NCBI RefSeq assembly: GCF_000815105.2
Contig: NZ_CP010310.2
Coordinates: 4,960,001-5,024,000, forward strand
From: Pandoraea pulmonicola
GTDB taxonomy: Bacteria > Pseudomonadota > Gammaproteobacteria > Burkholderiales > Burkholderiaceae
Length of the DNA stretch: 64,000 nt
Reading direction: 5' to 3'
Shown: piece by piece, positions 1 to 64,000 of the stretch
Layout of the letters: the number at the start of each line of letters is the position of its first letter
Numbering within the stretch: position 1 is the first letter of the stretch
The notes under the pieces: model-generated
What the model saw: only the letters and a program-made list of their open reading frames with translations
Told to the model about the DNA's origin: nothing
Database searches by the model: none
Position numbers and translations under genes: made by a program

Positions 1-92
1 CCGGCAAGCCGGGTGCCGACATGTTCGGCGAGCCAACCGCCGCTGTAGAAGGCCGCGACAGGCAGCGCGGCCAGGCAATGTACGGATTTCAT
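1..92 (-). CDS. Partial CDS, N-terminus of an unidentified protein
   Basis: A minus-strand reading frame opens with ATG at 92 and runs off the left edge. It is preceded by a clear Shine-Dalgarno (CTGGAG, five bases before ATG). The 30 visible residues begin MKSVHCLAALPVAAFYSGGW, with a short hydrophobic stretch that could be the start of a signal peptide or membrane segment. Too little is present to name a family. The gene is divergent from the GntR regulator at 710, and the shared intergenic region holds a perfect palindrome (240-255), so it is a plausible target of that regulator (inference). Confidence 0.55.
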   Translation of the reverse strand, partial: MKSVHCLAALPVAAFYSGGWLAEHVGTRLA

Positions 93-709
93 GACGTCTC
101 CAGACCCAAGGAATTTCAAAGGGCGCCCCGCCGGTAACGACAGCGACAGCGGTGCGGCCATGGCTTCGGCCACTTCGCAAGGGCTTGGCGACGACTGGCA
201 GGTTACGTCGAATTGCCATATCATCAACCAAACATAACGAAATGGTTAACCATTTTTGTTGACCATTATCGACAGCGATTTGCCGAAATGCAAGGTCGCC
301 GTACCCGGATGGAGGGAAATCGAGGGTTTACCGGGAGAACGCGCGGGGGAAGCGCGGCACAAAGGAAAGGCGCAGCAGGAAAGCGCGAAGGGAGAAGCAC
401 GAGAAAGCCGGTGTGTGCCGGCGAGCGCCATTCACGAGCCATGCCGACGTATGCCAACGTATGTCGACGTGAACGCCGGCGTCGAAGGGCTGGCGCCGGA
501 GGCTTGCGTGGGGACGCCGTGCGGGCAGCGTGAGCGGGGGCATCCCGGCGGGTACAATGCGCTCCACGTCCGCGCGAAACCATGGGCCGCGGGCGCTCCG
601 TGCCAGCCGGGACCGGAGGGGCAGGACTGGCCGCGAGGGGCTTCGCTTGCCATTCAGCGCCATGGTCTCGGGGCTTCCGCCCGGCAAACGACTTTCAGGG
701 AGGTCAGGC
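93..709. other. Long divergent intergenic region
   Basis: These 617 bases separate the partial minus-strand gene from the GntR regulator. Open frames here look like high-GC shadows: arginine-rich, overlapping on both strands, and without ribosome binding sites. The only clear structure is the AT-rich palindrome at 240-255, with further GGT/ACC half-sites around it. The right-hand part (about 300-700) may be a long leader or may code for an N-terminal extension of the regulator, since the same frame is open from 530. Confidence 0.5.
240..255. promoter_or_regulatory. 16-bp perfect palindrome, candidate GntR operator
   Basis: AAATGGTTAACCATTT reads the same on both strands. Its TGGT...ACCA core resembles operators of FadR/FCD-type GntR regulators, and a GntR-FCD gene lies just downstream at 710. 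Additional half-sites (AACCA near 227, GACCA near 261) flank it. That this is the autoregulatory operator, also controlling the divergent gene at 1-92, is inference. Confidence 0.5.
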
Positions 710-1516
710 TTGAGCCGCACCGCAGCACCGGCGTCGCCGCGCGACGCTTCTCCCACCGGGATCACGCCCGGCGCCGCCCGCGGGCATCGCGACGAGAGCG
801 ACGCCGCGCCGGGCAGCGCCGGGCAGCAGATCGAGGCGCGCGTCTATGCCGCGATCTCGCAAGCGCTGCTCTCCGGCAAGCTGCGCCCCGGCATGCCGCT
901 GCGCGAGCGCAACCTGGCCCAGGCCTTCGATTGCACGCGCGGCGCGGTGCGCAAGGTGCTCGCGAGACTCGGCTTCGAGGGCAAGCTGGTGCTCGAGCCG
1001 AATCGCGGGGCGTTCGTGCCGCAGCCGTCGCTCGACGACATCCGCCAGACCTACCGGGCGCGACGCGTGCTGGAAACCGGCGTGATCGCCAGCATTTGCG
1101 GGCGCTTGAGCGTCGGCCAACTCGCCGTGCTCGACGACCACGTCGCCACGGAAGCCCGCTCGCATGCCGAGGGCACGCACGAGCGCTCCATCCGTCTCGC
1201 CGGCGAGTTCCATCTGAAACTGATCGGCATGGCCGACAGCGCCGAGCTCGATGCATTCGCCCGCACGCTCGTCGCCAAGACCGAGCTCTACAAGGCGCTC
1301 TACGATCCGGCGGAATTCATCCATTGCGCGCCGACGGAGCATGCCCAGCTCGTTGGTCTGTTGCGCGACGGCAAGACGCAGGACGCCATCGCGCTCGCCA
1401 CTGCGCATCTCGACGAACTCGAAACCCGCGTCCTCACGCGCGCGGCGGCGGCCGAAACGCCCGACTTTCGCGCCATCTTCGCCGAGGCATTCGCGGGCGC
1501 CGCACCGCACGGGTGA
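710..1516 (+). CDS. GntR-family transcriptional regulator, FCD type
   Basis: A 268-residue protein with an N-terminal winged helix-turn-helix (about residues 40-105, containing ALLSGKLRPGMPLRERNLA and RGAVRKVLARL) and a C-terminal all-helical FCD ligand-binding domain (about 108-255). I chose the TTG at 710 because AGGGAGGT lies six bases upstream; the frame is open back to 530, but that part is arginine-rich and has no ribosome binding site. FCD regulators usually bind small carboxylic acids or related metabolites; the ligand cannot be read here. It precedes the MurA paralogue by 150 bases on the same strand and is divergent from the gene at 1-92, with a palindromic candidate operator at 240-255. 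Confidence 0.85.
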   Translation: MSRTAAPASPRDASPTGITPGAARGHRDESDAAPGSAGQQIEARVYAAISQALLSGKLRPGMPLRERNLAQAFDCTRGAVRKVLARLGFEGKLVLEPNRGAFVPQPSLDDIRQTYRARRVLETGVIASICGRLSVGQLAVLDDHVATEARSHAEGTHERSIRLAGEFHLKLIGMADSAELDAFARTLVAKTELYKALYDPAEFIHCAPTEHAQLVGLLRDGKTQDAIALATAHLDELETRVLTRAAAAETPDFRAIFAEAFAGAAPHG

Positions 1517-1666
1517 ATCCCTCGCGCGTCAAGCGGGCGCGGCATTCCCGCCACGGGCCTGGGGTCGCGTCGCACGCAGCGCGCAATCGGGGTATATTTC
1601 GCCTGTTTGCGACGGGCGCCACGCCCGACCTCCCCTCGCTTGACGCATGAAGCCCGAAGGAAGCCC

Positions 1667-2968
1667 ATGTCCCATCTGGTAGTCCACGGCGGCCAGCCGC
1701 TGCGCGGCCGTATCACCCCCTCCGCCAACAAGAATGCCGTTCTGCCGGTGCTGTGCGCCACGCTGCTCACCGACCAGCCGGTGCGCCTCGTCGGCGTGCC
1801 CGAAATCACCGACGTTCGCAAGATCCTCGATATCTTCCGCCAGCTCGGCAGCGACGTCAGCGTCGATTTCGATACCGGCACGCTCGACCTGCACCACCGC
1901 AACACGAAGTTCGACCCGCGCACCGACCATCTGCCCGAAGAGATGCGCTCGTCGATCATGCTGGTGCCGCCGCTGCTCGCGCGTTTCGGCGTGGCGCGCA
2001 TCGAAGACAACATCAAGGGATGCACGCTCGGCGTGCGCGAAATCGATCCGCATATCGAAGTGCTTCGGCATTTCGGCGGACGCGTCGAGCGCACCGAAGG
2101 CTCGCTGCTCATCCATGCCGACGACGCCCGCCCCGCCATCCACCACTGGCTCGACTATGCGTCGGTGACCACGACGGAGAACTTCGTGCTGTGCGCGGCG
2201 ACCGCCAACGGCCGCTCGCAACTGAACAACGCCGCGTCCGAGCCGCACGTGCAGGAATTCTGCCGCTTCATGCAGATGCTCGGCGTGCCGATCGAAGGCG
2301 TCGGGACGTCCCAGCTCGCCATCGAAGGCGTGGCGCGCTTCGGCGGCGGTGAATTCCGCTTCGCCGAGGACTTCCACGAAATCACCACTTTCCTCGCGCT
2401 CGGCGCCATCACCGGTGGCGAGATCACGGTCAAGAACACGGCCCCCGAGCAATTCCCGCTGATCGACCGCACGTTCGCGAAATTCGGCGTGAAGGTCGAA
2501 CACCGCGACGGCTGGTCGACGGCCACGGCGCAAGGCAGGCTGAAAGTCCAGACGCCGTTCACGCAGAACATTCTGACAAAGGTGGAAGCCGCCCCGTGGC
2601 CGTACTTCCCCGTCGATCTGCTGCCGATCTTCATCGCGCTGGGCGTGAAGGCCGAAGGCAGCGCCATGTTCTGGAACAAGGTGTATGACGGCGCGATGGG
2701 CTGGTCGACAGAACTGTCGAAGTTCGGCGCCCACGTATTCCAGTCCGATCCGCACCGGTTGATCACGTTCGGCGGCGTGCCGCTCTCGCCCGCCGTGGTG
2801 GAAAGCCCGTACATCATTCGCGTGGCGATCGCCCTGCTGATGGTGGCGGCCAGCATCGACGGCCAGTCGACGATCAAGAACGCACAGCCGATCCGCCGCG
2901 CGCACCCGCGCTTCGTGGAGAATCTGTGCTCGGTCGGGGCGAACGTCGTCTGGACGACACCCGAATAA
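1667..2968 (+). CDS. murA: UDP-N-acetylglucosamine 1-carboxyvinyltransferase paralogue (MurA family)
   Basis: A 433-residue EPSP-synthase-fold protein. MurA normally transfers enolpyruvate from PEP to UDP-GlcNAc, the first committed step of peptidoglycan synthesis. The substrate-binding Lys-Asn pair is present (K22-N23 in SANKNAVLP), as is a cysteine in the active-site loop (C119 in KGCTLGVREIDPHI, equivalent to MurA Cys115, the fosfomycin target). The FPVD motif and SPYIIR arginine also match family positions. ATG at 1667 has an AAGGAAG Shine-Dalgarno; the frame extends upstream without support. It is longer than typical MurA (about 420) and diverges around the loop. In Burkholderiales the housekeeping murA usually sits beside the his operon, so this copy next to a GntR gene may be a second, conditional enzyme or one with a different substrate (inference). 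Confidence 0.8.
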   Translation: MSHLVVHGGQPLRGRITPSANKNAVLPVLCATLLTDQPVRLVGVPEITDVRKILDIFRQLGSDVSVDFDTGTLDLHHRNTKFDPRTDHLPEEMRSSIMLVPPLLARFGVARIEDNIKGCTLGVREIDPHIEVLRHFGGRVERTEGSLLIHADDARPAIHHWLDYASVTTTENFVLCAATANGRSQLNNAASEPHVQEFCRFMQMLGVPIEGVGTSQLAIEGVARFGGGEFRFAEDFHEITTFLALGAITGGEITVKNTAPEQFPLIDRTFAKFGVKVEHRDGWSTATAQGRLKVQTPFTQNILTKVEAAPWPYFPVDLLPIFIALGVKAEGSAMFWNKVYDGAMGWSTELSKFGAHVFQSDPHRLITFGGVPLSPAVVESPYIIRVAIALLMVAASIDGQSTIKNAQPIRRAHPRFVENLCSVGANVVWTTPE

Positions 2969-3254
2969 ACCGAACGAGCGAATCGAGCGAACGGCTTGGC
3001 CGGCTCCCCCCGGGGGGCCGGGCTCGTCAGATTGGGGCCCGCCAACGGCAGACGACCCCCCGATCGCCTGCACGCCGGTCATCGCCCCGACGAACCCGAC
3101 GGTTGACGTTACCCGAGCCGGCCGCATCCCGAACCACGCCATCTTTGCCCGACGGCAATAAACGTTTGCTCAAAGGAAAAATATTTCCCATGCGCAGGCT
3201 TTCGCACCAGATCGCCCGCCGCGGGACGCGGCGCCACGAGGCGATTGTGAAAGA

Positions 3255-4184
3255 ATGGCGAGCATCATGAGCGACCGTCCCCTGCCCTCGCAGCCCCTCG
3301 CGATGCCTCCCACGCCGTCCAGCGTAACGTCCGACGCGTCATGGCCGGCCTCGCCCCACGCCAGCCACCTTGCCGGCGTGCGCGTGCTCGTCGTCGACGA
3401 CAACCAGGAAAACCGCATGCTGCTGATGGACTTCCTGAGCCAGCAGGGCTGTCGCGTCTACATGGCGCAGGACGGTCGCGACGGTTACGCCAAGGCGCGC
3501 ACCGTGCTGCCCGACCTGATTCTCATGGACATCCGCATGCCCGTATGCGATGGCCTGGGCGCCTGCCGGTTGCTCAAGGCCGATCCCGGCACGCGCCAGA
3601 TCCCGTTGATCTTCCTGACCGCCGCGGCGCTTCCCGGGGAACGCGTGGCCGGGCTTTCGGCGGGCGCAGTGGACTACATCACCAAGCCATACGACTTCGA
3701 AGAAGTGCGCTTGCGCCTTTCGATCCATCTGAAGGCGACCACGCCCGCGGCGACACCCTCCGCAGGCGACGCCGCCCTCTCGCCGCTACCCGTGCAGGCC
3801 CACACGCTCGACGCCGTCCTCTTTCGCGCCACGCGCGCGCTGCTGCTCGATCGGCTCGAGACGACGCCCGAGCTCGCGGGTCTTGCCAGCGCCGTCGGCA
3901 CGAATACGCGAAGACTCAATCTGGCATTCCGCCGCTGCGTCGGAGTGACGGTGTTCGACTTTCTGCGCGAAGAGCGCATGAAAGAGGCGCGACGGCTCCT
4001 GTCCGAGACGTCGCTCGACATCCAGAGCATTGCGAGCGCGGTCGGCTTCACCAGCGCCGCCAATTTCGCGACGGCCTTCCGAGAGCGCTTCGGCATGCCG
4101 CCGAGCGGTTTCCGCGAGCACGGGGTCCAAGGCTCGACGGCCGCGACCGACGCGACGCCCTCCGGCACGGCGGGCTCGCGATGA
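3255..4184 (+). CDS. Response regulator with AraC-type DNA-binding domain
   Basis: 309 residues. The N-terminal receiver domain (about 40-160) has the acidic pair D48-D49 (VLVVDDNQENR), the phospho-acceptor D92 (LILMDIRMP) and the conserved lysine K144 (DYITKPYDF). After a proline/alanine-rich linker, the C-terminus is a double helix-turn-helix of the AraC family (about 205-290, including MKEARRLLSETSLDIQSIA and GFTSAANFATAFRERFG). The stop codon overlaps the start of the downstream histidine kinase (ATGA at 4181), so the two are translationally coupled and almost certainly cognate. An alternative start is ATG at 3267. The N-terminal 38 residues are a low-complexity extension. Confidence 0.88.
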   Translation: MASIMSDRPLPSQPLAMPPTPSSVTSDASWPASPHASHLAGVRVLVVDDNQENRMLLMDFLSQQGCRVYMAQDGRDGYAKARTVLPDLILMDIRMPVCDGLGACRLLKADPGTRQIPLIFLTAAALPGERVAGLSAGAVDYITKPYDFEEVRLRLSIHLKATTPAATPSAGDAALSPLPVQAHTLDAVLFRATRALLLDRLETTPELAGLASAVGTNTRRLNLAFRRCVGVTVFDFLREERMKEARRLLSETSLDIQSIASAVGFTSAANFATAFRERFGMPPSGFREHGVQGSTAATDATPSGTAGSR

Positions 4185-6943
4185 ATGTCGCGGTTGCGCC
4201 GGACAGCCCGGCGTACGGAATGCAGCGCGTCGCCGTCTGGCTCGCGTCGCGCGCCGTCGTTCTGATGCTGCTCCTGTGGGTGGCGGGCGTCGCCGCGTCG
4301 CCGGTCTCCCCTGCCGCATCGCCCATCGATATTGCGAGTGCCCCGTCGCCGCTCACGCTCGACACACAACTCCGAATCCTCGAGGATCCGACGGGCCGCC
4401 TCGACGCCGCCCAGGCCTACGCCGCGCCCGGCTGGCGCGACGTGCAGCCCAGCATGCTCAATCCCGGCTACAGCCGCTCGGCGTTCTGGCTGATGGGCCG
4501 CGTCGAGAACACCGGCGAGCAGCCCGTCACGCGGTGGTTGAGCGTGGGCATCGTCAGGCTGGAAGACATACGTTTCTATGCGATGTCGGCCGACGGCACG
4601 CGCCCCGTCGTCACATGGCTGGCGGGTCACACCGTACCGCTTGCGCGCCATCCGGTGCGCTCGGAGACTTCCGTCTTTCCGATCACGCTCGCCCCCGGCG
4701 AACGTCTGACGTATCTGGTGCGGGTGCGGACGCGCTCGTCGGTGAGCATCGTGGCGCAGCTCTGGCAGCCGGACGGATTCCGTCTGGCCGAATCGCACAA
4801 TGCGATGATCGCCATGCTGCTCGCGGGGTCGATGATCACCATCGGGTTGTACGCTTTCGTGCTGGGCGTGACGCGTCGCGACCCGGTGTTCGTGCTGCTC
4901 GCCTTCACCACGGTGACGCAGGTCGCTCAGGACATGGCCTTCCAGGGCTTTCTCTATCGCTACCTGCTGCCGCAGGGCGGCGAGCTGATCGTGCGCGCCC
5001 CGAGCTTTCTCTCCACGCTCACGGTGGCCAGTTTCAGTGCGATGGTGGTCCTCTTCTCCGGGCTGCATCGCATACGGCTGTGGCGCTGGACCTATACCGT
5101 CATCATCGCGCTCATGGTCGGCATGGCGCTGTGGGTCGCGTTCGGCGATCATCGCGCGGCGGCACTGACGCACTTGCGGTTGCTCTCCGCGTTCAACGTC
5201 GTCTGGGTCGTCTCGCTCATCGACGGCTGGCGACGCGGCTTCGCCAACGCACGTCTGTGCCTGCTCTCGTTTTCGCCCGGTTGTATCGCACTCTCCTGGC
5301 GGCTGGCTGTCATTCACGGCCTGCTGCCCGAGGCGTGGCTGGCCAACACGGCCATGGCGTGGAGCACGAACGTTTCCGTGCTACTCATGCTGACCATCAT
5401 CGTGGCGGGACGCTCGCGCGAGCTCGTGCGCGAGCAGCGCGCGGCGCAGCGCGAGTTGCTCGACGCACGCCGCGAGGAACAAGTGCGGCTCGCCAACGCC
5501 GTGGACGCCCGCACGCAGGAACTGCACGCCGCGCTCATCGCCGCCGACGAGGCCAACAGCGCGAAGAACGACTTCCTCGCTCGTATCAGCCACGATCTGC
5601 GCACGCCGCTCACCTCCATCATCGGCTTCGCCGATCTCGTGCAGGCGGGCGGACGCGAAGATGCCGATCGGGGCCGCATCATCCGTCGCAGCGCGCATCA
5701 CATGCTCGCCATGATCAACGACCTGATCGAGTACGCCGGCGGTGGCGCGGCGGACGCGTTGCACGTCGCGCCGGTATACACGCACGCCTTCATCGACGGC
5801 ATCGTGCACGAAGGCATGAGCCTGGCGGGCAAGCACGGCAACGCGTTTCTGCTCGACATTCGCACGCCGTTGCCGCCGTTGCTCTCGCTCGACGCCAAGC
5901 GCGTGCGGCAAGTGCTCGCCAACTTGCTCGACAACGCCGCAAAGTACACCGACCACGGCACGATCACGCTCTCGATCTCGACCGCGCCGCACACGACACA
6001 TGCCGACGTCGTGAACGTTTCCTTCAGCGTGGAAGACTCCGGCTGCGGCATCGCACAGGAAGACCTGCCACGGGTCTTCGAGCCGTTCGCACGACTCGAC
6101 CGGGCGCGCCGCCTGCCGGGGGTGGGACTCGGGCTGGCCATCGTGCGGCAATGGGTCGAGCGCATGGACGGCACCATCGCGATCCACAGCACGCCCGGCC
6201 AGGGCACGCGCGTGGCGTTCTCGCTGCCGTTGCGCATCGCGCGCGAAGCCGATCTCGTGCCGCAGTCGCTTGCCGGCGCCACGCACGCGTTGCCGTCTCT
6301 CGACGGCAGCGGCCATCATCTCTGGCTCGCCGAGGATTCCCCCGAGATCCGGCAGTTCCTGCATGACGAACTGGCCAGCCTGGGCTTCACGGTGCGCACG
6401 TTCAGCGACGGCGTCGCGCTCGTCGCCGCACTGGGCGACGCCAGCAAGCCGCCGCCGGATCTGGTCATCACCGACCATATGATGCCCAACGCCGATGGTC
6501 TCGCCGTCGCGCGTGCGGTTCGCCGCCGCTGGCCCGCCCTGCCGGTGCTCGCTGTCTCAGCCTCGCCGCAGGCGCTGGCCAGCGACGACCCGGCAGGCGC
6601 CGGCTACAACGCCTGCCTGCTCAAACCGATCGAACTCGCCGACTTGCGCAACACGCTGGCACGACTGCTGAACCTGCCACGCGACGACGCTCGCGCCGCG
6701 TCGGATGCCGCGCAGGCGACCAATGTACCAAGGCTTCGTCCGTCGCGCGAATTGCTGCACGACGCGCAACAATTGATCGCCATGGGCGCCATCACCGATC
6801 TCATCGACTGGGCGCGTGACCTGAGCGCCCAAACCCCGCAATTCGACGGCTTCGCGCGCCACGTGCAACAACTGGCGCAGCGCGGCGATCTCGCCGGACT
6901 CACGGCGTTGTGCGACGCGCCGTCGGCGGCGTCAGCGGTCTAG
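4181..6943 (+). CDS. Hybrid sensor histidine kinase, 7TMR-DISM type
   Basis: 920 residues, starting in the ATGA overlap with the response regulator. In order: an N-terminal signal/membrane segment (about 20-42), an extracytoplasmic DISMED2-like domain (about 60-200), a 7TMR-DISM membrane block (about 205-430), a short coiled coil, HisKA with the phospho-accepting H471 (ISHDLRTPLTSIIGFADLV), a HATPase domain with an N box (LLDNAAKYT) and G boxes (DSGCGIA, GVGLGLAIV), and a C-terminal receiver with phospho-acceptor D765 (LVITDHMMP). The last 90 residues have no assigned domain. 7TMR-DISM kinases are thought to sense carbohydrate-like ligands; the signal is unknown. Phosphate probably flows H471 to D765 or directly to the AraC-type regulator; no Hpt domain was recognised. 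Confidence 0.88.
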   Translation: MNVAVAPDSPAYGMQRVAVWLASRAVVLMLLLWVAGVAASPVSPAASPIDIASAPSPLTLDTQLRILEDPTGRLDAAQAYAAPGWRDVQPSMLNPGYSRSAFWLMGRVENTGEQPVTRWLSVGIVRLEDIRFYAMSADGTRPVVTWLAGHTVPLARHPVRSETSVFPITLAPGERLTYLVRVRTRSSVSIVAQLWQPDGFRLAESHNAMIAMLLAGSMITIGLYAFVLGVTRRDPVFVLLAFTTVTQVAQDMAFQGFLYRYLLPQGGELIVRAPSFLSTLTVASFSAMVVLFSGLHRIRLWRWTYTVIIALMVGMALWVAFGDHRAAALTHLRLLSAFNVVWVVSLIDGWRRGFANARLCLLSFSPGCIALSWRLAVIHGLLPEAWLANTAMAWSTNVSVLLMLTIIVAGRSRELVREQRAAQRELLDARREEQVRLANAVDARTQELHAALIAADEANSAKNDFLARISHDLRTPLTSIIGFADLVQAGGREDADRGRIIRRSAHHMLAMINDLIEYAGGGAADALHVAPVYTHAFIDGIVHEGMSLAGKHGNAFLLDIRTPLPPLLSLDAKRVRQVLANLLDNAAKYTDHGTITLSISTAPHTTHADVVNVSFSVEDSGCGIAQEDLPRVFEPFARLDRARRLPGVGLGLAIVRQWVERMDGTIAIHSTPGQGTRVAFSLPLRIAREADLVPQSLAGATHALPSLDGSGHHLWLAEDSPEIRQFLHDELASLGFTVRTFSDGVALVAALGDASKPPPDLVITDHMMPNADGLAVARAVRRRWPALPVLAVSASPQALASDDPAGAGYNACLLKPIELADLRNTLARLLNLPRDDARAASDAAQATNVPRLRPSRELLHDAQQLIAMGAITDLIDWARDLSAQTPQFDGFARHVQQLAQRGDLAGLTALCDAPSAASAV

Positions 6944-6953
6944 CGCCAGGAGA

Positions 6954-8297
6954 TCAGTCCTTGAGCGGCTTGTGTGCCGTCTCACGCGCGGCGAAGAGCG
7001 CGATCGCCGTGACCGCCAGCGCGGCCGTCACGTACAGCGACACGGAGACTGTCGTGCCGTACTTCTTGTACAGGCTCACGATGATGAGCGGTGCGAAACC
7101 GCCGCCAAGAATACCGGCAAGCGTGTAAGCGAGCGACGAACCGGCATAGCGCACGCGCGTGGGGAACTGCTCGGTGACGAACGCCGCCTGCGGTCCATAC
7201 ATGATCGCGTGGATGACCAGGCCGACGACCACCGACAACACGATCAGCGCCGGGCTCGACGTATCGAGCAGCACGAAGAACCCGTACGCCCAGATCACCG
7301 CGCACAGCACGCCAAAGCCGTACACGGGCCGACGGCCGAGCCTGTCGGAAAGCGCACCGAAGAGCGGCACCGTCAGCGCGTTGCATGCGGTGCCCACGAG
7401 CACGGCGGTCAGCGCGAGTGGGCGCGAGAGGTGCAGCGTGCCCGTTACATAGGTCAACGTGAAGACGACCATCAACGCGTAGAGCACGTCCGAGCCGATT
7501 CTCGAACCGCCGGCGATCAACAGGTTGCGCCAGTGCGAGCGGAATACGTCGGCGATCGGCATTTCCGCCTGACGGTCCGAGTGCGCCATCTCTTCGAACA
7601 TCGGCGTTTCTTCGACGCCGCGCCGCACCCACAGACCGAAAGCCACGAGCACCAGGCTCAGCAGGAACGGCACGCGCCACCCCCACGAGAGGAAATCGTC
7701 CGGCGAAATCGACAACGTGATGAGTGCGATGAGGCCCGTGGCCAGCAGCGTCCCGAACGACGGGCCGACCTGCGTCCAAGAGGCATTCAGGCCGCGCTTG
7801 CGCTGATCCCCATGCTCGACCGAGAGGAGCACGGCGCCGGCCCATTCGCCGCCGAGCGCGACACCCTGTACGAAGCGCAGCGCCACGAGCAGCACCGGGC
7901 TCCAGATGCCGATGGCCGCGTAGGTCGGCAGCAGCCCCATGAGGCCCGTGGTCACGCCCATCACGACGAGGGTGAGCACCAGCACGGCGCGTCGGCCGAT
8001 CTTGTCGCCGAGGTTGCCGAAGACGAAGCCGCCGAGCGGCCGCGAGACATAGCCCACGGCGTAGGTCGAGAGCGCCAGGATCGTGCCGGCCAGCGGATCG
8101 ACCGACGGGAAGAACAGGTGATTGAACACCAGGGCGGCGAGCGTGTTGTAGACGGTGAAGTCGTACCACTCGAGCGTGGTGCCGACCATGCTGGCGGTGG
8201 CGAGGCGCCCCTTCTTCGCGCGCTGCCCGTCGTGCGCGGTCTGCGCGTCTTGCGTGGCGGCGTCTGCACCGCCGCGGGTATTGGAATAGGTCGTCAT
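6954..8297 (-). CDS. MFS transporter, metabolite:H+ symporter (MHS) family
   Basis: 447 residues with about 12 membrane segments. Signature motifs are present: LGDKIGRRAVL in the loop between helices 2 and 3, and ALRFVQGVALGGEWAGAVLL in helices 4-5, both typical of the ProP/ShiA/KgtP group. The substrate is probably a small organic acid or zwitterion, but it cannot be assigned from sequence. ATG at 8297 has GGAGACATCC upstream. The frame is open far beyond this start, but that extension overlaps the next gene. The small barrel protein at 8357-9010 lies 59 bases upstream on the same strand and a LysR gene further upstream, suggesting a catabolic unit. Confidence 0.87.
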   Translation of the reverse strand: MTTYSNTRGGADAATQDAQTAHDGQRAKKGRLATASMVGTTLEWYDFTVYNTLAALVFNHLFFPSVDPLAGTILALSTYAVGYVSRPLGGFVFGNLGDKIGRRAVLVLTLVVMGVTTGLMGLLPTYAAIGIWSPVLLVALRFVQGVALGGEWAGAVLLSVEHGDQRKRGLNASWTQVGPSFGTLLATGLIALITLSISPDDFLSWGWRVPFLLSLVLVAFGLWVRRGVEETPMFEEMAHSDRQAEMPIADVFRSHWRNLLIAGGSRIGSDVLYALMVVFTLTYVTGTLHLSRPLALTAVLVGTACNALTVPLFGALSDRLGRRPVYGFGVLCAVIWAYGFFVLLDTSSPALIVLSVVVGLVIHAIMYGPQAAFVTEQFPTRVRYAGSSLAYTLAGILGGGFAPLIIVSLYKKYGTTVSVSLYVTAALAVTAIALFAARETAHKPLKD

Positions 8298-8356
8298 GGA
8301 TGTCTCCAGTGAGTCCGTGAGATCCCGAGGGACAGAAAGATCGAGGTCCGGGGGCG

Positions 8357-9010
8357 TCAGTCGCCGTTGGCGCCGAGACGCCACAGCATTGCGAAACGGG
8401 TCACGTCCGCGGCGGGAATGCCGTGCGAGGCAGCGAGCGCTTCCGCGCTGGCACGCACGGCGGCGAGGTCGGAGCCTTCGATCAGAACCACCGCGTCGGC
8501 CGGAGGCAGCGGGGCATCCTTGGCCGTGAGCGAAACGGATAGCGCGGGCACGGTGACTTGCAGCGTGGCGCGCACGATGCCGTCGGCTTGCGCGATCTCG
8601 GCGAGTTGCGCGGCGAGGCGCGGACGTGCCTGCTGCACCACCGCTTCCGTGAGCACGAACGCGGCGAGCATGCCGCCCTGCCCTTCGCCGGCTTCCACGT
8701 CCAGCGTGCCGACGCGGCGCTGCGTGTGCTGCATGCGCGCGAAGTTGCTCAGCGACCATGCCGTCTGATGATTGAAGGCCTGGGCATACGGCTCGCTGGT
8801 GAAGACGGAAGCGTCTTGCGTGCAGTAGAGCGCGAGATACGGGCGCGCCGTATCGTGCAGCGCCTTGAAGCGTCGGGCGAACCGGAAGCCGGGAATCGCC
8901 ACGCGCTCCTGCATGTGTTCGCGGTCGTACCAGCGATTGAAGTCAGCCTCGAAGGCCGGATCGATATTCGTCCAGATACAGAGTTGGGCGCGCGGGGCAG
9001 TCACAGTCAT
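8357..9010 (-). CDS. Hypothetical protein, EthD-like dimeric alpha/beta barrel
   Basis: 217 residues. The N-terminal half (WTNIDPAFEADFNRWYDREH and IPGFRFARRF) has the pattern of a ferredoxin-like dimeric alpha/beta barrel, as in EthD and related small catabolic proteins: a beta strand, then F-WYD-EH, then a G-fR strand. The second half looks like a diverged repeat of the same fold (LIEGSDLAAVRASAEALAAS). Function unknown. It sits between a LysR regulator and an MHS transporter on the same strand, so a role in degradation of an organic acid or aromatic compound is plausible (inference). ATG at 9010 was preferred over upstream starts because family-like sequence begins there. Confidence 0.65.
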   Translation of the reverse strand: MTVTAPRAQLCIWTNIDPAFEADFNRWYDREHMQERVAIPGFRFARRFKALHDTARPYLALYCTQDASVFTSEPYAQAFNHQTAWSLSNFARMQHTQRRVGTLDVEAGEGQGGMLAAFVLTEAVVQQARPRLAAQLAEIAQADGIVRATLQVTVPALSVSLTAKDAPLPPADAVVLIEGSDLAAVRASAEALAASHGIPAADVTRFAMLWRLGANGD

Positions 9011-9255
9011 GAGGCATTCCATCGGTTTCGACAATCGGGAGGCCGGCCAGCGCGCGAGACGCAAGGCTCGACCGTCCGACCGAGTGTGCAAAACGAGGGA
9101 AAACGCGTCCAACAAGAAATCAAATTCGCCGCGACAGCAATTTCTTATGACCGTCGCGAGTCCCTTGTCCGACGGGCAGGCGAATGAGAGGGCCGCTGGG
9201 CTCGAGCGACGCGAAGATCACGAGGGCACCGCTGCGCTGGAAGACGGTGGATCGC

Positions 9256-10209
9256 TCAGGATTCGCCGTCGCCCCACGCGGGGGCGGTCATGGCGGCGGC
9301 CGGCGGAATGGCGATGTCCGGCCCCATGTTGAGGGCGAACTCGCTGGCGGTGCGCTGCGCGAGACGTGCGACGTTCTCGGCGAGCAGCGCCCCCGTGCGG
9401 AAAGAACCGACGAGCGGCAGGTTGGGGAAATTGGCATTCACGCGCAGCAGATGCAGGCTGTGCTCGCCAAGCTCGCGCTGAATGATGGCCGGCGGCAGAA
9501 TGGCCACGCCGAAGCCGTCGGCCACGAGCCGGATGATCGCCGCCACCGACGTCATGCAATTGACCCGCACGGGCCGCTCGGCGGCGACCGAGAACATGCG
9601 CTCGAGCGTCTTGTGCGGGCCGGAATGGCGTGAAAAGCTCACCAGCGGATAAGCGGCGAGATCGGCCACGTCCAGCGTCTCGCCTTCGAGATTGAGCTTC
9701 GGGCTCGCCACCCAGCGCATCGGGAATTCCGCGAGCATCAGGTTTTCGATCCCCGTGCCGTTCTGCATGTCCGTCTGCAACACGAGATCGAGCGAGCCGG
9801 CCTCCAACTGCTTGCACAGGTTGATGGTCGTTTCGCTGGTGACTTCGATTTCGAGTTGCGGGTATTCGCGATGGATGCGTGCAGCCAGATCGGGGAACCA
9901 GCTATGCACGATGGACTCGACCACACCGATCTTGAGCACCCCCGGGGGCATGTCCGGATCGCTCAGCTCGCGCTTCATCTCCTGACCGAGCGTCACGATT
10001 CGCTCCGCATACGCCAGCGCCTTCTGGCCAGCGGCCGTGAGCGTCACCTCGCGGGCGCTGCGATCGAACAGCCGCACGCCGAAGCTCTGCTCGAGCGAAG
10101 CGATCCGGCTGGACACCCCCGCCTGCGTGGTGTGCAGACGCTCGGCCGTCAACCGGAAATTCCGGAGCTTGGCGAGCCAGACGAAGGTTTCGAGAAAACG
10201 CAGATTCAT
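9256..10209 (-). CDS. LysR-family transcriptional regulator
   Basis: 317 residues starting MNLRFLETFVWLAKLRNFRL, a standard LysR N-terminus. The winged helix-turn-helix covers about residues 2-60 (AERLHTTQAGVSSRIASLEQ), followed by a linker helix and a periplasmic-binding-protein-like effector domain (about 90-300). It is upstream of and co-oriented with the barrel protein and MHS transporter genes (245-base gap), so it may regulate them; LysR genes are more often divergent from their targets, so this is inference. On the other side it is divergent from the small genes at 10493-11108. Confidence 0.87.
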   Translation of the reverse strand: MNLRFLETFVWLAKLRNFRLTAERLHTTQAGVSSRIASLEQSFGVRLFDRSAREVTLTAAGQKALAYAERIVTLGQEMKRELSDPDMPPGVLKIGVVESIVHSWFPDLAARIHREYPQLEIEVTSETTINLCKQLEAGSLDLVLQTDMQNGTGIENLMLAEFPMRWVASPKLNLEGETLDVADLAAYPLVSFSRHSGPHKTLERMFSVAAERPVRVNCMTSVAAIIRLVADGFGVAILPPAIIQRELGEHSLHLLRVNANFPNLPLVGSFRTGALLAENVARLAQRTASEFALNMGPDIAIPPAAAMTAPAWGDGES

Positions 10210-10420
10210 ACGGGATAACGGCAAAAAGACCCGGGAAATTGCCCATTTTAGCGGCAACACACTAGGGCCAACCAGACGCACGGAACGTAGCGCCGCGGGA
10301 CGATGCTGTTACGTCCCGACGTTCCTCTCATGTTTCGTTTTCGTAACGTTTTCCGATGACGCGCCGACGTCAGCCGTCATCAACTCCTTACAAATCAAGC
10401 GGTTAGTCGACTTGGGAGGC

Positions 10421-10437
10421 CTGGCGCGGGATTTGCA
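10421..10437 (+). promoter_or_regulatory. Candidate sigma-54 (RpoN) promoter
   Basis: CTGGCGCGGGATTTGCA matches the -24/-12 consensus YTGGCACGrNNNTTGCW with one mismatch (G for A). The essential GG and GC dinucleotides are exactly ten bases apart. Transcription would start near 10448, about 45 bases before the ATG of the 70-residue gene at 10493, whose ribosome binding site lies between. No bEBP activator gene is in the window. Confidence 0.55.
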
Positions 10438-10492
10438 TATGCCTGGATAACGGCCCTACCGAGGCCGGAGGGCCGAATCTCTGGAGACAGTC

Positions 10493-10705
10493 ATGGCAAC
10501 CGCCCATTTCCGCCGGCCGCATCCGACAGTGGAACTCGCGCGCTGCGTGTTCCGGCAGCATTACATTCGTATCATGCAGGCCGACCAGCCTGGCAACTAT
10601 GCGGTGCTCGTTGACATATGGCCAATGGACGGCCGGACGTTCTCCAGCATCGATCAGGCCAAGCATGCGGCGATGCTATTCATCCGCGACATGGAAAACG
10701 ACTGA
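10493..10705 (+). CDS. Small hypothetical protein (70 aa)
   Basis: A 70-residue protein with a good ribosome binding site (CTGGAG, seven bases before ATG), downstream of a candidate sigma-54 promoter. It is mixed alpha/beta with no signal peptide or membrane segment; the C-terminal part (SIDQAKHAAMLFIRDMEND) looks like an amphipathic helix. I do not recognise the family. The combination of promoter, Shine-Dalgarno and non-arginine-rich composition makes it more likely real than a shadow. The gene at 10776 follows on the same strand. Confidence 0.6.
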   Translation: MATAHFRRPHPTVELARCVFRQHYIRIMQADQPGNYAVLVDIWPMDGRTFSSIDQAKHAAMLFIRDMEND

Positions 10706-10775
10706 GTCCACTTCGGTGATATGCCCGCGCCAGCGGCGCTGGCGCGCAGCGCGCCCCGCCTCGACACGAGACCCG

Positions 10776-11108
10776 ATGAAATACCATCACACACACTACA
10801 ACGCCCGGGCCGCCATGCCACGTGCCGCCGCCCGCCAGGAAGTCGTGCTCGACCCGTCGAATGACCCATACGCGCGAGTCGCGGTCGAAGCCTACGCAGA
10901 GGCTTGCGCCCACGAGCAACCCTGGCTCGCAGAAGCGTTGCAGCGCCAATACCAGTTGGCGGGAGGAACGCCGTCGAGCGCCGCCGCGCTCTGGCGCGCG
11001 TTTCATGCTGCGCAACGTCAGGCCCGCGAGAGCGATTCGTATGACGAAGCGGCATGGACACACGTCGCGCTGCATCTGTGCGGGGTGCTGGGGGCGATGA
11101 ATTTGTGA
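10776..11108 (+). CDS. Hypothetical protein (110 aa)
   Basis: A 110-residue protein, mostly helical, starting MKYHHTHYNARAAMPRAAAR. The central part (YARVAVEAYAEACAHEQPWL) and the C-terminal part suggest a helical bundle. There is no signal peptide or membrane segment and no recognised family. It lies 70 bases after the 70-residue gene and could share its sigma-54 transcript. The ribosome binding site is weak (ACGAG), so the exact start is uncertain. Confidence 0.5.
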   Translation: MKYHHTHYNARAAMPRAAARQEVVLDPSNDPYARVAVEAYAEACAHEQPWLAEALQRQYQLAGGTPSSAAALWRAFHAAQRQARESDSYDEAAWTHVALHLCGVLGAMNL

Positions 11109-11221
11109 GCGTCGGCCCGCCTTGCAAACGGCGACGTTGTTGAAGATTCATAAAAACGCGGTGTCGAGGGCATTTCTGGCATACTTCGTGCAAAGCAAAT
11201 CACGAAGTCCGCAAGTTGCCA

Positions 11222-12526
11222 ATGAGCAAGTTCCCCGCGCCGGTTCGCTGTGCCAGCCGACACCTCCTAGCCAAGATTTTCGGCATTCTGATCCTGTTAT
11301 TTCCCGCCGCCGCGCTCGTTGTGCCCCGCGGAGGAAACACGGTGATGTTCCTCATCGTGGCGTTGGGAGCTGCGGTACCGCTGGCGGATCGCAAGCAGGG
11401 TGAGATTCGGGCGCATATCAAAGCTGACGTTGGTGTCCGCGTGTTCGTCGTGTCGCTGGCCCTGCCCTTTTTCGGCGTCCTGCTGACCGAGGCGCTCCAC
11501 GGAAAAATTATCTCGAACACGCTGGACTCCCCGGTTCGTTTCCTGCTCGCCGTCATCGTATTTTTCGGATTGCAGCGACTTGTCGACGCCGTGCCGAAAT
11601 GGGCCGACCTCACCTTCGCCGCGGGCGCCATCAGCGCGGCGGCCATGGCGCTGTATTCGACGGCGGACCTTCTCGCACCGCGTGCCGGAAGCACATTTCT
11701 CAATCCAATCCACTTTGGCGACATCGCCCTGCTGCTCGGCATCCTTTCGGTGGTGTCGATTCATTGGCTGTCCCACGACAAGCCGTGGATCGTGGCACTC
11801 AAGATCATTGGCGGTGTGGCCGGTTGCTATGCCTCGGTGGCAAGCCAGTCCCGAGGGGGATGGATCGCGTTACCGTGTCTGCTCGTCGTCTGGTTGTTAT
11901 GGCCCAGACATCCGGTCAGCGTGGCTCGCCGGGTCACGATAACGATCGTTGCCGTCGTCCTGCTCGCGAGCACTTTCGCATCGCAAACGGTTCGCGAACG
12001 GTTCGCATCCGTTCAGACCGACCTCACCAGCCTGTCAGCCGGGCAGCCGGACACATCCACCGGCATCCGGCTCGAGCTATGGAAAGCGGCCGGTCAGCTC
12101 ATCGCGGAGCATCCGGTACTTGGGCTGGGCGCTCATGGCTACCGGCTCGCCATGCCGACCATGGCCAAAGAGGGCGTACTCACACCGACCGCCGCCGAGT
12201 ACGGTATGGGCGAAGTCCACAATCAAGTGCTGGCGTATTTCGTCGACTACGGACTGCTCGGCTTGCTGGCCATTCTCGGCGTCTATATCGGCCCTGCCTG
12301 TTTCTTCATCCGCGCGGCCAGGCTCAGCCATAGCCCGCGGGCACACCGAGCGGCCCTCATGGGACTGATGACGGCCGTCGCCTTTGCCGTTTTCGGACTG
12401 ACCGTCGAGACGTTCAACCTGAAGGTGACGGTGGCCTTCTACGCGACGATGCTGTCATTATTTGCGGCATTCGCCAACACCACCGAACCGGCCCCTTCGC
12501 GCCAAGGCCAGAACAAAGCATGCTGA
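11222..12526 (+). CDS. O-antigen ligase family protein (WaaL/RfaL-like)
   Basis: 434 residues with about 10-12 hydrophobic segments. The Wzy_C/O-antigen ligase signature is visible: SQSRGGWIALPCLLVVWLLW, then a large periplasmic loop with RLELWKAAGQLIAEHPVLGLG and the conserved histidine in GEVHNQVLAYFVDYGLLGLL. These inner-membrane enzymes join undecaprenyl-linked O-antigen to lipid A-core. A polymerase (Wzy) or glycan-protein ligase is also possible, because the superfamily is hard to split by sequence. The start could be TTG at 11216 or ATG at 11222. The stop overlaps the downstream glycosyltransferase by seven bases, indicating one operon for LPS core/O-antigen completion. Confidence 0.8.
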   Translation: MSKFPAPVRCASRHLLAKIFGILILLFPAAALVVPRGGNTVMFLIVALGAAVPLADRKQGEIRAHIKADVGVRVFVVSLALPFFGVLLTEALHGKIISNTLDSPVRFLLAVIVFFGLQRLVDAVPKWADLTFAAGAISAAAMALYSTADLLAPRAGSTFLNPIHFGDIALLLGILSVVSIHWLSHDKPWIVALKIIGGVAGCYASVASQSRGGWIALPCLLVVWLLWPRHPVSVARRVTITIVAVVLLASTFASQTVRERFASVQTDLTSLSAGQPDTSTGIRLELWKAAGQLIAEHPVLGLGAHGYRLAMPTMAKEGVLTPTAAEYGMGEVHNQVLAYFVDYGLLGLLAILGVYIGPACFFIRAARLSHSPRAHRAALMGLMTAVAFAVFGLTVETFNLKVTVAFYATMLSLFAAFANTTEPAPSRQGQNKAC

Positions 12527-13413
12527 GCATCCTGATCCCTACCTGGAACAACCTGCCGTTCCTCAAGCTGTGCATCGATAGCGTTCGCCGTCATTCAGGC
12601 GAAGCGCACGAGATCCTCGTCCATGTGAACGACGGCAGCGACGGCACACTCGACTGGGTGCGCGAGCAGGGTCTGCGTCATACGCACAGCATGGGCAACG
12701 TCGGTGTATGCCTGGCGCTGAACCAGCTCGCACCGCTCGCGTCGCACGATCAGTTGCTGTTCCTGAACGACGACATGTTCGTCACGCCCGGCTGGGACAC
12801 CGCACTCACCGACGCCGCCCGCGCGCTCGACACCCCCGTGTACTACCTGTCCTCGGTGATGATCGAGCCGAACGCCGGCGTCAGCAAACAGGTGGTTTCG
12901 AAGGACTTCGGCACGACAACGGACACGTTCGACGAAGCGGGACTGCTCGCCTTCGCCGCATCGCTCGGTCGCGGCGACGTGAATGGCGTGCCGACGCAGC
13001 CCACGCTGGTGAGCCGCAGTCTGTGGCATCTGGTCGGGGGGTACAGCATCGAATTCGGCCCGGGGATGAGCAGCGACGACGACTTCCTCATGAAGCTGTG
13101 GCTGGTCGGCTGTCGCACCTTCCGGATCGTCGGCAAGAGCGTGGTGTACCACTTCGGCTGCCGTTCCACCGGCCGTGTCGTGAAGAATCGCGGTAGCCGT
13201 GAGTTTCTGATGAAGTGGGGAATGACGCAGGCCGAGTTCAAGCGCGATTACCTCGACCTGGCCGGCACGCCGGCAGGCAGTACGCTGCCCAATGTCCCGC
13301 AGCCCAGCGGCAAGAGCCGCATCAAGCGCGCGCTGCACGGCAGCAAGCCCTACCCGCTCGAAGACCTCGCCCGCTGGGATGCCAACGTACCGAGCCATCT
13401 CCAGTTGGACTGA
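12520..13413 (+). CDS. Family 2 glycosyltransferase
   Basis: 297 residues with a GT-A fold: N-terminal nucleotide-sugar-binding strand (MLSILIPTWNNLPFLKLCID), the VNDGSDGTLDW motif and a metal-binding acidic motif (LFLNDDMFV). The C-terminal region (about 160-240) includes the acceptor-side FGPGMSSDDDFLMKLW. It overlaps the O-antigen ligase stop by seven bases, so it is co-translated and probably adds a sugar to the LPS core or O-unit. No membrane anchor is seen. A hairpin terminator follows at 13438. Confidence 0.82.
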   Translation: MLSILIPTWNNLPFLKLCIDSVRRHSGEAHEILVHVNDGSDGTLDWVREQGLRHTHSMGNVGVCLALNQLAPLASHDQLLFLNDDMFVTPGWDTALTDAARALDTPVYYLSSVMIEPNAGVSKQVVSKDFGTTTDTFDEAGLLAFAASLGRGDVNGVPTQPTLVSRSLWHLVGGYSIEFGPGMSSDDDFLMKLWLVGCRTFRIVGKSVVYHFGCRSTGRVVKNRGSREFLMKWGMTQAEFKRDYLDLAGTPAGSTLPNVPQPSGKSRIKRALHGSKPYPLEDLARWDANVPSHLQLD

Positions 13414-13437
13414 CCCCCGACAACCATACCTGTGCAC

Positions 13438-13470
13438 CGGCTGACGAACGTCAGCCGTCCCTTTCCCTTC
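13438..13470 (+). terminator. Rho-independent terminator candidate after the glycosyltransferase
   Basis: CGGCTGACG and CGTCAGCCG form a perfect nine-base inverted repeat (13438-13457), followed by a pyrimidine-rich TCCCTTTCCC tract. It lies 25 bases after the glycosyltransferase stop. Confidence 0.55.
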
Positions 13471-13514
13471 CTTTTCCTTTTCCCGCGACCTCGCACCGGA
13501 CAACGACAGCGACG

Positions 13515-13685
13515 TCAATGGCGCGGGTGACGAATCCGGCTCCAGGCGTGCTCCAGACGCTGCACCGCACGATGATCGGGGTGTCGCGTCCACCACTGGC
13601 CGATTTCCCAGGCCATGCCGGCCAGCAGGGCGATCAGGATAAGCGCGCCGACCGTGTACCAGATTTCACCGAATGAGGTTGCCAT
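13515..13685 (-). CDS. Small single-pass membrane protein (56 aa)
   Basis: A 56-residue protein starting MATSFGEIWYTVGALILIAL with one membrane segment (about residues 9-28) and a short basic, histidine-rich tail ending RIRHPRH. The upstream sequence has GGAGGCCAAC before the ATG at 13685. A longer frame back to 13709 is possible. No family is recognised. It is convergent with the glycosyltransferase and downstream of the YeiH-type gene, from which a hairpin at 13706-13732 separates it. Confidence 0.5.
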   Translation of the reverse strand: MATSFGEIWYTVGALILIALLAGMAWEIGQWWTRHPDHRAVQRLEHAWSRIRHPRH

Positions 13686-13705
13686 GTTGGCCTCCCGAAA
13701 ACGCT

Positions 13706-13732
13706 TCACGGACGACCATTGGCCGTCCGTGA
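13706..13732 (-). terminator. Hairpin terminator candidate downstream of the YeiH-type gene
   Basis: TCACGGACG and CGTCCGTGA form a nine-base stem with an eight-to-nine-base loop, followed on the minus strand by AGCGTTTTC. The position fits termination of the gene at 13790-14842. It also lies just upstream of the small membrane-protein gene. Confidence 0.5.
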
Positions 13733-13789
13733 TTGCATTCTAGGCGAGGCCGCCCGGCTTGCCCGCCGGGTCTACCCTTGAGGCAGGGT

Positions 13790-14842
13790 TCAGAGCTGTC
13801 CCATCATCAATTGCACCGCGAGGCTGCTCACCGACACGGCGGCCCACACCCCCAGGCCCAGCAGGATCGGACGCACGCCCGTCGACGCCATGCGACGCAG
13901 GTTCGACGACAGGCCGATGGCCGTCAACGCAACGATGATCAGGAACTCGGCGGCGTCGTGAATCCAGGGCTGCAACTCGGCCGGCACGAACCCGGCGGTA
14001 CGCACGCCCGAGGCGATGAGGAAGCCGAGAATGAACCACGGGAAGATTCGGGCGAGGCTGAAGTTGCCGGCGCCGGCGCGCTTGGCACGGTAGGCGACGA
14101 TGGCGGCCAGCGTCAGGCAGATGGGGATGATCAGCGTGGCGCGGGTGAGTTTCACGATGGTCGCATAGTCGCCCGCGGCCTTGCTGTAGCTGTAGCCTGC
14201 GGCGACGACCGACGACGTGTCGTTGATGGCCGTTCCTGCCCACATGCCGAAGCCGAGATCCGACAGGTTCAGCATATGGCCGAGCATCGGGAACAGCAGC
14301 ACGGCCGCAATGTTGAACAGGAAGATGGTCGAGATAGCGAACGCGGTTTCGTGGTCGTCCGGCTTCACGATCGGCGTGACCGCCGCGATGGCCGACCCGC
14401 CGCAAATGGCCGTTCCCACGCCGATAAGCAACTTGAGCTTGTCGCCTACGCCCAGCAGACGACCCAACCCCCACGCCGACAGGCCGGCCGCGGTGATGGT
14501 GACGGCCGTCACGGCCAGCGACTCCAGGCCGGTGTGCGCCACCTGCGACAGACTCAGGCCGAAACCGAGCGCGATGATCGACCACTGCAGCACGTACTTC
14601 GAGGCGAACTTGATGCCGGCCTCGTAGCGGGCGCCGGGCGAGAAGACGTTGCGCACGAGAATGCCGAGCAGGATGCCGAACACCGGACCGCCGACGATCG
14701 GCATCTCACGACCGAGCAACAGCGCCACGAACGCGATCGCGGTCGAAAGAAGCAGACCGGCCCACGGGTTGTGCTGATCCGGCACCAGCGTATCGGGCCG
14801 GCTGGCCGCAGCGTGGCGAGTGGTGTGGGTTTTTGTTGTCAT
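13790..14842 (-). CDS. YeiH/UPF0324 family putative sulfate exporter
   Basis: 350 residues with about 10 membrane helices. The family (Cons_hypoth698, YeiH/YadS-like) is recognisable from GPVFGILLGILVRN, GVGTAICGGSAIAAVTPIVK and GMWAGTAINDTSSVVAAGY. Members are annotated as putative sulfate or anion exporters, and the function is poorly tested. ATG at 14842 follows GGAG by eight bases; a GTG three codons upstream is less likely. An imperfect 25-base inverted repeat (14916-14940) upstream is a candidate operator. No dedicated LysR gene is adjacent, unlike the usual yeiE-yeiH arrangement. Confidence 0.85.
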   Translation of the reverse strand: MTTKTHTTRHAAASRPDTLVPDQHNPWAGLLLSTAIAFVALLLGREMPIVGGPVFGILLGILVRNVFSPGARYEAGIKFASKYVLQWSIIALGFGLSLSQVAHTGLESLAVTAVTITAAGLSAWGLGRLLGVGDKLKLLIGVGTAICGGSAIAAVTPIVKPDDHETAFAISTIFLFNIAAVLLFPMLGHMLNLSDLGFGMWAGTAINDTSSVVAAGYSYSKAAGDYATIVKLTRATLIIPICLTLAAIVAYRAKRAGAGNFSLARIFPWFILGFLIASGVRTAGFVPAELQPWIHDAAEFLIIVALTAIGLSSNLRRMASTGVRPILLGLGVWAAVSVSSLAVQLMMGQL

Positions 14843-14915
14843 GGCAGGCACTCCGATGGAATGACTGCAAGTCTAAAAACTCCGCTTCAATAATAAAAAT
14901 CGTTATATCAAATAC

Positions 14916-14940
14916 AAATCATCCGAAAATCCGATGATTT
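14916..14940. promoter_or_regulatory. Imperfect inverted repeat upstream of the YeiH-type gene
   Basis: AAATCATCCG and CCGATGATTT form a nine-of-ten inverted repeat around an AT-rich centre, within an AT-rich stretch (14878-14945) that probably holds the promoter. It is candidate operator DNA. The binding protein is unknown. Confidence 0.35.
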
Positions 14941-15098
14941 GGCGAGAGGTATGAGCGACCTCGATAACCCACTGAATTCACTACACTTTTGGGGACAGGA
15001 AGTGAGGCCTTGATGACGCTCGCCAAGCGTATGGCACCGCTACACTGTGCGAAGTCCGCAAAAGAGACTCCCAGAGCTCACTTCAGGAGACCGCCTCC

Positions 15099-15761
15099 AT
15101 GTCGCAAGTTGTCGGCACCGCGCCCTCGCGCGCGCAGTGGTATTTCGATTTCGCCTCCCCGTTCTCGTATCTCCAGTTCGAGCGGTTCGACACGCTGCCG
15201 CCCGAACTCGACGTCGAACTCAAACCGATCGTGCTCGGTGCGATCCTCGTGCATCTGCAAACGCAAGGGCCGGCGGAGACGCCGCGCAAACGCATCTTCA
15301 CGTACCGCATGGCGCAGTTTCGTGCCGAGCAGGACGGCATTGCCTACCGCATGCCGCCCGTGCATCCGTTTCATCCGATCCGTGTGCTGCGTCTGGCCGT
15401 GGCACTCGGCGCCACACGCGACGTCGTACGTGCGATCTTCCGCTTCATCTGGGCCGAGGGGCGCGACGTCACCGACGCGGGCGAATGGCAGGTGCTGAGC
15501 GAGCGTCTTGGCTTGTCCGGCGGCGAAGCCCTCGCCCGGGCGGAAGCGCCGGAGGTGAAGGCCGCGCTACGCGAGAACACCGAAAGCGCGATCGCGTCGG
15601 GCGTGTTCGGCGTGCCGACGTTCGCTCATGACGGCCAGTTGTATTGGGGTGACGATGCGACAGCGCTGTTCCGGCATTGCCTTGCGCATCCCGAATGGCT
15701 GCACTCGCCAGAGGTGGCGCGTCTTGAACAGGTGACGGTCGGCGTGCGACGGGAGCGTTGA
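15099..15761 (+). CDS. DsbA-family 2-hydroxychromene-2-carboxylate isomerase-like protein
   Basis: 220 residues of the thioredoxin-fold HCCA isomerase/kappa-GST family. The N-terminus WYFDFASPFSYL holds the active-site SPFSY where DsbA has CxxC; a helical insertion follows, and the C-terminal GVFGVPTFAHDGQLYWGDD is the cis-Pro loop plus last strand. Characterised relatives isomerise 2-hydroxychromene-2-carboxylate in naphthalene breakdown or use glutathione as cofactor. No aromatic-degradation genes are adjacent, so the substrate here is unknown. The ATG has a good ribosome binding site (CAGGAGACC). Confidence 0.82.
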   Translation: MSQVVGTAPSRAQWYFDFASPFSYLQFERFDTLPPELDVELKPIVLGAILVHLQTQGPAETPRKRIFTYRMAQFRAEQDGIAYRMPPVHPFHPIRVLRLAVALGATRDVVRAIFRFIWAEGRDVTDAGEWQVLSERLGLSGGEALARAEAPEVKAALRENTESAIASGVFGVPTFAHDGQLYWGDDATALFRHCLAHPEWLHSPEVARLEQVTVGVRRER

Positions 15762-15822
15762 AGCCCCGCCCGCTTACCGACTCGCGGCACTCCCATCGCC
15801 GTTGCGCCGTCACGCGCGACGG

Positions 15823-17127
15823 CTACTTCACGCCGCCGAGCACGAGCGCCAGAGGTACGGCGTCCGCCATCGCGGCATAACCGGCGTCGCTCGGGTGCGT
15901 GCCGTCGCCGCTGTCGAAGCGCGGCAACATGCGTGTGGGCTGAGCGGGATCGCGCAGGGCCGCATCGAAGTCGATCACGCCATCGAATGCGCCACCGGTG
16001 CGCACCCACTGGTTGACCGCCTCACGCACGGCTTCGCGCTCGGGCGGCAGTTTGCCCGGCGGGATGGTCGTTCCCAGAATCCGGACGTTGCGGGCGCGCG
16101 CCGCCGCGATCAGCGACTGGTACCCCCCGATCATCTCCTGCGCGTTCACGATCACGTGCGGCACGTCGCAGTCGAGTCCCGCATGCGGCGGCACGTAGCC
16201 GAAATTGATGTCGTTGATGCCGATCTGTACGACCACCGTGCGTACGCCGGGCTGCTCCAGCGCATCGCGGCGAAAGCGCGCCACCAACCGCTCGCCGTAA
16301 CAGGCCGAATCGTGCAACAGACGATTGCCGCTGATGCCGAGATTGAGCACCGCGACATCGCGACGCCCCGCGCCCTCGATACGCCTCGCCAGCACGTCCG
16401 GCCAGCGGCGGTTCGCGTTGAGCGTGCTGCGCATGCCGTCGGTGATCGAGTCGCCGATCGCGACGACGGCTTGTGCCGGCATGTCCGGCACCACGCTCAC
16501 GCCCGCGAGCCATAGCGTGTTCGTAAAGCGGGTGGGAAATACCGACGCCTTCGCATCGTCGACGAAGTCGCCGGCACCGCTCAGGAACGCGGTCTGCTGC
16601 GCGATCTTGTGCCACGTTGTCGGCGTGCGCGCTTCCCGGGTAAAGAGGCTGATGGCCAGCGGCGCGCCGGCGCGCACGGCGAACGGCACCGGATCGCTCT
16701 CCAGCGACGCCCCGGGCGCGATCCTGGCGACCGGCTGCCCACTGAAGGTGAGCGCGCGCGCCGTCGTCGCATCGATGGCGGCGCCGCGCAAGGACGCCGC
16801 CACGCTTGCGCGTTCGATGACCAGCGGCTGAGTGCCGTACGCGTTGCTCAGGCGCACGCGCGTTTCATTGCCCGAGAGCGTCGGGTAGACGATCTGGCGC
16901 ACCGTCCGCCCGCCCACGGCCGGCGCCCGATTGAACGACGGGGCTGCCGGGTGCTGCGCCACGGCTTGCGGCGCGGTAGCCCAGACGCCCACGCGCGCGT
17001 TCTGGGCGAACGCCCCCGGGGCCGTGCCCGCCACCGCGGCCAACAGGGCGCAGGTCGGCGCCACGGACAAGACGCGGCGCACTCGCAACAGGCCGTCGGG
17101 GAGAAAGAAACGGTGAATCAGGGACAT
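15823..17127 (-). CDS. Secreted SGNH/GDSL-family esterase or lipase
   Basis: About 434 residues with an N-terminal signal peptide (hydrophobic VLSVAPTCALLAAVAGTAPG, probable cleavage after AFA). The first half is a beta-rich domain; the C-terminal SGNH hydrolase domain starts at AVVAIGDSITDGM (catalytic Ser in GDS), with the block III IGINDIN asparagine and the SGDGTHPSDAGYAAMA Asp-His pair. All four SGNH blocks are present, so it should be an active periplasmic or extracellular ester hydrolase. Starts at 17145 or 17127 are both possible; neither has a strong ribosome binding site. It is probably monocistronic. Confidence 0.83.
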   Translation of the reverse strand: MSLIHRFFLPDGLLRVRRVLSVAPTCALLAAVAGTAPGAFAQNARVGVWATAPQAVAQHPAAPSFNRAPAVGGRTVRQIVYPTLSGNETRVRLSNAYGTQPLVIERASVAASLRGAAIDATTARALTFSGQPVARIAPGASLESDPVPFAVRAGAPLAISLFTREARTPTTWHKIAQQTAFLSGAGDFVDDAKASVFPTRFTNTLWLAGVSVVPDMPAQAVVAIGDSITDGMRSTLNANRRWPDVLARRIEGAGRRDVAVLNLGISGNRLLHDSACYGERLVARFRRDALEQPGVRTVVVQIGINDINFGYVPPHAGLDCDVPHVIVNAQEMIGGYQSLIAAARARNVRILGTTIPPGKLPPEREAVREAVNQWVRTGGAFDGVIDFDAALRDPAQPTRMLPRFDSGDGTHPSDAGYAAMADAVPLALVLGGVK

Positions 17128-17296
17128 CGGGAACGTCGGAGGCATCGCGACAAGAACGGGCGGCTCCGCCGGAGGACTCCGGCGATAGCCGACATTGTGC
17201 CTGATCGCAGCCGTTGGCAAGCCCTGACCTGCCTTACCGTCGATAACGACCCTCCACGGATCATCTCCGGTCGCACGAGCGCGACGAGACGAAACT

Positions 17297-17788
17297 TCAA
17301 CGCGTCGAAATCACGATCGCCACGCGGCGATTCTGCGCCCGGCCGGCCGGCGTGCTGTTATCGGCCACAGGATTGCGCTTGCCCGCACCGACCGTCTTGA
17401 TCCCCGCACGCTGCATCCCCGCGTCGATCAGTGCCTCGGCCACGGCGTCGGCACGCCGCCCGGAGAGCTGTTCGTTGTAGGCGTCGCTACCAACCGAGTC
17501 CGTGTAACCGTACACGCGCACCTCGTTCAGGCCGACCTTCACCAGCGTCTGTCCGATACGGGCCACGGTCTGCCGCGCCCCGTCTTTCAGCACGAACTGG
17601 TCGGTGTCGAAGAGCACCGTATCGGCCATGCCGAATTCCCAGCCCTCGTCGGTCTGGACGAAGCCTTCGGCCTTGAGTGCCGCAATCTGCTCGGCGGTCA
17701 GGCCATGGACCGGAGTGGTCTGGCAGCCGGCCAGTGCGCCGATGCCGATCAGGCAGACGAGTGCGGCGAGACGGCGCGCGCGGGTCAT
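17297..17788 (-). CDS. yfiB: YfiB-like OmpA-domain outer-membrane lipoprotein
   Basis: 163 residues. A lipoprotein signal peptide (MTRARRLAALVCLIGIGALAGC) ends in the lipobox LAGC; a peptidoglycan-binding OmpA-like domain follows (about 60-160, with VYGYTDSVGSDAYNEQLSGRR and AGRAQNRRVAI). In Pseudomonas, YfiB relieves repression of the cyclase YfiN by sequestering YfiR in the periplasm. Here it follows yfiN by 165 bases on the same strand, with yfiR ahead of yfiN, reproducing the module. The frame is open upstream to a TTG at 17872, but the lipoprotein signal fits the ATG at 17788. Confidence 0.83.
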   Translation of the reverse strand: MTRARRLAALVCLIGIGALAGCQTTPVHGLTAEQIAALKAEGFVQTDEGWEFGMADTVLFDTDQFVLKDGARQTVARIGQTLVKVGLNEVRVYGYTDSVGSDAYNEQLSGRRADAVAEALIDAGMQRAGIKTVGAGKRNPVADNSTPAGRAQNRRVAIVISTR

Positions 17789-17953
17789 CAGGCTCGCGAG
17801 TCGATGAACGAGACGCGCAGCCCAGCCGATAAGCGCGCGGTACGAGCGGTGAGTGTCAACAACGAAGTCCAAGGTAAATCCCCATTGCGGTATGTAATCT
17901 GATCGTCATTTATGGTTATGGTGATGCCTGTGGCCTGGTTGCTGCGCGCAGCT

Positions 17954-19396
17954 TCATGCGAGGCTTTGCGCCACATGCCAGGTCCCCACGCCGGCCCGTT
18001 TGGCCTGATACATCGCGGCATCGGCCATGCGCAACAGCCCGGGCGCGTCGGCGGCGTGGTTCGGGTACAGCGCCACGCCGATGCTCATCGACGTGATGAC
18101 CTCGCCGCCATCGGGCAGCGGGATCGGTTTTTCCATCGCCACGAGCAAACTCTGCGCGAGCCTCACGGCGTTCGACGTCTGGCGCACGCCGGGCAGCATC
18201 ACGGCGAATTCGTCGCCCCCGAGCCGCGCCACCAGATCGCCTTCGCGCAACGGCTGACGCAGGCGCTCGGCAATCGTGATCAGCACGGCGTCGCCGGCGT
18301 CATGCCCCATCTGGTCGTTGATCTCCTTGAACCGATCGCTGTCGAGATAGAGCAGGGCGACATGGGTGCCCAGCTCGTGGGCGTCGATCAACGCCTGGGC
18401 GAGACGCGACTCGAAGTACCCGCGGTTCGGCAGCCCGGTCAACGGATCGTGATTGGCCTGGTGCGCGAGCGTTGCGTTCTGCGCGCGCAGATGGTTCTGC
18501 CACCCCTCGAATTCGTCGAGCAGCGCGTTGAAGTCGTCGCCGAGTTCCTTGAGCTCGGCCAGCGGCGTGGGCGCCACGCGCTGATGGAACGCGCGCTCGC
18601 GCCGCACGGCATGGGCGACCTCCGCCAGCGCGCGCAGTGGCTTGACGATATCGCGATGCATTCGCTTGGCCAGCACGTTCGCCACGGCAAACGTTACCAG
18701 CAGACACGCCAGCACGCCACCCACGCCACTCAGTAGGAATACAAAGAACTGATGTCCCTGCCCCTGCACCTCGATATGACCGACGACATTGCCGTCATGG
18801 CGAATCGGCAGCGTGACCGGCCCGGGCAGCGCGATGTCGGCGACCGTACGTTCCAAGCGCGTGAGCGTGCCGCCATCGGGCCGCCGCCACAGCGCGAACT
18901 GTGCGCCGTTCGCATCGAGCACGCGCACCTGCACCACGTCTTCGTCATTCGCGATGAGGGCGATGCCTTCCTGCGCGGCCACGCGGTCGCCGAACACCAC
19001 GGCGGCCTCGGCGGTGTAGGCGAGCGAGCGGCCGAGCAGCATCAGGTTGTTCTCGGCGTAGGCGCGCAGTCCGATCCACGCCACGAGCGTGAGCGAGACG
19101 GCAGCCAGCACCACGGCGGAGACGGCCAGACGCAGGTGCGTGCGTCGCAGCACGCGCTGCAGCGACGGGCGAGCGCGGCGTCGCGGCCCCCGCGTGCTGG
19201 CCATGGCCGGCTGATTGTCGAATGGCGGCAAGTGATCGTTGCGCCGGGACGCGCCGTTCACGGCCGCCGACGGGGGATCGCCGGCCGCGCCGGGCGCGCC
19301 GGTCCTGGCCTCCGAGGCGAGCGGCGACAGGAGGCCGGCCATGGGCGCGCCGGTTCCGGGGGGCAGAGTGGGGGTTGGGGGGCGTTGGATCGTCAT
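17954..19396 (-). CDS. yfiN: YfiN/TpbB-like membrane diguanylate cyclase
   Basis: 480 residues. A long, low-complexity N-terminal cytoplasmic tail (about 1-95) precedes TM1 (about 105-125), a periplasmic domain (about 130-240, AENNLMLLGRSLAYTAEAAVVFGDR as in CHASE8/YfiN sensors), TM2 (about 245-265), HAMP, and a GGDEF domain with an intact active site (G393 G394 D395 E396 F397). It should make c-di-GMP. The start overlaps the yfiR stop (ATGA). The 95-residue leader is longer than in Pseudomonas YfiN; a start further in cannot be excluded. Confidence 0.87.
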   Translation of the reverse strand: MTIQRPPTPTLPPGTGAPMAGLLSPLASEARTGAPGAAGDPPSAAVNGASRRNDHLPPFDNQPAMASTRGPRRRARPSLQRVLRRTHLRLAVSAVVLAAVSLTLVAWIGLRAYAENNLMLLGRSLAYTAEAAVVFGDRVAAQEGIALIANDEDVVQVRVLDANGAQFALWRRPDGGTLTRLERTVADIALPGPVTLPIRHDGNVVGHIEVQGQGHQFFVFLLSGVGGVLACLLVTFAVANVLAKRMHRDIVKPLRALAEVAHAVRRERAFHQRVAPTPLAELKELGDDFNALLDEFEGWQNHLRAQNATLAHQANHDPLTGLPNRGYFESRLAQALIDAHELGTHVALLYLDSDRFKEINDQMGHDAGDAVLITIAERLRQPLREGDLVARLGGDEFAVMLPGVRQTSNAVRLAQSLLVAMEKPIPLPDGGEVITSMSIGVALYPNHAADAPGLLRMADAAMYQAKRAGVGTWHVAQSLA

Positions 19397-20001
19397 GGTG
19401 TCCCCGGTTTTCGCGCCAGCTTCAGCACGTTGGGGTGGACACGTACGCCGCTGCGCGCGACGGTGTCGAGGTTGATGTCGAAAGTCACCCGGTCGGCATC
19501 GACGTTCAGGCAGAACATCGTGCCCTGCGTGCACGAGTCATTGCGCTCGCTGATCGTCAGCATGGGGTGACCGGCGATGCTGGCAAGCAAGTGCCGGCGT
19601 TCGGTGTCGCTTACGGCACCGAGATACAACGCGTCGCACGACGAACCAATCGCAGGATCGGTGACCGGTATGCGCTGCGCTTCGACCGGTAGACCGGTAC
19701 TGGGCAACGGCCCGGAGAGCAACTCGCGTGCGTAGTCAGTGTTGCCGCTCACGCAAAGGCGAACCTTGTCGGGAGACGTTGGCCAGCGGGTATAACTGAT
19801 GATGCCCAGCACCACTTGCCGCACGCTGGCGTCGCGGACGTGGTTCGCCGCCGATGCGGCAGATGCTCCGACGGCAGGCGTCTGCGCTACGGCGTGCCCG
19901 ACGGCAAACAGCAGTCCGGCGAACCACGCACCCCGTGCGAGCGCGAAACGTGCGCGCACACGAAGACCTGGCCGGCGTTCCCGCCAGTCACGTCCCGCCA
20001 T
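19393..20001 (-). CDS. yfiR: YfiR-family periplasmic repressor (DUF4154)
   Basis: About 202 residues with an N-terminal signal sequence (ALARGAWFAGLLFAVGHAVAQ) and a YfiR/DUF4154 domain (about 65-200: VVLGIISYTRWP, LCVSGNTDYARELL, ISERNDSCTQGTMFCLNV, FDINLDTVARSGVRVHPNVLKLA). In the known system YfiR binds the periplasmic domain of YfiN and shuts off c-di-GMP synthesis. It overlaps yfiN by four bases (ATGA). The start at 20001 has GGTGA upstream; TTG at 20031 with AAGGAAG is an alternative that adds ten residues. Confidence 0.85.
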   Translation of the reverse strand: MAGRDWRERRPGLRVRARFALARGAWFAGLLFAVGHAVAQTPAVGASAASAANHVRDASVRQVVLGIISYTRWPTSPDKVRLCVSGNTDYARELLSGPLPSTGLPVEAQRIPVTDPAIGSSCDALYLGAVSDTERRHLLASIAGHPMLTISERNDSCTQGTMFCLNVDADRVTFDINLDTVARSGVRVHPNVLKLARKPGTP

Positions 20002-20484
20002 GCTGTTCACCGATATCCAGACGCAATGCAACGCTGTCTTCCTTTGCCGAAATTGCCGATGTTGCCGGGGTGTTCACCGCCTTGCCGGATTGACGTACTG
20101 CACGGGGCCCCCGTTCGAGTCAGGGCGCATCATACCGAAGGCCTCGCCCGCAAGCCATACAGGTGAACCATTTGCCGCACGCCGTCATCGCCCGCGCGCC
20201 TCGCCGGCGCGACACATCCCTCTCATTTTCGATAGGCCTCGCAGGGCATCGGAACAATACACAGCATGCGCGAGACAATGCATTTGGGAAACCCCTCCAC
20301 CCCCCACGTTTTCCCTCGTCCACGGCCCTTTTCGACGTGGCAGAATAGTGCACATAACTTTTTGAAAAACAAGAGAAATCAAGCCCGTCGATCGCTCGAT
20401 TTTCGAGATGACAATCGCGACGCCAGGGAGGTGTTGCATGACGTGCCGGAACCCCGCTCGGAGCGGCTTTCGGGAGGTGTGGGC
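20002..20484. other. Divergent intergenic region between two c-di-GMP loci
   Basis: 483 bases separate yfiR (minus) from the GGDEF-EAL gene (plus). Open frames here are short and lack ribosome binding sites; the plus-strand frame is open from 20266 but looks non-coding before 20485. An AT-rich stretch around 20345-20410 probably carries the plus-strand promoter. No clear operator is seen. Confidence 0.45.
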
Positions 20485-22206
20485 ATGAACGAGCCCGTCC
20501 CCCGTCGGGTGCCCGACGTTCAAACCGAATTGAGCCGCGCTGCGCTCGACAGCGCCCCTTATGCCATGTTCGTGTGCAACGACGACGGCATGCTCGAGCG
20601 CATGAACGCGGCGTTCACACGGCTTACCGGTCACCAGCCCGCCGACCTGCTGGGCAAGCGCAGCTTTCTTTCCTTGCTGGACCCTTCCGAGCTGGCACGT
20701 CGCCGGCCGCCTGCGCTGGCCAGCCTGTCAGCCGGCGAGGCGGTGCCCTACGACGACGAGTGGCATCTGCTCACGCCGGCGCGCAGTTGGCTGCCGGTCC
20801 GCCTCGCCTTGTCGTGTGTCGAGCATGTGCCCGGCGAGCGACGCTGGGTCGGCATTGTGCTCGACCTCTCGCAGCACGTCGAAGTGGCGTCGCGGCTGTG
20901 GTACGTCACCCACCATGATCCGGTCACCCGCCTGCCCAACCAGACACTGCTCGACGAACGCCTCGAACTGGCGATTCACCGTTGCGCGCGCCAGCAAGCC
21001 GGACTGACCGTGATGCTCATCGAGCTCGATCATCTTCGCAAGCTGCGCGGCACCTTCGGGCCGCCGGCGGCCGAACTCGCCCTGCGCATCGCCGCCGAGC
21101 GTTTGCGCGAGGCGGTCGGCCCCGAAGATACACTGGCATGCCTGGGCGGCAGCCAGTTCGTGATCGTCACCAATGAAACGGGAGACGCGGCGCGCGTACT
21201 GGCGTCGAAGCTGCAGGCGCGGCTCGCCCAATGGGTCGACGTCGACCGGAATACCGTGGCGCTCGACGCAAGCATCGGCGCCGTGAGCTATCCCGATCAC
21301 GGCAGCACGCCGGAGACGCTGCTGCGCCGCGCCCACGTAGCGTTGGCGATTGCCGATGCGAACGGCGGCGGCCTGCGCTTCTTCAGCAGCGAAATGGACG
21401 CCCAGGCGAAGCGGCGCAACGCGCTTGAAAGTCTCTTGCGCGTGGCCGTGCACGACCAGCCGCACGCGCAACTGCACCTCGTCTATCAGCCGCAGGTCAG
21501 TTTGTCGGACGGCGAGATCCGCAACGCCGAAACGCTCCTGCGCTGGCGCCATCCGTCCCTCGGCGCGATCGGCCCGGCCGAGTTCATCCCCATCGCCGAG
21601 ACTTCGGGGATGATCCTGGCGCTGGGCGAATGGGTGATGCAGACCGCGTGCCGCGAAGCGAGCCGACTGCTGCGCCGCTGCGGCCGTCTGCCGCGCATCT
21701 CGGTAAACGTTTCGGCGCAGCAGTTCGCGCGCCAGGATGTCGTGGGCATGGTCGAGCGTGCATTGCAGGCGCACGCATTGGCGCCCGCGTATCTGGAGAT
21801 AGAAATCACGGAGACGGTGCTGCTCGGCGATTCGAGCACCGCCGTCGGATGCCTGCGCTCACTGCATGACATGGGTGTGGAGATCGCCGTGGACGACTTC
21901 GGCACCGGCTACGCGAGCCTTGCCTACCTGACGCGTTTCCCCGTCAACCGCCTGAAGATCGACCGGACCTTCGTGCGCGACATGCTGACACATGCACCGA
22001 GTCATGCCATCGTGAGCGCGGTGATCGCCATGGCACATTCGCTCGGGCTGCGCGTGACAGCCGAAGGCGTGGAGACGCAGGCGCAAGCCCAGCGACTCAC
22101 CGAATTGGGCTGCGACGAGGCGCAGGGCTACTGGTTCGCGCGGCCCGTCGACATGCACGGGCTGCATCACATCGTGGCGCCGCTGGGCAGCGGTGCACGG
22201 CGCTGA
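20485..22206 (+). CDS. PAS-GGDEF-EAL protein, probable c-di-GMP phosphodiesterase
   Basis: 573 residues: PAS domain (about 20-130, LDSAPYAMFVCNDDG and RLTGHQPADLLGKRS), GGDEF domain (about 140-300) and EAL domain (about 315-565). The cyclase signature is degenerate (G221 G222 S223 Q224 F225 instead of GGDEF), so cyclase activity is unlikely. The EAL domain keeps E349 (as ETL in NAETLLRWRHP), NVSAQQF, EITET, DDFGTGYASL and KIDRTFV, so c-di-GMP hydrolysis is likely. ATG at 20485 has a strong GGGAGGTG. It is divergent from yfiRNB, pairing a synthase module with a probable hydrolase. Confidence 0.87.
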   Translation: MNEPVPRRVPDVQTELSRAALDSAPYAMFVCNDDGMLERMNAAFTRLTGHQPADLLGKRSFLSLLDPSELARRRPPALASLSAGEAVPYDDEWHLLTPARSWLPVRLALSCVEHVPGERRWVGIVLDLSQHVEVASRLWYVTHHDPVTRLPNQTLLDERLELAIHRCARQQAGLTVMLIELDHLRKLRGTFGPPAAELALRIAAERLREAVGPEDTLACLGGSQFVIVTNETGDAARVLASKLQARLAQWVDVDRNTVALDASIGAVSYPDHGSTPETLLRRAHVALAIADANGGGLRFFSSEMDAQAKRRNALESLLRVAVHDQPHAQLHLVYQPQVSLSDGEIRNAETLLRWRHPSLGAIGPAEFIPIAETSGMILALGEWVMQTACREASRLLRRCGRLPRISVNVSAQQFARQDVVGMVERALQAHALAPAYLEIEITETVLLGDSSTAVGCLRSLHDMGVEIAVDDFGTGYASLAYLTRFPVNRLKIDRTFVRDMLTHAPSHAIVSAVIAMAHSLGLRVTAEGVETQAQAQRLTELGCDEAQGYWFARPVDMHGLHHIVAPLGSGARR

Positions 22207-23633
<1,427 letters not shown>

Positions 23634-23848
23634 TCGCGGGAGGGGCGAACGGATGGCGGCGTGGCGCCCGCGCCGCCTGAAATCGCAAGCGAAGTCATAC
23701 GCGCCAATATTCCTGTCTCGTTTCGTTACACGATACTGAAAACCAACGATGGCAGGCGTCGGTCGAACCGGACGGAAAGACTTCGGGCGGGTTATCGCTG
23801 CCTGACGGCGATGCCGTCAAGCTGCGCCGCCGACATAGGGAGACCGAC

Positions 23849-24550
23849 ATGAAACCATGGACCTTACCGCTCGTCCTTGCCGGGGCGGCCGTGATGACGG
23901 CGGTGCCGGAGGCGGCGTCCGCGCAGTCGGGACAGGCGGTTGTCAACACGCTGGCCAACGTGCGCGCGGGTCCGGCGGCTGAATATCCCGTTGTGGCGCA
24001 GGCCGCAGCCGGCATGCCGGTGACCGTGTATGGCTGCCTGTCCGGTTACACGTGGTGCGACATCGGCTTGCCGGGCACGCGCGGCTGGATCTATGCGGGT
24101 TTGTTGAGCTATCCGTACCAGGGCAACCCGGTGCCGGTGCTCAACTACGGCACGGCGATCGGGTTGCCGATCATCACTTTCTCCATCGGCTCGTATTGGG
24201 GCAGCCATTACCGCAATCGTTCGTGGTATCACGATCAGCGGTATTGGCACCGGCCGCCGCATTGGGGTGGGCCGGGACCACGCCTGCCGGGTCATTATCC
24301 GGGACCGGGCCACCGGCCGCCGGGGATGGGCCATGGACCGGGACCGCGGCCGCCGGGCCACGGAGCGGGTCCGGGCTCCTGGCCTCCGGGTCATGGCGCG
24401 GGTTCGGGGCCGGGGCGTCCGCCGGGACATGGCGCGGGGCCAAGGCTGCCGAGGGGAGGACATGACGGGTATGGCGGGCGTGGCGGAGGTCATGGTGGAG
24501 GGCATGGAGGCCGCCATCCGGGCGGCGCCCCAGGCGGCCCAAATCAATGA
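23849..24550 (+). CDS. Secreted SH3b-domain protein with Gly/Pro/His-rich tail
   Basis: 233 residues. Signal peptide (PLVLAGAAVMTAVPEAASA), then a bacterial SH3 domain (about 30-95: VVNTLANVRAGPAAEYPVV, GWIYAGLL), then a long low-complexity tail from about 130, built from repeats of PGHGAGPG and GGHGG types, rich in Gly, Pro and His. SH3b domains usually bind cell-wall components; the His/Gly tail could bind metal or be disordered. ATG at 23849 follows GGGAGACCGAC. Codon use in the tail is skewed by the repeats and internal length variation between strains is likely. Confidence 0.75.
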   Translation: MKPWTLPLVLAGAAVMTAVPEAASAQSGQAVVNTLANVRAGPAAEYPVVAQAAAGMPVTVYGCLSGYTWCDIGLPGTRGWIYAGLLSYPYQGNPVPVLNYGTAIGLPIITFSIGSYWGSHYRNRSWYHDQRYWHRPPHWGGPGPRLPGHYPGPGHRPPGMGHGPGPRPPGHGAGPGSWPPGHGAGSGPGRPPGHGAGPRLPRGGHDGYGGRGGGHGGGHGGRHPGGAPGGPNQ

Positions 24551-25338
24551 GACGCCAAGGGACGACGTAGGGCAAGCCGTATGAAGTGGGCGGTGGTTGT
24601 GGGGGGTGAGATGGGCGGACGTTATCGGTGCCCTGACGGAGCGACTTTGAGGTGGAGCGGAGTCAGGGTACCGGTAACGTCCGCGGCCCGGGCGTCTGAG
24701 CGGGTGGGAAAGTGATGAGCGGGTTGTGGGTTTCGCTGGCCAGCTTCCGATAAACTCCTGATAAGCCTCAACACGCCCCCCAAATTCAGCAATCGCTGCA
24801 CGCACCTCCTGAAAAACGCTTAAAATGTGAGCAATTCCGGCCAGGCGGGGGTGCCGATCAGGCGCCGATGGCCGGACTGCAGGACAGCGAGCCATGGCCC
24901 GAGCGACGCGCACGAGTTTGCGTACCCGGGCATTCAGCATCAATCAAGACCCTTCAGCAGACCTTTCTCCGGTGTGCCGTCGCGTAGCCGCGATGGTCAC
25001 GGCAGTCCGGCAGGATCCTCCGTAAGTCTCGATCGTGTTCGTCCCGCCCTGGCGTGCCATGCGCACGCCGTGGTTGCCTATCGCCATGCCGCAGCCGGCG
25101 CGCGTCATCCGCGCACGCCGGCGCGGCGAGGACTCCAGTGCGCCGTTGTGGCGCCGGCCGCGTTTGGTGCATGGACGAAGCTCGCATCCCTGTGGCGATC
25201 CGCCAGGCATGGGAACGAGCGGCCACAAGCCCGGGGTGCCTTTGCGGCCAGGTCGCGGGACACGTCTCCCGTGGAATTCCCGATGGCGCGCGCGACGCGA
25301 ACGCCGGGGGCATACGTTGCAGGAACCTTTTGCAGTTC
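24551..25338. other. Long intergenic region before the APC permease
   Basis: 788 bases without a supported gene. It contains the long inverted repeat at 24615-24684. On the minus strand around 24750-24940 a frame reads like helical protein (FQEVRAAIAEFGGRVEAYQE) but has no good start or stop context and may be a gene remnant. From 24945 to 25338 open frames exist on both strands, mutually overlapping and arginine-rich; I consider them shadows or decayed sequence. The permease promoter must lie within this stretch. Confidence 0.4.
24615..24684. repeat. 23-bp inverted repeat with 24-base loop
   Basis: Bases 24615-24637 and 24662-24684 can pair along 23 positions; the only two DNA mismatches become G-U pairs in RNA. 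The loop (24638-24661) is purine-rich. There is no T-tract, so it is not a classical terminator, though it follows the SH3b gene. It could be a REP-like or small mobile repeat, an mRNA-stabilising hairpin or part of a non-coding RNA. Confidence 0.6.
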
Positions 25339-26769
25339 ATGAGTCTTTTTCGTACCAAAAACATCGAGAGCATGCTCGCTGCCGGCCGTACTGGCAGCCT
25401 GCGCAAAGTGCTTGGCCCGGTCGATCTCGTCCTGATGGGCATCGGTGCCATCATCGGCACCGGCATCTTCGTGCTCACCGGCACCGGCGCCCTCACCGCG
25501 GGCCCCGCCCTCACCCTCTCCTTCATCATTGCGGCCACCGCATGCGGTTTCGCCGCCCTGTGCTACGCCGAATTCGCCTCGACCATTCCCGTCTCCGGCT
25601 CCATCTACACCTACAGCTACGCCACCCTCGGCGAAATCGTCGCGTGGATCATCGGCTGGGATCTGATGCTCGAATACGGGCTGGCGTCGTCGGCCGTCTC
25701 CGTGGGCTGGTCCGGCTACTTCCAGTCGCTCGCCGCCGGCTTCGGTCTGCACCTGCCCAATGCCATCACGGCGGCACCGGGCAGCGTGCCGGGCGTGACC
25801 ACCTTCATCAATCTGCCCGCCGTCGTGATCATGTTGCTCATCACGTGGGTGCTGTCGCATGGCGTGCGCGAGTCCGCGCGCATCAACAACCTCATGGTGG
25901 CGATCAAGATCAGCGTGGTGCTGCTGTTCATCGCGGTGGGGGTCTGGCACGTCAAGCCGGCCAACTGGACGCCGTTCATGCCATTCGGCACCAGCGGCAT
26001 GTTCAACGCCGCCGCGCTCGTCTTCTTCGCGTTCATCGGCTTCGACGCCGTCACGTCCGCCGCCGAAGAAGTGCGCAACCCGGGGCGCGACCTGCCCATC
26101 GGCATCATCGGCTCGCTCATCGTGTGCACGCTGCTCTACGTCGCGGTGGCCGCCATCATGACCGGCATCGTGCCCTTCGCACACTTCGCCGGCATCGACC
26201 ATCCCGTCTCGCTCGCGCTGCAGTACGCCGGCCAGAACTGGATCGCGGGCTTCGTCGATCTGGGCGCTATCCTCGGCATGACCACCGTCATTCTGGTGAT
26301 GACCTACGGTCAGACCCGCATCACCTACGCCATGTCGCGCGACGGCCTGCTGCCGCCCATGCTCTCGAGCATCCATCCGACGCACAAGACGCCGTTCGCC
26401 GGTACGTGGATCATCGGCGTGGTGTTTGCCGTCATCGCCGGCTTCGTGCCGCTGGACGTGCTCGCCGAGCTCATCAACATCGGCACCCTGTCGGCATTCG
26501 CCCTCGTGTCGGTCGCCGTGCTGGTGCTGCGCCGCACGCGCCCCGATCTGCCGCGCGCGTTCCGCGTGCCGGGTGCGCCGGTCGTACCGCTCGTCTCCGC
26601 CGGACTGTGCCTGTTCCTGATGGCGCACCTGCAAGCGGCCACGTGGATCGCCTTCGTCGTGTGGCTCGCCATCGGCCTGGTCATCTACTTCTCGTACGCG
26701 CGTCGCAACGCCGTGCTGCACAAGTATGACGCCGAGGCTGTCCCGTCCGCACAACAGCCCCAGCCCTGA
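25339..26769 (+). CDS. APC-superfamily amino acid permease (YfnA/CAT-like)
   Basis: 476 residues with 12 or more membrane helices. It starts MSLFRTKNIESMLAAG, as in the cationic-amino-acid-transporter-like branch; the unwound TM1 motif GIGAIIGTGIFVLTG and the TM6 region FFAFIGFDAVTSAAEEVRNPGRDLP are intact. It probably imports an amino acid by proton symport; specificity is not readable. The frame is open upstream to 25054, but ATG at 25339 matches the family N-terminus. It appears monocistronic. Confidence 0.87.
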   Translation: MSLFRTKNIESMLAAGRTGSLRKVLGPVDLVLMGIGAIIGTGIFVLTGTGALTAGPALTLSFIIAATACGFAALCYAEFASTIPVSGSIYTYSYATLGEIVAWIIGWDLMLEYGLASSAVSVGWSGYFQSLAAGFGLHLPNAITAAPGSVPGVTTFINLPAVVIMLLITWVLSHGVRESARINNLMVAIKISVVLLFIAVGVWHVKPANWTPFMPFGTSGMFNAAALVFFAFIGFDAVTSAAEEVRNPGRDLPIGIIGSLIVCTLLYVAVAAIMTGIVPFAHFAGIDHPVSLALQYAGQNWIAGFVDLGAILGMTTVILVMTYGQTRITYAMSRDGLLPPMLSSIHPTHKTPFAGTWIIGVVFAVIAGFVPLDVLAELINIGTLSAFALVSVAVLVLRRTRPDLPRAFRVPGAPVVPLVSAGLCLFLMAHLQAATWIAFVVWLAIGLVIYFSYARRNAVLHKYDAEAVPSAQQPQP

Positions 26770-26981
26770 ATCTCCTCACCGACCGACCCGCCTCGCGCCC
26801 CGGCGCGAGAGCGCGTATAGTCCGGCACAGGCGCGCGCCGTCACCGATCCGCTTCGCGATCTCCCGCTGCGGCGCGCGCCGCCCGCCTCCCATGGCGGGT
26901 CGCGTCATCCTGCCTCCTGCAAGCGTTGGTCCGTAGTTCCCTTGCTTCAGTGGCTTCACATCCCTGCAAAGGAAAAAGAAC

Positions 26982-27449
26982 ATGCGCCGCTATGTCCTGC
27001 TCGCTGCCGTACCCGCCGCCTTTGCCGCGGGCTTCCTCGCTTCCCATTCGATGCCGAGCGCGAACGCGCAAAACGCGCAAGCAAGCGCCCTCGCGGCGCA
27101 GATCATCGACGTCGGCGCCATGACCGACGAACAGATCGGCAAGCTCGTGCCCAACGTCGGCACGCTTCGCACGAAGACACTCGTCGCCACGCCCAACGGC
27201 ACCGTCGCGGTACAGAGCGGCAACGTGCCGCGCCACACCCATCAGGAGGCGGACGAGATTCAATACGTGATTTCCGGCAGCGGCACCTTCTGGCTGGGTG
27301 ATCAGCAGCGCGAAGTGCATCCGGGCGACCTGATCGTGATCCCGCGCGGGACCGTGCATGCCGGCTCGCAGAACACAAGCAGCGAGTTCAAGGTGCTCGC
27401 GATCAAACTGCCGCCGCAAGCGCCGAACGACATTCAGTTCGTGAAATGA
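26982..27449 (+). CDS. Secreted single-domain cupin protein
   Basis: 155 residues. N-terminal signal peptide (YVLLAAVPAAFAAGFLASHS, likely cut after ANA), then a cupin domain (about 75-150) with the metal-binding motif 1 (PRHTHQEADEIQYVISG) and motif 2 (PGDLIVIPRGTVHAGSQ): three histidines and a glutamate are present, so it can bind a metal. The biological substrate is unknown. The ATG has a strong AAAGGAAAAAG ribosome binding site. It is convergent with the small membrane-protein gene at 27465. Confidence 0.8.
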   Translation: MRRYVLLAAVPAAFAAGFLASHSMPSANAQNAQASALAAQIIDVGAMTDEQIGKLVPNVGTLRTKTLVATPNGTVAVQSGNVPRHTHQEADEIQYVISGSGTFWLGDQQREVHPGDLIVIPRGTVHAGSQNTSSEFKVLAIKLPPQAPNDIQFVK

Positions 27450-27464
27450 CAGAAGCCGTGCGGC

Positions 27465-27758
27465 TCAGCCGAAATTCCGGTTGAGCCACACCGCGCCATA
27501 TCCGAGCGCAAACATCGTCAGCAGCAACGGGATGGAAATGCGCAGCACCTGGATGACGAGCGGGCGAGGCGGCAGACTCTCGTCCTGCGGCATGCGTCCG
27601 GCCTCGTGCAATGCGCCCGTGCACAGCGCGGCGGCCACGGCGCTCGCGAACACCCAGAACGTCTGGTTGTAGAGCAACGCGACGAGCAGCAGCGTCAACG
27701 CGACGTTGCGACCGTGGTAAATGAGATTGACAGCAGTACGAAAGGCTTGCGGCGACAT
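27465..27758 (-). CDS. Small membrane protein (about 97 aa)
   Basis: About 97 residues with three likely membrane segments (NVALTLLLVALLY, FWVFASAVAAALCTGAL, ISIPLLLTMFALGYGAVWL). It starts MSPQAFRTAVNLIYHGRN; an alternative ATG lies seven codons upstream (27779). No clear ribosome binding site is visible at either. Family not recognised. It is convergent with the cupin gene (15 bases apart) and divergent from kefF. Confidence 0.55.
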   Translation of the reverse strand: MSPQAFRTAVNLIYHGRNVALTLLLVALLYNQTFWVFASAVAAALCTGALHEAGRMPQDESLPPRPLVIQVLRISIPLLLTMFALGYGAVWLNRNFG

Positions 27759-28018
27759 ATTCGTAGAGCGCCGGTGCATACGGTGCGACCGGACCGGCGC
27801 GAAGGTCTTGTTATTCGTCCTTGAGTCTGCGGCGCACCCGCGGTGCGCCGCGCCCCTCGAAAGCGGCGAAGGCAACCCAAGCTTAAACAGGCTTAACGGC
27901 TTTCGCCAGCGTAGTCTTTAACTTGCGAGATACCGGCCGCATGCCGCGACGGCGCACGGCGTCAACTCATACCTCGGGGCGATGCCCGGCGACATGGGGA
28001 TGCGGTATGCTCCCCGGC

Positions 28019-28756
28019 ATGACTTTCCCCGCCTCTCCCCCCAATTCCGGTGACGCCCCCGCAGACGCCGACGGCGCGCCCGGGCGCAGTGTCTACGTCA
28101 TCGTGGCGCACCCGCGCTGGCGCGACTCACGCGTGAACCGTCGGCTGCTCGCCGCCGCACGCAGCATTGCCGGCGTCGACGTCAACGATCTCTATTCCAC
28201 CTATCCCGACTTCAGCATCGACGTGGCCGCCGAGCAGCGGCGGGTCGCCCGTGCCGACCTGATCGCGCTCGTGCACCCGATCTACTGGTACAGCATGCCG
28301 CCGTTGCAAAAGCTCTGGCTCGACGAAGTACTGTCGTGGGGATGGGCTTACGGCCACGGCGGCCACGCCCTCGCCCACAAGGACCTGTGGCTCGTGGCGA
28401 GCACCGGCGGGCCGCACGCCAGCTATCGCGCCGAGGGCTATAACCAACACGACTTCGCGGACTTCCTGCCCGCCTACGAACAGACGGCGCGGTTGTGCGG
28501 CATGCGCTTTCTGCCGCCGCACGTATTCTACGGCGCGCGGCGCAGCGACGACGCCGCGCTCGACGCCCACGTGAGCGACTTCGCCGGGCGACTCGCCACC
28601 TACCCGCAATGGCCCGAACTGATTTCGATGGCCGAGGCGCCCGAATGCGGGGACATTCCCGTGGCGGATCGTCCGCGCTGCCAGACCGGCGTGGCCGACG
28701 CCGTGGCGCCGTCGGCATCCGATGACGAGATCGTTGGCACCGGGAAGGGGGTCTGA
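28019..28756 (+). CDS. kefF: KefF-like NAD(P)H:quinone oxidoreductase, ancillary protein of potassium efflux
   Basis: 245 residues of the flavodoxin-fold NAD(P)H dehydrogenase (quinone) family: VYVIVAHPRWRDSRVNRRLL, a central LIALVHPIYWYSMPPLQKLWLDEV and ASTGGPHASYRAEGYN. In E. coli KefF activates KefC and reduces quinones during electrophile stress. The stop overlaps the kefC start (TGATG at 28755-28759). ATG at 28019 is near a GTG-rich leader and has no strong ribosome binding site. The C-terminal 45 residues are longer than usual and low in complexity. Confidence 0.85.
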   Translation: MTFPASPPNSGDAPADADGAPGRSVYVIVAHPRWRDSRVNRRLLAAARSIAGVDVNDLYSTYPDFSIDVAAEQRRVARADLIALVHPIYWYSMPPLQKLWLDEVLSWGWAYGHGGHALAHKDLWLVASTGGPHASYRAEGYNQHDFADFLPAYEQTARLCGMRFLPPHVFYGARRSDDAALDAHVSDFAGRLATYPQWPELISMAEAPECGDIPVADRPRCQTGVADAVAPSASDDEIVGTGKGV

Positions 28757-30678
28757 TGGAACACGTTCCGGCCTGGCTACTGGCCAGTCTCATCTATCTC
28801 GCGGCAGCGGTGATCGTCGTGCCGCTGTCCCGCGCGCTGGGCCTGGGCGCGATCATCGGCTATCTCGCGGCGGGGATCGCCATCGGTCCGTGGGGTCTGG
28901 GGCTGGTCTCCCGCGTCGAAGACGTGCTGCACTTCGCCGAGTTCGGCGTGGTGCTCATGCTCTTTCTCGTCGGCCTCGAACTGGAGCCGCGACGCCTCTG
29001 GAATCTGCGCCGGCCGATCTTCGGCTGGGGCGCCGCGCAGGTGCTCGGATGCGCCGTGCTGCTCTTCGCGGCCGGCATCGCGCTCGGTGCACCGTGGCGC
29101 ATCGCGCTGGTGGCCGCACTCGGCCTGGCGCTGTCGTCCACCGCCATCGCGCTGCAGGTCATGGCCGAGCGCAACCTGCTCGCCACCCCGAGCGGACAGG
29201 CCGGGTTCTCGATTCTGCTGTTTCAGGACGTCGCCGCCATCCCGATCCTCGCGTTGCTGCCGCTGCTCGCCGATTCGGTCGACAGCCGCATGCTGACCGG
29301 CACCGAGCGCGCGTTCGAAGCCTTGAAGATCGTCGGCGTGATCGCCGCGATCATCCTCGGCGGGCGGCTCGCCCTGCGCCCGCTGCTGCGCTGGATCGCC
29401 AACAGCCGCACGCCGGAAATCTTCACGGCCGCGTCGCTGCTGCTGGTCGTCGCCATCGCCGCGCTGATGCAGTGGGTCGGACTGTCGATGGCGCTGGGCG
29501 CCTTCCTCGCGGGCGTGCTGCTCGCCGAAAGCGAATACCGGCGCGAACTGGAAACCGACATCGAGCCGTTCAAGGGATTGCTGCTCGGCCTGTTCTTCAT
29601 TGCCGTGGGCATGAGCATCGACTTCGGCGTGCTGCTCGCGCAACCGCTGCGCATGATCGCCGTGGTGGTGGGCTTCATGATCATGAAGGGGCTGGTGATC
29701 CACGGTCTGGCGCGCACGATGCGACTGCCGTACCAGGAGCGGCCGATCTTCACGCTGCTGCTGGCCCAAGGCGGCGAATTCGCGTTCGTGGTCTTCCAGT
29801 CCGCGGGACCGCAGGTGCTGCCGCCGGCAGTGTCGTCGTTCCTGATCGGTGCGGTGGCGCTGTCGATGCTCGTCTCGCCGCTGCTGCTCGTGGCCATCGA
29901 CAAGTGGCTGTTGCCGCGCTACAGCGTCAAGGGTTCGCCACGCATGGAGGAAATCTCCGAGCCGCAGTCGGCCAACGTCGTGATCTGCGGCTTCGGGCGT
30001 TACGGGCAGATCGTGGGCCGTGCGCTGGTGCCGCAAGGCGTGTCCATCACCGTGCTCGACCATGATCCCGACACCATCGAGAGCCTGCGTCAGTTCGGGT
30101 TTCGCGTGTTCTACGGCGATGCCACGCGGCTCGACCTGCTGCGCATCGCCGGGGTGGCGAGCGCGCGCGCCGTGGTCGTGGCCGTCGACGACGCGGACCA
30201 GTCGCTCGAGATCGTCGACCTGATGCGCGAGCACTTCCCGCACGTGCCCATCGTGGCGCGAGCGCGCAACGTCGGCCATCTTTTCCAGCTTCGCGATCGC
30301 GGCGTGCAGCACATCGAGCGCGAAGTCTTCGAGTCGTCGCTGCGCAGCGCCCGTTCGGTGCTCGAAGCGCTGGGCTGGCCGGCGGCCGAAGCACGCGAGG
30401 CGACGATGGCATTTCGCCGGGCGAACCTGCAACTGACCGACGAGATGTACCCGACGTACCAGGATCGCAACAAGATGATCGCGACGGCCAAGGAAGGCCG
30501 CCGTCAGTTCGAGGAGCAGATGACGCGCGAGCGCGAACAGCGTCGCGCGCAACGGCAGGTCACGTTCGGCTGGGACGACGACACGGTGCCCGACACGACG
30601 CCCACGCCATCGTCGCCGCCAACCTCATCGGCTTCATCGGGCAAGCCCGACAGCACGGCCGACGACCGGCGCATGTGA
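28756..30678 (+). CDS. kefC: Glutathione-regulated potassium-efflux protein KefC (CPA2 family)
   Basis: 640 residues: a monovalent cation:proton antiporter membrane domain (about 1-380, 12-13 helices) including the regulatory loop ELETDIEPFKGLLLGLFFIA and LLAQGGEFAFVVF, then an RCK/TrkA-N Rossmann domain (about 395-510, VVICGFGRYGQIVGRAL) that binds glutathione and nucleotides. The C-terminus (about 545-640) is a charged coiled coil followed by a low-complexity Thr/Ser/Pro tail. Electrophile-glutathione adducts open the channel and acidify the cell for protection. It is translationally coupled to kefF. Confidence 0.92.
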   Translation: MEHVPAWLLASLIYLAAAVIVVPLSRALGLGAIIGYLAAGIAIGPWGLGLVSRVEDVLHFAEFGVVLMLFLVGLELEPRRLWNLRRPIFGWGAAQVLGCAVLLFAAGIALGAPWRIALVAALGLALSSTAIALQVMAERNLLATPSGQAGFSILLFQDVAAIPILALLPLLADSVDSRMLTGTERAFEALKIVGVIAAIILGGRLALRPLLRWIANSRTPEIFTAASLLLVVAIAALMQWVGLSMALGAFLAGVLLAESEYRRELETDIEPFKGLLLGLFFIAVGMSIDFGVLLAQPLRMIAVVVGFMIMKGLVIHGLARTMRLPYQERPIFTLLLAQGGEFAFVVFQSAGPQVLPPAVSSFLIGAVALSMLVSPLLLVAIDKWLLPRYSVKGSPRMEEISEPQSANVVICGFGRYGQIVGRALVPQGVSITVLDHDPDTIESLRQFGFRVFYGDATRLDLLRIAGVASARAVVVAVDDADQSLEIVDLMREHFPHVPIVARARNVGHLFQLRDRGVQHIEREVFESSLRSARSVLEALGWPAAEAREATMAFRRANLQLTDEMYPTYQDRNKMIATAKEGRRQFEEQMTREREQRRAQRQVTFGWDDDTVPDTTPTPSSPPTSSASSGKPDSTADDRRM

Positions 30679-30715
30679 ACATCGTGCGCCGGCGCGATGG
30701 GGTGACTGTGAGGCG

Positions 30716-31435
30716 CTAGGCCTCGATATTGAGAAATCGCGGATACCGACCGCTGCCGTTGCCGGAGGGTTCGTCGTAGCGCACGCGGGCGAGCGCCAGA
30801 CGATACGCCGAGCGAGCGATGTCGGACGGCTCTCCGATTCTTGACCACAGCGCCTGATCGAGTTCCGCAATTTCAAGCAGCAGGCATCGCATGTCGTGTG
30901 GCAATTCGTAGCGCTGCACGATGTCGCACATCAGATTGGCCGTCACAACCGCGAGTAAACGTCGGCGGTCAATCGCGCTGCCGGCAACTTCGACCCGATC
31001 CTTCAACTGCGAGAGGAGCGCGCCCCCCGCCTGAGCACTCACGCGAAGCGTGGCCGCGGGCAATGCAAGGGCCGTAATGTAGAACGCGTCGTCGGGCTGA
31101 AACGCCTCCAGTTTCAGTGTCACATCCCGCGCCTTGTGAAGAATCGCGCGCTGCCGCATGAGCCTGCCTTGTACCGACGCGGGTAGACTCGGGAAGGTAC
31201 TGTGAAGGCGGACGTAGTATCCCTCGCCGGATTCCCAGTCCCCGAGATGCTCCGCGTCGATATGACAGGCAAGCGCGGACAACTCAATCAGGTCTCCGAC
31301 GAGCGCGCGACTCGCCAGATAGGCATGCAGTGCATCCCTCGTGTTTTCTGGGGAGGCGGTATGCGCCTTCCAGCATTGGGCGATGAAGTCGGCAAACGCC
31401 GGGCTCGATGGCAATGCGATGAACGTTTTTTCCAT
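30716..31435 (-). CDS. Hypothetical protein (239 aa), divergent from LysR gene
   Basis: 239 residues, helical, no signal peptide or membrane segment. It begins MEKTFIALPSSPAFADFIAQ; an alpha-helical N-terminal half is followed by ALPAATLRVSAQAGGALLSQ and a C-terminal helical region. ATG at 31435 has a strong CAGGAGTCACGG. No family recognised. The lower GC and third-codon pattern than the neighbours, together with the adjacent LysR gene of similar character (31558), suggest the pair arrived together. The divergent arrangement implies the LysR protein regulates it (inference). Confidence 0.65.
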   Translation of the reverse strand: MEKTFIALPSSPAFADFIAQCWKAHTASPENTRDALHAYLASRALVGDLIELSALACHIDAEHLGDWESGEGYYVRLHSTFPSLPASVQGRLMRQRAILHKARDVTLKLEAFQPDDAFYITALALPAATLRVSAQAGGALLSQLKDRVEVAGSAIDRRRLLAVVTANLMCDIVQRYELPHDMRCLLLEIAELDQALWSRIGEPSDIARSAYRLALARVRYDEPSGNGSGRYPRFLNIEA

Positions 31436-31557
31436 CCGTGACTCCTGTTCGATGCGAATGACCAACCGGCATGGTTGACCTGTCGTCGAGTGTGAGTTGT
31501 CGGCCACAGGCCGACCAGTGCAGAATGTGGAATCGAACATTGCGTTATGCGCCTGGT

Positions 31558-32463
31558 ATGAAACGCCAATCGTGGACGTCCGTGGATCTCAATTTGCTGA
31601 AAGCCTTCAGCGTGCTCGTGTCGGAGCTGAGTGTCGCCGCCGCCGCTCGACGGCTGAATCTGAGTGAATCGGCGATGAGCCGAACACTCGGTCGAGTCCG
31701 GGAGGCATTCGGCGACCCGGTGCTGGTTCGCGCAGGACGCTCGTTGGTCCCGACCCCGCGAGCGTTATCGTTGCAAGCGAAGGTCAACGAGATGCTCGAG
31801 GCTGCCCAGGAGATTTTCCGGGCCGATGAACCTCCGAATCCCGCGGCGCTCGAGCGCACGTTTACGATTCAATGTAACGAGGGGTTTGTCGTGGAATTCG
31901 GGGCAAAGCTGCTTGGCATCGTGAGAGCATCGGCGCCCAAAGTTCGATTGCGCTTTGTGACTCAGAGGGAAAAGAGTGCGGAAGCATTGCGCGAGGACTT
32001 TGCCGACGTGGAAATTGGCGTGCTCGGGAGAAGCGGTCCGGAGATTCGTTTGAAGACGCTACTGAGAGATCGCTTCGTCGGCGTGGTTGCACCGGATCAT
32101 GCGCTGGCGAAGCGCGGGCACGTCAGCGTGAGCGACTACGTATCCCATGAGCACGTCAGCGTGTCGCGCCGTGGACTCGTCGATGGGCCCATCGACAATG
32201 CGTTGCGCGAGAACGATGTCGTTCGGGATATCGCGGCGGTCGTTTCCAGTTTTCCTGCTGCCTTGGCGATGGCGCGTGACAGTGAACTCATCGCCAACGT
32301 GCCGTTTCGCCAGACGGCATTCGCGCGAAAGGGGATGCACACCTTTGAGCTGCCATTCGAGACCCCGCAGGTCGTTGTCTCCATGATGTGGCATCCCAAG
32401 GTCGACGCAGACGCCGCCCATCGATGGTTGCGAGACTGCCTGCAATTGGCGTGCGAGGAATGA
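31558..32463 (+). CDS. LysR-family transcriptional regulator
   Basis: 301 residues, starting MKRQSWTSVDLNLLKAFSVL. The helix-turn-helix (about 10-70) reads LSVAAAARRLNLSESAMSRT, closest to the NodD/LeuO-like branch (serine/methionine-rich recognition helix and DPVLVRAGRSLVPTPRA). An effector-binding domain follows (about 95-295). It is divergent from the 239-residue hypothetical, with 120 bases between their starts, and is the obvious candidate regulator of it. Confidence 0.87.
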   Translation: MKRQSWTSVDLNLLKAFSVLVSELSVAAAARRLNLSESAMSRTLGRVREAFGDPVLVRAGRSLVPTPRALSLQAKVNEMLEAAQEIFRADEPPNPAALERTFTIQCNEGFVVEFGAKLLGIVRASAPKVRLRFVTQREKSAEALREDFADVEIGVLGRSGPEIRLKTLLRDRFVGVVAPDHALAKRGHVSVSDYVSHEHVSVSRRGLVDGPIDNALRENDVVRDIAAVVSSFPAALAMARDSELIANVPFRQTAFARKGMHTFELPFETPQVVVSMMWHPKVDADAAHRWLRDCLQLACEE

Positions 32464-32533
32464 GGGGGCGTTGCTTCGTCTGGAACGATTCCTGAGACCC
32501 GGGCCCCAGAGATGAAACGCCCCGCCACCGTGC

Positions 32534-32977
32534 TCACATGGCCCGGGCGAATCCGTCGAACGGACGGAAATGGCCGTCTGCCGGCACGGTCGCATCGGCA
32601 CGCAGGCGCGCTTCGGCATCGGCGCCCGCAAGGCCGCGATAGTACAGGTGCACGGCGATAGCCGCCGAATAGCGGCGAATTTCGACCAGCGCGAGGTGAG
32701 CATGCTCGGCCGACGTGAACATCAGATAAGGCGACTCCTGTTCGATGAGTCCCGCGACCTGATGCAGCCCGTGGCGGTGCAGAACCTCCGCGAGTTCGTC
32801 GCGGCTGCGGTGCGTGTTCGCATCGGTGGTCGGGTACATCATGCGCAGCAGCGCGAGCGGATGTTCGGCGCAGGCCAGCGAGAGCGCCTGCACGACAGCG
32901 TGACTGTCGAGCGCCGTGGCCACGGCGTCACCTTCGGGACGATGCTGCGGAAAGAGTTGCTCAAGGGTCAGCGTCAT
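32534..32977 (-). CDS. Hypothetical protein (147 aa)
   Basis: 147 residues, mainly helical: MTLTLEQLFPQHRPEGD, then LSLACAEHPLALLRMMYPT and a long central helix region. No signal peptide, membrane segment or recognised motif. Start at 32977 has TGGAC upstream (weak). Its codon use and balanced composition support a real gene. It is convergent with the LysR gene and divergent from the ferritin-like gene at 33203. Confidence 0.6.
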   Translation of the reverse strand: MTLTLEQLFPQHRPEGDAVATALDSHAVVQALSLACAEHPLALLRMMYPTTDANTHRSRDELAEVLHRHGLHQVAGLIEQESPYLMFTSAEHAHLALVEIRRYSAAIAVHLYYRGLAGADAEARLRADATVPADGHFRPFDGFARAM

Positions 32978-33202
32978 GATGAGTCCAGTGCAAGAAAGCT
33001 GCAAAACTGCGACAGCGGATTCCACAGTCTAGTGAGTCGGAAACGCCCGATAAACACCGCGGCGTGAAGACCTGCGTTGCGCGCGCCGCAACAATTACCG
33101 GATATTTCTTGCGCATCGGGACGCCTTGCGACCGACGCTACACGGCGCTCCCTCATCGCTTGATGATATGATTTTCGCCGACGCCGATGAGACTCATACC
33201 TG

Positions 33203-34123
33203 ATGCGATATCCCGAAACGATGTCCGACACGCTGGCAATTGCCATCACCGAGGCCGACCATGTCATGCGCCACTGGCAATACGACATCGATGGCCAGAT
33301 TGAAATTGGTTCGGACTCCCACAAGCGCATGTTCTGCCACATGCTGCTCGAGTCGCATAATCCATACAAGCCCGCGATCATCGACTGGCCGGTGCTGCCG
33401 CCGGACGCGCTCAAGCGTCTGACGGCCCTCCCCATCTGGGACATTGCCGTGCAGACGGAAGGCCGCGCCTCGATTCGCGTCGCCACTTACGCCGCGTCTG
33501 TGCAAGACCCGCTGCTGCGCAAGGCCATCGCCATGGACGGCGACGAGGAGGCCCGTCACAAGGTGGTGCTGTCGCGGCTCGTCGAGGCTTATGGCATAGA
33601 ACTGGCCCCCGAACCCGCCTATCCACCGCCCAGGAACGCCGAATGGGCGTGGATGAAGACCGGCTTCAGCGAATGCATCGACAGCTTCGTCGCGTTCGGT
33701 CTGTTCCGCTCGGCGCAGCGTTCCGGCTACTTCCCCGAGGCGCTCGTGGAGACCTTCGAGCCGGTCATCCAGGAGGAAGCGCGCCACATCCTGTTCTTCA
33801 CCAACTGGGTCGCGTGGCATCGCCATAACCTGCCGCGCTGGAAGCGGCCGTGGTTCTATGCGCGTGTCGTGGCCGTATGGATCACGCTGATCTGGGAGCG
33901 TCTGGCGATCGCGCGCGGCATCGACACCGACGGCGTGGCGCGCGACTCCAACTTCCTCGTGACCGGCACGGCCGATATCGGCGAATCGCTCAAGCCGCGC
34001 GAGCTGATCAAGCTGTGTCTGGAAGAAGATGCGCGCCGCATGGAAGGCTACGACAAGCGCCTGCTGCGCCCGACGTTCGTACCGAGGCTCGCACGCCTCG
34101 CGCTGCGCTTCATGAGAGGCTGA
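33203..34123 (+). CDS. Ferritin-like di-iron domain protein
   Basis: 306 residues with a long four-helix bundle. Two E-x-x-H motifs are visible, E116-A-R-H119 (DGDEEARHKVV) and E192-A-R-H195 (IQEEARHILFF), the pattern of a carboxylate-bridged di-iron centre, as in ferritin-like oxidases and hydroxylases. The C-terminal third is basic and amphipathic (RHNLPRWKRPWFYARVVAVW, then WITLIW), possibly membrane-associated. The substrate is unknown. ATG at 33221 is an alternative start. It ends just before a strong bidirectional terminator. Confidence 0.75.
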   Translation: MRYPETMSDTLAIAITEADHVMRHWQYDIDGQIEIGSDSHKRMFCHMLLESHNPYKPAIIDWPVLPPDALKRLTALPIWDIAVQTEGRASIRVATYAASVQDPLLRKAIAMDGDEEARHKVVLSRLVEAYGIELAPEPAYPPPRNAEWAWMKTGFSECIDSFVAFGLFRSAQRSGYFPEALVETFEPVIQEEARHILFFTNWVAWHRHNLPRWKRPWFYARVVAVWITLIWERLAIARGIDTDGVARDSNFLVTGTADIGESLKPRELIKLCLEEDARRMEGYDKRLLRPTFVPRLARLALRFMRG

Positions 34124-34153
34124 GCGGCTAAGCACCTGGGCGAACCGATGAAG

Positions 34154-34191
34154 AAAAGCCGCCCCGGGCTCACGCTCGGGACGGCTTTCTC
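34154..34191. terminator. Bidirectional rho-independent terminator
   Basis: AAAGCCGCCCCGGGC and GCTCGGGACGGCTTT form a GC-rich stem (one bulge/mismatch) with a short loop, followed by TTTCTC on the plus strand and TTTTCTTC on the minus strand. It lies between two convergent genes, the ferritin-like gene and the DUF4148 gene. Confidence 0.75.
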
Positions 34192-34225
34192 ATTGCAGCT
34201 TCATGCCGGGGGCACGATCGTTCGA

Positions 34226-34633
34226 TCAGCTGCCTTGGCTCACGTCCAGTTCGCCGGCGGCACGGGCGCGGGCCAGTTCCTGCTTCACGTCGGCACGCGA
34301 CACGTTCGAGCCCTGCGACACGACGATCGGGTAGTTGACGTCGTTCTCTGCCATCAAGCCTTCCGCGCGAGCCTGCGCCAGCTCGGTCTTCACTTCGGCG
34401 CGGCTCTTGACCGAGCCCGAGGCGACATACACCGGGTAGTCGGCGTCGCCGTGCGGGATCAGGCATTGCGCACGGGCCTGCGCCAGATCGGCGAGCACGG
34501 CGGCGCGCGTGAGCGGCTGACCTTGCGAAGCGACTTCGGGGTAGTTATTGCCGTTTTCGGCGGCAAAGCTGCCGGCAGCACCCAGCGAAGCCACGGCGGC
34601 AATAAGGGCGATTGCGATGTTCTTGCGGTTCAT
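34226..34633 (-). CDS. DUF4148 domain-containing secreted protein
   Basis: 135 residues: signal peptide (IAIALIAAVASLGAAGSFA) followed by three short repeats, each with a Y-P-(E/V) strand and an LTRAAVLADLAQARA-like helix (RAEVKTELAQARAEG, RADVKQELARARAAG). DUF4148 proteins are small, abundant exported proteins of Burkholderiales with unknown role, often present in many copies. ATG at 34633 follows AGGAAA. Transcription ends at the hairpin at 34154-34191. Confidence 0.85.
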   Translation of the reverse strand: MNRKNIAIALIAAVASLGAAGSFAAENGNNYPEVASQGQPLTRAAVLADLAQARAQCLIPHGDADYPVYVASGSVKSRAEVKTELAQARAEGLMAENDVNYPIVVSQGSNVSRADVKQELARARAAGELDVSQGS

Positions 34634-34799
34634 TTTCCTAACTCCTGTCTAGTTGCGACGACTTTGTTTTGAATTGCGCCGTCGATGGAAGGAAGTCTAG
34701 GACTGCGCATTGCAATGAAAAACGCGATATTCGTTCACGAACTATTGCGACTTTCGATGAGAATCAACGCACCAAATCGGTGCAACCCACCAAGCACAA

Positions 34800-34837
34800 A
34801 CGCCGCAGCGCGCCAATGCGATGGCGGGCTGCGGCGT
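34800..34837 (-). terminator. Terminator of the ArsR-SRPBCC operon
   Basis: ACGCCGCAGC and GCTGCGGCGT form a perfect ten-base stem, extended by GCGCCA/TGGCGG pairing and a six-base loop. On the minus strand it is followed by TTTGTGCTTGG. It lies 30 bases after the stop of the SRPBCC gene. Confidence 0.7.
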
Positions 34838-34868
34838 CGGCGGAACGCTTTCCGGTGAGACGAGCGGC

Positions 34869-35816
34869 TTAATCGACGAGCGATGCGCCGAGGGCGTCGA
34901 GCAGGAAGTTCGAGCCGCGCTCGCGCGAGCCAGCGTCGTCGTAGCCGTCGAAGAAGGCGCCCTGCTCCGTCATGACGACGTGCGTACCGCCATCGCGCGG
35001 CCTGAGTTCGAAAGTTGCCAGCGACGCCGAGATCTTGCGCTCGTCGAGGTGCATCTCGTACGCGTAGACGACGCGCACGTCGGGCACGACGTCGAAGTAC
35101 ACCGCGTCGAACGTCGACACCATGCCGCTCGACCAGCGTGCGCGGGCGCGCTCGGTTCCGCCCGGGCGCACGTCCATCGTGCGCTCGATCAGCGTGAGGC
35201 CGTCGCCGCGCGCGAACCAGCGGTCCTTGGCTTCACGCTCGGTCAGCGCGCGGAACACCCGCGACGGCGAAGCCGGATACTGGCGCTCGATGCGGAAACT
35301 GCCGTGCACCACACTGCGCTGCGTGGGCGCGTCGAGCTCGCGCAACACCTCGCGGCCGAGCTTGTCGAGCGTCTGCTTCCAGCCTTCGCCTGCGCCCTCG
35401 GGCATCCACGCATAGGCGGGATCATGCACGGTGTAGCGTTGCTCGACCTCGAGCCGGGTGCCGTCGGCAACATCCGCGAACGTCGCCGTCGTCAGCGCGC
35501 CGAACAGCGCGTGCCCCTTGGCGTCGCTCACATCCATCTCGATCACCAGACGCTTCAGATCGTCGATTTCGACGAAACGGCCGCGAATCCAGTGCGACTC
35601 GCCTTCGGGCGACTGCATGCGCAACTCGAACACGCCGCCCACGCGGGGCTCGACCGTGGCTTCGGGCACCGTGTAGCCGAGCGGGCAGAACCAGCGCTTG
35701 ACGGCATCCGTCGTCGTCCACGCGCGGAACACCGTCTCGCGCTTGGCGGCATACGTCCGGCCGACGCTCAACGGGCGTGGCGAGCCGGCGGCCTTTACTT
35801 CACTTGCTGTCCTCAT
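34869..35816 (-). CDS. Tandem SRPBCC (AHSA1/START-like) domain protein
   Basis: 315 residues consisting of two copies of the AHSA1-type SRPBCC fold. The first (about 15-150) starts SVGRTYAAKRETVFRAWTTT and the second (about 165-310) starts GSFRIERQYPASPSRVFRAL. Each has the typical W-E-F-A pattern and a hydrophobic ligand cavity. Such proteins accompany ArsR-type regulators in many bacteria; substrates are unknown. The start overlaps the upstream ArsR gene by 17 bases, confirming an operon. The duplicated domain is longer than the usual single-domain AHSA1 partner. Confidence 0.82.
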   Translation of the reverse strand: MRTASEVKAAGSPRPLSVGRTYAAKRETVFRAWTTTDAVKRWFCPLGYTVPEATVEPRVGGVFELRMQSPEGESHWIRGRFVEIDDLKRLVIEMDVSDAKGHALFGALTTATFADVADGTRLEVEQRYTVHDPAYAWMPEGAGEGWKQTLDKLGREVLRELDAPTQRSVVHGSFRIERQYPASPSRVFRALTEREAKDRWFARGDGLTLIERTMDVRPGGTERARARWSSGMVSTFDAVYFDVVPDVRVVYAYEMHLDERKISASLATFELRPRDGGTHVVMTEQGAFFDGYDDAGSRERGSNFLLDALGASLVD

Positions 35817-36156
35817 GAACTTCTCCTTCGGGCGGCAGGCTGGCCAGATACTCGCCCAAACGGTCGAGATGGCCTTCCCACTCGTGACGACGCTGATTGA
35901 TCCATCGCTCCGCGAGGCTCAGCGCCTGGGGTTCGATCCGGCACGTGCGCACACGGCCGGTCTTTTCCGTACGCACCAGGCCGGCGCTTTCGAGCACGGA
36001 CAGGTGCTGCATGACCGCCTGCAACGACATCGACAGCGGCTGCGCGAGCGCACTCACGGACGCGGGTCCCTGCGCCAGCCGCGCGAGCATCGCGCGACGC
36101 GAGGTATCGGCCAGTGCCTGGAAGGTCAGATCGAGGGCGTTGTCATGGTCAAGCAT
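35800..36156 (-). CDS. ArsR-family winged-helix regulator
   Basis: 118 residues with a winged helix-turn-helix (about 10-90: FQALADTSRRAMLARLAQGP, SLQAVMQHLSVLESAGLVR). No cysteine metal site is seen, as expected for the non-metal ArsR subgroup that pairs with AHSA1/SRPBCC proteins. It probably represses its own operon. The ATG at 36156 has no Shine-Dalgarno but lies seven bases after a good -10 box, so the mRNA may be leaderless. Confidence 0.85.
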   Translation of the reverse strand: MLDHDNALDLTFQALADTSRRAMLARLAQGPASVSALAQPLSMSLQAVMQHLSVLESAGLVRTEKTGRVRTCRIEPQALSLAERWINQRRHEWEGHLDRLGEYLASLPPEGEVHEDSK

Positions 36157-36163
36157 GTACTTG

Positions 36164-36191
36164 AGTATAAAGGTTCACGAAAGTAAAGCAA
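36164..36191 (-). promoter_or_regulatory. Sigma-70 promoter of the ArsR-SRPBCC operon
   Basis: On the minus strand TTGCTT (36191-36186) and TATACT (36169-36164) are spaced 16 bases apart. The -10 box ends eight positions before the ArsR ATG, so transcription would begin at or very near the A of the start codon. The whole region is AT-rich compared with its surroundings. Confidence 0.55.
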
Positions 36192-36211
36192 GGACTTTAG
36201 TATTAAAAATT

Positions 36212-37123
36212 TCAGGTGACGATGTGGTGATCGCGCGGCCGCACCCGGGCCGTGTGCTGACGGTGAAGGATTTCGCGCAGCGACTGCTCGATGGTTTCGG
36301 TCATGGCGTCGAGCGCCAGATCGTTCGCCTCCAACCCGAAAGGCTCCTCGATCTCGGCGCTGACGGCTTCGAGCGCGAAGAAGGTATAGGAGATGAAGGC
36401 GACGATCACTGGCGTCATCGGCCCGATGGAATCGACCAGGCCGAACGGCAGCAGCACGCTGTAGAGATACGTCACGCGATGCAGGATCACGCCGTAGGTG
36501 AACGGAATCGGCGTGGAGGCGATCCGCTCGCAGCCGCCGATGGCGTCGCCCATGCGGTCCAGATGCATCTCCATGACCTGTGCGAGCGGTGCGTCGATCT
36601 GGCTTTCGAGCCGCCGTTCGCGCAGCCATTCCCCCGCCATGAGCAGGATCGCGATCGGCTTGAACTGCTTGCGCGCGAGGCACGCCACGTCCTCCGGCGA
36701 CAGCAGGCGCTCGAAGTCGGCGCGCGCGTCGGTGCCGCGCAATTGGTGGCGCATGCCGTGCACGAACGCGATCAGATAAGCGACGAAACGCGGCGAATCG
36801 GACGTGTCGGAGATCAGCGTCATCGACTGACGCGCCAGCGCGCGGGTCTCGTTGAGCACGCTGCCCCACAGCACACGCGCCTCCCAGTACCGGGCATAGC
36901 TCGTGGTATTGCGAAAGCCGAGGAAGATCGCTAGCGTGATGCCGATGAGCGAGAACGGCACGAACGTGAGCGGGATCTTCCATTCGAAGATGCGGCCGTG
37001 CGCGACGGTCACGAGAATGGAAATGATCGTGGTGAAGACGAGCTGCGGGGCGATCTTGGGCAGGATCGAGCCGCGCACGACGAAAAGCATGCGCAGCCAG
37101 TGCAGATTGGGACGGACGATCAT
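36212..37123 (-). CDS. Bestrophin-like (UPF0187) membrane channel protein
   Basis: 303 residues with four main hydrophobic segments. It starts MIVRPNLHWLRMLFVVRGSI, typical of prokaryotic bestrophins; LAIFLGFRNTTSYARYWEAR is the conserved family signature and PFTYGVILHRVTYLYSVLLP a later one. Prokaryotic bestrophins form pentameric ion channels, often cation-permeable. Most copies act alone; nothing in the context suggests a partner. Start chosen at the family N-terminus; the frame is open upstream. Confidence 0.83.
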   Translation of the reverse strand: MIVRPNLHWLRMLFVVRGSILPKIAPQLVFTTIISILVTVAHGRIFEWKIPLTFVPFSLIGITLAIFLGFRNTTSYARYWEARVLWGSVLNETRALARQSMTLISDTSDSPRFVAYLIAFVHGMRHQLRGTDARADFERLLSPEDVACLARKQFKPIAILLMAGEWLRERRLESQIDAPLAQVMEMHLDRMGDAIGGCERIASTPIPFTYGVILHRVTYLYSVLLPFGLVDSIGPMTPVIVAFISYTFFALEAVSAEIEEPFGLEANDLALDAMTETIEQSLREILHRQHTARVRPRDHHIVT

Positions 37124-37245
37124 GATGACGAAGAGGCTCGCGGAGCAAGCGAAAACAGGCCGTTGGGGGAGCCGTTGCGCCGCGATGATACGCCCATATC
37201 GGCAGGTTTGAAATGGTCGTGGTCGATACCGTCCCACTACAGGAC

Positions 37246-37281
37246 GAAACGCCCGTCGGCCGCGAGACCGACGGGCGTTTC
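37246..37281 (-). terminator. Terminator downstream of the mmsB-like gene
   Basis: GAAACGCCCGTCGG and CCGACGGGCGTTTC form a perfect 14-base stem with an eight-base loop. On the minus strand the stem is followed by GTCCTG with no long T-run, although TTTC is part of the stem end. It lies 31 bases after the stop of the dehydrogenase gene. Confidence 0.7.
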
Positions 37282-37312
37282 CCCTGTTTGCCGCCGCGCC
37301 ACCGCGCCGGGC

Positions 37313-38242
37313 CTACTTCACATCCAGCGCCTGCGCGAGCGTGACCGGATCCTGGAAGATGCTCGAGAAGTCGAGCGCCCCGTGTCCATTGGCGCGATGC
37401 ACCTCGAAGATGCGGCGCGCCAGATCGCCGAGCGGCGTGGCAACGTTGCTGGCCTCGGCGGCCCCATGCGCGAGGCGCAGGTCCTTGGCCATCAGGTCGG
37501 TGGCAAAGCCGCCGGTGTAGCCGCGCGAGGACGCCGCATTCTCCATCACGCCGGGGCACGGATTGTAGACCTCCAGCGTCCAGTTGCGGCCCGAGCTCTG
37601 CTGCATGACCACCGAGAGCACCTTCGGATCGAGGCCGTTGGCAATGCCCAGACGCAGCGCCTCGCTCGTGCCCGCCATCAGGATGCCCAGCAGCATGTTG
37701 TTGCACAGCTTGAGCGTCTGACCGGCGCCGAGCGGGCCGCCGTGGTGGATGGCCCGTCCCATGCTGCCGAGCAGCGCTCGCATGCGCTCGACGAGCGCGG
37801 CGTCGCCGCCGACCATGAACGTGAGCGTCCCGGCCGCGGCCCCGGCCGTACCGCCCGAGACCGGCGCGTCGAGCAGCGGCGTGCCCGGGCGCGCGAGCTT
37901 GGCCAACTGACGCGGGATCTCCGGGGGCACCGTACTGCTGTCGATCAACACGGCGTCTGCCGGGGCGTTGGCAAGCACGCCCTGCTCGCCGCCGTAGGCC
38001 GCCAGCACGTGCTCGCCGGCGGGCAGCATCGTGATGACCACCTGCGCGTCGCGCACGGCGTCGGCAATCGACGCGGCCGCCGTGCCGCCCGCGGACGCGA
38101 GCCGCTCGACGGCGGCGCCGGACAAATCGAAACCGCGCACGGCGTGCCCTGCCCGGACCAGGTTGGCGGCCATCGGCCCGCCCATGTTGCCCAGGCCGAT
38201 GAACGCGACGCGCAAGGCGCCTTGCTGTGTTTCCGTAGCCAT
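37313..38242 (-). CDS. mmsB: 3-hydroxyisobutyrate dehydrogenase family protein
   Basis: 309 residues of the beta-hydroxyacid dehydrogenase family: Rossmann motif VAFIGLGNMGGPMAANLVRAG, substrate-binding DAPVSGGTAGAAAGTLTFMVG and the catalytic lysine region GAGQTLKLCNNMLLG. It should oxidise 3-hydroxyisobutyrate (valine pathway) or 3-hydroxypropionate with NAD+. It lies 25 bases after mmsA on the same strand, with ribosome binding site GGGAGACAG before the ATG. Assignment as mmsB rests on this context; related enzymes act on tartronate semialdehyde or D-phenylserine. Confidence 0.83.
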   Translation of the reverse strand: MATETQQGALRVAFIGLGNMGGPMAANLVRAGHAVRGFDLSGAAVERLASAGGTAAASIADAVRDAQVVITMLPAGEHVLAAYGGEQGVLANAPADAVLIDSSTVPPEIPRQLAKLARPGTPLLDAPVSGGTAGAAAGTLTFMVGGDAALVERMRALLGSMGRAIHHGGPLGAGQTLKLCNNMLLGILMAGTSEALRLGIANGLDPKVLSVVMQQSSGRNWTLEVYNPCPGVMENAASSRGYTGGFATDLMAKDLRLAHGAAEASNVATPLGDLARRIFEVHRANGHGALDFSSIFQDPVTLAQALDVK

Positions 38243-38267
38243 CGTCTGTCTCCCGAAAAGGCGCGCG

Positions 38268-39767
38268 TTACTTCAGCGTGATCGTGGTGTTCACGCCGAC
38301 GGGGCCGGTGCCGCGCGCTTGCCAACGCGCCGTGACGGTCTTGGTCTGCGTCCAGAAAAGGACGGCCTGCTTGCCGTTCGGGCCCAGGTCGCCGAGCTTC
38401 GACGCACGCGAACCCGTGAAGCTGAACCACGCCACCGGCACCGGAATCGGCAGGTTGATGCCGACCTGGCCGACGTCGATCTCGTTCTGGAACTGACGCG
38501 CCGCACCGCCGTCCTGCGTGAACAGCGCCACACCGTTGCCGTTCGGGTTGGCGTTGACGAACGCGATCGCCTCGTCGAGCGTATCGACGCCGGTCATGCA
38601 CAGCACCGGTCCGAAGATCTCCTCGCGATAGATCGACATGTCGGCCGTCACGCCATCGAAAATCGTCGGGCCGACGAAGTTGCCTTCCGGCGCTTCCTTG
38701 ACCGCGTGGCCGCGACCGTCGAGCAGCAGCTTCGCGCCTTCCTCCACGCCGGCGCCGATGAGCCTCTCCACACGTGCACGCGCCTGCTTCGACACCACCG
38801 GCCCCAGATCGGCCTTGCGGTCGGTGCCCGGGCCAACCTTCAGCGCACGTGCGCGTTCGACCAGCTCCGGCACCCACTCGCGCGCCTCGCCCACGAGCAC
38901 CGCCACGGACGTTGCCATGCAGCGCTGACCGGCCGCGCCGAAGGCGGCGCCCAGCAGGTGGTTGATGGCTTGCTCGCGATCGGCATCCGGCAGGATCACG
39001 CAGTGATTCTTGGCGCCCATCATCGCCTGGCAGCGCTTGCCGGCCTCCGACGCGCGGCGATAGATGTGCGTGCCGACGTGTGTCGATCCGATGAACGAGA
39101 TGGCCTTGATGTCGGGGTGATCGCAGATCGCGTTGGCGATGTCCGGTCCGCCGTGCACGACGTTGAGCACGCCCGGCGGCAGACCGGCTTCGAGCGCGAG
39201 CTCGGCCAGGCGCAGCGATGCGCTCGGATCCTGCTCCGAAGGCTTGAGCACGAACGTGTTGCCCGTGGCGACGGCCAGCGGGAACATGAAGCACGGCAGC
39301 ATCACCGGGAAGTTGAATGCGGTGATGCCGGCGCATACGCCGAGCGGTTCGATGAGCGTATATACGTCCACGCCGCCCGCGGCGTTCTGTGCATACTCGC
39401 CGAGCTGCAGCGATGCGATCGAGCAGGCGTGCTCCACCACTTCGAGACCGCGGCCGACTTCGCCTTCGGCGTCGGGCAGCGTCTTGCCGTGTTCGCGCGT
39501 GATGAGTTCGGCGAGCTCGCCCGTGTGATCGCGCAACAGTTGCTGGAAGCGCAGCATCACGCGCATGCGGTTCGCCTGCGACGTATTGCGCCACGCCTTG
39601 TAGGCGGCCTTCGCCGAGGCCACGGCGGCGTCGAGCTCGTCGGTCGTGGCGAACGGCACGCGGGCAACCACTTCCTGGGTCGCCGGGTTGATGACATCGC
39701 GCCACTGCGTCGACTTCGATTCGACGCGCTTGCCGTCGATGAGCAGCGGAATGGTGGGTAGGGACAT
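38268..39767 (-). CDS. mmsA: CoA-acylating methylmalonate-semialdehyde dehydrogenase
   Basis: 499 residues of the aldehyde dehydrogenase superfamily. Landmarks: FNFPVMLPCFMFPLAVATGN, SFIGSTHVGTHIYRRA and GAAFGAAGQRCMATSVAVLV, where the catalytic cysteine lies in GQRCMA, the MmsA signature. It converts methylmalonate or malonate semialdehyde plus CoA and NAD+ to propionyl- or acetyl-CoA. Start MSLPTIPLLIDG at 39767 follows AGGAGAG. It is in an operon with mmsB downstream and the substrate-binding protein upstream (151-base gap). Confidence 0.92.
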   Translation of the reverse strand: MSLPTIPLLIDGKRVESKSTQWRDVINPATQEVVARVPFATTDELDAAVASAKAAYKAWRNTSQANRMRVMLRFQQLLRDHTGELAELITREHGKTLPDAEGEVGRGLEVVEHACSIASLQLGEYAQNAAGGVDVYTLIEPLGVCAGITAFNFPVMLPCFMFPLAVATGNTFVLKPSEQDPSASLRLAELALEAGLPPGVLNVVHGGPDIANAICDHPDIKAISFIGSTHVGTHIYRRASEAGKRCQAMMGAKNHCVILPDADREQAINHLLGAAFGAAGQRCMATSVAVLVGEAREWVPELVERARALKVGPGTDRKADLGPVVSKQARARVERLIGAGVEEGAKLLLDGRGHAVKEAPEGNFVGPTIFDGVTADMSIYREEIFGPVLCMTGVDTLDEAIAFVNANPNGNGVALFTQDGGAARQFQNEIDVGQVGINLPIPVPVAWFSFTGSRASKLGDLGPNGKQAVLFWTQTKTVTARWQARGTGPVGVNTTITLK

Positions 39768-39918
39768 GACACGCTCTCCTGATCGAACGAATACTGGGAT
39801 TCGGGGGTTATCGGTGATGGTTTTTTCAGTTTCGGCGGACGGCGGACTGCCCGTGCAAGACGTGCAGCGCCGCCGGCACTTCAAAGATAGGCAATCGAGG
39901 CGATGCCTGCTGCCGCGC

Positions 39919-41157
39919 TCACTTCGGCGCCGAACTCGTCTTCACGAGCGCGCAGCTCGACTTCGACAGCGGCTGGAACGCTTCCGTCGCCGGCACCGTG
40001 CCGACCTTCGTGTAGTAGTCCCACGGCCCCTTCGACTCGGCCGGAGACTTCACGCGGAACAGGTACATGTCGTGGATCACGCGACCGTCGGGACGGATCG
40101 ACGCGTTGTGCATGATCGGATCGCGAATCGGCATTTCGCGCATCTTTTGCGCGACGACCTTGGCGTCGACGCTCTTGGTCGCCGCCACGGCACGCAGGTA
40201 ATGCAGCACGCTCGAATACACGCCGGCCTGCACCATCGTCGGCTTGAGATCCTTGTACTTCTTCTGGAAGCGGGCCGACCAGGCGCGCGAGGCGTCGTCG
40301 TAGTCCCAATAGAAGCCGTCGGTGAACATCAGGCCCTGCGCCGTGTTCAGACCGAGCGCATGCACGTCGGAGAGGAAGACCAGCAGTGCGGCGAGCTTCT
40401 GGCCGCGCTGCACGATGCCGAATTCGCGCGCCTGCTTTAGCGCGTTGACGGTGTCCTGGCCGCCGTTGGCGAGCGCCACGACCTGTGCCTTCGAGCTTTG
40501 CGCCTGCAGCAGGAACGACGCATAGTCCGACGCGTTGAGCGGATGACGCGACTGCCCGACCACGGTGCCGCCCAGTGCCTTCACGTTATCGGCGGCGTCC
40601 TTTTCCAGCGAGTGGCCGAATGCGTAGTCGACGGTGATGAAGTACCACGACTTGCCGCCGTTCGCGACGATGGCCCGCGCCGTGGCGGCCGACTGCGAAT
40701 ACGTGTCGAACATCCAGTGGAAGCCCGTGGGAGAACAGTCTTCGTTGGTCAGCCGCGTGGTTGCCGGACCGGAGAACAGCACGACCTTCTGCTTGTCCAT
40801 CGCGAGCTTCTGCACGGCGAGCGCGGCAGCCGAGTTGGTCAGGTCGGCGATCGCATCGACGTTGTCGCGATCGAACCATTCGCGCGCCTTGTTGGCCGCG
40901 ACGTCGGCCTTGTTCTGGTTGTCGGCCGAAACCAGATCGATCTTCATGCCCTTGCACTCGGCGGCGAGGCAGTCGTCAATGGCCAATTGCGCGGCCGCCA
41001 CGGAGCCCGCGCCGCCCATCGCCGAATACGTCCCCGACATGTCGGTCAGCACGCCCACCTTCACCGGACGGTCCGGCAACTGCGCCATGCTTCCCACCGA
41101 CGTCACTCCCAAGCCCGCGCCGAGTCCCAGCGCGAGCAGCCACGGCTTGATCTTCAT
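39919..41157 (-). CDS. ABC transporter substrate-binding protein, branched-chain amino acid type
   Basis: 412 residues: signal peptide (PWLLALGLGAGLGVTSVGSMA) and a type I periplasmic-binding fold (Peripla_BP_6) with VKVGVLTDMSGTYSAMGG near the N-terminus. Members bind amino acids, amides, urea or aromatic acids. Strong AAGGAGAC ribosome binding site. No permease or ATPase genes are adjacent, so it must use transport subunits encoded elsewhere or act as an orphan. It is divergent from the LysR gene at 41308 and upstream of mmsA-mmsB. Confidence 0.87.
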   Translation of the reverse strand: MKIKPWLLALGLGAGLGVTSVGSMAQLPDRPVKVGVLTDMSGTYSAMGGAGSVAAAQLAIDDCLAAECKGMKIDLVSADNQNKADVAANKAREWFDRDNVDAIADLTNSAAALAVQKLAMDKQKVVLFSGPATTRLTNEDCSPTGFHWMFDTYSQSAATARAIVANGGKSWYFITVDYAFGHSLEKDAADNVKALGGTVVGQSRHPLNASDYASFLLQAQSSKAQVVALANGGQDTVNALKQAREFGIVQRGQKLAALLVFLSDVHALGLNTAQGLMFTDGFYWDYDDASRAWSARFQKKYKDLKPTMVQAGVYSSVLHYLRAVAATKSVDAKVVAQKMREMPIRDPIMHNASIRPDGRVIHDMYLFRVKSPAESKGPWDYYTKVGTVPATEAFQPLSKSSCALVKTSSAPK

Positions 41158-41233
41158 CGCTTGTCTCCTTCAGATCCTTTCAGGTCTCTTATGCTTTCGT
41201 CGCCGACGTCTATGCGTGGCGCTCATAAATTGT

Positions 41234-41288
41234 ATTTGTGCGAATTTGCTTTACATAGCGCAAATCTGCATCTACTTTGTGCACAAAT
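41234..41288. promoter_or_regulatory. Repeated ATTTGTGC half-sites, candidate LysR operator
   Basis: Within the divergent region ATTTGTGC (41234-41241), its near-inverse GCGCAAAT (41258-41265) and the perfect palindrome TTTGTGCACAAA (41276-41287) occur in 55 bases. This clustering of related sites in an AT-rich spacer between a LysR gene and its presumed target operon is typical of LysR-type recognition and activation sites. Confidence 0.5.
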
Positions 41289-41307
41289 ACACATAGGAGA
41301 CCGGGCC

Positions 41308-42303
41308 ATGACCCGCAAGGCGACGATACGGCAGGCGACGGCGACGGGCGCCGCCGGCACTTCGGCGAGTTCCGGCGCCGAACCTCGTCCGGACTGGGAC
41401 GACCTTCGCTACTTTCTCGAGGTGGCGCGCACGCAGCGTGTGAGTGCGGCGTCGCAGCGGCTCGGCGTCGACCACACGACCGTCTCGCGTCGCGTACGGG
41501 CGCTGGAGCAATCGCTCGGCACGCTGCTCTTCGACAAGTCGCGCAACGCTGGCTACGCGCTCACGCCCGAGGGCCAGCAGTTGCTCGTGCATGCCGAACA
41601 GATGGAAACCACGCTGCAGTCCGCCTGCGAACAGGTCGCCGGACTGGGGCAGACGCTCTCGGGCCATGTGCGCATCGGTTCAACCGAAGCGTTCGGCACC
41701 TACTTCGTCACGCCGGTGCTCTCGCGCTTCCAGCGCGAGTACCCGGCCATCGACTTCGACGTGCTGCCGGTGCCGCGCTTCGTGAGTCTGTCCAAGCGCG
41801 AGGCCGATCTGGCCATCACCATCGAGCGCCCGCAGCGCGGCCCTTACGTGTGCAGCAAGCTGTGCGACTACCGTCTGCAGTTGTACGCCACGCCCGGCTA
41901 TCTCGCGCAGTACGGTGACGTGAGGCGCTTTGGCGACCTTGCCGGACGGCGCTTCATCAGCTATGTGGACGAGCTCTCGTTCAGCAACGAGTTGCGCTAT
42001 CTGGAAGATGTCGTGCCGGGCGGCAACGTGGTGTTGCGCAGCACGAGCGTGATCGCGCAATACCAGGCCGCGCTGCAAGGCGAGGCGCTCGCGATCCTGC
42101 CTTGCTTCATGGCCGCGCAGGACCCGCGCCTCGTGCCGCTGCTGGTCGACGAGGTGGTCGTCACGCGCAGCTTCTGGATCTACTGCCACGAAGAGCTGCG
42201 CACGCTCAAGCGCATCACGGTGCTCTGGGACTACCTGCGCGACGCCGCCCAGCGCAACGACGCGCTGCTGCAGGGCCGCGCCGGACAACTGCTGTGGGGC
42301 TGA
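41308..42303 (+). CDS. LysR-family regulator, probable activator of the mms operon
   Basis: 331 residues. A 30-residue alanine/threonine-rich extension precedes the helix-turn-helix (about 32-92: WDDLRYFLEVARTQRVSAAS, LGVDHTTVSRRVRALEQSLG); the effector domain is about 120-320. ATG at 41308 follows TAGGAGACC. Divergence from the substrate-binding protein-mmsA-mmsB operon and the clustered half-sites between them make this their likely regulator; LysR regulators (HpdR-type) control mmsA/hydroxypropionate genes in Pseudomonas. Confidence 0.86.
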   Translation: MTRKATIRQATATGAAGTSASSGAEPRPDWDDLRYFLEVARTQRVSAASQRLGVDHTTVSRRVRALEQSLGTLLFDKSRNAGYALTPEGQQLLVHAEQMETTLQSACEQVAGLGQTLSGHVRIGSTEAFGTYFVTPVLSRFQREYPAIDFDVLPVPRFVSLSKREADLAITIERPQRGPYVCSKLCDYRLQLYATPGYLAQYGDVRRFGDLAGRRFISYVDELSFSNELRYLEDVVPGGNVVLRSTSVIAQYQAALQGEALAILPCFMAAQDPRLVPLLVDEVVVTRSFWIYCHEELRTLKRITVLWDYLRDAAQRNDALLQGRAGQLLWG

Positions 42304-43314
42304 TCAGCGAATCTTGCGCTGCTCGTGATCGATCACGGCGGGAATCGCCGCGCGCATGGCTTCGATGAAGCGGCGCAGCCGCGCGGGGTAGTACTTCGCG
42401 TAAGGATAGATGATGTACATCGGCAAGGCCGTCGAGCGCCATTGCGGCACGAGCTGAATCAGGCGCCCCTGCGCAACGTCCTCGGCCATCACCCACGACG
42501 AGCAAACGCCGACGCCCAGGCCGCGCAATGCGGCACTGCGCAACGCATACAGATTGTCGGTACTCATGCGCGGGTCGAATGTCACGCGCTCGGTCTCGTG
42601 CGTCGTCTGGTGCGTGAGCGTGATCTCGTTGCGATAGAACGTGGTGAGCGAGAGCCATGGCAGCGACGCGAGCTCCGACGGATGTTCGGGCATCTCCCGC
42701 CCCGCCAGCAGCGCGGGCGACGCCGCCACGATGCGCGGCACGTCGGTGAGCGAGATCGCCACGTTCGAGCCGTCGCGCAGCTCGCCCACGTGGATCGCGC
42801 AATCGATACCTTCGGCGATGAAGTCCGGCTCGCGGTCCTGCAGGAACCAGTGGACCTTCATGCCGGCATACCGCTCGAGAAAATCCGCGAGCGGCCCGAT
42901 CAGCATTTCCTGCCCGAAGGCATGCGGTGCGAGCACTCGCAGCGTGCCCTCGGGATCGTCGCCGGTGCCTCGCAGATCGGCCTCGAACGCTTCCCAGTTC
43001 GTCACCAGTTCCTTCGCGCGTGAAAAGCAGCGTTCGCCGTCCTCGGTGAGCTTCATGTGATGCGTGGAGCGTTGCAGCAAGCGCAACCCGAGCGAGCGTT
43101 CGAGCATCTGCAGGCGTCGGCTGACGGTGGGCTGCGTGGTGCCGAGCAGCGCCGCAGCCGCCGAGAGGCTGCCCGCCTCGACGATGCGCACGAAGGTCTG
43201 CATCAGTTCGACGCGATCGGCGCCCGAGCCCCGGGCAGGACCGGCATCACGGGAGTCCCCTTTCGGGGAGGTCTCCCCTGAAGGGGATGACGAGTGAGGG
43301 AGGGAACTTGTCAT
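42304..43314 (-). CDS. LysR-family transcriptional regulator
   Basis: About 336 residues. After an N-terminal Ser/Pro/Gly-rich extension (about 35 residues), the helix-turn-helix reads MQTFVRIVEAGSLSAAAALL and GTTQPTVSRRLQMLERSLG; the effector-binding domain follows (about 125-325). The true start may be an internal ATG giving the more usual 300 residues. It is tail-to-tail with the LysR gene at 41308 (stop codons adjacent) and divergent from the MFS gene at 43412, which it probably regulates. Confidence 0.85.
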   Translation of the reverse strand: MTSSLPHSSSPSGETSPKGDSRDAGPARGSGADRVELMQTFVRIVEAGSLSAAAALLGTTQPTVSRRLQMLERSLGLRLLQRSTHHMKLTEDGERCFSRAKELVTNWEAFEADLRGTGDDPEGTLRVLAPHAFGQEMLIGPLADFLERYAGMKVHWFLQDREPDFIAEGIDCAIHVGELRDGSNVAISLTDVPRIVAASPALLAGREMPEHPSELASLPWLSLTTFYRNEITLTHQTTHETERVTFDPRMSTDNLYALRSAALRGLGVGVCSSWVMAEDVAQGRLIQLVPQWRSTALPMYIIYPYAKYYPARLRRFIEAMRAAIPAVIDHEQRKIR

Positions 43315-43411
43315 ACGCAACACGTATAAAGGTTGTACGGATTATAGGTCTACCGCTGCACCGCACCAAGCGAGACACTACGCCCCGTACTTTCCTATTG
43401 GAGCCTCCCGC

Positions 43412-44641
43412 ATGAGTTCCGCTCAGCTTTCCACCGCCGGTCAGGCCGCCACACGGCCGCAACCGGAGCTTTCCGCCCGCCTGATCCTGTTGCTGGCGAC
43501 CGGCACGGGTCTGACCGTCGCATCGCTGTACTACGCGCAACCGATGCTCGGCATCATGACCGACGACATCCATGCCGCCAACACGACCGTCGGCTGGGTG
43601 CCGACGCTCACCCAGCTCGGCTACGCGCTGGGCATCCTGTTGCTGGTGCCGCTGGGCGACATCATCGACCGCCGCCGCATCGTGCTGATCAAGGGCGCGA
43701 TCCTGACGCTCGCGCTGCTCGTTGCCGCCGTCTCTCCGGGGATCGGCACATTGCTCGTCGCGAGCCTGGCGATCGGACTGACCGCGACGATGGCGCAGGA
43801 CATCGTGCCGGCAGCGGCGTCGATCGCACCCGAGTCGATTCGCGGACGTGTCGTCGGCACCGTGATGACCGGCCTGCTGCTGGGCATCCTGCTCTCGCGG
43901 GTGGTGTCGGGCTTCGTCGCGGAGAACTTCGGCTGGCGTGCGATGTATGTCGTCGCGGCAGTCAGCGTGGCCGCGTTCGGCGTGGTGGCATGGCGCAGCC
44001 TGCCTTCGTTCCATCCCACGACGCAGATGAGCTACGGCCAGTTGATCGGCTCGATCGCGAGCCTGTGGAAGCGCCATCCGGCCCTGCGTCGTGCGGCATT
44101 CGCGCAGGGGCTGCTGTCGGTGGGTTTCAGCGCGTTCTGGTCGACGCTGGCCGTGATGCTCCATGAAGCGCCGTTCCATCTTGGCGCGGCCGCTGCCGGG
44201 GCCTTCGGCCTGGCGGGTGCGGCCGGTGCGCTCGGCGCGCCGCTGGCCGGGCGTATCGCCGATCGCAAGGGTCCGCAGATCGTGACGCGTCTCGGCGCCG
44301 GCCTGGTCGCCGTCTCGTTCGCCGCGATGCTGCTTGCGCCGATGCTCGGCGCCCATGCGCAACTGTGGCTCATCGGGCTGGCCGCCATCGGCTTCGATCT
44401 GGGCGTGCAGGTGGCGCTGGTGTCGCACCAGACCATCGTCTACGGCATCGAGCCCGCCGCGCGCAGCCGTCTGAATGCCGTGCTCTTCGTCGGCGTGTTC
44501 ATCGGCATGTCGATCGGGGCGTTGCTCGGCGCGCAGGCACTGGCGCACTGGGGCTGGACGGGCGTCGCGTCGCTTGCCACGCTGGCCGCACTGGGTGCGC
44601 TCACCGTACGGATGTGGCCGGGTACGACGTCGGCGCACTGA
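43412..44641 (+). CDS. MFS transporter
   Basis: 409 residues with 12 predicted membrane helices: ATGTGLTVASLYYAQPMLG in TM1, PLGDIIDRRRIVLIKG between TM2 and TM3, and GRIADRKGPQIVTRLG in the second half. This is the pattern of the YgaY/Sugar-efflux-like MFS_1 group. Substrate unknown; efflux is more likely than uptake for this branch. It is divergent from a LysR gene and ends in a strong terminator. The partial gene at 63029 is a close paralogue in organisation. Confidence 0.85.
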   Translation: MSSAQLSTAGQAATRPQPELSARLILLLATGTGLTVASLYYAQPMLGIMTDDIHAANTTVGWVPTLTQLGYALGILLLVPLGDIIDRRRIVLIKGAILTLALLVAAVSPGIGTLLVASLAIGLTATMAQDIVPAAASIAPESIRGRVVGTVMTGLLLGILLSRVVSGFVAENFGWRAMYVVAAVSVAAFGVVAWRSLPSFHPTTQMSYGQLIGSIASLWKRHPALRRAAFAQGLLSVGFSAFWSTLAVMLHEAPFHLGAAAAGAFGLAGAAGALGAPLAGRIADRKGPQIVTRLGAGLVAVSFAAMLLAPMLGAHAQLWLIGLAAIGFDLGVQVALVSHQTIVYGIEPAARSRLNAVLFVGVFIGMSIGALLGAQALAHWGWTGVASLATLAALGALTVRMWPGTTSAH

Positions 44642-44675
44642 TGCACTGATTCGCGCTTCGGCAACGCAACGAGAA

Positions 44676-44707
44676 GGCCGCTTCCCTCGGGAAGCGGCCA
44701 TTTTTTT
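44676..44707. terminator. Rho-independent terminator after the MFS gene
   Basis: GGCCGCTTCC and GGAAGCGGCC form a perfect ten-base stem with a short CTCG loop, followed by A and seven Ts. The convergent nat gene ends at 44725, so the stem may also work in the other direction (TTCTCGTT follows on the minus strand). Confidence 0.85.
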
Positions 44708-44724
44708 GCGACGTGTCGCGGCGC

Positions 44725-45582
44725 TCAGCGAGCGGACTTCGCCGCCCCCTCCTGCGCGCGCTCGAACAGTTCACCGGCGTCGATACCGTCGAGCCGGAGG
44801 CCGAAGCGCTCGCTCAGGATCTGCGCGAGTTGTGCTGCCGAGGCGATGTCGGTCTCGGCGACGACCTCGCCTTGCGACGAGCGCTCGGTCAGTCGGGTAT
44901 CGAGCAGTGCGATGCGTCCCTGCGGCAGCACGCGGCATGCCATCAGGTGCTGCCGGAAAATCGACTCGGGCGCGCTCGACGTGTACCAATTGCCGAGCTT
45001 GTAGTCGATCCACTCGGCTGGCCGTGGCGTGAAGCGGTAGACGGGCAGCCATTTCTCCGACGACTTCACGCTCAGGCGGTACTCGCTCACGGGGGCGCCC
45101 TCACCGGTGCGCACGGCGTCGAGCAGGTACGTCTCGAGCACGGTCGACTGCGGCTGTGTCGAATGCAGTCGCAGCGGCGCGGTCAGCGTGACCGAGCCGA
45201 AGCCGACGTCGGCCAGCCATGCCTCGCCCTCGAGGTCGACGCGCAACAGCATGTGCGTCAGCGGCGCTTCCACGTCGAACGTCCGGCCCCAAACGACACG
45301 GCCGATGAGCGGTGTGACCTGGAAGCCGAGATGCGTGAGCGCGCTCGCGAACAGTGCGTTCTGCTCGAAGCAGTACCCGCCGCGCCCGCCGTCTACCAGC
45401 TTGGCCACCACGGACGGCAGATCGACGTCGACCGGGCGCTCCCGGATCGGGTCGAGATTCTCGAACGGGATGGCGAGCGGGTGAAGCGCGTGCACGGCGC
45501 GCAGGACGTCGAGCGTCGCCGCACGCGGGCCGGTGTAGCCGATGCGCTGAAAATAGCGCTCCGGATCGAAAGGATGGGACAT
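44725..45582 (-). CDS. nat: Arylamine N-acetyltransferase
   Basis: 285 residues of the NAT family, which moves an acetyl group from acetyl-CoA to arylamines, hydrazines or related amines. The Cys-His-Asp triad is visible: C71 in RGGYCFEQN, H110 in APLTHMLL and D125 in WLADVGFG. The N-terminal helical domain starts FDPERYFQRIGYTGPRAATL and includes the IPFENLDP motif. Start at 45582 has GAGAGGC upstream. It stands alone between the MFS terminator and the GFA gene. Confidence 0.9.
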   Translation of the reverse strand: MSHPFDPERYFQRIGYTGPRAATLDVLRAVHALHPLAIPFENLDPIRERPVDVDLPSVVAKLVDGGRGGYCFEQNALFASALTHLGFQVTPLIGRVVWGRTFDVEAPLTHMLLRVDLEGEAWLADVGFGSVTLTAPLRLHSTQPQSTVLETYLLDAVRTGEGAPVSEYRLSVKSSEKWLPVYRFTPRPAEWIDYKLGNWYTSSAPESIFRQHLMACRVLPQGRIALLDTRLTERSSQGEVVAETDIASAAQLAQILSERFGLRLDGIDAGELFERAQEGAAKSAR

Positions 45583-45801
45583 GACAGGCAGCCTCTCACG
45601 GGGTGCGAACATACGCGGAGCCCATACGTTAGCGCATCGGCGCGGCACGCGGACAAAGCCCTGCGGTTCCTCGGGGGGATTGCCGCAGGTTGCCGCAGCA
45701 AGCCAGGGTCACCAGACCCTATGACTTCCGGCAGGGACACGCCCGCGCGCACTCGCCGTATCCTTACGCCATTGCGCAGCCTGCGCATTGAACATGCTTT
45801 C

Positions 45802-46257
45802 ATGACAACCACGACAAATCCGAACCTCACGAACCTCACCGTCGCCTGCCAATGCGGCGGCGTCACCATGACCCTGTCCGGCGAGCCGGCCGCACGTGCG
45901 CTTTGCCACTGCAACGCCTACCGGGACTTCTATGGCAGTCCGATGCTGGCCGCCACGGCCTGGGAGAAATCGCAGGTGTCGTTGACGGGTATGACGCAGC
46001 GGTTCTCGCATCCGACGCGCCGGATGACGCGTGAGTTCTGTCCCCAATGTGGCGAGACGCTGCACGGCACGAACCGCCTCGACATGCGCGTCGTGCCGAA
46101 TGCGCTGCTTGCGCGGGCACACGACGCCACATTGCCGGCTTCCCTGCGGCCGACCATGCATCTGTTCTATCGTCATCGCGTCCTCGACGTGCGCGACAAT
46201 CTGCCGAAATACCTCGACGGCTGGGACGGCGCCCTGTACGAAGAAGGGACGGACTGA
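45802..46257 (+). CDS. GFA-family (glutathione-dependent formaldehyde-activating-like) zinc protein
   Basis: 151 residues. Zinc-binding cysteines are arranged as CQCG (residues about 15-18), CHC and FCPQCGETL, typical of the GFA/CENP-V superfamily. Most members are not proven formaldehyde-activating enzymes. The C-terminal part (MHLFYRHRVLDVRDNLPKYL) carries the usual aromatic cluster. The start lies in a low-complexity MTTTTNPN leader. It is convergent with the glyoxalase-like gene. Confidence 0.8.
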   Translation: MTTTTNPNLTNLTVACQCGGVTMTLSGEPAARALCHCNAYRDFYGSPMLAATAWEKSQVSLTGMTQRFSHPTRRMTREFCPQCGETLHGTNRLDMRVVPNALLARAHDATLPASLRPTMHLFYRHRVLDVRDNLPKYLDGWDGALYEEGTD

Positions 46258-46323
46258 CTCGAATGCCGCCGCCGGCGCGGCGGTCATCGTCAAGACTGGC
46301 GACGACCGCCCATGCGTTGGCGA

Positions 46324-46857
46324 TCAGCCGTTGGATTCGCAGAAGCGGATGCGATTGTTGAACGGATCCGTCACCGTCATCTGCTTGCCCCAGTCGAGTT
46401 CTTCGATGCCGGGGTTCATGTTCGGGTAACGCTTGCCGCTCAGCTCGCGCTGATAGGCCTCCACGCCGCGCATGTACACGAACGTCGTGGCGCCCGGGCT
46501 GGCGTCGCCGAAATGGCCGGACAGATGCAGCGTCATGCCCGCGCGCGAAACCTGGCAATACAGCGGTAGACCGTCGGCGAAGCGATGCTCCCAGTCGAGC
46601 CGAAAACCGAGGAAGTCCACGTAGAATTCGCGCGCCTTGGCTTCGTCGAAGATGCGATGGATCGGCGCGACGGTGTCGAACGCGATGCCGTCGCTCGTCG
46701 CGGAGGCGAGTTTTGCGGCCAGCACGTTCCAGTCCGCGACGCCGAACTGTGCGGCAACGGATTCGAGGGCCTGTGCGTGGGAAATGTCGATGCCCTCGCG
46801 CGCGAGACGTTCGCGCAGGGACTTGGCCATGACTTTGGCGTCGAGGTAGGTTCGCAT
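46324..46857 (-). CDS. Glyoxalase-superfamily protein
   Basis: 177 residues. An N-terminal helical segment (about 1-55, MRTYLDAKVMAKSLRERLAR and ALESVAAQFGVADWNVLAAK) precedes a vicinal-oxygen-chelate fold (about 60-175: FDTVAPIHRIFDEAKAREFY, LHLSGHFGDASPGATTF, KQMTVTDPFNNRIRF). This two-part architecture occurs in bleomycin-resistance-like proteins. Start chosen at 46857 because AAGGA is eight bases upstream; ATG at 46866 is an alternative. Function unknown. Confidence 0.75.
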   Translation of the reverse strand: MRTYLDAKVMAKSLRERLAREGIDISHAQALESVAAQFGVADWNVLAAKLASATSDGIAFDTVAPIHRIFDEAKAREFYVDFLGFRLDWEHRFADGLPLYCQVSRAGMTLHLSGHFGDASPGATTFVYMRGVEAYQRELSGKRYPNMNPGIEELDWGKQMTVTDPFNNRIRFCESNG

Positions 46858-47205
46858 GTTTGCCATCCTTGGTGATGTTCGGCGGCGACGATTTCGATCA
46901 GTGCTCGCGTTGCTGATGCGCGTCGCCTGATGAACGGGACGGACATGCGACCTGCGATGCTTTCACCGTGCCCGGCAAGCGGGTGCGAGCGGCAGGCAGC
47001 ATCGGCCTTGACGGCGATTCTAGCAGCAAACTGCGCCGGCACGGCGACGCCGCGGTCGCCTTGAAGCCATGACGGAAGGCGATGCCGAAATGCGATGACT
47101 GCGCGCCGAATTCCGCATTGGCCGCCGCCGCGGGGCGTCGGTATAGTGGCGCAGGTTGGTCAATGCCACACGCACCGACCGCCGTTCCGATGGAGTCCGT
47201 CTTTC
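46858..47205. other. Divergent intergenic region
   Basis: 348 bases between the glyoxalase-like gene (minus) and the ZapE-like gene (plus). The plus-strand frame is open from 47095 without a ribosome binding site. No repeat, hairpin or convincing small gene was found; it presumably holds two promoters. Confidence 0.4.
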
Positions 47206-48237
47206 ATGATCGATGCCGAGCGCGTGACGCAGGCGCTGGCCGCGCGCCACATTCACCCCGATGCCCGTCAACGCGATGCGCTCGCCGCCCTCGCCCGCCT
47301 GGGCGCTGGCGACAGCCATTACGAAGGCGTCTATTGTCACGGTCTGCCCGGACGCGGCAAAAGCCTCGTCGTCGACACCGCCTTCGCCGTGGCGGTATGC
47401 GATAAGCGCCGCGTGCACTTCCACGAGTTTCTGCGCGATATCCATCGGCAGCTCGTGCGCGAGCCGAAATGCGACGACCGGCTGGCCGCCGTCGCCAATC
47501 GCTGGCTCGACGGCGTAGCGCTGCTTTGCTTCGACGAATTCCACGTCCATGACATCGCCGACGCCTTCCTCATCGGCCGCTTTCTCGACATCGCGCTCGC
47601 GCGCGGCGTGCGGCTGGTGCTCACATCGAATTACGCACCACAACAGTTGCTGCCCGACCCGGAATTTCACGAGCGCTTCGTGCCGACGATTTCGGTCATT
47701 CTGCGGCGCTTCGCCATCGTTCATTTCGACGGCGCCACCGACTACCGCGTCGGCGGCGAGCCCGCGCAATTGCCGCGCTGGATCGCTCCGCTCGAACTCG
47801 CCCGCGCGACGCTGCCCGAGCACTATTTCGCCATGGAAGGCATGCCGCCCGGAATACCCATGGAGGTCTCGCTCGCCGGCCGTTCGCTGCCGGCGCGCAG
47901 TGCAGGCGAACAGGTGTTGTGGGCGGATTTCGATGCGCTTTGCGTGGCTCACCGTTCGCATCTCGACTACCTGGCGCTCGTCGAACAATGGTCGGCGCTG
48001 ATCGTCGACGACCTGCACGTCGAGCGGCTGCACCGCCCCGACACCCTGCAGCGCTTTCTATGGCTCGTGGATATCTGTTACGACCGTCAGCGCACCTTGC
48101 TGATCGCGTCGGACACGCCGCTGATTCCAGCCCTCGACGCGCTCAGCGACTGGCGCGATCTGTCGCGCACGATCAGCCGCCTCGCCGAGATGGGTTCGCG
48201 CGATTATGAGCGGCGCACGCTGGTTCGTCCGCGTTGA
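47206..48237 (+). CDS. zapE: AFG1/ZapE-family ATPase
   Basis: 343 residues with an AAA-like P-loop: Walker A GLPGRGKS (G46-S53), Walker B LLCFDEFHVHD and sensor residues in LVLTSNYAPQQLLP. In E. coli ZapE acts at the division site under low oxygen; mitochondrial AFG1 relatives act in protein quality control. At 343 residues it is slightly shorter than typical ZapE (about 375). Burkholderiales usually have another AFG1 copy near the odh genes, so this may be a second paralogue (inference). A GGAG lies 13 bases before the ATG. Confidence 0.82.
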   Translation: MIDAERVTQALAARHIHPDARQRDALAALARLGAGDSHYEGVYCHGLPGRGKSLVVDTAFAVAVCDKRRVHFHEFLRDIHRQLVREPKCDDRLAAVANRWLDGVALLCFDEFHVHDIADAFLIGRFLDIALARGVRLVLTSNYAPQQLLPDPEFHERFVPTISVILRRFAIVHFDGATDYRVGGEPAQLPRWIAPLELARATLPEHYFAMEGMPPGIPMEVSLAGRSLPARSAGEQVLWADFDALCVAHRSHLDYLALVEQWSALIVDDLHVERLHRPDTLQRFLWLVDICYDRQRTLLIASDTPLIPALDALSDWRDLSRTISRLAEMGSRDYERRTLVRPR

Positions 48238-48419
48238 ATGTCTCTGAATTTCCGGTGATTACGCGATCCCCGCGCTCACGCTCAAGGACGACGCGCCGCG
48301 GGCCGATCGGGATTCGCCGGACACCTTGTCCGACGATAGTCGGCCGGGGAGGGCCTGCATTGCTGACGTTCGCAGTATCTGTAACACTGGCGCTTCTGCC
48401 TTGTTCCCGGAATCTCGTC

Positions 48420-49046
48420 ATGCAACTCTCCACACTCGCGATTTATGCCACGGCCGCGCTGATTGGCGGTCTGATCCCCGGCCCGACGACATTGCTCGCG
48501 CTGGCGAACGGCATTTCCGGCAACTGGCGCGTGGTGCTGGTCGGCATGTGCGGTGCGGCGCTGTCGGACATGCTCGTGGTGGCGGCCGTCGGGGCGGGGC
48601 TCGGGGCATTGCTGATGGCGTCGGCCACGATGTTCGCCACGGTGAAATGGGTCGGCGTGGCTTATCTCGTGTGGCTGGCGATCCAGTTGTGGCGCAGCCA
48701 TCCGCAGGATTTGAGCCAGGTGCGCATCAAGTCCGATCTGAGTGCGCGACGCGTCTTCCTGCGCAGCTTCGGCGTGGCGTTGACCAATCCCAAGATTCTT
48801 CTGTTCTTCTCGGCGTTCCTGCCGCAATTCGTCGATACGTCGCTGCCGCTCGCGCCGCAATACGCCGTGCTGGCGGTGGTGTCGGCGGCGGTCGACATCG
48901 TGGTGATGACGCTGTACGCCACGGGCGGCGTGCAGGCCGCCCGCCTGATGACCGCGCGTGGTCTGCAGCGTCTGAACCGCGCATGTGCCGTGGTCATGTT
49001 CTCGCTCGCCGGCGGGCTGGCGATCTATCGCAAAAGCGGGAGCTGA
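48420..49046 (+). CDS. LysE-family amino acid exporter
   Basis: 208 residues with six hydrophobic segments. The N-terminus LIGGLIPGPTTLLALANGIS carries the family PGP motif, and FGVALTNPKILLFFSAFLPQ is the second signature. RhtB/LysE-type exporters expel amino acids such as threonine, homoserine or lysine. The frame extends 62 codons upstream in arginine-rich sequence; ATG at 48420 fits the family start. No regulator is adjacent. Confidence 0.85.
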   Translation: MQLSTLAIYATAALIGGLIPGPTTLLALANGISGNWRVVLVGMCGAALSDMLVVAAVGAGLGALLMASATMFATVKWVGVAYLVWLAIQLWRSHPQDLSQVRIKSDLSARRVFLRSFGVALTNPKILLFFSAFLPQFVDTSLPLAPQYAVLAVVSAAVDIVVMTLYATGGVQAARLMTARGLQRLNRACAVVMFSLAGGLAIYRKSGS

Positions 49047-49229
49047 CGGCGGCTGTCGCGCGACGGCGATGTCGTCTGCGCGCGACGCCAATGGCATGTC
49101 TGAACGCCTCGGCACGAGGGTGAGCACCGCCAAATGACATTTCCGTATATGGAAATCTGACGGCGCGCCTGTCCCGGATTTCGTTGGGTGCATACTCGAT
49201 GCCCCTTCGAGCGTATCGACTCACAGCTT

Positions 49230-50024
49230 ATGCAAGTCCTCTCCCGAGCCCCCGCCGGCGAATTCAGCGACGTCCGCTTCGTGCTGACGGACATGGACGA
49301 GACGCTGACGCGTCACGGGCGTCTGGCCGCCAACGTCTACACGGCACTGGAACGCTTGCAGGTAGATGGGTTCCGGGTGATTCCCGTGACGGCCGCACCG
49401 TCGGGATGGTGCGACCAGATGGCGAGGATGTGGCCCGTCGACGGCGTGATCGCCGAGAACGGTGGCATCTTTCTCCAACGCCAGGCCGACGGGCACGGCG
49501 TCGTGCGTCGATACTGGGATGAGGCGGTTGCCCGTGAAGATGCGCGGAACGCATTGACGGAACTCGCGAACGACGTACTCGCGCGCGTTCCCGGATCGCG
49601 GCTGGCCGACGATCAGAGCTTCCGGCTTACGAGCGTGGCGTTCGAGCGTAGCGGGGTTGCCGGCAAAGACGTCGAAATCGTTGAAGCGTTTCGTGCCGCG
49701 GGTGCCGACGCCACGATCAACAACCTGTGGGTCCTCGGATGGTTCGGTGGATACGACAAGTTGAAGATGTCTGGTCGCACCCTGCTGAGGGCGTTCGGCG
49801 TCGACATCCATGTCGAGGGCCACAAGGTGCTCTATTCGGGCGATTCGCTCAACGACGCCCCGATGTTCGCCTTCTTCCGCAACACTGTTGGCGTCAGCAC
49901 CGTACGCGACTATCTCGACGTGCTGCCCAAGGCCCCGGCATGGGTGACGAACGGCCCTGGCGGGGACGGGTTCGTGGAGATCGCGGACCGATTGCTGCGC
50001 GATGCGCGCAGGCGCCCTGCCTGA
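49230..50024 (+). CDS. HAD-superfamily hydrolase (IIB, Cof-like)
   Basis: 264 residues. The catalytic DxDxT motif is D21-M-D23-E-T, motif II is in VIPVTAAPSGW, and motif III/IV are KMSGRTLLRAFG and SGDSLNDAPMF. The cap position fits subclass IIB sugar-phosphatases such as mannosyl-3-phosphoglycerate or sucrose phosphatase. The substrate is not deducible. A GTG at 49188 would add 14 residues; neither start has a strong ribosome binding site. It is the last gene before the lower-GC accessory segment. Confidence 0.8.
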   Translation: MQVLSRAPAGEFSDVRFVLTDMDETLTRHGRLAANVYTALERLQVDGFRVIPVTAAPSGWCDQMARMWPVDGVIAENGGIFLQRQADGHGVVRRYWDEAVAREDARNALTELANDVLARVPGSRLADDQSFRLTSVAFERSGVAGKDVEIVEAFRAAGADATINNLWVLGWFGGYDKLKMSGRTLLRAFGVDIHVEGHKVLYSGDSLNDAPMFAFFRNTVGVSTVRDYLDVLPKAPAWVTNGPGGDGFVEIADRLLRDARRRPA

Positions 50025-50571
50025 CGACGACATCGGATTCGTTGGGCGACGACGCGCGAAAAGCGCCGGTCGGCAACGACGTGACGAACAAATTGCGCCG
50101 CCAGTGTGGGATGGCGCCGGCCAGTGGGATGCCGGGAAAAGCATGGAAATTCTGACTGAGCCGGAGCGCCGCCGTCGGCGCGCGGCGCAAAAAAATCGCC
50201 ATTGTGCAGGCAACATTGGAGCCAGGAGCGGCGGTGTCGGCCGTTGCACGTCGGTGCAACGATGGTACGCCGCTGCGTGTGACGCATGCGCTAGACTGCT
50301 ACAACCGCGAGGCGATTAGCTGGGCAGCGACGACCGGCGAGCATGGCGATGTGTGGCGCGCGACGTGATGCCAGCGCCTCGGCACCACTCAAGCGACGTT
50401 TGAACACTACAACGAGTTCCCCGTATAAAGCCCTGAATACTGCTCGCGCGAGTTCAAGCGATTCAGTGTCATCAACCTATGGGCTGCTGCCAGTTTCATG
50501 GACACCAAGTTACGGTGAACAATGGAACCGGCGGCAGCCCATTGATTCCAACTTGCTGTTGACAACGCCCC
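50025..50571. other. Non-coding boundary region with IS-like remnant
   Basis: 547 bases without a supported gene. Composition shifts toward AT from about 50150. GAACACTACAACGAGTTCCC (50402-50421) resembles the HYNEF segment near the C-terminus of IS3-type transposases, followed immediately by a stop. An imperfect inverted repeat follows (50479-50542). Together they suggest a decayed insertion sequence, but no complete transposase or second terminus is recognisable. Confidence 0.4.
50479..50542. repeat. 17-bp inverted repeat, possible IS end
   Basis: ATGGGCTGCTGCCAGTT (50479-50495) and AACCGGCGGCAGCCCAT (50526-50542) pair with two mismatches around a 30-base loop. Two facing copies of a similar terminal repeat are what remains when two IS ends lie head to head. 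It is also compatible with a stem-loop. Confidence 0.4.
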
Positions 50572-51495
50572 TTAAAACGACCACGGTCGCCAAAAGGAAT
50601 TATCAGGCGTTTGGGGGGACGTGGCTTTTTCAGTCAAGCCGAGCCTCTTCCTGGCAGGCCCCCTCAGTTCGCCCTCCCAAGTGAGGTACGTGATCACATT
50701 ATCGAGTCTGACTTTGTAATCCCGGGCGATTCCTAGGCGTCCACCTCGGTCCGTGATTGCATCCTTGCCGAGATCGTACCATTCCTTCAGCATGGAATCG
50801 GTGACAGGCCGGAGTCCGCCCGGGTTGAGCCGATCGTAGGCATGCTGCCTCAGCTCACCGTTCGCCTTGAGATAACGTGTCACGTTCGAGTATTTGACGT
50901 TGTATTTCCTGGCGACTCCTTCGAGTCCATCGTTTTCATCGATTCCATCCTTGTAGCGCTCGCTCCAGTCCTTCAGCATGTCGTCGGTCACCTCGGGCCT
51001 CCTACCACGTCGTCGAGAGGGGATGGGCGCTGCGCCCGGCATAAGATCCCATCCACAGCCAGAGTTCTCTTGTCCCACGCCCGTATCTGGCTTGACATTC
51101 CCCCAGCCAGCATTAAAACGGAGTGCCTCGGTCAACGGCGAATTTGACAAGCAATCAGAATAGGGCAGCGTATCGATAGCAGCTTGTCCTCCACCGATAC
51201 CTACCCCGATACAATTTTTTGCCCAGACGCTCGCGGACTCGTTGTCGAATGCACGTCCTGTTGCCTCGAACGATGGAACGCCGACGGACAATGAGGGTCT
51301 TGGATACCCCGAGTCGGAACTAAGATAGGGCTGCTCGACCAACCTCGATTTTGTGGATAGATCAAGGGGCCCCGGCGACGTTTGCCGACCTACGCCAATA
51401 CAATTTGCCGCCCAGATCTGCCCTGGATGATGAGGATAAGCGCCTTGATAAGGGTGGTAGAGGGGACTGACGGAAGACTGTGGAAGGATTTTCAT
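50572..51495 (-). CDS. Unknown repeat protein with AT-hook-like basic patch, possible secreted effector
   Basis: 307 residues, no known family. The N-terminal 160 residues are Ser/Pro/Gly-rich and probably disordered, with the motif W-A-[AK]-N-C-I-G-V-G twice (28-36 and 91-99). A basic patch SRRRGRRP (160-167) resembles an AT-hook or nuclear localisation signal. Two diverged repeats of about 59 residues follow (168-226 and 229-286), each with VT-SML-(D/E)W, GLE or GRLGIAR, KV--(S/D)NV--YL---GELR and A--RL, suggesting paired helical DNA- or protein-binding units. No Shine-Dalgarno is visible at ATG 51495. The lower GC and the IS-like remnant beside it suggest transfer. Confidence 0.6.
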   Translation of the reverse strand: MKILPQSSVSPLYHPYQGAYPHHPGQIWAANCIGVGRQTSPGPLDLSTKSRLVEQPYLSSDSGYPRPSLSVGVPSFEATGRAFDNESASVWAKNCIGVGIGGGQAAIDTLPYSDCLSNSPLTEALRFNAGWGNVKPDTGVGQENSGCGWDLMPGAAPIPSRRRGRRPEVTDDMLKDWSERYKDGIDENDGLEGVARKYNVKYSNVTRYLKANGELRQHAYDRLNPGGLRPVTDSMLKEWYDLGKDAITDRGGRLGIARDYKVRLDNVITYLTWEGELRGPARKRLGLTEKATSPQTPDNSFWRPWSF

Positions 51496-52179
51496 GAATA
51501 TTTGATGGCGAGTACCGGCGGTAAAGTTAATGGGTGGATTTATGGAATCTTCAACCCAAAGATCTCTCAATTTGCTTTCGCACTCTTGCAAAAATTGACC
51601 ACTCGTCTATATAACCGCTTGTATCTGCCCAACTGCTGCGCGTAAACGTGGGCATGCGCCCCCCGCTGCCCATCGAATGGCTTCCTCGCCGGTACTCGAA
51701 ATCTTGGGGTCCGGCAGACAATGCAACGACGGTAAGGAGATCCTGAATATGCAGATGACGCGCCAATAGATCAGGTAAATGGCCGCAATGGAAAAACTCG
51801 TAGCGCTTGAGCGGCGATTGACTGTAGACGAGCGGATGTTCCCGCTCGAGCACTATCGGGAGGGGGCTCATACCGACAATGCAGCGATCGGAGCGTCCTT
51901 CGTCCCCTATGGGCTGGCCCGTGATCTAGTCACGTTGTTGATCCGTGTGCCGGGATTGGCGCGCTGGTATTTGCCCGCGAGTCCGAGGATCGTCATCCGA
52001 TCTGTGTGGAGCGAAATGCGGAGTACGCACGCGTTGGGCGCGGGCAAGCTGGATGGCGCATCAGAACATCATCTCTTTCAGGAGTGGGAGATTCGCCCGT
52101 CATCAGCGCAATGGCTGTTTTGTTCCGCCGTTTAACCAACGCGTGCTAGCATGAGACAAAAGAGGTGGGAGTTTGTCAC
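51496..52179. other. Lower-GC region with only weak open frames
   Basis: 684 bases. A minus-strand frame (51551-51871, 106 codons) and a plus-strand frame (51779-52135, 118 codons, starting MAAMEKLVALERRLTVDERM) overlap. Neither has a convincing ribosome binding site or recognisable family, though the plus frame has a fairly natural composition. They may be remnants of genes truncated during rearrangement. Confidence 0.35.
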
Positions 52180-52407
52180 ATGCCAACACAGATGTATAAG
52201 CAATACGGGAAGCGAACGTATACGATTCGAGTCGCGCCCAACGGGGTTTCAGGCTGGAGAGCCGTGGCTTCGGTCGGTCATATGGAAGGTGGAGTGTTCT
52301 TCACCGACTTTTCCAAGATCACCGGCCTATCGGGATATTCGGCAGACGACGCCTGGGTTCGAGCCGAAGCGCAAGTCCTGACATTCATCGACAAGATCGA
52401 CAGTTGA
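52180..52407 (+). CDS. Small hypothetical protein (75 aa)
   Basis: 75 residues: MPTQMYKQYGKRTYTIRVAP, a beta-rich N-terminal half (RAVASVGHMEGGVFFTDFS) and a C-terminal helix (ADDAWVRAEAQVLTFIDKID). GAGGTGGGAG lies ten bases before the ATG at 52180. The composition is natural and the length is typical of small Burkholderiaceae proteins; family unknown. No signal peptide. Confidence 0.6.
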   Translation: MPTQMYKQYGKRTYTIRVAPNGVSGWRAVASVGHMEGGVFFTDFSKITGLSGYSADDAWVRAEAQVLTFIDKIDS

Positions 52408-52510
52408 TCCTTCGTCCGCCGTCCGTGCCTGGGCACTTATCGGTGGACTGCAGGCCGTTCCGGAATCGCGATCGAGCTTCCGGCGGATTCGACATTTGCG
52501 AGAGCGTTGT

Positions 52511-53125
52511 ATGGGTCATGAAATTGACAGCGTGGAACAACTCGAAGCGATTTATGGCGAACCGAGCGAACGCGCGCTGTGGAAGGAACTGAACTATCTC
52601 AACGAGGACTATCAGGCCTTCGTTAAAGCTTGCCCTTTCGTGGTGCTGGCATCTGTTGGCGACCAGGGGACCGATTGCTCACCGAAAGGCGATCCCGCCG
52701 GCTTCGTTCAGATCCTGGACGAAAGGACGTTGGCGATTCCGGATCGTCCCGGCAATAACCGGATCGATAATCTTCGCAACCTCATCGCCGATCCGCGTGT
52801 TTCACTTCTTTTCTTGATTCCGGGCATTGGCGAAACGCTGCGAGTCAACGGACGCGCTCGCATCTCCGTCGATCCGGATTTGCTCTCTCGCTTTGAAATC
52901 AGCGACAAACTGCCGAGAACTGTCATCGTGGTGTCGATCGACAGCGTGTATTTCCATTGCGCCAAGGCGATCGTCCGCTCCCGGTTATGGGATCAGGCGA
53001 CGCAGATCCCCCGCGAGACACTGCCTAGTACCGGCGCAATGCATCGGCGTTTGAGCGGTGGGCATTTCGATGGGGATACCTACGACCGGGATTTGCCGAA
53101 ACATACGGCGGACGGGTTGTACTAA
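52511..53125 (+). CDS. Pyridoxamine 5'-phosphate oxidase family protein (MSMEG_1061-like)
   Basis: 204 residues with a split-barrel FMN-binding fold. Motifs include FVVLASVGDQGTDCSPKGDP, GFVQILDERTLAIPDRPGNN and RIDNLRNLIADPRVSLLFLI, typical of the pyridoxamine-phosphate-oxidase-like MSMEG_1061 group. It probably binds FMN or F420-like flavin and reduces or oxidises a small molecule; the substrate is unknown. Alternative start TTG at 52496. The 84-residue gene at 53138 follows by 12 bases and is probably co-transcribed. Confidence 0.82.
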   Translation: MGHEIDSVEQLEAIYGEPSERALWKELNYLNEDYQAFVKACPFVVLASVGDQGTDCSPKGDPAGFVQILDERTLAIPDRPGNNRIDNLRNLIADPRVSLLFLIPGIGETLRVNGRARISVDPDLLSRFEISDKLPRTVIVVSIDSVYFHCAKAIVRSRLWDQATQIPRETLPSTGAMHRRLSGGHFDGDTYDRDLPKHTADGLY

Positions 53126-53137
53126 AGGAACATCAGC

Positions 53138-53392
53138 ATGACGCATGCGAACCACGTTCAGCAGATCAGGGATATGTGCGACACCAAAGGTCTTCCGTTG
53201 GTTTTGGAAGGGCAACTGGTGGGAGATGTCTTTCGGGTCAGCGCGAAGATCAAGTTTCCGGGGGACGATTGGTTTGTCGCTTCAGGGGAAGGTGGGTTGA
53301 AACCCGATTTGGCGTCTGCGGTCGAGTTCGTGTATCGCGAAGTGAAAGCGAAAGTGCATCACGAAATTCTTCAGCGGACGTTGCGGGGGTAA
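53138..53392 (+). CDS. Small hypothetical protein (84 aa)
   Basis: 84 residues with a strong AAAGGAACATC ribosome binding site. Predicted order: helix (HVQQIRDMCDTKGLPLVLEG), a beta hairpin (GDVFRVSAKIKFPGDDWFVA) and a C-terminal helix (VEFVYREVKAKVHHEILQ). No recognised family. Close spacing to the PNPOx-like gene implies an operon. Confidence 0.6.
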   Translation: MTHANHVQQIRDMCDTKGLPLVLEGQLVGDVFRVSAKIKFPGDDWFVASGEGGLKPDLASAVEFVYREVKAKVHHEILQRTLRG

Positions 53393-53396
53393 CGGC

Positions 53397-53753
53397 TTAA
53401 CGCGAGCCACCAAGTAGCCGCAGCATAGCGAAGCTATGCCAAATGCCTCGACTCAGTACCGCCAAGGCGCAGACGAAAATAAGAAAAGCCCGCACATGGC
53501 GGGCCAAAGACTGACGGTCACTCGGGAGGCCACCAGCTTCCACGAACCTATGTCGAAATGTCGCTGGTTGCGTCCAACGCCGTTGGTAATAGTCGTTCCG
53601 AATGGCAATCTGCCTTTGCTGATCCGCTGCCTGGACTTGGCTCATTGCGTCTGCGTGCCCCTTCGCATACGCCTCCTGTTGAAGCTTTGCGAGTGCTTGC
53701 GTGAACGCCGCCTGCGGTGGATCTTGGTGCACGCCATGCGGTTGTTGACTCAC
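53397..53753 (-). CDS. Hypothetical protein with C-terminal membrane segment (118 aa)
   Basis: 118 residues. The N-terminal half is glutamine/alanine-rich and helical (FTQALAKLQQEAYAKGHADA), the C-terminus carries one membrane segment (about 88-105, FLIFVCALAVLSRGIW). It starts with GTG at 53753 preceded by GGGGACGG. The family is unknown; it is convergent with the 84-residue gene, with only a few bases between stops. Confidence 0.45.
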   Translation of the reverse strand: MSQQPHGVHQDPPQAAFTQALAKLQQEAYAKGHADAMSQVQAADQQRQIAIRNDYYQRRWTQPATFRHRFVEAGGLPSDRQSLARHVRAFLIFVCALAVLSRGIWHSFAMLRLLGGSR

Positions 53754-53931
53754 GAACCGTCCCCAAAATTGTGCATATGTGAGCTACATGGCACCGACCA
53801 CAGCGGCAGCACTTATGTGAATCGAAACGTCACGCGCAACGCAATGCAGACTACCTAGGAACACACTTGGCGATGGTCGGACGGTGGTGACGAGATCTAC
53901 ACACCAACCCTGTTCCTAAGTAGTTTATTGG

Positions 53932-54348
53932 TTAGATACTTGCGAGGATTTCATCGCGCCGCTTCTGGAAATCCTCGGGGCTGATGAGTCCCTTCTCATG
54001 CAGATCCTTCAATTTCCGAATACGGTCCTCGACTGCGACGGGAGAACCTGCCGCCGTCGGTGCCTGGCCGGTGTGAACTGCTCCAGCACATGCTGCATTG
54101 ATGTCATTCATCAATGCCACCTCATCAAACAGAGTGTTTCCCTTCTTATCCCGCGTGAGGTTTGAATAATGCCGACCAAGAGCAAGCGTCTTTTGCTTGA
54201 TATCAGCGTTTGTTGGGTTTCTCTTTAGTTCATCGAGCGACGAGATATACCGTTGGTGCGCTGCCTCTCGCTCTCTTTGCTTTTTCTTCTCGCTCATGAT
54301 TGCAAGAACAATTATCGCGACCACTGCAATAAGAAATATCCAACCCAT
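53932..54348 (-). CDS. SHOCT-domain membrane protein
   Basis: 138 residues. One N-terminal membrane segment ([15 protein letters not shown]), a charged helical region ([20 protein letters not shown]), and a C-terminal SHOCT domain (about 105-138, [20 protein letters not shown]). SHOCT is a short oligomerisation motif found at the ends of many membrane proteins. Function unknown. Codon use is less GC-rich than the core genome, as in the rest of this segment. Confidence 0.75.
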
Positions 54349-54765
54349 CGCTTTTCCCCGTTTATCTGGTTACATCGAGATATTTAGTTTTTTCTGCTTA
54401 TGCGTTGCCTAAGCCTACACACGACCGGAATTAACGCCGACCTCGGCCATGCAGTGTATGACATCCGCGGTGTTCACCTCAAGACTCCCCGCCTATCTCA
54501 GTCGTGGCGTTTTTGCCGCTGAGCAAGATTTTCGTCTCGCATTCGGCCAATAGCGCTTACCGCATCAAGCTTAAAAACCGCCCCAAACGGACCAAAAGGA
54601 GCCAGAAAAGGCATCCCCGCGATGGGAATCGAATCTGAGATTCCAAAATGCTGCCAACACACACCGATTCCAGCAATCCGATCCGAAGTGGATACGCTTT
54701 TCACGCCACCTACCAGATCTCACGATTGCCAAACTCCCCAATCCCCGCGTAGAATAGCCCTCTTC
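54349..54765. other. Intergenic region before tRNA-Gly with an inverted tRNA fragment
   Basis: 417 bases without a supported gene; short open frames are unconvincing. At 54619-54633 a 15-base stretch is the exact reverse complement of the 3' part of tRNA-Gly (54817-54831, T-arm into acceptor stem). Because it is inverted relative to the tRNA, it is not a simple integrase attachment duplicate. It could mark rearrangement at this locus. Confidence 0.45.
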
Positions 54766-54839
54766 GCGGGCGTCGTATAATGGTAATACCCTAGCTTCCC
54801 AAGCTAGAGCCGTGGGTTCGATTCCCATCGCCCGCTCCA
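54766..54839 (+). tRNA. tRNA-Gly, anticodon CCC
   Basis: A 74-base cloverleaf. The acceptor stem GCGGGCG pairs with CGCCCGC, the anticodon stem CTAGC/GCTAG encloses the loop TTCCCAA (anticodon CCC at 54798-54800), and the T-arm contains GGTTCGATTCC. CCA is encoded in the DNA. A hairpin terminator follows. The accessory segment to the left ends here, making the locus a plausible insertion hotspot. Confidence 0.93.
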
Positions 54840-54853
54840 GAGATTCTTCGAAG

Positions 54854-54883
54854 AAGCCGTCCTCGTGACGGCTTTTTCGTTTT
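54854..54883 (+). terminator. Terminator after tRNA-Gly
   Basis: AAGCCGTC and GACGGCTT form an eight-base stem with a five-base loop, followed by TTTCGTTTTCC. It lies 14 bases after the tRNA CCA. Confidence 0.8.
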
Positions 54884-55034
54884 CCGCCGTCGCGGAGCGC
54901 CTCCAAAAAATCAATCCCACAACCCACATCCGGTTATTTGAACATCCGTTCAAAAATAACCTATAGTCCCACCATCGCAGCGTTGCCCCGTGGGCGCAGC
55001 CCATTTTGCTGCCCTTCTCCCTTTGAGGCCCATC

Positions 55035-55616
55035 ATGAGCGGTAGACCCAGAGAATTCGACGACGCGGCCGTCATCGACGCCGCCATGGACGTCTTCTGG
55101 ACGCACGGCTATGAAGGCACCTCCGCGCAAGCGCTCGTCGAATGCACCGGCCTCGGACGCGGCAGCCTCTACAACGCATTCGGTAGCAAGCTCAACCTCT
55201 ATCACGAAGCCCTCGAGCGCTATCAAACGCTCGGACTTCAAACTCAACTCGACATCCTCAACGCCCCCGGCCCCATCAAGGACCGGCTGCGCGCGCTCAT
55301 GCAATGGGGCATCGACGAGGACCTCGATCCCGAGAAGCAGCGCGGCTGCATGACGCTCTTCGCCGTCCTCGAGCGCGGCGCAAAAGACCCCAAGGTCCGG
55401 CAGATCAGCCTCGCCTACCTCACCCGCATCGAACAAGTCATCGTGCACCTGATCGCCGTCGGCCAGCATAGCGGCGAACTGTCCACCGAACGCTCGCCGC
55501 TTCTCGTCGCGCGCACGTTCCTGTCCAGCTACTACGGCCTGCGCGCACTCGGCCGCACCGTCAGCGATCGCGCCTTCCTCGAAGACATCGTCGAAGGCGC
55601 CCTCGCCCAGCTCTAA
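55035..55616 (+). CDS. TetR-family transcriptional regulator
   Basis: 193 residues. The N-terminal helix-turn-helix (about 7-55) contains GRPREFDDAAVIDAAMDVFW and GRGSLYNAFGSKLNLYHEAL, close to the AcrR/YxaF-like group. The C-terminal ligand-binding domain (about 75-190) includes RGCMTLFAVLERGAKDP. It lies 87 bases upstream of a co-oriented MFS efflux gene and probably represses it. ATG at 55035 matches the family start; the frame opens earlier. Confidence 0.87.
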   Translation: MSGRPREFDDAAVIDAAMDVFWTHGYEGTSAQALVECTGLGRGSLYNAFGSKLNLYHEALERYQTLGLQTQLDILNAPGPIKDRLRALMQWGIDEDLDPEKQRGCMTLFAVLERGAKDPKVRQISLAYLTRIEQVIVHLIAVGQHSGELSTERSPLLVARTFLSSYYGLRALGRTVSDRAFLEDIVEGALAQL

Positions 55617-55702
55617 GCACCCTCACGCCCAAAGCCCCCAACACACGCACAGAATCCCCGACCCCGTCCCTCCACGGGCTCTCCCCCAACTCCGAATTTG
55701 GA

Positions 55703-56917
55703 ATGAACGTTAAAAATATGACTTCGAAATCCGCCATGCCAGCCGTCGTCTACTTACTCGGACTCACGGTCTTCGCCATGACAACGGCCGAATTCATGGT
55801 CGCCGGGATGATGCCCACGCTCGCCCATGCGATGGATGTCGGCATCGGCGCCATCGGCAATCTCATTTCGCTTTACGCACTCGGCATGGCCATCGGCGGA
55901 CCAGTGCTCACCGCCGTGCTGCTCGCCCTGCGCACGCCGCACAAGCGCGCCCTCGTCTGCCTCCTGACGATCAACGTCGCAGGCGGCGTGCTCGCCGCCG
56001 TCGCCACGCGCTATGAAGCGATGGCGCTCGCACGCATCGTCATGGGTGTCGCCAGCTCCGCCACATTCGGCGTCGCGCTCACGCTGTGCGCCGACCTCGT
56101 CGCCCCGTCCGTGCGCGGACGCGCCGCCGCCTTCGTGCTCGGCGGCCTGATGTTCTCGCCCGTCGTCGGCGTGCCGCTCACGGCCTACATCGAGCAACAC
56201 TTCGGCTGGCGCGCCAGCTTCTGGCTGGTCGCCATCCTCGCCGCACTGTGCACCATCGCCGTCGCCCTCTGGGCCCCCGTCACCCAAAAGCAGAGGCGCG
56301 AGGACATCAGCCTCGCCGCCGAAATCCGCTCGCTGCGCAATCGCCCGCTGTGGGCCGCGTTCGCGACCAGCGGCCTCATCATCGGCGCCACCTTCGCCGC
56401 GTTCAGCTACTTCTCGCCCATCTTCCTGAACGTCGCCGGTGTCTCCGCCGCCGCAATCCCGAACCTGCTCGCGATGTACGGCATCGCCAACATCATTGGC
56501 AACGCCATCACCGGACGCTTCGCCGATCGCCACACGCTCACCGTTCTCGTCGCGGGCCTGAGCGTGCTGGCCCTCGCACTGGTCAGCTTTGCACTGTGGG
56601 CCGAACTGCGGCCGGTCGGCGTTGCCGCCTTCGCCGCCATCGGCCTCACCGGCGTCTCGCTCAACCCCGCCATGGTCGCTCGCGTAATGCGCGCCGCCAC
56701 GCCGGGGCCACTCGTCAACACGATGCACACGTCGGTGATCACGGCCGGCCTTGCCTTCGGCACGTGGGCCGGCGGCGCCGCAATCGATGCCGGTTATGGC
56801 CTGCGCGCGCCCCTCTGGATCGGCGCCGCCATGGCCGCACTCGGTCTCGCCAGCCTGCTGCCCTACCTGCGCAACGGACTGGCCCAGTCGCCCGACACGG
56901 CTTGCTCCGTGTCCTGA
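55703..56917 (+). CDS. MFS efflux transporter (AraJ/arabinose-efflux-like)
   Basis: 404 residues with 12 membrane helices. The N-terminus VYLLGLTVFAMTTAEFMVAG is the hallmark of the DHA1 AraJ/CmlA-type exporters; GWRASFWLVAILAALCTIAV and GRFADRHTLTVLVAG are later family landmarks. It probably exports a small amphiphile or drug under control of the adjacent TetR protein. The three 35-residue peptide genes lie directly after it in the opposite orientation (20 bases between stops), so export of their products by this pump is a speculative possibility. Confidence 0.85.
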   Translation: MNVKNMTSKSAMPAVVYLLGLTVFAMTTAEFMVAGMMPTLAHAMDVGIGAIGNLISLYALGMAIGGPVLTAVLLALRTPHKRALVCLLTINVAGGVLAAVATRYEAMALARIVMGVASSATFGVALTLCADLVAPSVRGRAAAFVLGGLMFSPVVGVPLTAYIEQHFGWRASFWLVAILAALCTIAVALWAPVTQKQRREDISLAAEIRSLRNRPLWAAFATSGLIIGATFAAFSYFSPIFLNVAGVSAAAIPNLLAMYGIANIIGNAITGRFADRHTLTVLVAGLSVLALALVSFALWAELRPVGVAAFAAIGLTGVSLNPAMVARVMRAATPGPLVNTMHTSVITAGLAFGTWAGGAAIDAGYGLRAPLWIGAAMAALGLASLLPYLRNGLAQSPDTACSVS

Positions 56918-56936
56918 GTTGCCGCTAGCTCACTGC

Positions 56937-57044
56937 TTAGAAGAAGTTCGCGATGCCGGCGAGGAGCTCAGCCACCGGCTTCGCGCGCAGCGCCCACGTA
57001 CCTACCGTCACCAGTCCATCGCAGATCGGTCCAATTGCGGCCAT
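56937..57044 (-). CDS. 35-residue hydrophobic peptide, tandem copy 1
   Basis: A complete 108-base gene in tandem repeat copy 1. The peptide begins MAAIGPICDGLVTVGTWALR and ends AKPVAELLAGIANFF. GAGAGGTG lies four to five bases before the ATG. It has one cysteine (C8), a tryptophan (W17), a central proline (P23) separating two predicted amphipathic helices, and two acidic against two basic side chains. Compared with copy 2, six codons differ silently and four give only conservative hydrophobic changes (V14I, L27F, I31L, F35L), which supports selection on the peptide. No known family recognised. Confidence 0.75.
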   Translation of the reverse strand: MAAIGPICDGLVTVGTWALRAKPVAELLAGIANFF

Positions 57045-57102
57045 GTCACACCTCTCGTTTTCGTTCGGTTCGATGTTGCTTGTTTGTCCCTAAGCGAGTG
57101 GC

Positions 57103-57210
57103 TTAGAGAAAGTTCGCAAGGCCTGCCAGAAATTCGGCCACCGGCTTCGCGCGCAGCGCCCACGTACCTATCGTCACCAGTCCATCGCAGATCGGTCCAA
57201 TTGCAGCCAT
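57103..57210 (-). CDS. 35-residue hydrophobic peptide, tandem copy 2
   Basis: Same length and frame as copy 1. It begins MAAIGPICDGLVTIGTWALR and ends AKPVAEFLAGLANFL. The ribosome binding site GAGAGGTG is identical to copy 1. Differences from copy 3 are four silent codons and two replacements (T13M, I14V), again conservative. The C-terminal helix (VAEFLAGLANFL) is strongly amphipathic to hydrophobic. The length and tandem layout resemble type I toxin loci such as LDR and the short haemolytic phenol-soluble-modulin-like peptides, but no homology can be claimed from sequence alone. Confidence 0.77.
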   Translation of the reverse strand: MAAIGPICDGLVTIGTWALRAKPVAEFLAGLANFL

Positions 57211-57268
57211 GTCACACCTCTCGTTTTCGTTCGGTTCGATGTTGCTTGTTTGTCGCTAAGCGAGTGGC

Positions 57269-57376
57269 TTAGAGAAAGTTCGCAAGGCCTGCCAGAAACT
57301 CGGCCACTGGCTTCGCCCGCAGTGCCCACGTACCTACCATCACCAGTCCATCGCAGATCGGTCCAATTGCAGCCAT
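57269..57376 (-). CDS. 35-residue hydrophobic peptide, tandem copy 3 (promoter-proximal)
   Basis: First in the minus-strand order. It begins MAAIGPICDGLVMVGTWALR and ends AKPVAEFLAGLANFL. Its ribosome binding site is even better (GGAGGTG, four bases before ATG). Upstream lies the divergent intergenic region shared with the DUF3348 gene. Three consecutive genes with intact starts, identical lengths, strong ribosome binding sites and mostly silent differences are unlikely to be chance. Confidence 0.78.
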   Translation of the reverse strand: MAAIGPICDGLVMVGTWALRAKPVAEFLAGLANFL

Positions 57377-57568
57377 TTCACACCTCCGGTTTTTGCTTCG
57401 TCGTTTCGCGTTTGTCGCGAGTTGGGTCAAAGATAAACCTCGGGATAAGGGCTGGAAACTGAGATAAATCACAGTCGGCACCCGGGCGCCGGATGGCGCC
57501 GGAGGCGGCCACCTGGGGCAAGAGGCGCGCGCAGTGTAAACTGCAGGGTTTTCGACCCCCCCAGTGGA
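57377..57568. promoter_or_regulatory. Divergent promoter region between the peptide array and the DUF3348 operon
   Basis: 192 bases. An AT-rich stretch at 57425-57475 contains GATAAA and TTTATC elements on the minus strand and is the likely promoter region for the peptide array, and possibly for the operon on the other side. No clear operator palindrome was found. The peptide array and the operon may share regulation (inference). Confidence 0.4.
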
Positions 57569-58351
57569 ATGGTGCAAGTGCCCCGGCGTCCCGTTATCAG
57601 CGCCCCGACACTCATACGCTCGCTGGCCCGTCTGAGCACGTTCGCGCCCCCAGAGGCCGCGCCGTCGCTCTCGGACCGCCTGAGTCAGTGGCTGGGCTGG
57701 ACCGACGCCATCGCCCTGTCGTCGGCCCTCAAGGCCAACCCGCCGGCTGCAACGCCCGGCGTGCGTTCGGCCGCGCAGGATCCGGCCAGCGAACTCGCCC
57801 GCGTGCGCGCGGAGCTCGCCACCGCCATCGCTCGCGATTGCGGGCTGGCGGCCGCGCCAGGCGGGCAGATTCGTGCGCTCAGCGCCGCCGAGCGCCAACG
57901 CGCCGCGTCCTTCGCGGAGTTTCCGGCCTATCGCCAGCGCTACGCGACCTCGCAGCAGACGATGGACACGGCCATCAGCGCCCTGCGCACACGCCTGCGC
58001 GCCCAGCTCGCCACCCAGTCGCCGCAGGCTGCGCGACTGGCCAGCGTGGACGCCGTCATGGAACGCGTGATGGGCGCCCGCGAGCGGACCCTGCTCGCCA
58101 GTGTGCCGAACCTGCTCGAGAGCCATTTCGTGCGCCTGCGCGACACGGAACAGGCCGCGATGGCCGCCCCGCGCGTGCCCGGCGCACCGCCGCTCGCGCC
58201 GGCCGGCACCTGGCTCGACACCTTCCACCGGGATATGCAGAGCATCCTGCTCGCGGAACTGGATATACGCCTCGAACCCGTCGAAGGGCTGATCGCCGCC
58301 CTCGCATCGGCGCCGACTGGCGAAAACGTTAGTGAACCCGGACAACAATGA
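57569..58351 (+). CDS. DUF3348 domain protein, first gene of the putative motor operon
   Basis: 260 residues, alpha-helical, no signal peptide or membrane segment, arginine- and alanine-rich. It begins MVQVPRRPVISAPTLIRSLA; the core (ASELARVRAELATAIARDCG, FPAYRQRYATSQQTMDTAIS, FHRDMQSILLAELDIRLEPV) matches the DUF3348 pattern. The stop overlaps the start of the DUF802 gene (ATGA at 58348). DUF3348, DUF802, OmpA and DUF2894 genes recur together in Burkholderiales. As a cytoplasmic protein it could be an adaptor or regulator of the membrane complex (inference). Confidence 0.8.
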   Translation: MVQVPRRPVISAPTLIRSLARLSTFAPPEAAPSLSDRLSQWLGWTDAIALSSALKANPPAATPGVRSAAQDPASELARVRAELATAIARDCGLAAAPGGQIRALSAAERQRAASFAEFPAYRQRYATSQQTMDTAISALRTRLRAQLATQSPQAARLASVDAVMERVMGARERTLLASVPNLLESHFVRLRDTEQAAMAAPRVPGAPPLAPAGTWLDTFHRDMQSILLAELDIRLEPVEGLIAALASAPTGENVSEPGQQ

Positions 58352-61300
58352 CCCGTTACCTCGTTGATCTCGTCGCCTTTGTCGCAGGCCTGGCCGTCGT
58401 CGGCTGGATCGCCATCGGCTATGCCGGTACCAACACCCTCGCGCTGGCTATCTCCCTGCTGATCGCAGCGGTCTACCTCATCGGCGCCCTCGAACTCAAA
58501 CGCTTCCATGAATCGACGAACACGCTCGCCCGCGCCGTCGCCGGCCTGAACGCCGCCCCCGCGTCGCTGCCCACCTGGCTCGACACGCTCCCCGCCGGCC
58601 TGCGCAACGCCGTGCGTCTGCGCGTGGAAGGCGAACGCGTCGGCCTGCCCGGCCCCGCCCTCACGCCCTACCTCGTCGGCATGCTCGTGCTGCTCGGCAT
58701 GCTCGGCACGTTCCTCGGCATGGCCGCGACGCTGCGCGGCACCGGCCTCGCCCTCGAAGGCGCAACCAACCTCGAAGCGATCCGCGCTTCGCTGGCCTCG
58801 CCGGTCAAGGGCCTCGGCTTCGCTTTCGGCACGTCCGTCGCCGGGGTGGCGACCTCGGCCATGCTCGGCCTGCTCGCCGCGCTCGCTCGCAAGGAACGCG
58901 TGCAAGCCGTCCAGGCGCTCGACGCCCGCATCGCGACCACGCTGCGTCCCTTCTCGCAACAACATCAGCGCGAAACCACGCTGCAACTGCTCGCGCAGCA
59001 AGCCACCGTCATGCCCGCGCTCGTCGACCGTCTGCAGGAAATGATGGCGGCCATGGAGCGCCAGAGTCAGACGCTCGGCGAACGACTCGTCGCAAGTCAG
59101 GACGCCCTTCACGCGAAGACCGACGCCTCCTACGCGCAGCTGACCAGCGCAATGCAGCAGTATCTGAAGGACAGCGTCGCCACGACCGCCAGCGCGGCCG
59201 GCGCCGCCATCCGCCCGGAAGTCGAAGCGACGATGGCGAGCCTGGCGCGCGAGGCGGCGTCGTGGCATCAAACGGTGTCCACCGCGATGCAAGATCGCAT
59301 GGACGGCCTGTCCGATCGTTTCGAAGCCACGACCGCGCGTGTCGCAAACGTCTGGAAAGATTCGCTCGACGCTCAATTGCGTGCCAACGAATCGCTCGCA
59401 ACCGATCTGCGCACGGCGCTCGGTGAATTCACGCAGACCTTCGATACGCGCTCGGCGCGACTGCTCGACGACGTCGCCACACGCCTCGAAGCCGCGACGG
59501 GCCACGTCAGCCAGGCCCACGCGAGCGTGGCGCAAACGTGGGAGTCTTCGCTCGCCGCGCAACAGCGCTCGCACGACACCCTCGCCGAGAACCTTGGCAG
59601 CGCGCTGAATCGATTCACGCAGACGTTCGATTCGCGCTCGACCAAGCTCGTCGACGATGTCGCCGCCCGACTCGAGACCGCGACGAATCACGTCAGCACC
59701 GCACATGCGGGCGTCGCACAAACCTGGGAAGCGTCGCTCGCCGCGCAGCAGACCACCAACGACACGCTCGCCAGGGATCTCGCCGCATCGCTCGCGCAAT
59801 TCGCACAGACGTTCGAGACGCGCTCCGCAGGCTTGCTCGCCGATGTCACGTCGCGCCTCGACAACGCCACCGGCAGCATCGCCACCGCACAGACCACCGT
59901 CGCGCAGGCCTGGGAGCAAGCCCTCGCCCAACAACAACGCTCGCATGAGGCGCTCACGCAAGACCTCGGCACGGCGCTCGATCGCTTCGCGCAGACCTTC
60001 GAAGCCCGCGCCAACGCACTGCTCGGCGACGTGGCGACCCAGCTCGAAGCAGCCAGCGGCAACGTGAGCGGCGCGCACGAACGCGTCGCGCAGGCGTGGG
60101 ACCAGTCGATCGCCCAGCAGAAGCAGGCGAACGAGACGCTCAACGCCGATCTCGCCGCCGCGCTGACCCGTTTCGCCGACACCTTCGAGCAGCGCGCCTC
60201 GCAACTGATCGACAGCGTGAGCCTGCGTACCGAAGGCGCGATGCAGAGCGTATCGGAGACTGCCAGCGTGGTGTCCGGCGAGTGGAAGCAAGCCCTCACC
60301 GCGCAGCAGACAGCAAACGAGACGCTCGCAAACGATCTCGGCACGGCCCTCGAACGCTTCGCGCAAACGTTCGAATCGCGCGCGACGCAGTTGCTCCAAA
60401 GCGTCTCCGCCCACATCGACTCGACCTCCGAGAACGTGGCGCAGACCTGGCGCGACGCCATCGCCGAACACACGCGCACGAGCGAGCGTCTGGCCGACGG
60501 CAACCAGCAGCTCATCGCCGCGACGACCAGCGCCTTCAACGACCACAGCGCGTCGTTGATGCAGGCGCTGAGCGCCGCGAACGCCGCCCATCACGACGCT
60601 ACCGCCGAGCGCGAGACGCAACGCCTGTCCGCGTGGACGCAGACGCTCGAAGGCACGCTGGCCACGCTGCGCGCGCAATGGCAGCAGATCGGTGAGCAGA
60701 CGGCCACCCAGCAGCAAACGATCTGCGACACGCTCGCGCGCACGGCGTTGGAGATGTCCGAGCAGACGCGCGCCAATGCGAACGACACCATCGCCGAGAT
60801 TTCGCGTCTGGTGCAAACCGCCTCGGAAGCCCCGAAGGCTGCCGCCGAGATCATCGGCGAACTGCGCCAGAAACTCTCCGACAGCATGGTGCGCGATAAC
60901 GCCATGCTCGAAGAGCGCTCGCGCCTGCTCGACACGCTCGGCACGCTGCTCGACACCGTCAAGCATGCCGGCAACGAACAGCGCGCCGCCGTCGACGAGC
61001 TCGTCACCACGTCCGCGCAATTGCTCGAACGCGCGGGCGCGAATCTCGGCGACGCGGTCGCCGCACAGACCGACAAGCTCGCCGCCGCTTCGGCACAGGT
61101 CGCGGGCAGCGCCATCGAGATCGCCAGCCTCGGCGACGCCTTCGGCGCGGCAGTGCAGAGCTTCGGCGAATCGAACTCGCAACTGCTGGAACACCTGCAG
61201 CGCATCGAAGCCGCGCTCGACAAATCGATGGCGCGCAGCGACGAACAGCTCGGCTACTACGTCGCCCAGGCGCGCGAGGTCGTGGAACTGAGCGTGATGT

Positions 61301-61374
61301 CGCAAAAGCAGATCCTCGAGAATCTGCAGGAACTGGCGCAGACGCGGGCACAACCGGGTAGCGTGGCAGCATGA
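58348..61374 (+). CDS. DUF802 protein: MotA/ExbB-like membrane domain with long repeat tail
   Basis: 1008 residues. Four membrane segments: about 6-24, 29-47, 109-130 and 152-178. The third (LVGMLVLLGMLGTFLGMAAT) and fourth (FAFGTSVAGVATSAMLGLLA) resemble the pore-lining helices of MotA/TolQ/ExbB channels, which use LGT-G and T-G-A patterns. From about 190 the protein is cytoplasmic, coiled-coil-rich and alanine/glutamine/threonine-rich. It includes six 62-residue repeats (about 332-703), each starting V-A-Q-x-W and containing L-x-x-F-x-x-T-F-x-x-R, matching DUF802, which is known as a repeated unit. The stop overlaps the MotB-like gene (ATGA at 61371). The architecture matches ZorA. Confidence 0.85.
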   Translation: MTRYLVDLVAFVAGLAVVGWIAIGYAGTNTLALAISLLIAAVYLIGALELKRFHESTNTLARAVAGLNAAPASLPTWLDTLPAGLRNAVRLRVEGERVGLPGPALTPYLVGMLVLLGMLGTFLGMAATLRGTGLALEGATNLEAIRASLASPVKGLGFAFGTSVAGVATSAMLGLLAALARKERVQAVQALDARIATTLRPFSQQHQRETTLQLLAQQATVMPALVDRLQEMMAAMERQSQTLGERLVASQDALHAKTDASYAQLTSAMQQYLKDSVATTASAAGAAIRPEVEATMASLAREAASWHQTVSTAMQDRMDGLSDRFEATTARVANVWKDSLDAQLRANESLATDLRTALGEFTQTFDTRSARLLDDVATRLEAATGHVSQAHASVAQTWESSLAAQQRSHDTLAENLGSALNRFTQTFDSRSTKLVDDVAARLETATNHVSTAHAGVAQTWEASLAAQQTTNDTLARDLAASLAQFAQTFETRSAGLLADVTSRLDNATGSIATAQTTVAQAWEQALAQQQRSHEALTQDLGTALDRFAQTFEARANALLGDVATQLEAASGNVSGAHERVAQAWDQSIAQQKQANETLNADLAAALTRFADTFEQRASQLIDSVSLRTEGAMQSVSETASVVSGEWKQALTAQQTANETLANDLGTALERFAQTFESRATQLLQSVSAHIDSTSENVAQTWRDAIAEHTRTSERLADGNQQLIAATTSAFNDHSASLMQALSAANAAHHDATAERETQRLSAWTQTLEGTLATLRAQWQQIGEQTATQQQTICDTLARTALEMSEQTRANANDTIAEISRLVQTASEAPKAAAEIIGELRQKLSDSMVRDNAMLEERSRLLDTLGTLLDTVKHAGNEQRAAVDELVTTSAQLLERAGANLGDAVAAQTDKLAAASAQVAGSAIEIASLGDAFGAAVQSFGESNSQLLEHLQRIEAALDKSMARSDEQLGYYVAQAREVVELSVMSQKQILENLQELAQTRAQPGSVAA
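59341..60456 (+). repeat. Six in-frame 186-bp repeats in the DUF802 gene
   Basis: Units begin at 59341, 59527, 59713, 59899, 60085 and 60271, exactly 186 bases (62 codons) apart, then a shortened seventh begins at 60436. Conservation is at protein level (V-A-Q-x-W, T-F-x-x-R), with considerable DNA divergence, so the array is old. A fixed 62-residue period suggests a regular helical rod whose length can change by whole units. Confidence 0.85.
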
Positions 61375-62048
61375 GGGACGAACTGGACGCGGGCATCGGA
61401 GAGAGTGTCGAGAGCGGCGACATTGGCGCCGCGTCGCCCACGTGGGCCGTCTTCGGCGATCTGATGTCGGTGATGCTCGGCGCGTTCGTGCTGATCATGC
61501 TCGGCGTGATCGGCGTGCAGATCGAACTGTCCACGAAGCTCGAACGCGAGGTCAAGGAGCGCCGTGCCGAGACGCAGCGCCGCGAGACGCTTGAAAAAGC
61601 GCTCGCCGGCCCGCTTGCGGGCGGCCGCGTCACACTCGTGAACGGCCGCATCGGCATCAGCGGCAACGTGCTCTTCGCGCTGAACTCCGATCAGTTGCAG
61701 CCCCAGGGGCGCGAGGTGCTGCGCAGTCTCGCGACGCCGCTCGCCGCCTACCTGCGCGCGAGCGACGAGATCCTGATGGTGAGCGGCTTCACCGACGACC
61801 AGCAGGTGCGCGAGACGAACCGCCGCTTCGCCGACAACTGGGAACTCTCGGCCCAACGTGCGCTTACCGTCACACGCGAGCTCATCGCCGCCGGTGTGCC
61901 ACCGTCGTCGATCTTCTCGGCGGCATTCGGCGCCGAACAGCCCGTGACGTCGAACGCCGACGAAGCCGGTCGCGCCAAGAACCGTCGCGTGGAAATCGCC
62001 CCCATGCCGCGCAGCAGCGCCAGCAATGCAGGCAAGCCGCATGCGTGA
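61371..62048 (+). CDS. MotB-like OmpA-family protein
   Basis: 225 residues. After a short acidic N-terminus comes a single membrane helix (about 31-50) whose start, PTWAVFGDLMSVMLGAFVLI, contains an aspartate (D30) where MotB and ZorB have the ion-binding Asp (MotB D32-type W-x-x-x-x-D-L/F-M). A linker helix follows, then an OmpA-like peptidoglycan-binding domain (about 90-215: VLFALNSDQLQPQGREVLRS, SGFTDDQQVR, AGRAKNRRVEIAP). With the upstream DUF802 channel it would form an ion-driven stator anchored to the wall. Start overlaps the DUF802 stop; stop overlaps the DUF2894 start. Confidence 0.87.
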   Translation: MRDELDAGIGESVESGDIGAASPTWAVFGDLMSVMLGAFVLIMLGVIGVQIELSTKLEREVKERRAETQRRETLEKALAGPLAGGRVTLVNGRIGISGNVLFALNSDQLQPQGREVLRSLATPLAAYLRASDEILMVSGFTDDQQVRETNRRFADNWELSAQRALTVTRELIAAGVPPSSIFSAAFGAEQPVTSNADEAGRAKNRRVEIAPMPRSSASNAGKPHA

Positions 62049-62937
62049 CGCCAACGTCGATTCACTCGTGGCCGAAGCATCGGTGGCATCCGGCGCGCCG
62101 GCGCCGGCAGCCCCGGCCGACACCCTGTCGGCACGGATCGCGCAGTGGCGCTCGCAGGGCGCCGACAAGCGAGACCCGGTGCGCTTTCATCGCATCGAAG
62201 CCCTCGCCGCACGAAGCCGTGCCTATGATGGCGACATACGGCGCGTGCTCGACGAACGGCTCAAGACGCTCGTCGACGAGTTTGCGCAACGGCTGACGTC
62301 CATCGAATCGACACCCGAAACCTCGCAGGACGCGCCAACCGACCAGCGCGCGGCGTCGCTGCTCGCCGCACTCGCCGCGGATATCTCGCATCGCGCTGGC
62401 GATCGTGCAGCGCCCGCGCCGGCATCTCGTGCGCCTCGTGCGCCTCGTGCACCTCGCGCCGTGGCGCTCGCGAGCAACACCGGACGAGCCGGCGATACGA
62501 TCTCGCCGGCAACCGCCCCGGCCTCCACGTCCACCTTGGCCCCCTCGGCCGCACCGCCGGCCAGGCGTGCCGCCACGCCGCTCACGCCCGTGGCGGTGCC
62601 CATCACGCCAACGGTCATCTCGACGGACGACGCCTTCGAGGATCTCGACGTGCTCGAGTACTTCCGCGAGACGTGGTCGAAGCTGAGTACCGACGGCAAC
62701 CTCCGGCAGTCGCTCGCGCAAGTGCCGGAGAACGCCGGTCCGCTGAACTCCAGCCATCTCGTGCATCGTGCACTGTCGCTCATGCACGACGTCTCGCCCG
62801 ACTACCTGCGGCACTTCCTGCGCCATGCCGACGCGCTCTCCTGGCTCGAAGACATGGAGACGACAGGCGTACTCGGCAACAAGAGTCCGGCACGCGCCAC
62901 GACGCCCGCAAAACCGAGCCGCGCGAAGACGCGTTGA
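62041..62937 (+). CDS. DUF2894 domain protein, last gene of the putative motor operon
   Basis: 298 residues. N-terminal region (about 30-80, ARIAQWRSQGADKRDPVRFH) and C-terminal region (about 195-275, LEYFRETWSKLSTDGNLRQS and HLVHRALSLMHDVSPDYLRH) match the DUF2894 pattern and flank a low-complexity Ala/Pro/Thr linker. No membrane segment. It overlaps the MotB-like gene by eight bases, so all four genes are translationally coupled. Function unknown; it may be a cytoplasmic effector or accessory subunit. ATG at 62026 is an alternative start. Confidence 0.82.
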   Translation: MRDANVDSLVAEASVASGAPAPAAPADTLSARIAQWRSQGADKRDPVRFHRIEALAARSRAYDGDIRRVLDERLKTLVDEFAQRLTSIESTPETSQDAPTDQRAASLLAALAADISHRAGDRAAPAPASRAPRAPRAPRAVALASNTGRAGDTISPATAPASTSTLAPSAAPPARRAATPLTPVAVPITPTVISTDDAFEDLDVLEYFRETWSKLSTDGNLRQSLAQVPENAGPLNSSHLVHRALSLMHDVSPDYLRHFLRHADALSWLEDMETTGVLGNKSPARATTPAKPSRAKTR

Positions 62938-63028
62938 CGAGCGCTCGTCGGGGGCACCGGGCTGCTCGTCAGGCATTCCACCGGTGTCGTGACGATCGCA
63001 ACGCGGGAAGTCTCGTGACAAATCCCCG

Positions 63029-64000
63029 TCAAGCACCGCGGCGCGCCTTGGCGCTGTGCGGCATCCATCGCAACGTCAGCGCCCAGCAAGCCAACGCCGC
63101 CAGACTCACGAGCGCGCCCAGCACGCACACGCCCGTCCACCCGAATGCCGCGAAGGTGGCCGTCGCGGCAACCGCGCCCAGCCCGCTGCCGGTCGCGTAG
63201 AACAGCATGTACGCACCGACGAGTCGGCTCGGCGCATCGGTGCGCGCCGCGAAGATCAGGCTTTGATTCGTCACGTGAATGGCCTGGCCGGCGAGATCGA
63301 GCAGCAACACCCCGAGCACCAACCAGCCCAGCGACGCATGCAGCCCGGCCAGCGGCAGCCATGAGAGCGTGAGCAGAATCAACGCCGCGCCTGTCGTGCG
63401 CTGCGCCCAACCGCGGTCCGCCCAATACCCGGCACGCGCCGCCGCCAGCGCCCCCGCGGCGCCGACCAGTCCGAATGCGCCGATCGTCGTGTGCGAGAAG
63501 TGGAACGGCGCAGCGGACAGCGGCAGCACCAGCGCACTCCAGAAAATGCTGAACGCCATGAACATCAGCAGGGCAATGGCGCCACGAATCTGCAAGGTGC
63601 GCTCCTCGCGCAACAGCTCGAACATGGAGCGCAGCAACACGACATATCGCTGACGCGACGAAGAGGTCCCTTGACGCGGCAACGTGCGCCACAGCACGGC
63701 GCCGAGAACGAGCATCGCCAGCGCCGAGGCCAGATACACGCCACGCCATCCCGCGATGTCCGCGACGCCGCCCGCCATCACGCGCGCCAACAGCAGGCCG
63801 ACCACCACACCACCCTGCGTCGCGCCGACGACGCGTCCGCGCTCGTGCTCGCCCGCCGTACTCGACGCATAGGCGATGAGGCCCTGCGTCATGGCCGTGC
63901 CCAACATGCCGACCAGCGTCATACCGAGCAGCAGCGCCAGCGCCGAGGTCGCCACCGACACCCACAGCAGGCTGATCGTCAGCAAGCCCAGTTGAACGAG
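63029..64000 (-). CDS. MFS transporter, partial (N-terminus outside window)
   Basis: At least 323 codons on the minus strand, running off the right edge. The visible part starts with LVQLGLLTISLLWVSV and covers about nine membrane helices. Motifs include AGEHERGRVVGATQGGVVVG and GFGLVGAAGALAAARAGYWA-like sequence near helix 7 (AFGLVGAAGALAAARAGYWA), as in the MFS gene at 43412. Substrate unknown. It is convergent with the DUF2894 gene. Confidence 0.8.
   Translation of the reverse strand, partial: LVQLGLLTISLLWVSVATSALALLLGMTLVGMLGTAMTQGLIAYASSTAGEHERGRVVGATQGGVVVGLLLARVMAGGVADIAGWRGVYLASALAMLVLGAVLWRTLPRQGTSSSRQRYVVLLRSMFELLREERTLQIRGAIALLMFMAFSIFWSALVLPLSAAPFHFSHTTIGAFGLVGAAGALAAARAGYWADRGWAQRTTGAALILLTLSWLPLAGLHASLGWLVLGVLLLDLAGQAIHVTNQSLIFAARTDAPSRLVGAYMLFYATGSGLGAVAATATFAAFGWTGVCVLGALVSLAALACWALTLRWMPHSAKARRGA

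Follow-up and report, generated by a model that had tools for sequence, protein, structure and literature searches.

Tandem genes for 35-residue hydrophobic peptides in Pandoraea pulmonicola share a promoter element with further tiny-peptide families

Three tandem genes for short hydrophobic peptides in the window (the whole 64,000-nucleotide stretch of the Pandoraea pulmonicola genome that was analysed) raise the question of what such peptides are for and how their expression is controlled. A first-pass annotation had described the locus as three 166-bp direct repeats, each carrying a 35-codon gene with an ATG, a stop and a strong ribosome site, and the coordinates and ORFs bear this out (Table 1). 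The repeats follow each other without gaps at a spacing of exactly 166 bp; identity to the first repeat, in ungapped comparison, is 92% for the second and 75% for the third. The strong ribosome sites read GGAGGTGTGA upstream of copy 1 and AGAGGTGTGA upstream of copies 2 and 3. A frame of 359 codons with a TTG start also runs through copy 1; it extends back over the promoter and is no credible gene.

Table 1. Features of the peptide gene array and its surroundings (positions are those of the window)
Feature	Position	Strand	Remarks
Repeat array	56935..57432	-	Three direct repeats of 166 bp (56935-57100, 57101-57266, 57267-57432); putative single operon, no box between copies
Copy 1, transcribed first	57269..57376	-	35 aa + stop, MAAIGPICDGLVMVGTWALRAKPVAEFLAGLANFL
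Copy 2	57103..57210	-	35 aa + stop, MAAIGPICDGLVTIGTWALRAKPVAEFLAGLANFL
Copy 3	56937..57044	-	35 aa + stop, MAAIGPICDGLVTVGTWALRAKPVAELLAGIANFF
Ribosome site, copy 1	57383..57387	-	GGAGG within GGAGGTGTGA
Predicted hairpin TCGCG-loop-CGCGA	57406..57420	-	Near the mRNA 5' end
Putative -10 hexamer TATCTT	57430..57435	-	33 nt from the first T of TTTATCTCAG
Promoter box ACTGTGATTTATCTCAGTTT	57456..57475	-	18-bp imperfect dyad ACTGnGATnnATCnCAGT
Convergent MFS transporter gene	55703..56917	+	Marks the syntenic site; present in array-less G018
Divergent DUF3348 gene	57569..58351	+	First of DUF3348-DUF802-OmpA; other flank of the syntenic site

The substitution pattern supports the earlier view that most changes between the copies are silent and that the peptide itself is selected. 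Pairwise comparison of the three copies gave pS values of 0.14, 0.36 and 0.28 against pN values of 0.03, 0.05 and 0.05, and the replacements that had been named (V/I, L/F, I/L, T/M) are correct. Among 24 distinct genes of the type starting with MA, the pN/pS ratio was 0.39 in the coding frame, versus 1.13 and 1.77 in the other frames of the same strand and 1.27, 0.51 and 1.43 in the reverse frames, where the value of 0.51 belongs to what we take to be the frame with coinciding third positions. At the sequence level these ratios show purifying selection on the 35-aa frame. Repeats in related genomes in which the frame was not kept had been proposed as evidence against peptide genes; the frame is conserved in the relatives, so that half of the proposed test favours the peptides, and starts and stops are preserved in the diverged relatives.

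Six residues are constant in alignment A1 of 21 rows: Met1, Asp9, Val12, Gly15, Trp17 and Ala18. Of the two residues that had been singled out as conserved, Trp17 is thus constant in this alignment and is absent from a paralogue found in two genomes, and Cys8 is not universal, being replaced by Leu in the type starting with MPW. Asp9 is kept in 21/21 rows and also in the paralogue that lacks Trp17. The latter represents a second, diverged locus of the same family (L201 and L202; MPWMALLDGLVAVGSAAARLAPVAKFLAQTVDIFC), which lacks Trp17 and is preceded by the promoter box described below.

The peptides are hydrophobic (GRAVY 0.4-1.3 in a set of 12 that includes the other families described below). 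Net charge ranges from -1 to 0 in five variants of the array peptide and from -4 to +2 in the other families. Helical moments are low (0.13-0.30), and five of the 12 peptides, including copy 2, exceed at least 95% of shuffled sequences; in the five array variants, between 54 (copy 2) and 262 of 2000 shuffles attained the observed moments of 0.24-0.28. AlphaFold predicts one helix spanning residues 4-34 (mean pLDDT 76), at odds with the two helices around a central proline that had been proposed. Taken as a whole, these properties suggest that the peptides most likely seek membranes.

The family of the array peptide, denoted F1, was searched for with a profile built from 21 array peptides. It was found in 23 of the 32 Pandoraea genomes and was lacking in nine; the full-length copies number one to four per genome with F1, and some genomes have extra partial copies or copies split at contig ends. 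Beyond the genus, the profile matched one of the 366 other genomes of the bacterial family, weakly and in part, within a frame of 552 codons, and none of them credibly. In line with this, a single-sequence search of 61 genomes placed every match beyond the genus at an E-value above 0.1. The first-pass annotation had recognised no match for the peptide, and none that is credible emerged from Pfam and NCBIfam (no family at E<=10 for the three peptides of the window), from PHROGs (no family for F1) or from the PDB sequences (two F1 matches only, at E 1.4, judged to be chance). Plasmid records contained no F1 match and phage records three weak ones at E 5 or more, also judged to be chance. The titles and abstract openings of the literature that was searched hold no description of such Pandoraea peptides. 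On present sequence data F1 would so far be confined to the genus Pandoraea and is apparently a new peptide family.

At 16 of the 23 loci compared (L003 to L025, L003 being that of the window) the array is accompanied by DUF3348 as well as the MFS gene, the latter seen only as a 29-residue piece at one of them (L020). Only DUF3348 was found at L015, only MFS at L012 and neither gene at L016, the last two being located at contig ends. Both genes are missing beside the array at L022-L025, which means that it sits elsewhere in that group. In genome G018 the MFS and DUF3348 genes are present and enclose no array. Of the five neighbours that were scanned in the window (TetR, MFS, DUF3348, DUF802 and OmpA), none was recognised as an exporter or an immunity gene, although small immunity genes could escape such a scan.

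The control of the array appears to reside in a box upstream of copy 1. In the P. pulmonicola genome the array box is the sole match to ACTGTGATTTATCTCAGTTT at three or fewer mismatches, and in 22 of the 23 genomes that carry an array, a box with at most one mismatch accompanies it. The exception, G012, carries one diverged full-length copy, which has lost Pro23, and no box. All 16 stretches with the box in a GTDB-wide contig collection belong to Pandoraea, and among the nine array-less genomes boxes occur only in G018, at other genes. The spacers between copies (n=32) are 43-58 nt long and A-rich, with a near-invariant ribosome site and no box. Since the box thus precedes the first copy only, the three copies most simply form one operon, as we infer from the sequence. 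The promoter element and the wider regulon that it points to are new here and had been missed by the first-pass annotation.

The box is not limited to the array. A pattern combining its core with the -10 spacing matched 46 places in 23 of the 32 Pandoraea genomes, versus three places for the reversed pattern. With one mismatch allowed there were 57 places in 25/32 genomes, versus five control matches, and a stricter pattern run on 398 genomes of the bacterial family hit 23/32 inside the genus and 5/366 outside it, with one control match. The spacing to the -10 hexamer is identical at the array and at the other boxes, a regularity to be read with the fact that two of the supporting pattern searches demanded that spacing.

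The same box and spacing precede six further families of tiny peptides (F2-F7; 25-50 aa), whose genes lie 92-117 nt downstream of the box and each have their own ribosome site. F2 (26 aa) comprises five genes, one of them in the P. pulmonicola genome (MNPIIIAAVVHSLMASIANDVVCLFC, L250); F3 (26-29 aa) occurs in tandem in L156 and L195; F4 and F5 measure 40 aa and 45-50 aa, respectively; F6 (25 aa; MQLIAAALGAAFAYVSHTYDLPMWL, L203) was found in the P. pulmonicola genome only, and F7 (49 aa) likewise in a single genome. The one-mismatch pattern has four matches in the P. pulmonicola genome, three of which have a tiny gene (F1, F2 and F6) and one of which (L251) has none. The F6 and F2 sites, near 2282-2359 of L203 (G000:C1 near 62280) and near 1148-1228 of L250 (G000:C1 near 2832450), lie outside the window and each show one departure from the strict promoter pattern.

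How well the promoter finds tiny genes can be estimated from 48 distinct box instances, which are not independent of each other and of which 22 belong to F1 and 26 are non-array. A gene of 20-60 aa with a ribosome site stood in the expected place at 16 of these 26, versus 87 of 20,000 random points taken from one strand of eleven Pandoraea stretches and the window; the distance allowed, 80-140 nt, was picked after the first cases were known. The 16 consist of five F2, four F3, three F5, two F4, one F6 and one F7 gene. A further nine places that match more loosely, with different letters in the core or the -10 (L204-L206, L251, L255 and L257-L260), were kept outside this count; none has a tiny gene, and including them gives 16/35. 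The ten misses include three from other genera (L207, L208 and L234), which we judge to be chance, several that lie beside frames presumed to be transposase-like, and one before an LRR-like gene. Sister copies of the promoter that run into such transposase-like frames were seen in G018 and G008 (L197-L200).

Like F1, the families that could be compared show fewer replacement than silent changes (F2: pS 0.48 versus pN 0.17; F3: pS 0.47 versus pN 0.28; five genes each). Between families no similarity was detected: profiles gave no support for a relation of F1 with F2 or F3, and in an all-against-all comparison of ten typed peptides the best cross-family score was 5.6 bits, compared to E-values of 5e-8 or better within families. 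Common descent was set aside for want of detectable similarity, though the families may still derive from one ancestor. Pfam gave nothing above cut-off for the other families, and PHROGs returned weak matches to families without an assigned function, at E 0.0024 for F6 and at E 0.035 and 0.072 for F7.

What kind of protein might read the box? Lux boxes end in CTG-N10-CAG and lie near -42, and the dyad of the array box has the same ends in the same place. A crude scan found CTGTCA...TGACAG boxes at six of 16 luxI loci. The array box resembles these lux boxes in ends and position and differs from them in its core, and the array also occurs without luxI: eight of the 23 array genomes have no luxI beyond a weak 302-aa hit, and two of the nine array-less genomes (G014 and G018) do have luxI. 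As the array does not follow luxI, a lux-dependent quorum regulon is rejected in its strict form. The left half of the box is variable at several non-array sites (e.g. ACTTGT and CCTGT). LuxR-type genes are present in 31 of the 32 genomes, and the sequence of the box would be compatible with a LuxR solo or a NarL-type regulator. The consulted part of PMC6691176 describes lux boxes at luxI as well as two LuxR solos in most Pandoraea. A protein of 302-304 aa that weakly matches the AHL synthase family (G000:C1:3965284-3965583, L103) was observed in 27/32 genomes, including those that lack luxI. Two other classical motifs were compared with the array box by eye, namely those of FNR (TTGAT-N4-ATCAA) and CRP (TGTGA-N6-TCACA), and the symmetry of the box misfits both. 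The BsaN-type (AraC) box was weighed after the type III secretion genes discussed below had appeared; known by layout only from the portion of PMC4236580 consulted (15 bp, 24-35 bp from the start site), it yielded no established match.

The reading that we tentatively prefer, at somewhat less than even confidence, is that the array is one operon of an activator-controlled micropeptide regulon specific to Pandoraea, the peptides of which seek membranes and act on other cells. The box would be bound by an activator that recruits polymerase, with the GerE/LuxR helix-turn-helix class (a LuxR solo or a NarL-type response regulator) as the likeliest type, and the strong ribosome sites together with the repeated copies would then yield a burst of hydrophobic helical peptides. 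These would go to membranes and, in the part of which we are least sure, act on other cells, be they competitors or hosts, much as phenol-soluble modulins or leaderless multi-peptide bacteriocins do. Action on other cells is favoured because the set varies by species, contains tandem repeats and resides partly on contigs that appear to be accessory replicons, and because in one genome a peptide gene lies near type III secretion genes. Against this reading stand the lack of a recognised exporter or immunity gene among the five neighbours and the persistence of the MFS gene in the array-less G018. The helical moments are low in size, even if five of the 12 peptides beat at least 95% of shuffles, and F1, in contrast to most bacteriocins, is not cationic. 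Other points against it are the failure of the array to track luxI, the presence of LuxR-type genes in 31/32 genomes, the ten of 26 non-array boxes and nine looser places that have no tiny gene, and the absence of detectable similarity between the families.

Known systems provide partial parallels to this preferred reading. The phenol-soluble modulins of staphylococci are likewise short and leaderless hydrophobic helices that form sets under a single regulator, some of them encoded in tandem and every gene with its own ribosome site. The array differs from them in its Gram-negative host, its low helical moment, the absence of matches in Pfam, NCBIfam and the PDB sequences and the lack of a recognised exporter; as to control by density signalling, another modulin feature, the array box is lux-like but does not track luxI. 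Aureocin A70 and garvicin KS are leaderless multi-peptide bacteriocins, which share with the array the use of three or four similar leaderless peptides of 30-35 aa encoded in tandem. They are cationic, whereas F1 has a net charge of about zero, and none of the five neighbours was recognised as a counterpart of their immunity gene or ABC exporter.

It is also possible, though to our mind doubtful, that the peptides stay in the inner membrane of the producer and tune a complex or a transporter, as CydX-like and MgtR-like small proteins do. Their hydrophobicity, the single predicted helix of membrane-crossing length, the strong conservation (including that of Asp9 inside a hydrophobic stretch) and the failure to recognise an export gene among the five neighbours all agree with such a role. 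The occurrence of dissimilar families on one promoter class and the changes in tandem copies nevertheless suit a variable set better, and F1 is missing from 9/32 genomes.

Type I toxin-antitoxin systems, in which the peptides would depolarise the producer's own membrane under the restraint of an antisense RNA, are an unlikely explanation, even if small hydrophobic peptide genes in tandem are the classic picture of this class. Like the array, Ldr, Ibs and ZorO are small hydrophobic peptides that are often encoded in tandem (Ldr 35 aa, ZorO 29 aa; consulted part of PMC8309996). The antisense RNA that had been proposed for the array was not supported by any of three lines of evidence: conservation in the spacers concerns mainly A-richness and the ribosome site and includes no antisense promoter; a scan for sigma70-like promoters found none on either strand of 56800-57620, a weak result since the promoter of the array itself escapes the scan too (shuffles yield 0.2 on average); and Rfam contains no family that matches the array. 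The window's sole Rfam match at gathering threshold is a tRNA gene (54766-54836, plus strand).

The leader of the array mRNA bears on the same question. The minimum-energy fold contains a 5' hairpin for 22 of the 23 array leaders, and the RNAalifold consensus of 24 leaders is weak (-2.2, three pairs). Averaged over these 24 leaders, of which 23 are from F1, the SD sequence has a mean unpaired probability of 0.34, as might be expected for a type I toxin, and its pairing is mostly with early codons (0.52). Pairing with the upstream leader averages 0.14 and is at most 0.32 in 23/24 leaders; F1 leaders appear to differ from those of Ldr, Ibs and ZorO in lacking a predicted upstream sequestering structure. 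The F4 leader at L168 behaves unlike those of F1, in that a CUCC stretch farther upstream is the predicted pairing partner of the ribosome site of its 40-aa gene, a point for the toxin class. A further difference from the three toxins is the use of a single activator-type promoter for all copies, common to dissimilar families, which would be unusual for this class.

A role in type III secretion or host interaction, with the box as that of a secretion regulator and the peptides accompanying or assisting effectors, seems improbable for the array. On contig 2 of G018 an F5 gene lies ~2.4 kb from genes that resemble those for an SPI-2-type translocon, a chaperone, SctN and SctV, most of them scoring below the curated thresholds. 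An LRR-like gene of 387 aa follows the same promoter in G008 (L256 1139-2299, L263; weak match to PF23598). In addition, the array dyad fits the 18-bp 7-4-7 layout of the sites of SsrB, a NarL-type regulator, and at the same time lacks the core ACmTTA, both as given in the part of PMC2837388 consulted, which led to SsrB being rejected as a candidate. The closest relative of the G018 SctN is found in G008 (88%), the other matches in the genus being 66% or less; the type III system of G018 thus does not track the array and provides context for some members of the set rather than an explanation of the array. The G018 region with the SPI-2-like genes (L264, G018:C2:125000-144900) also has a 1792-codon autotransporter frame nearby. 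In the P. pulmonicola genome (G000) six places match a type III/flagellar ATPase query at E<=1e-60, and several such export systems may exist there.

That the repeats are no peptide genes at all, and matter as RNA or result from neutral duplication, is in line with the conserved leader and ribosome motif and the tandem arrangement, yet this reading is largely refuted already by the frame-specific purifying selection in the window's copies and across the genus and by the starts and stops kept in diverged relatives, which leave it a very slight chance.

Genes of 25-50 codons are easily overlooked by annotation. A shared promoter element that by itself finds such genes allows the direct listing of a hidden peptide set in the genus, and it turns the identity of the regulator and the role of the peptides into questions that can be tested. 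More speculatively, one regulator may, through a single promoter class, command an arsenal of at least seven dissimilar micropeptide families in Pandoraea. This would be a Gram-negative equivalent of the staphylococcal modulin system, with a constant switch and a lineage-specific membership shaped by gain, loss and amplification.
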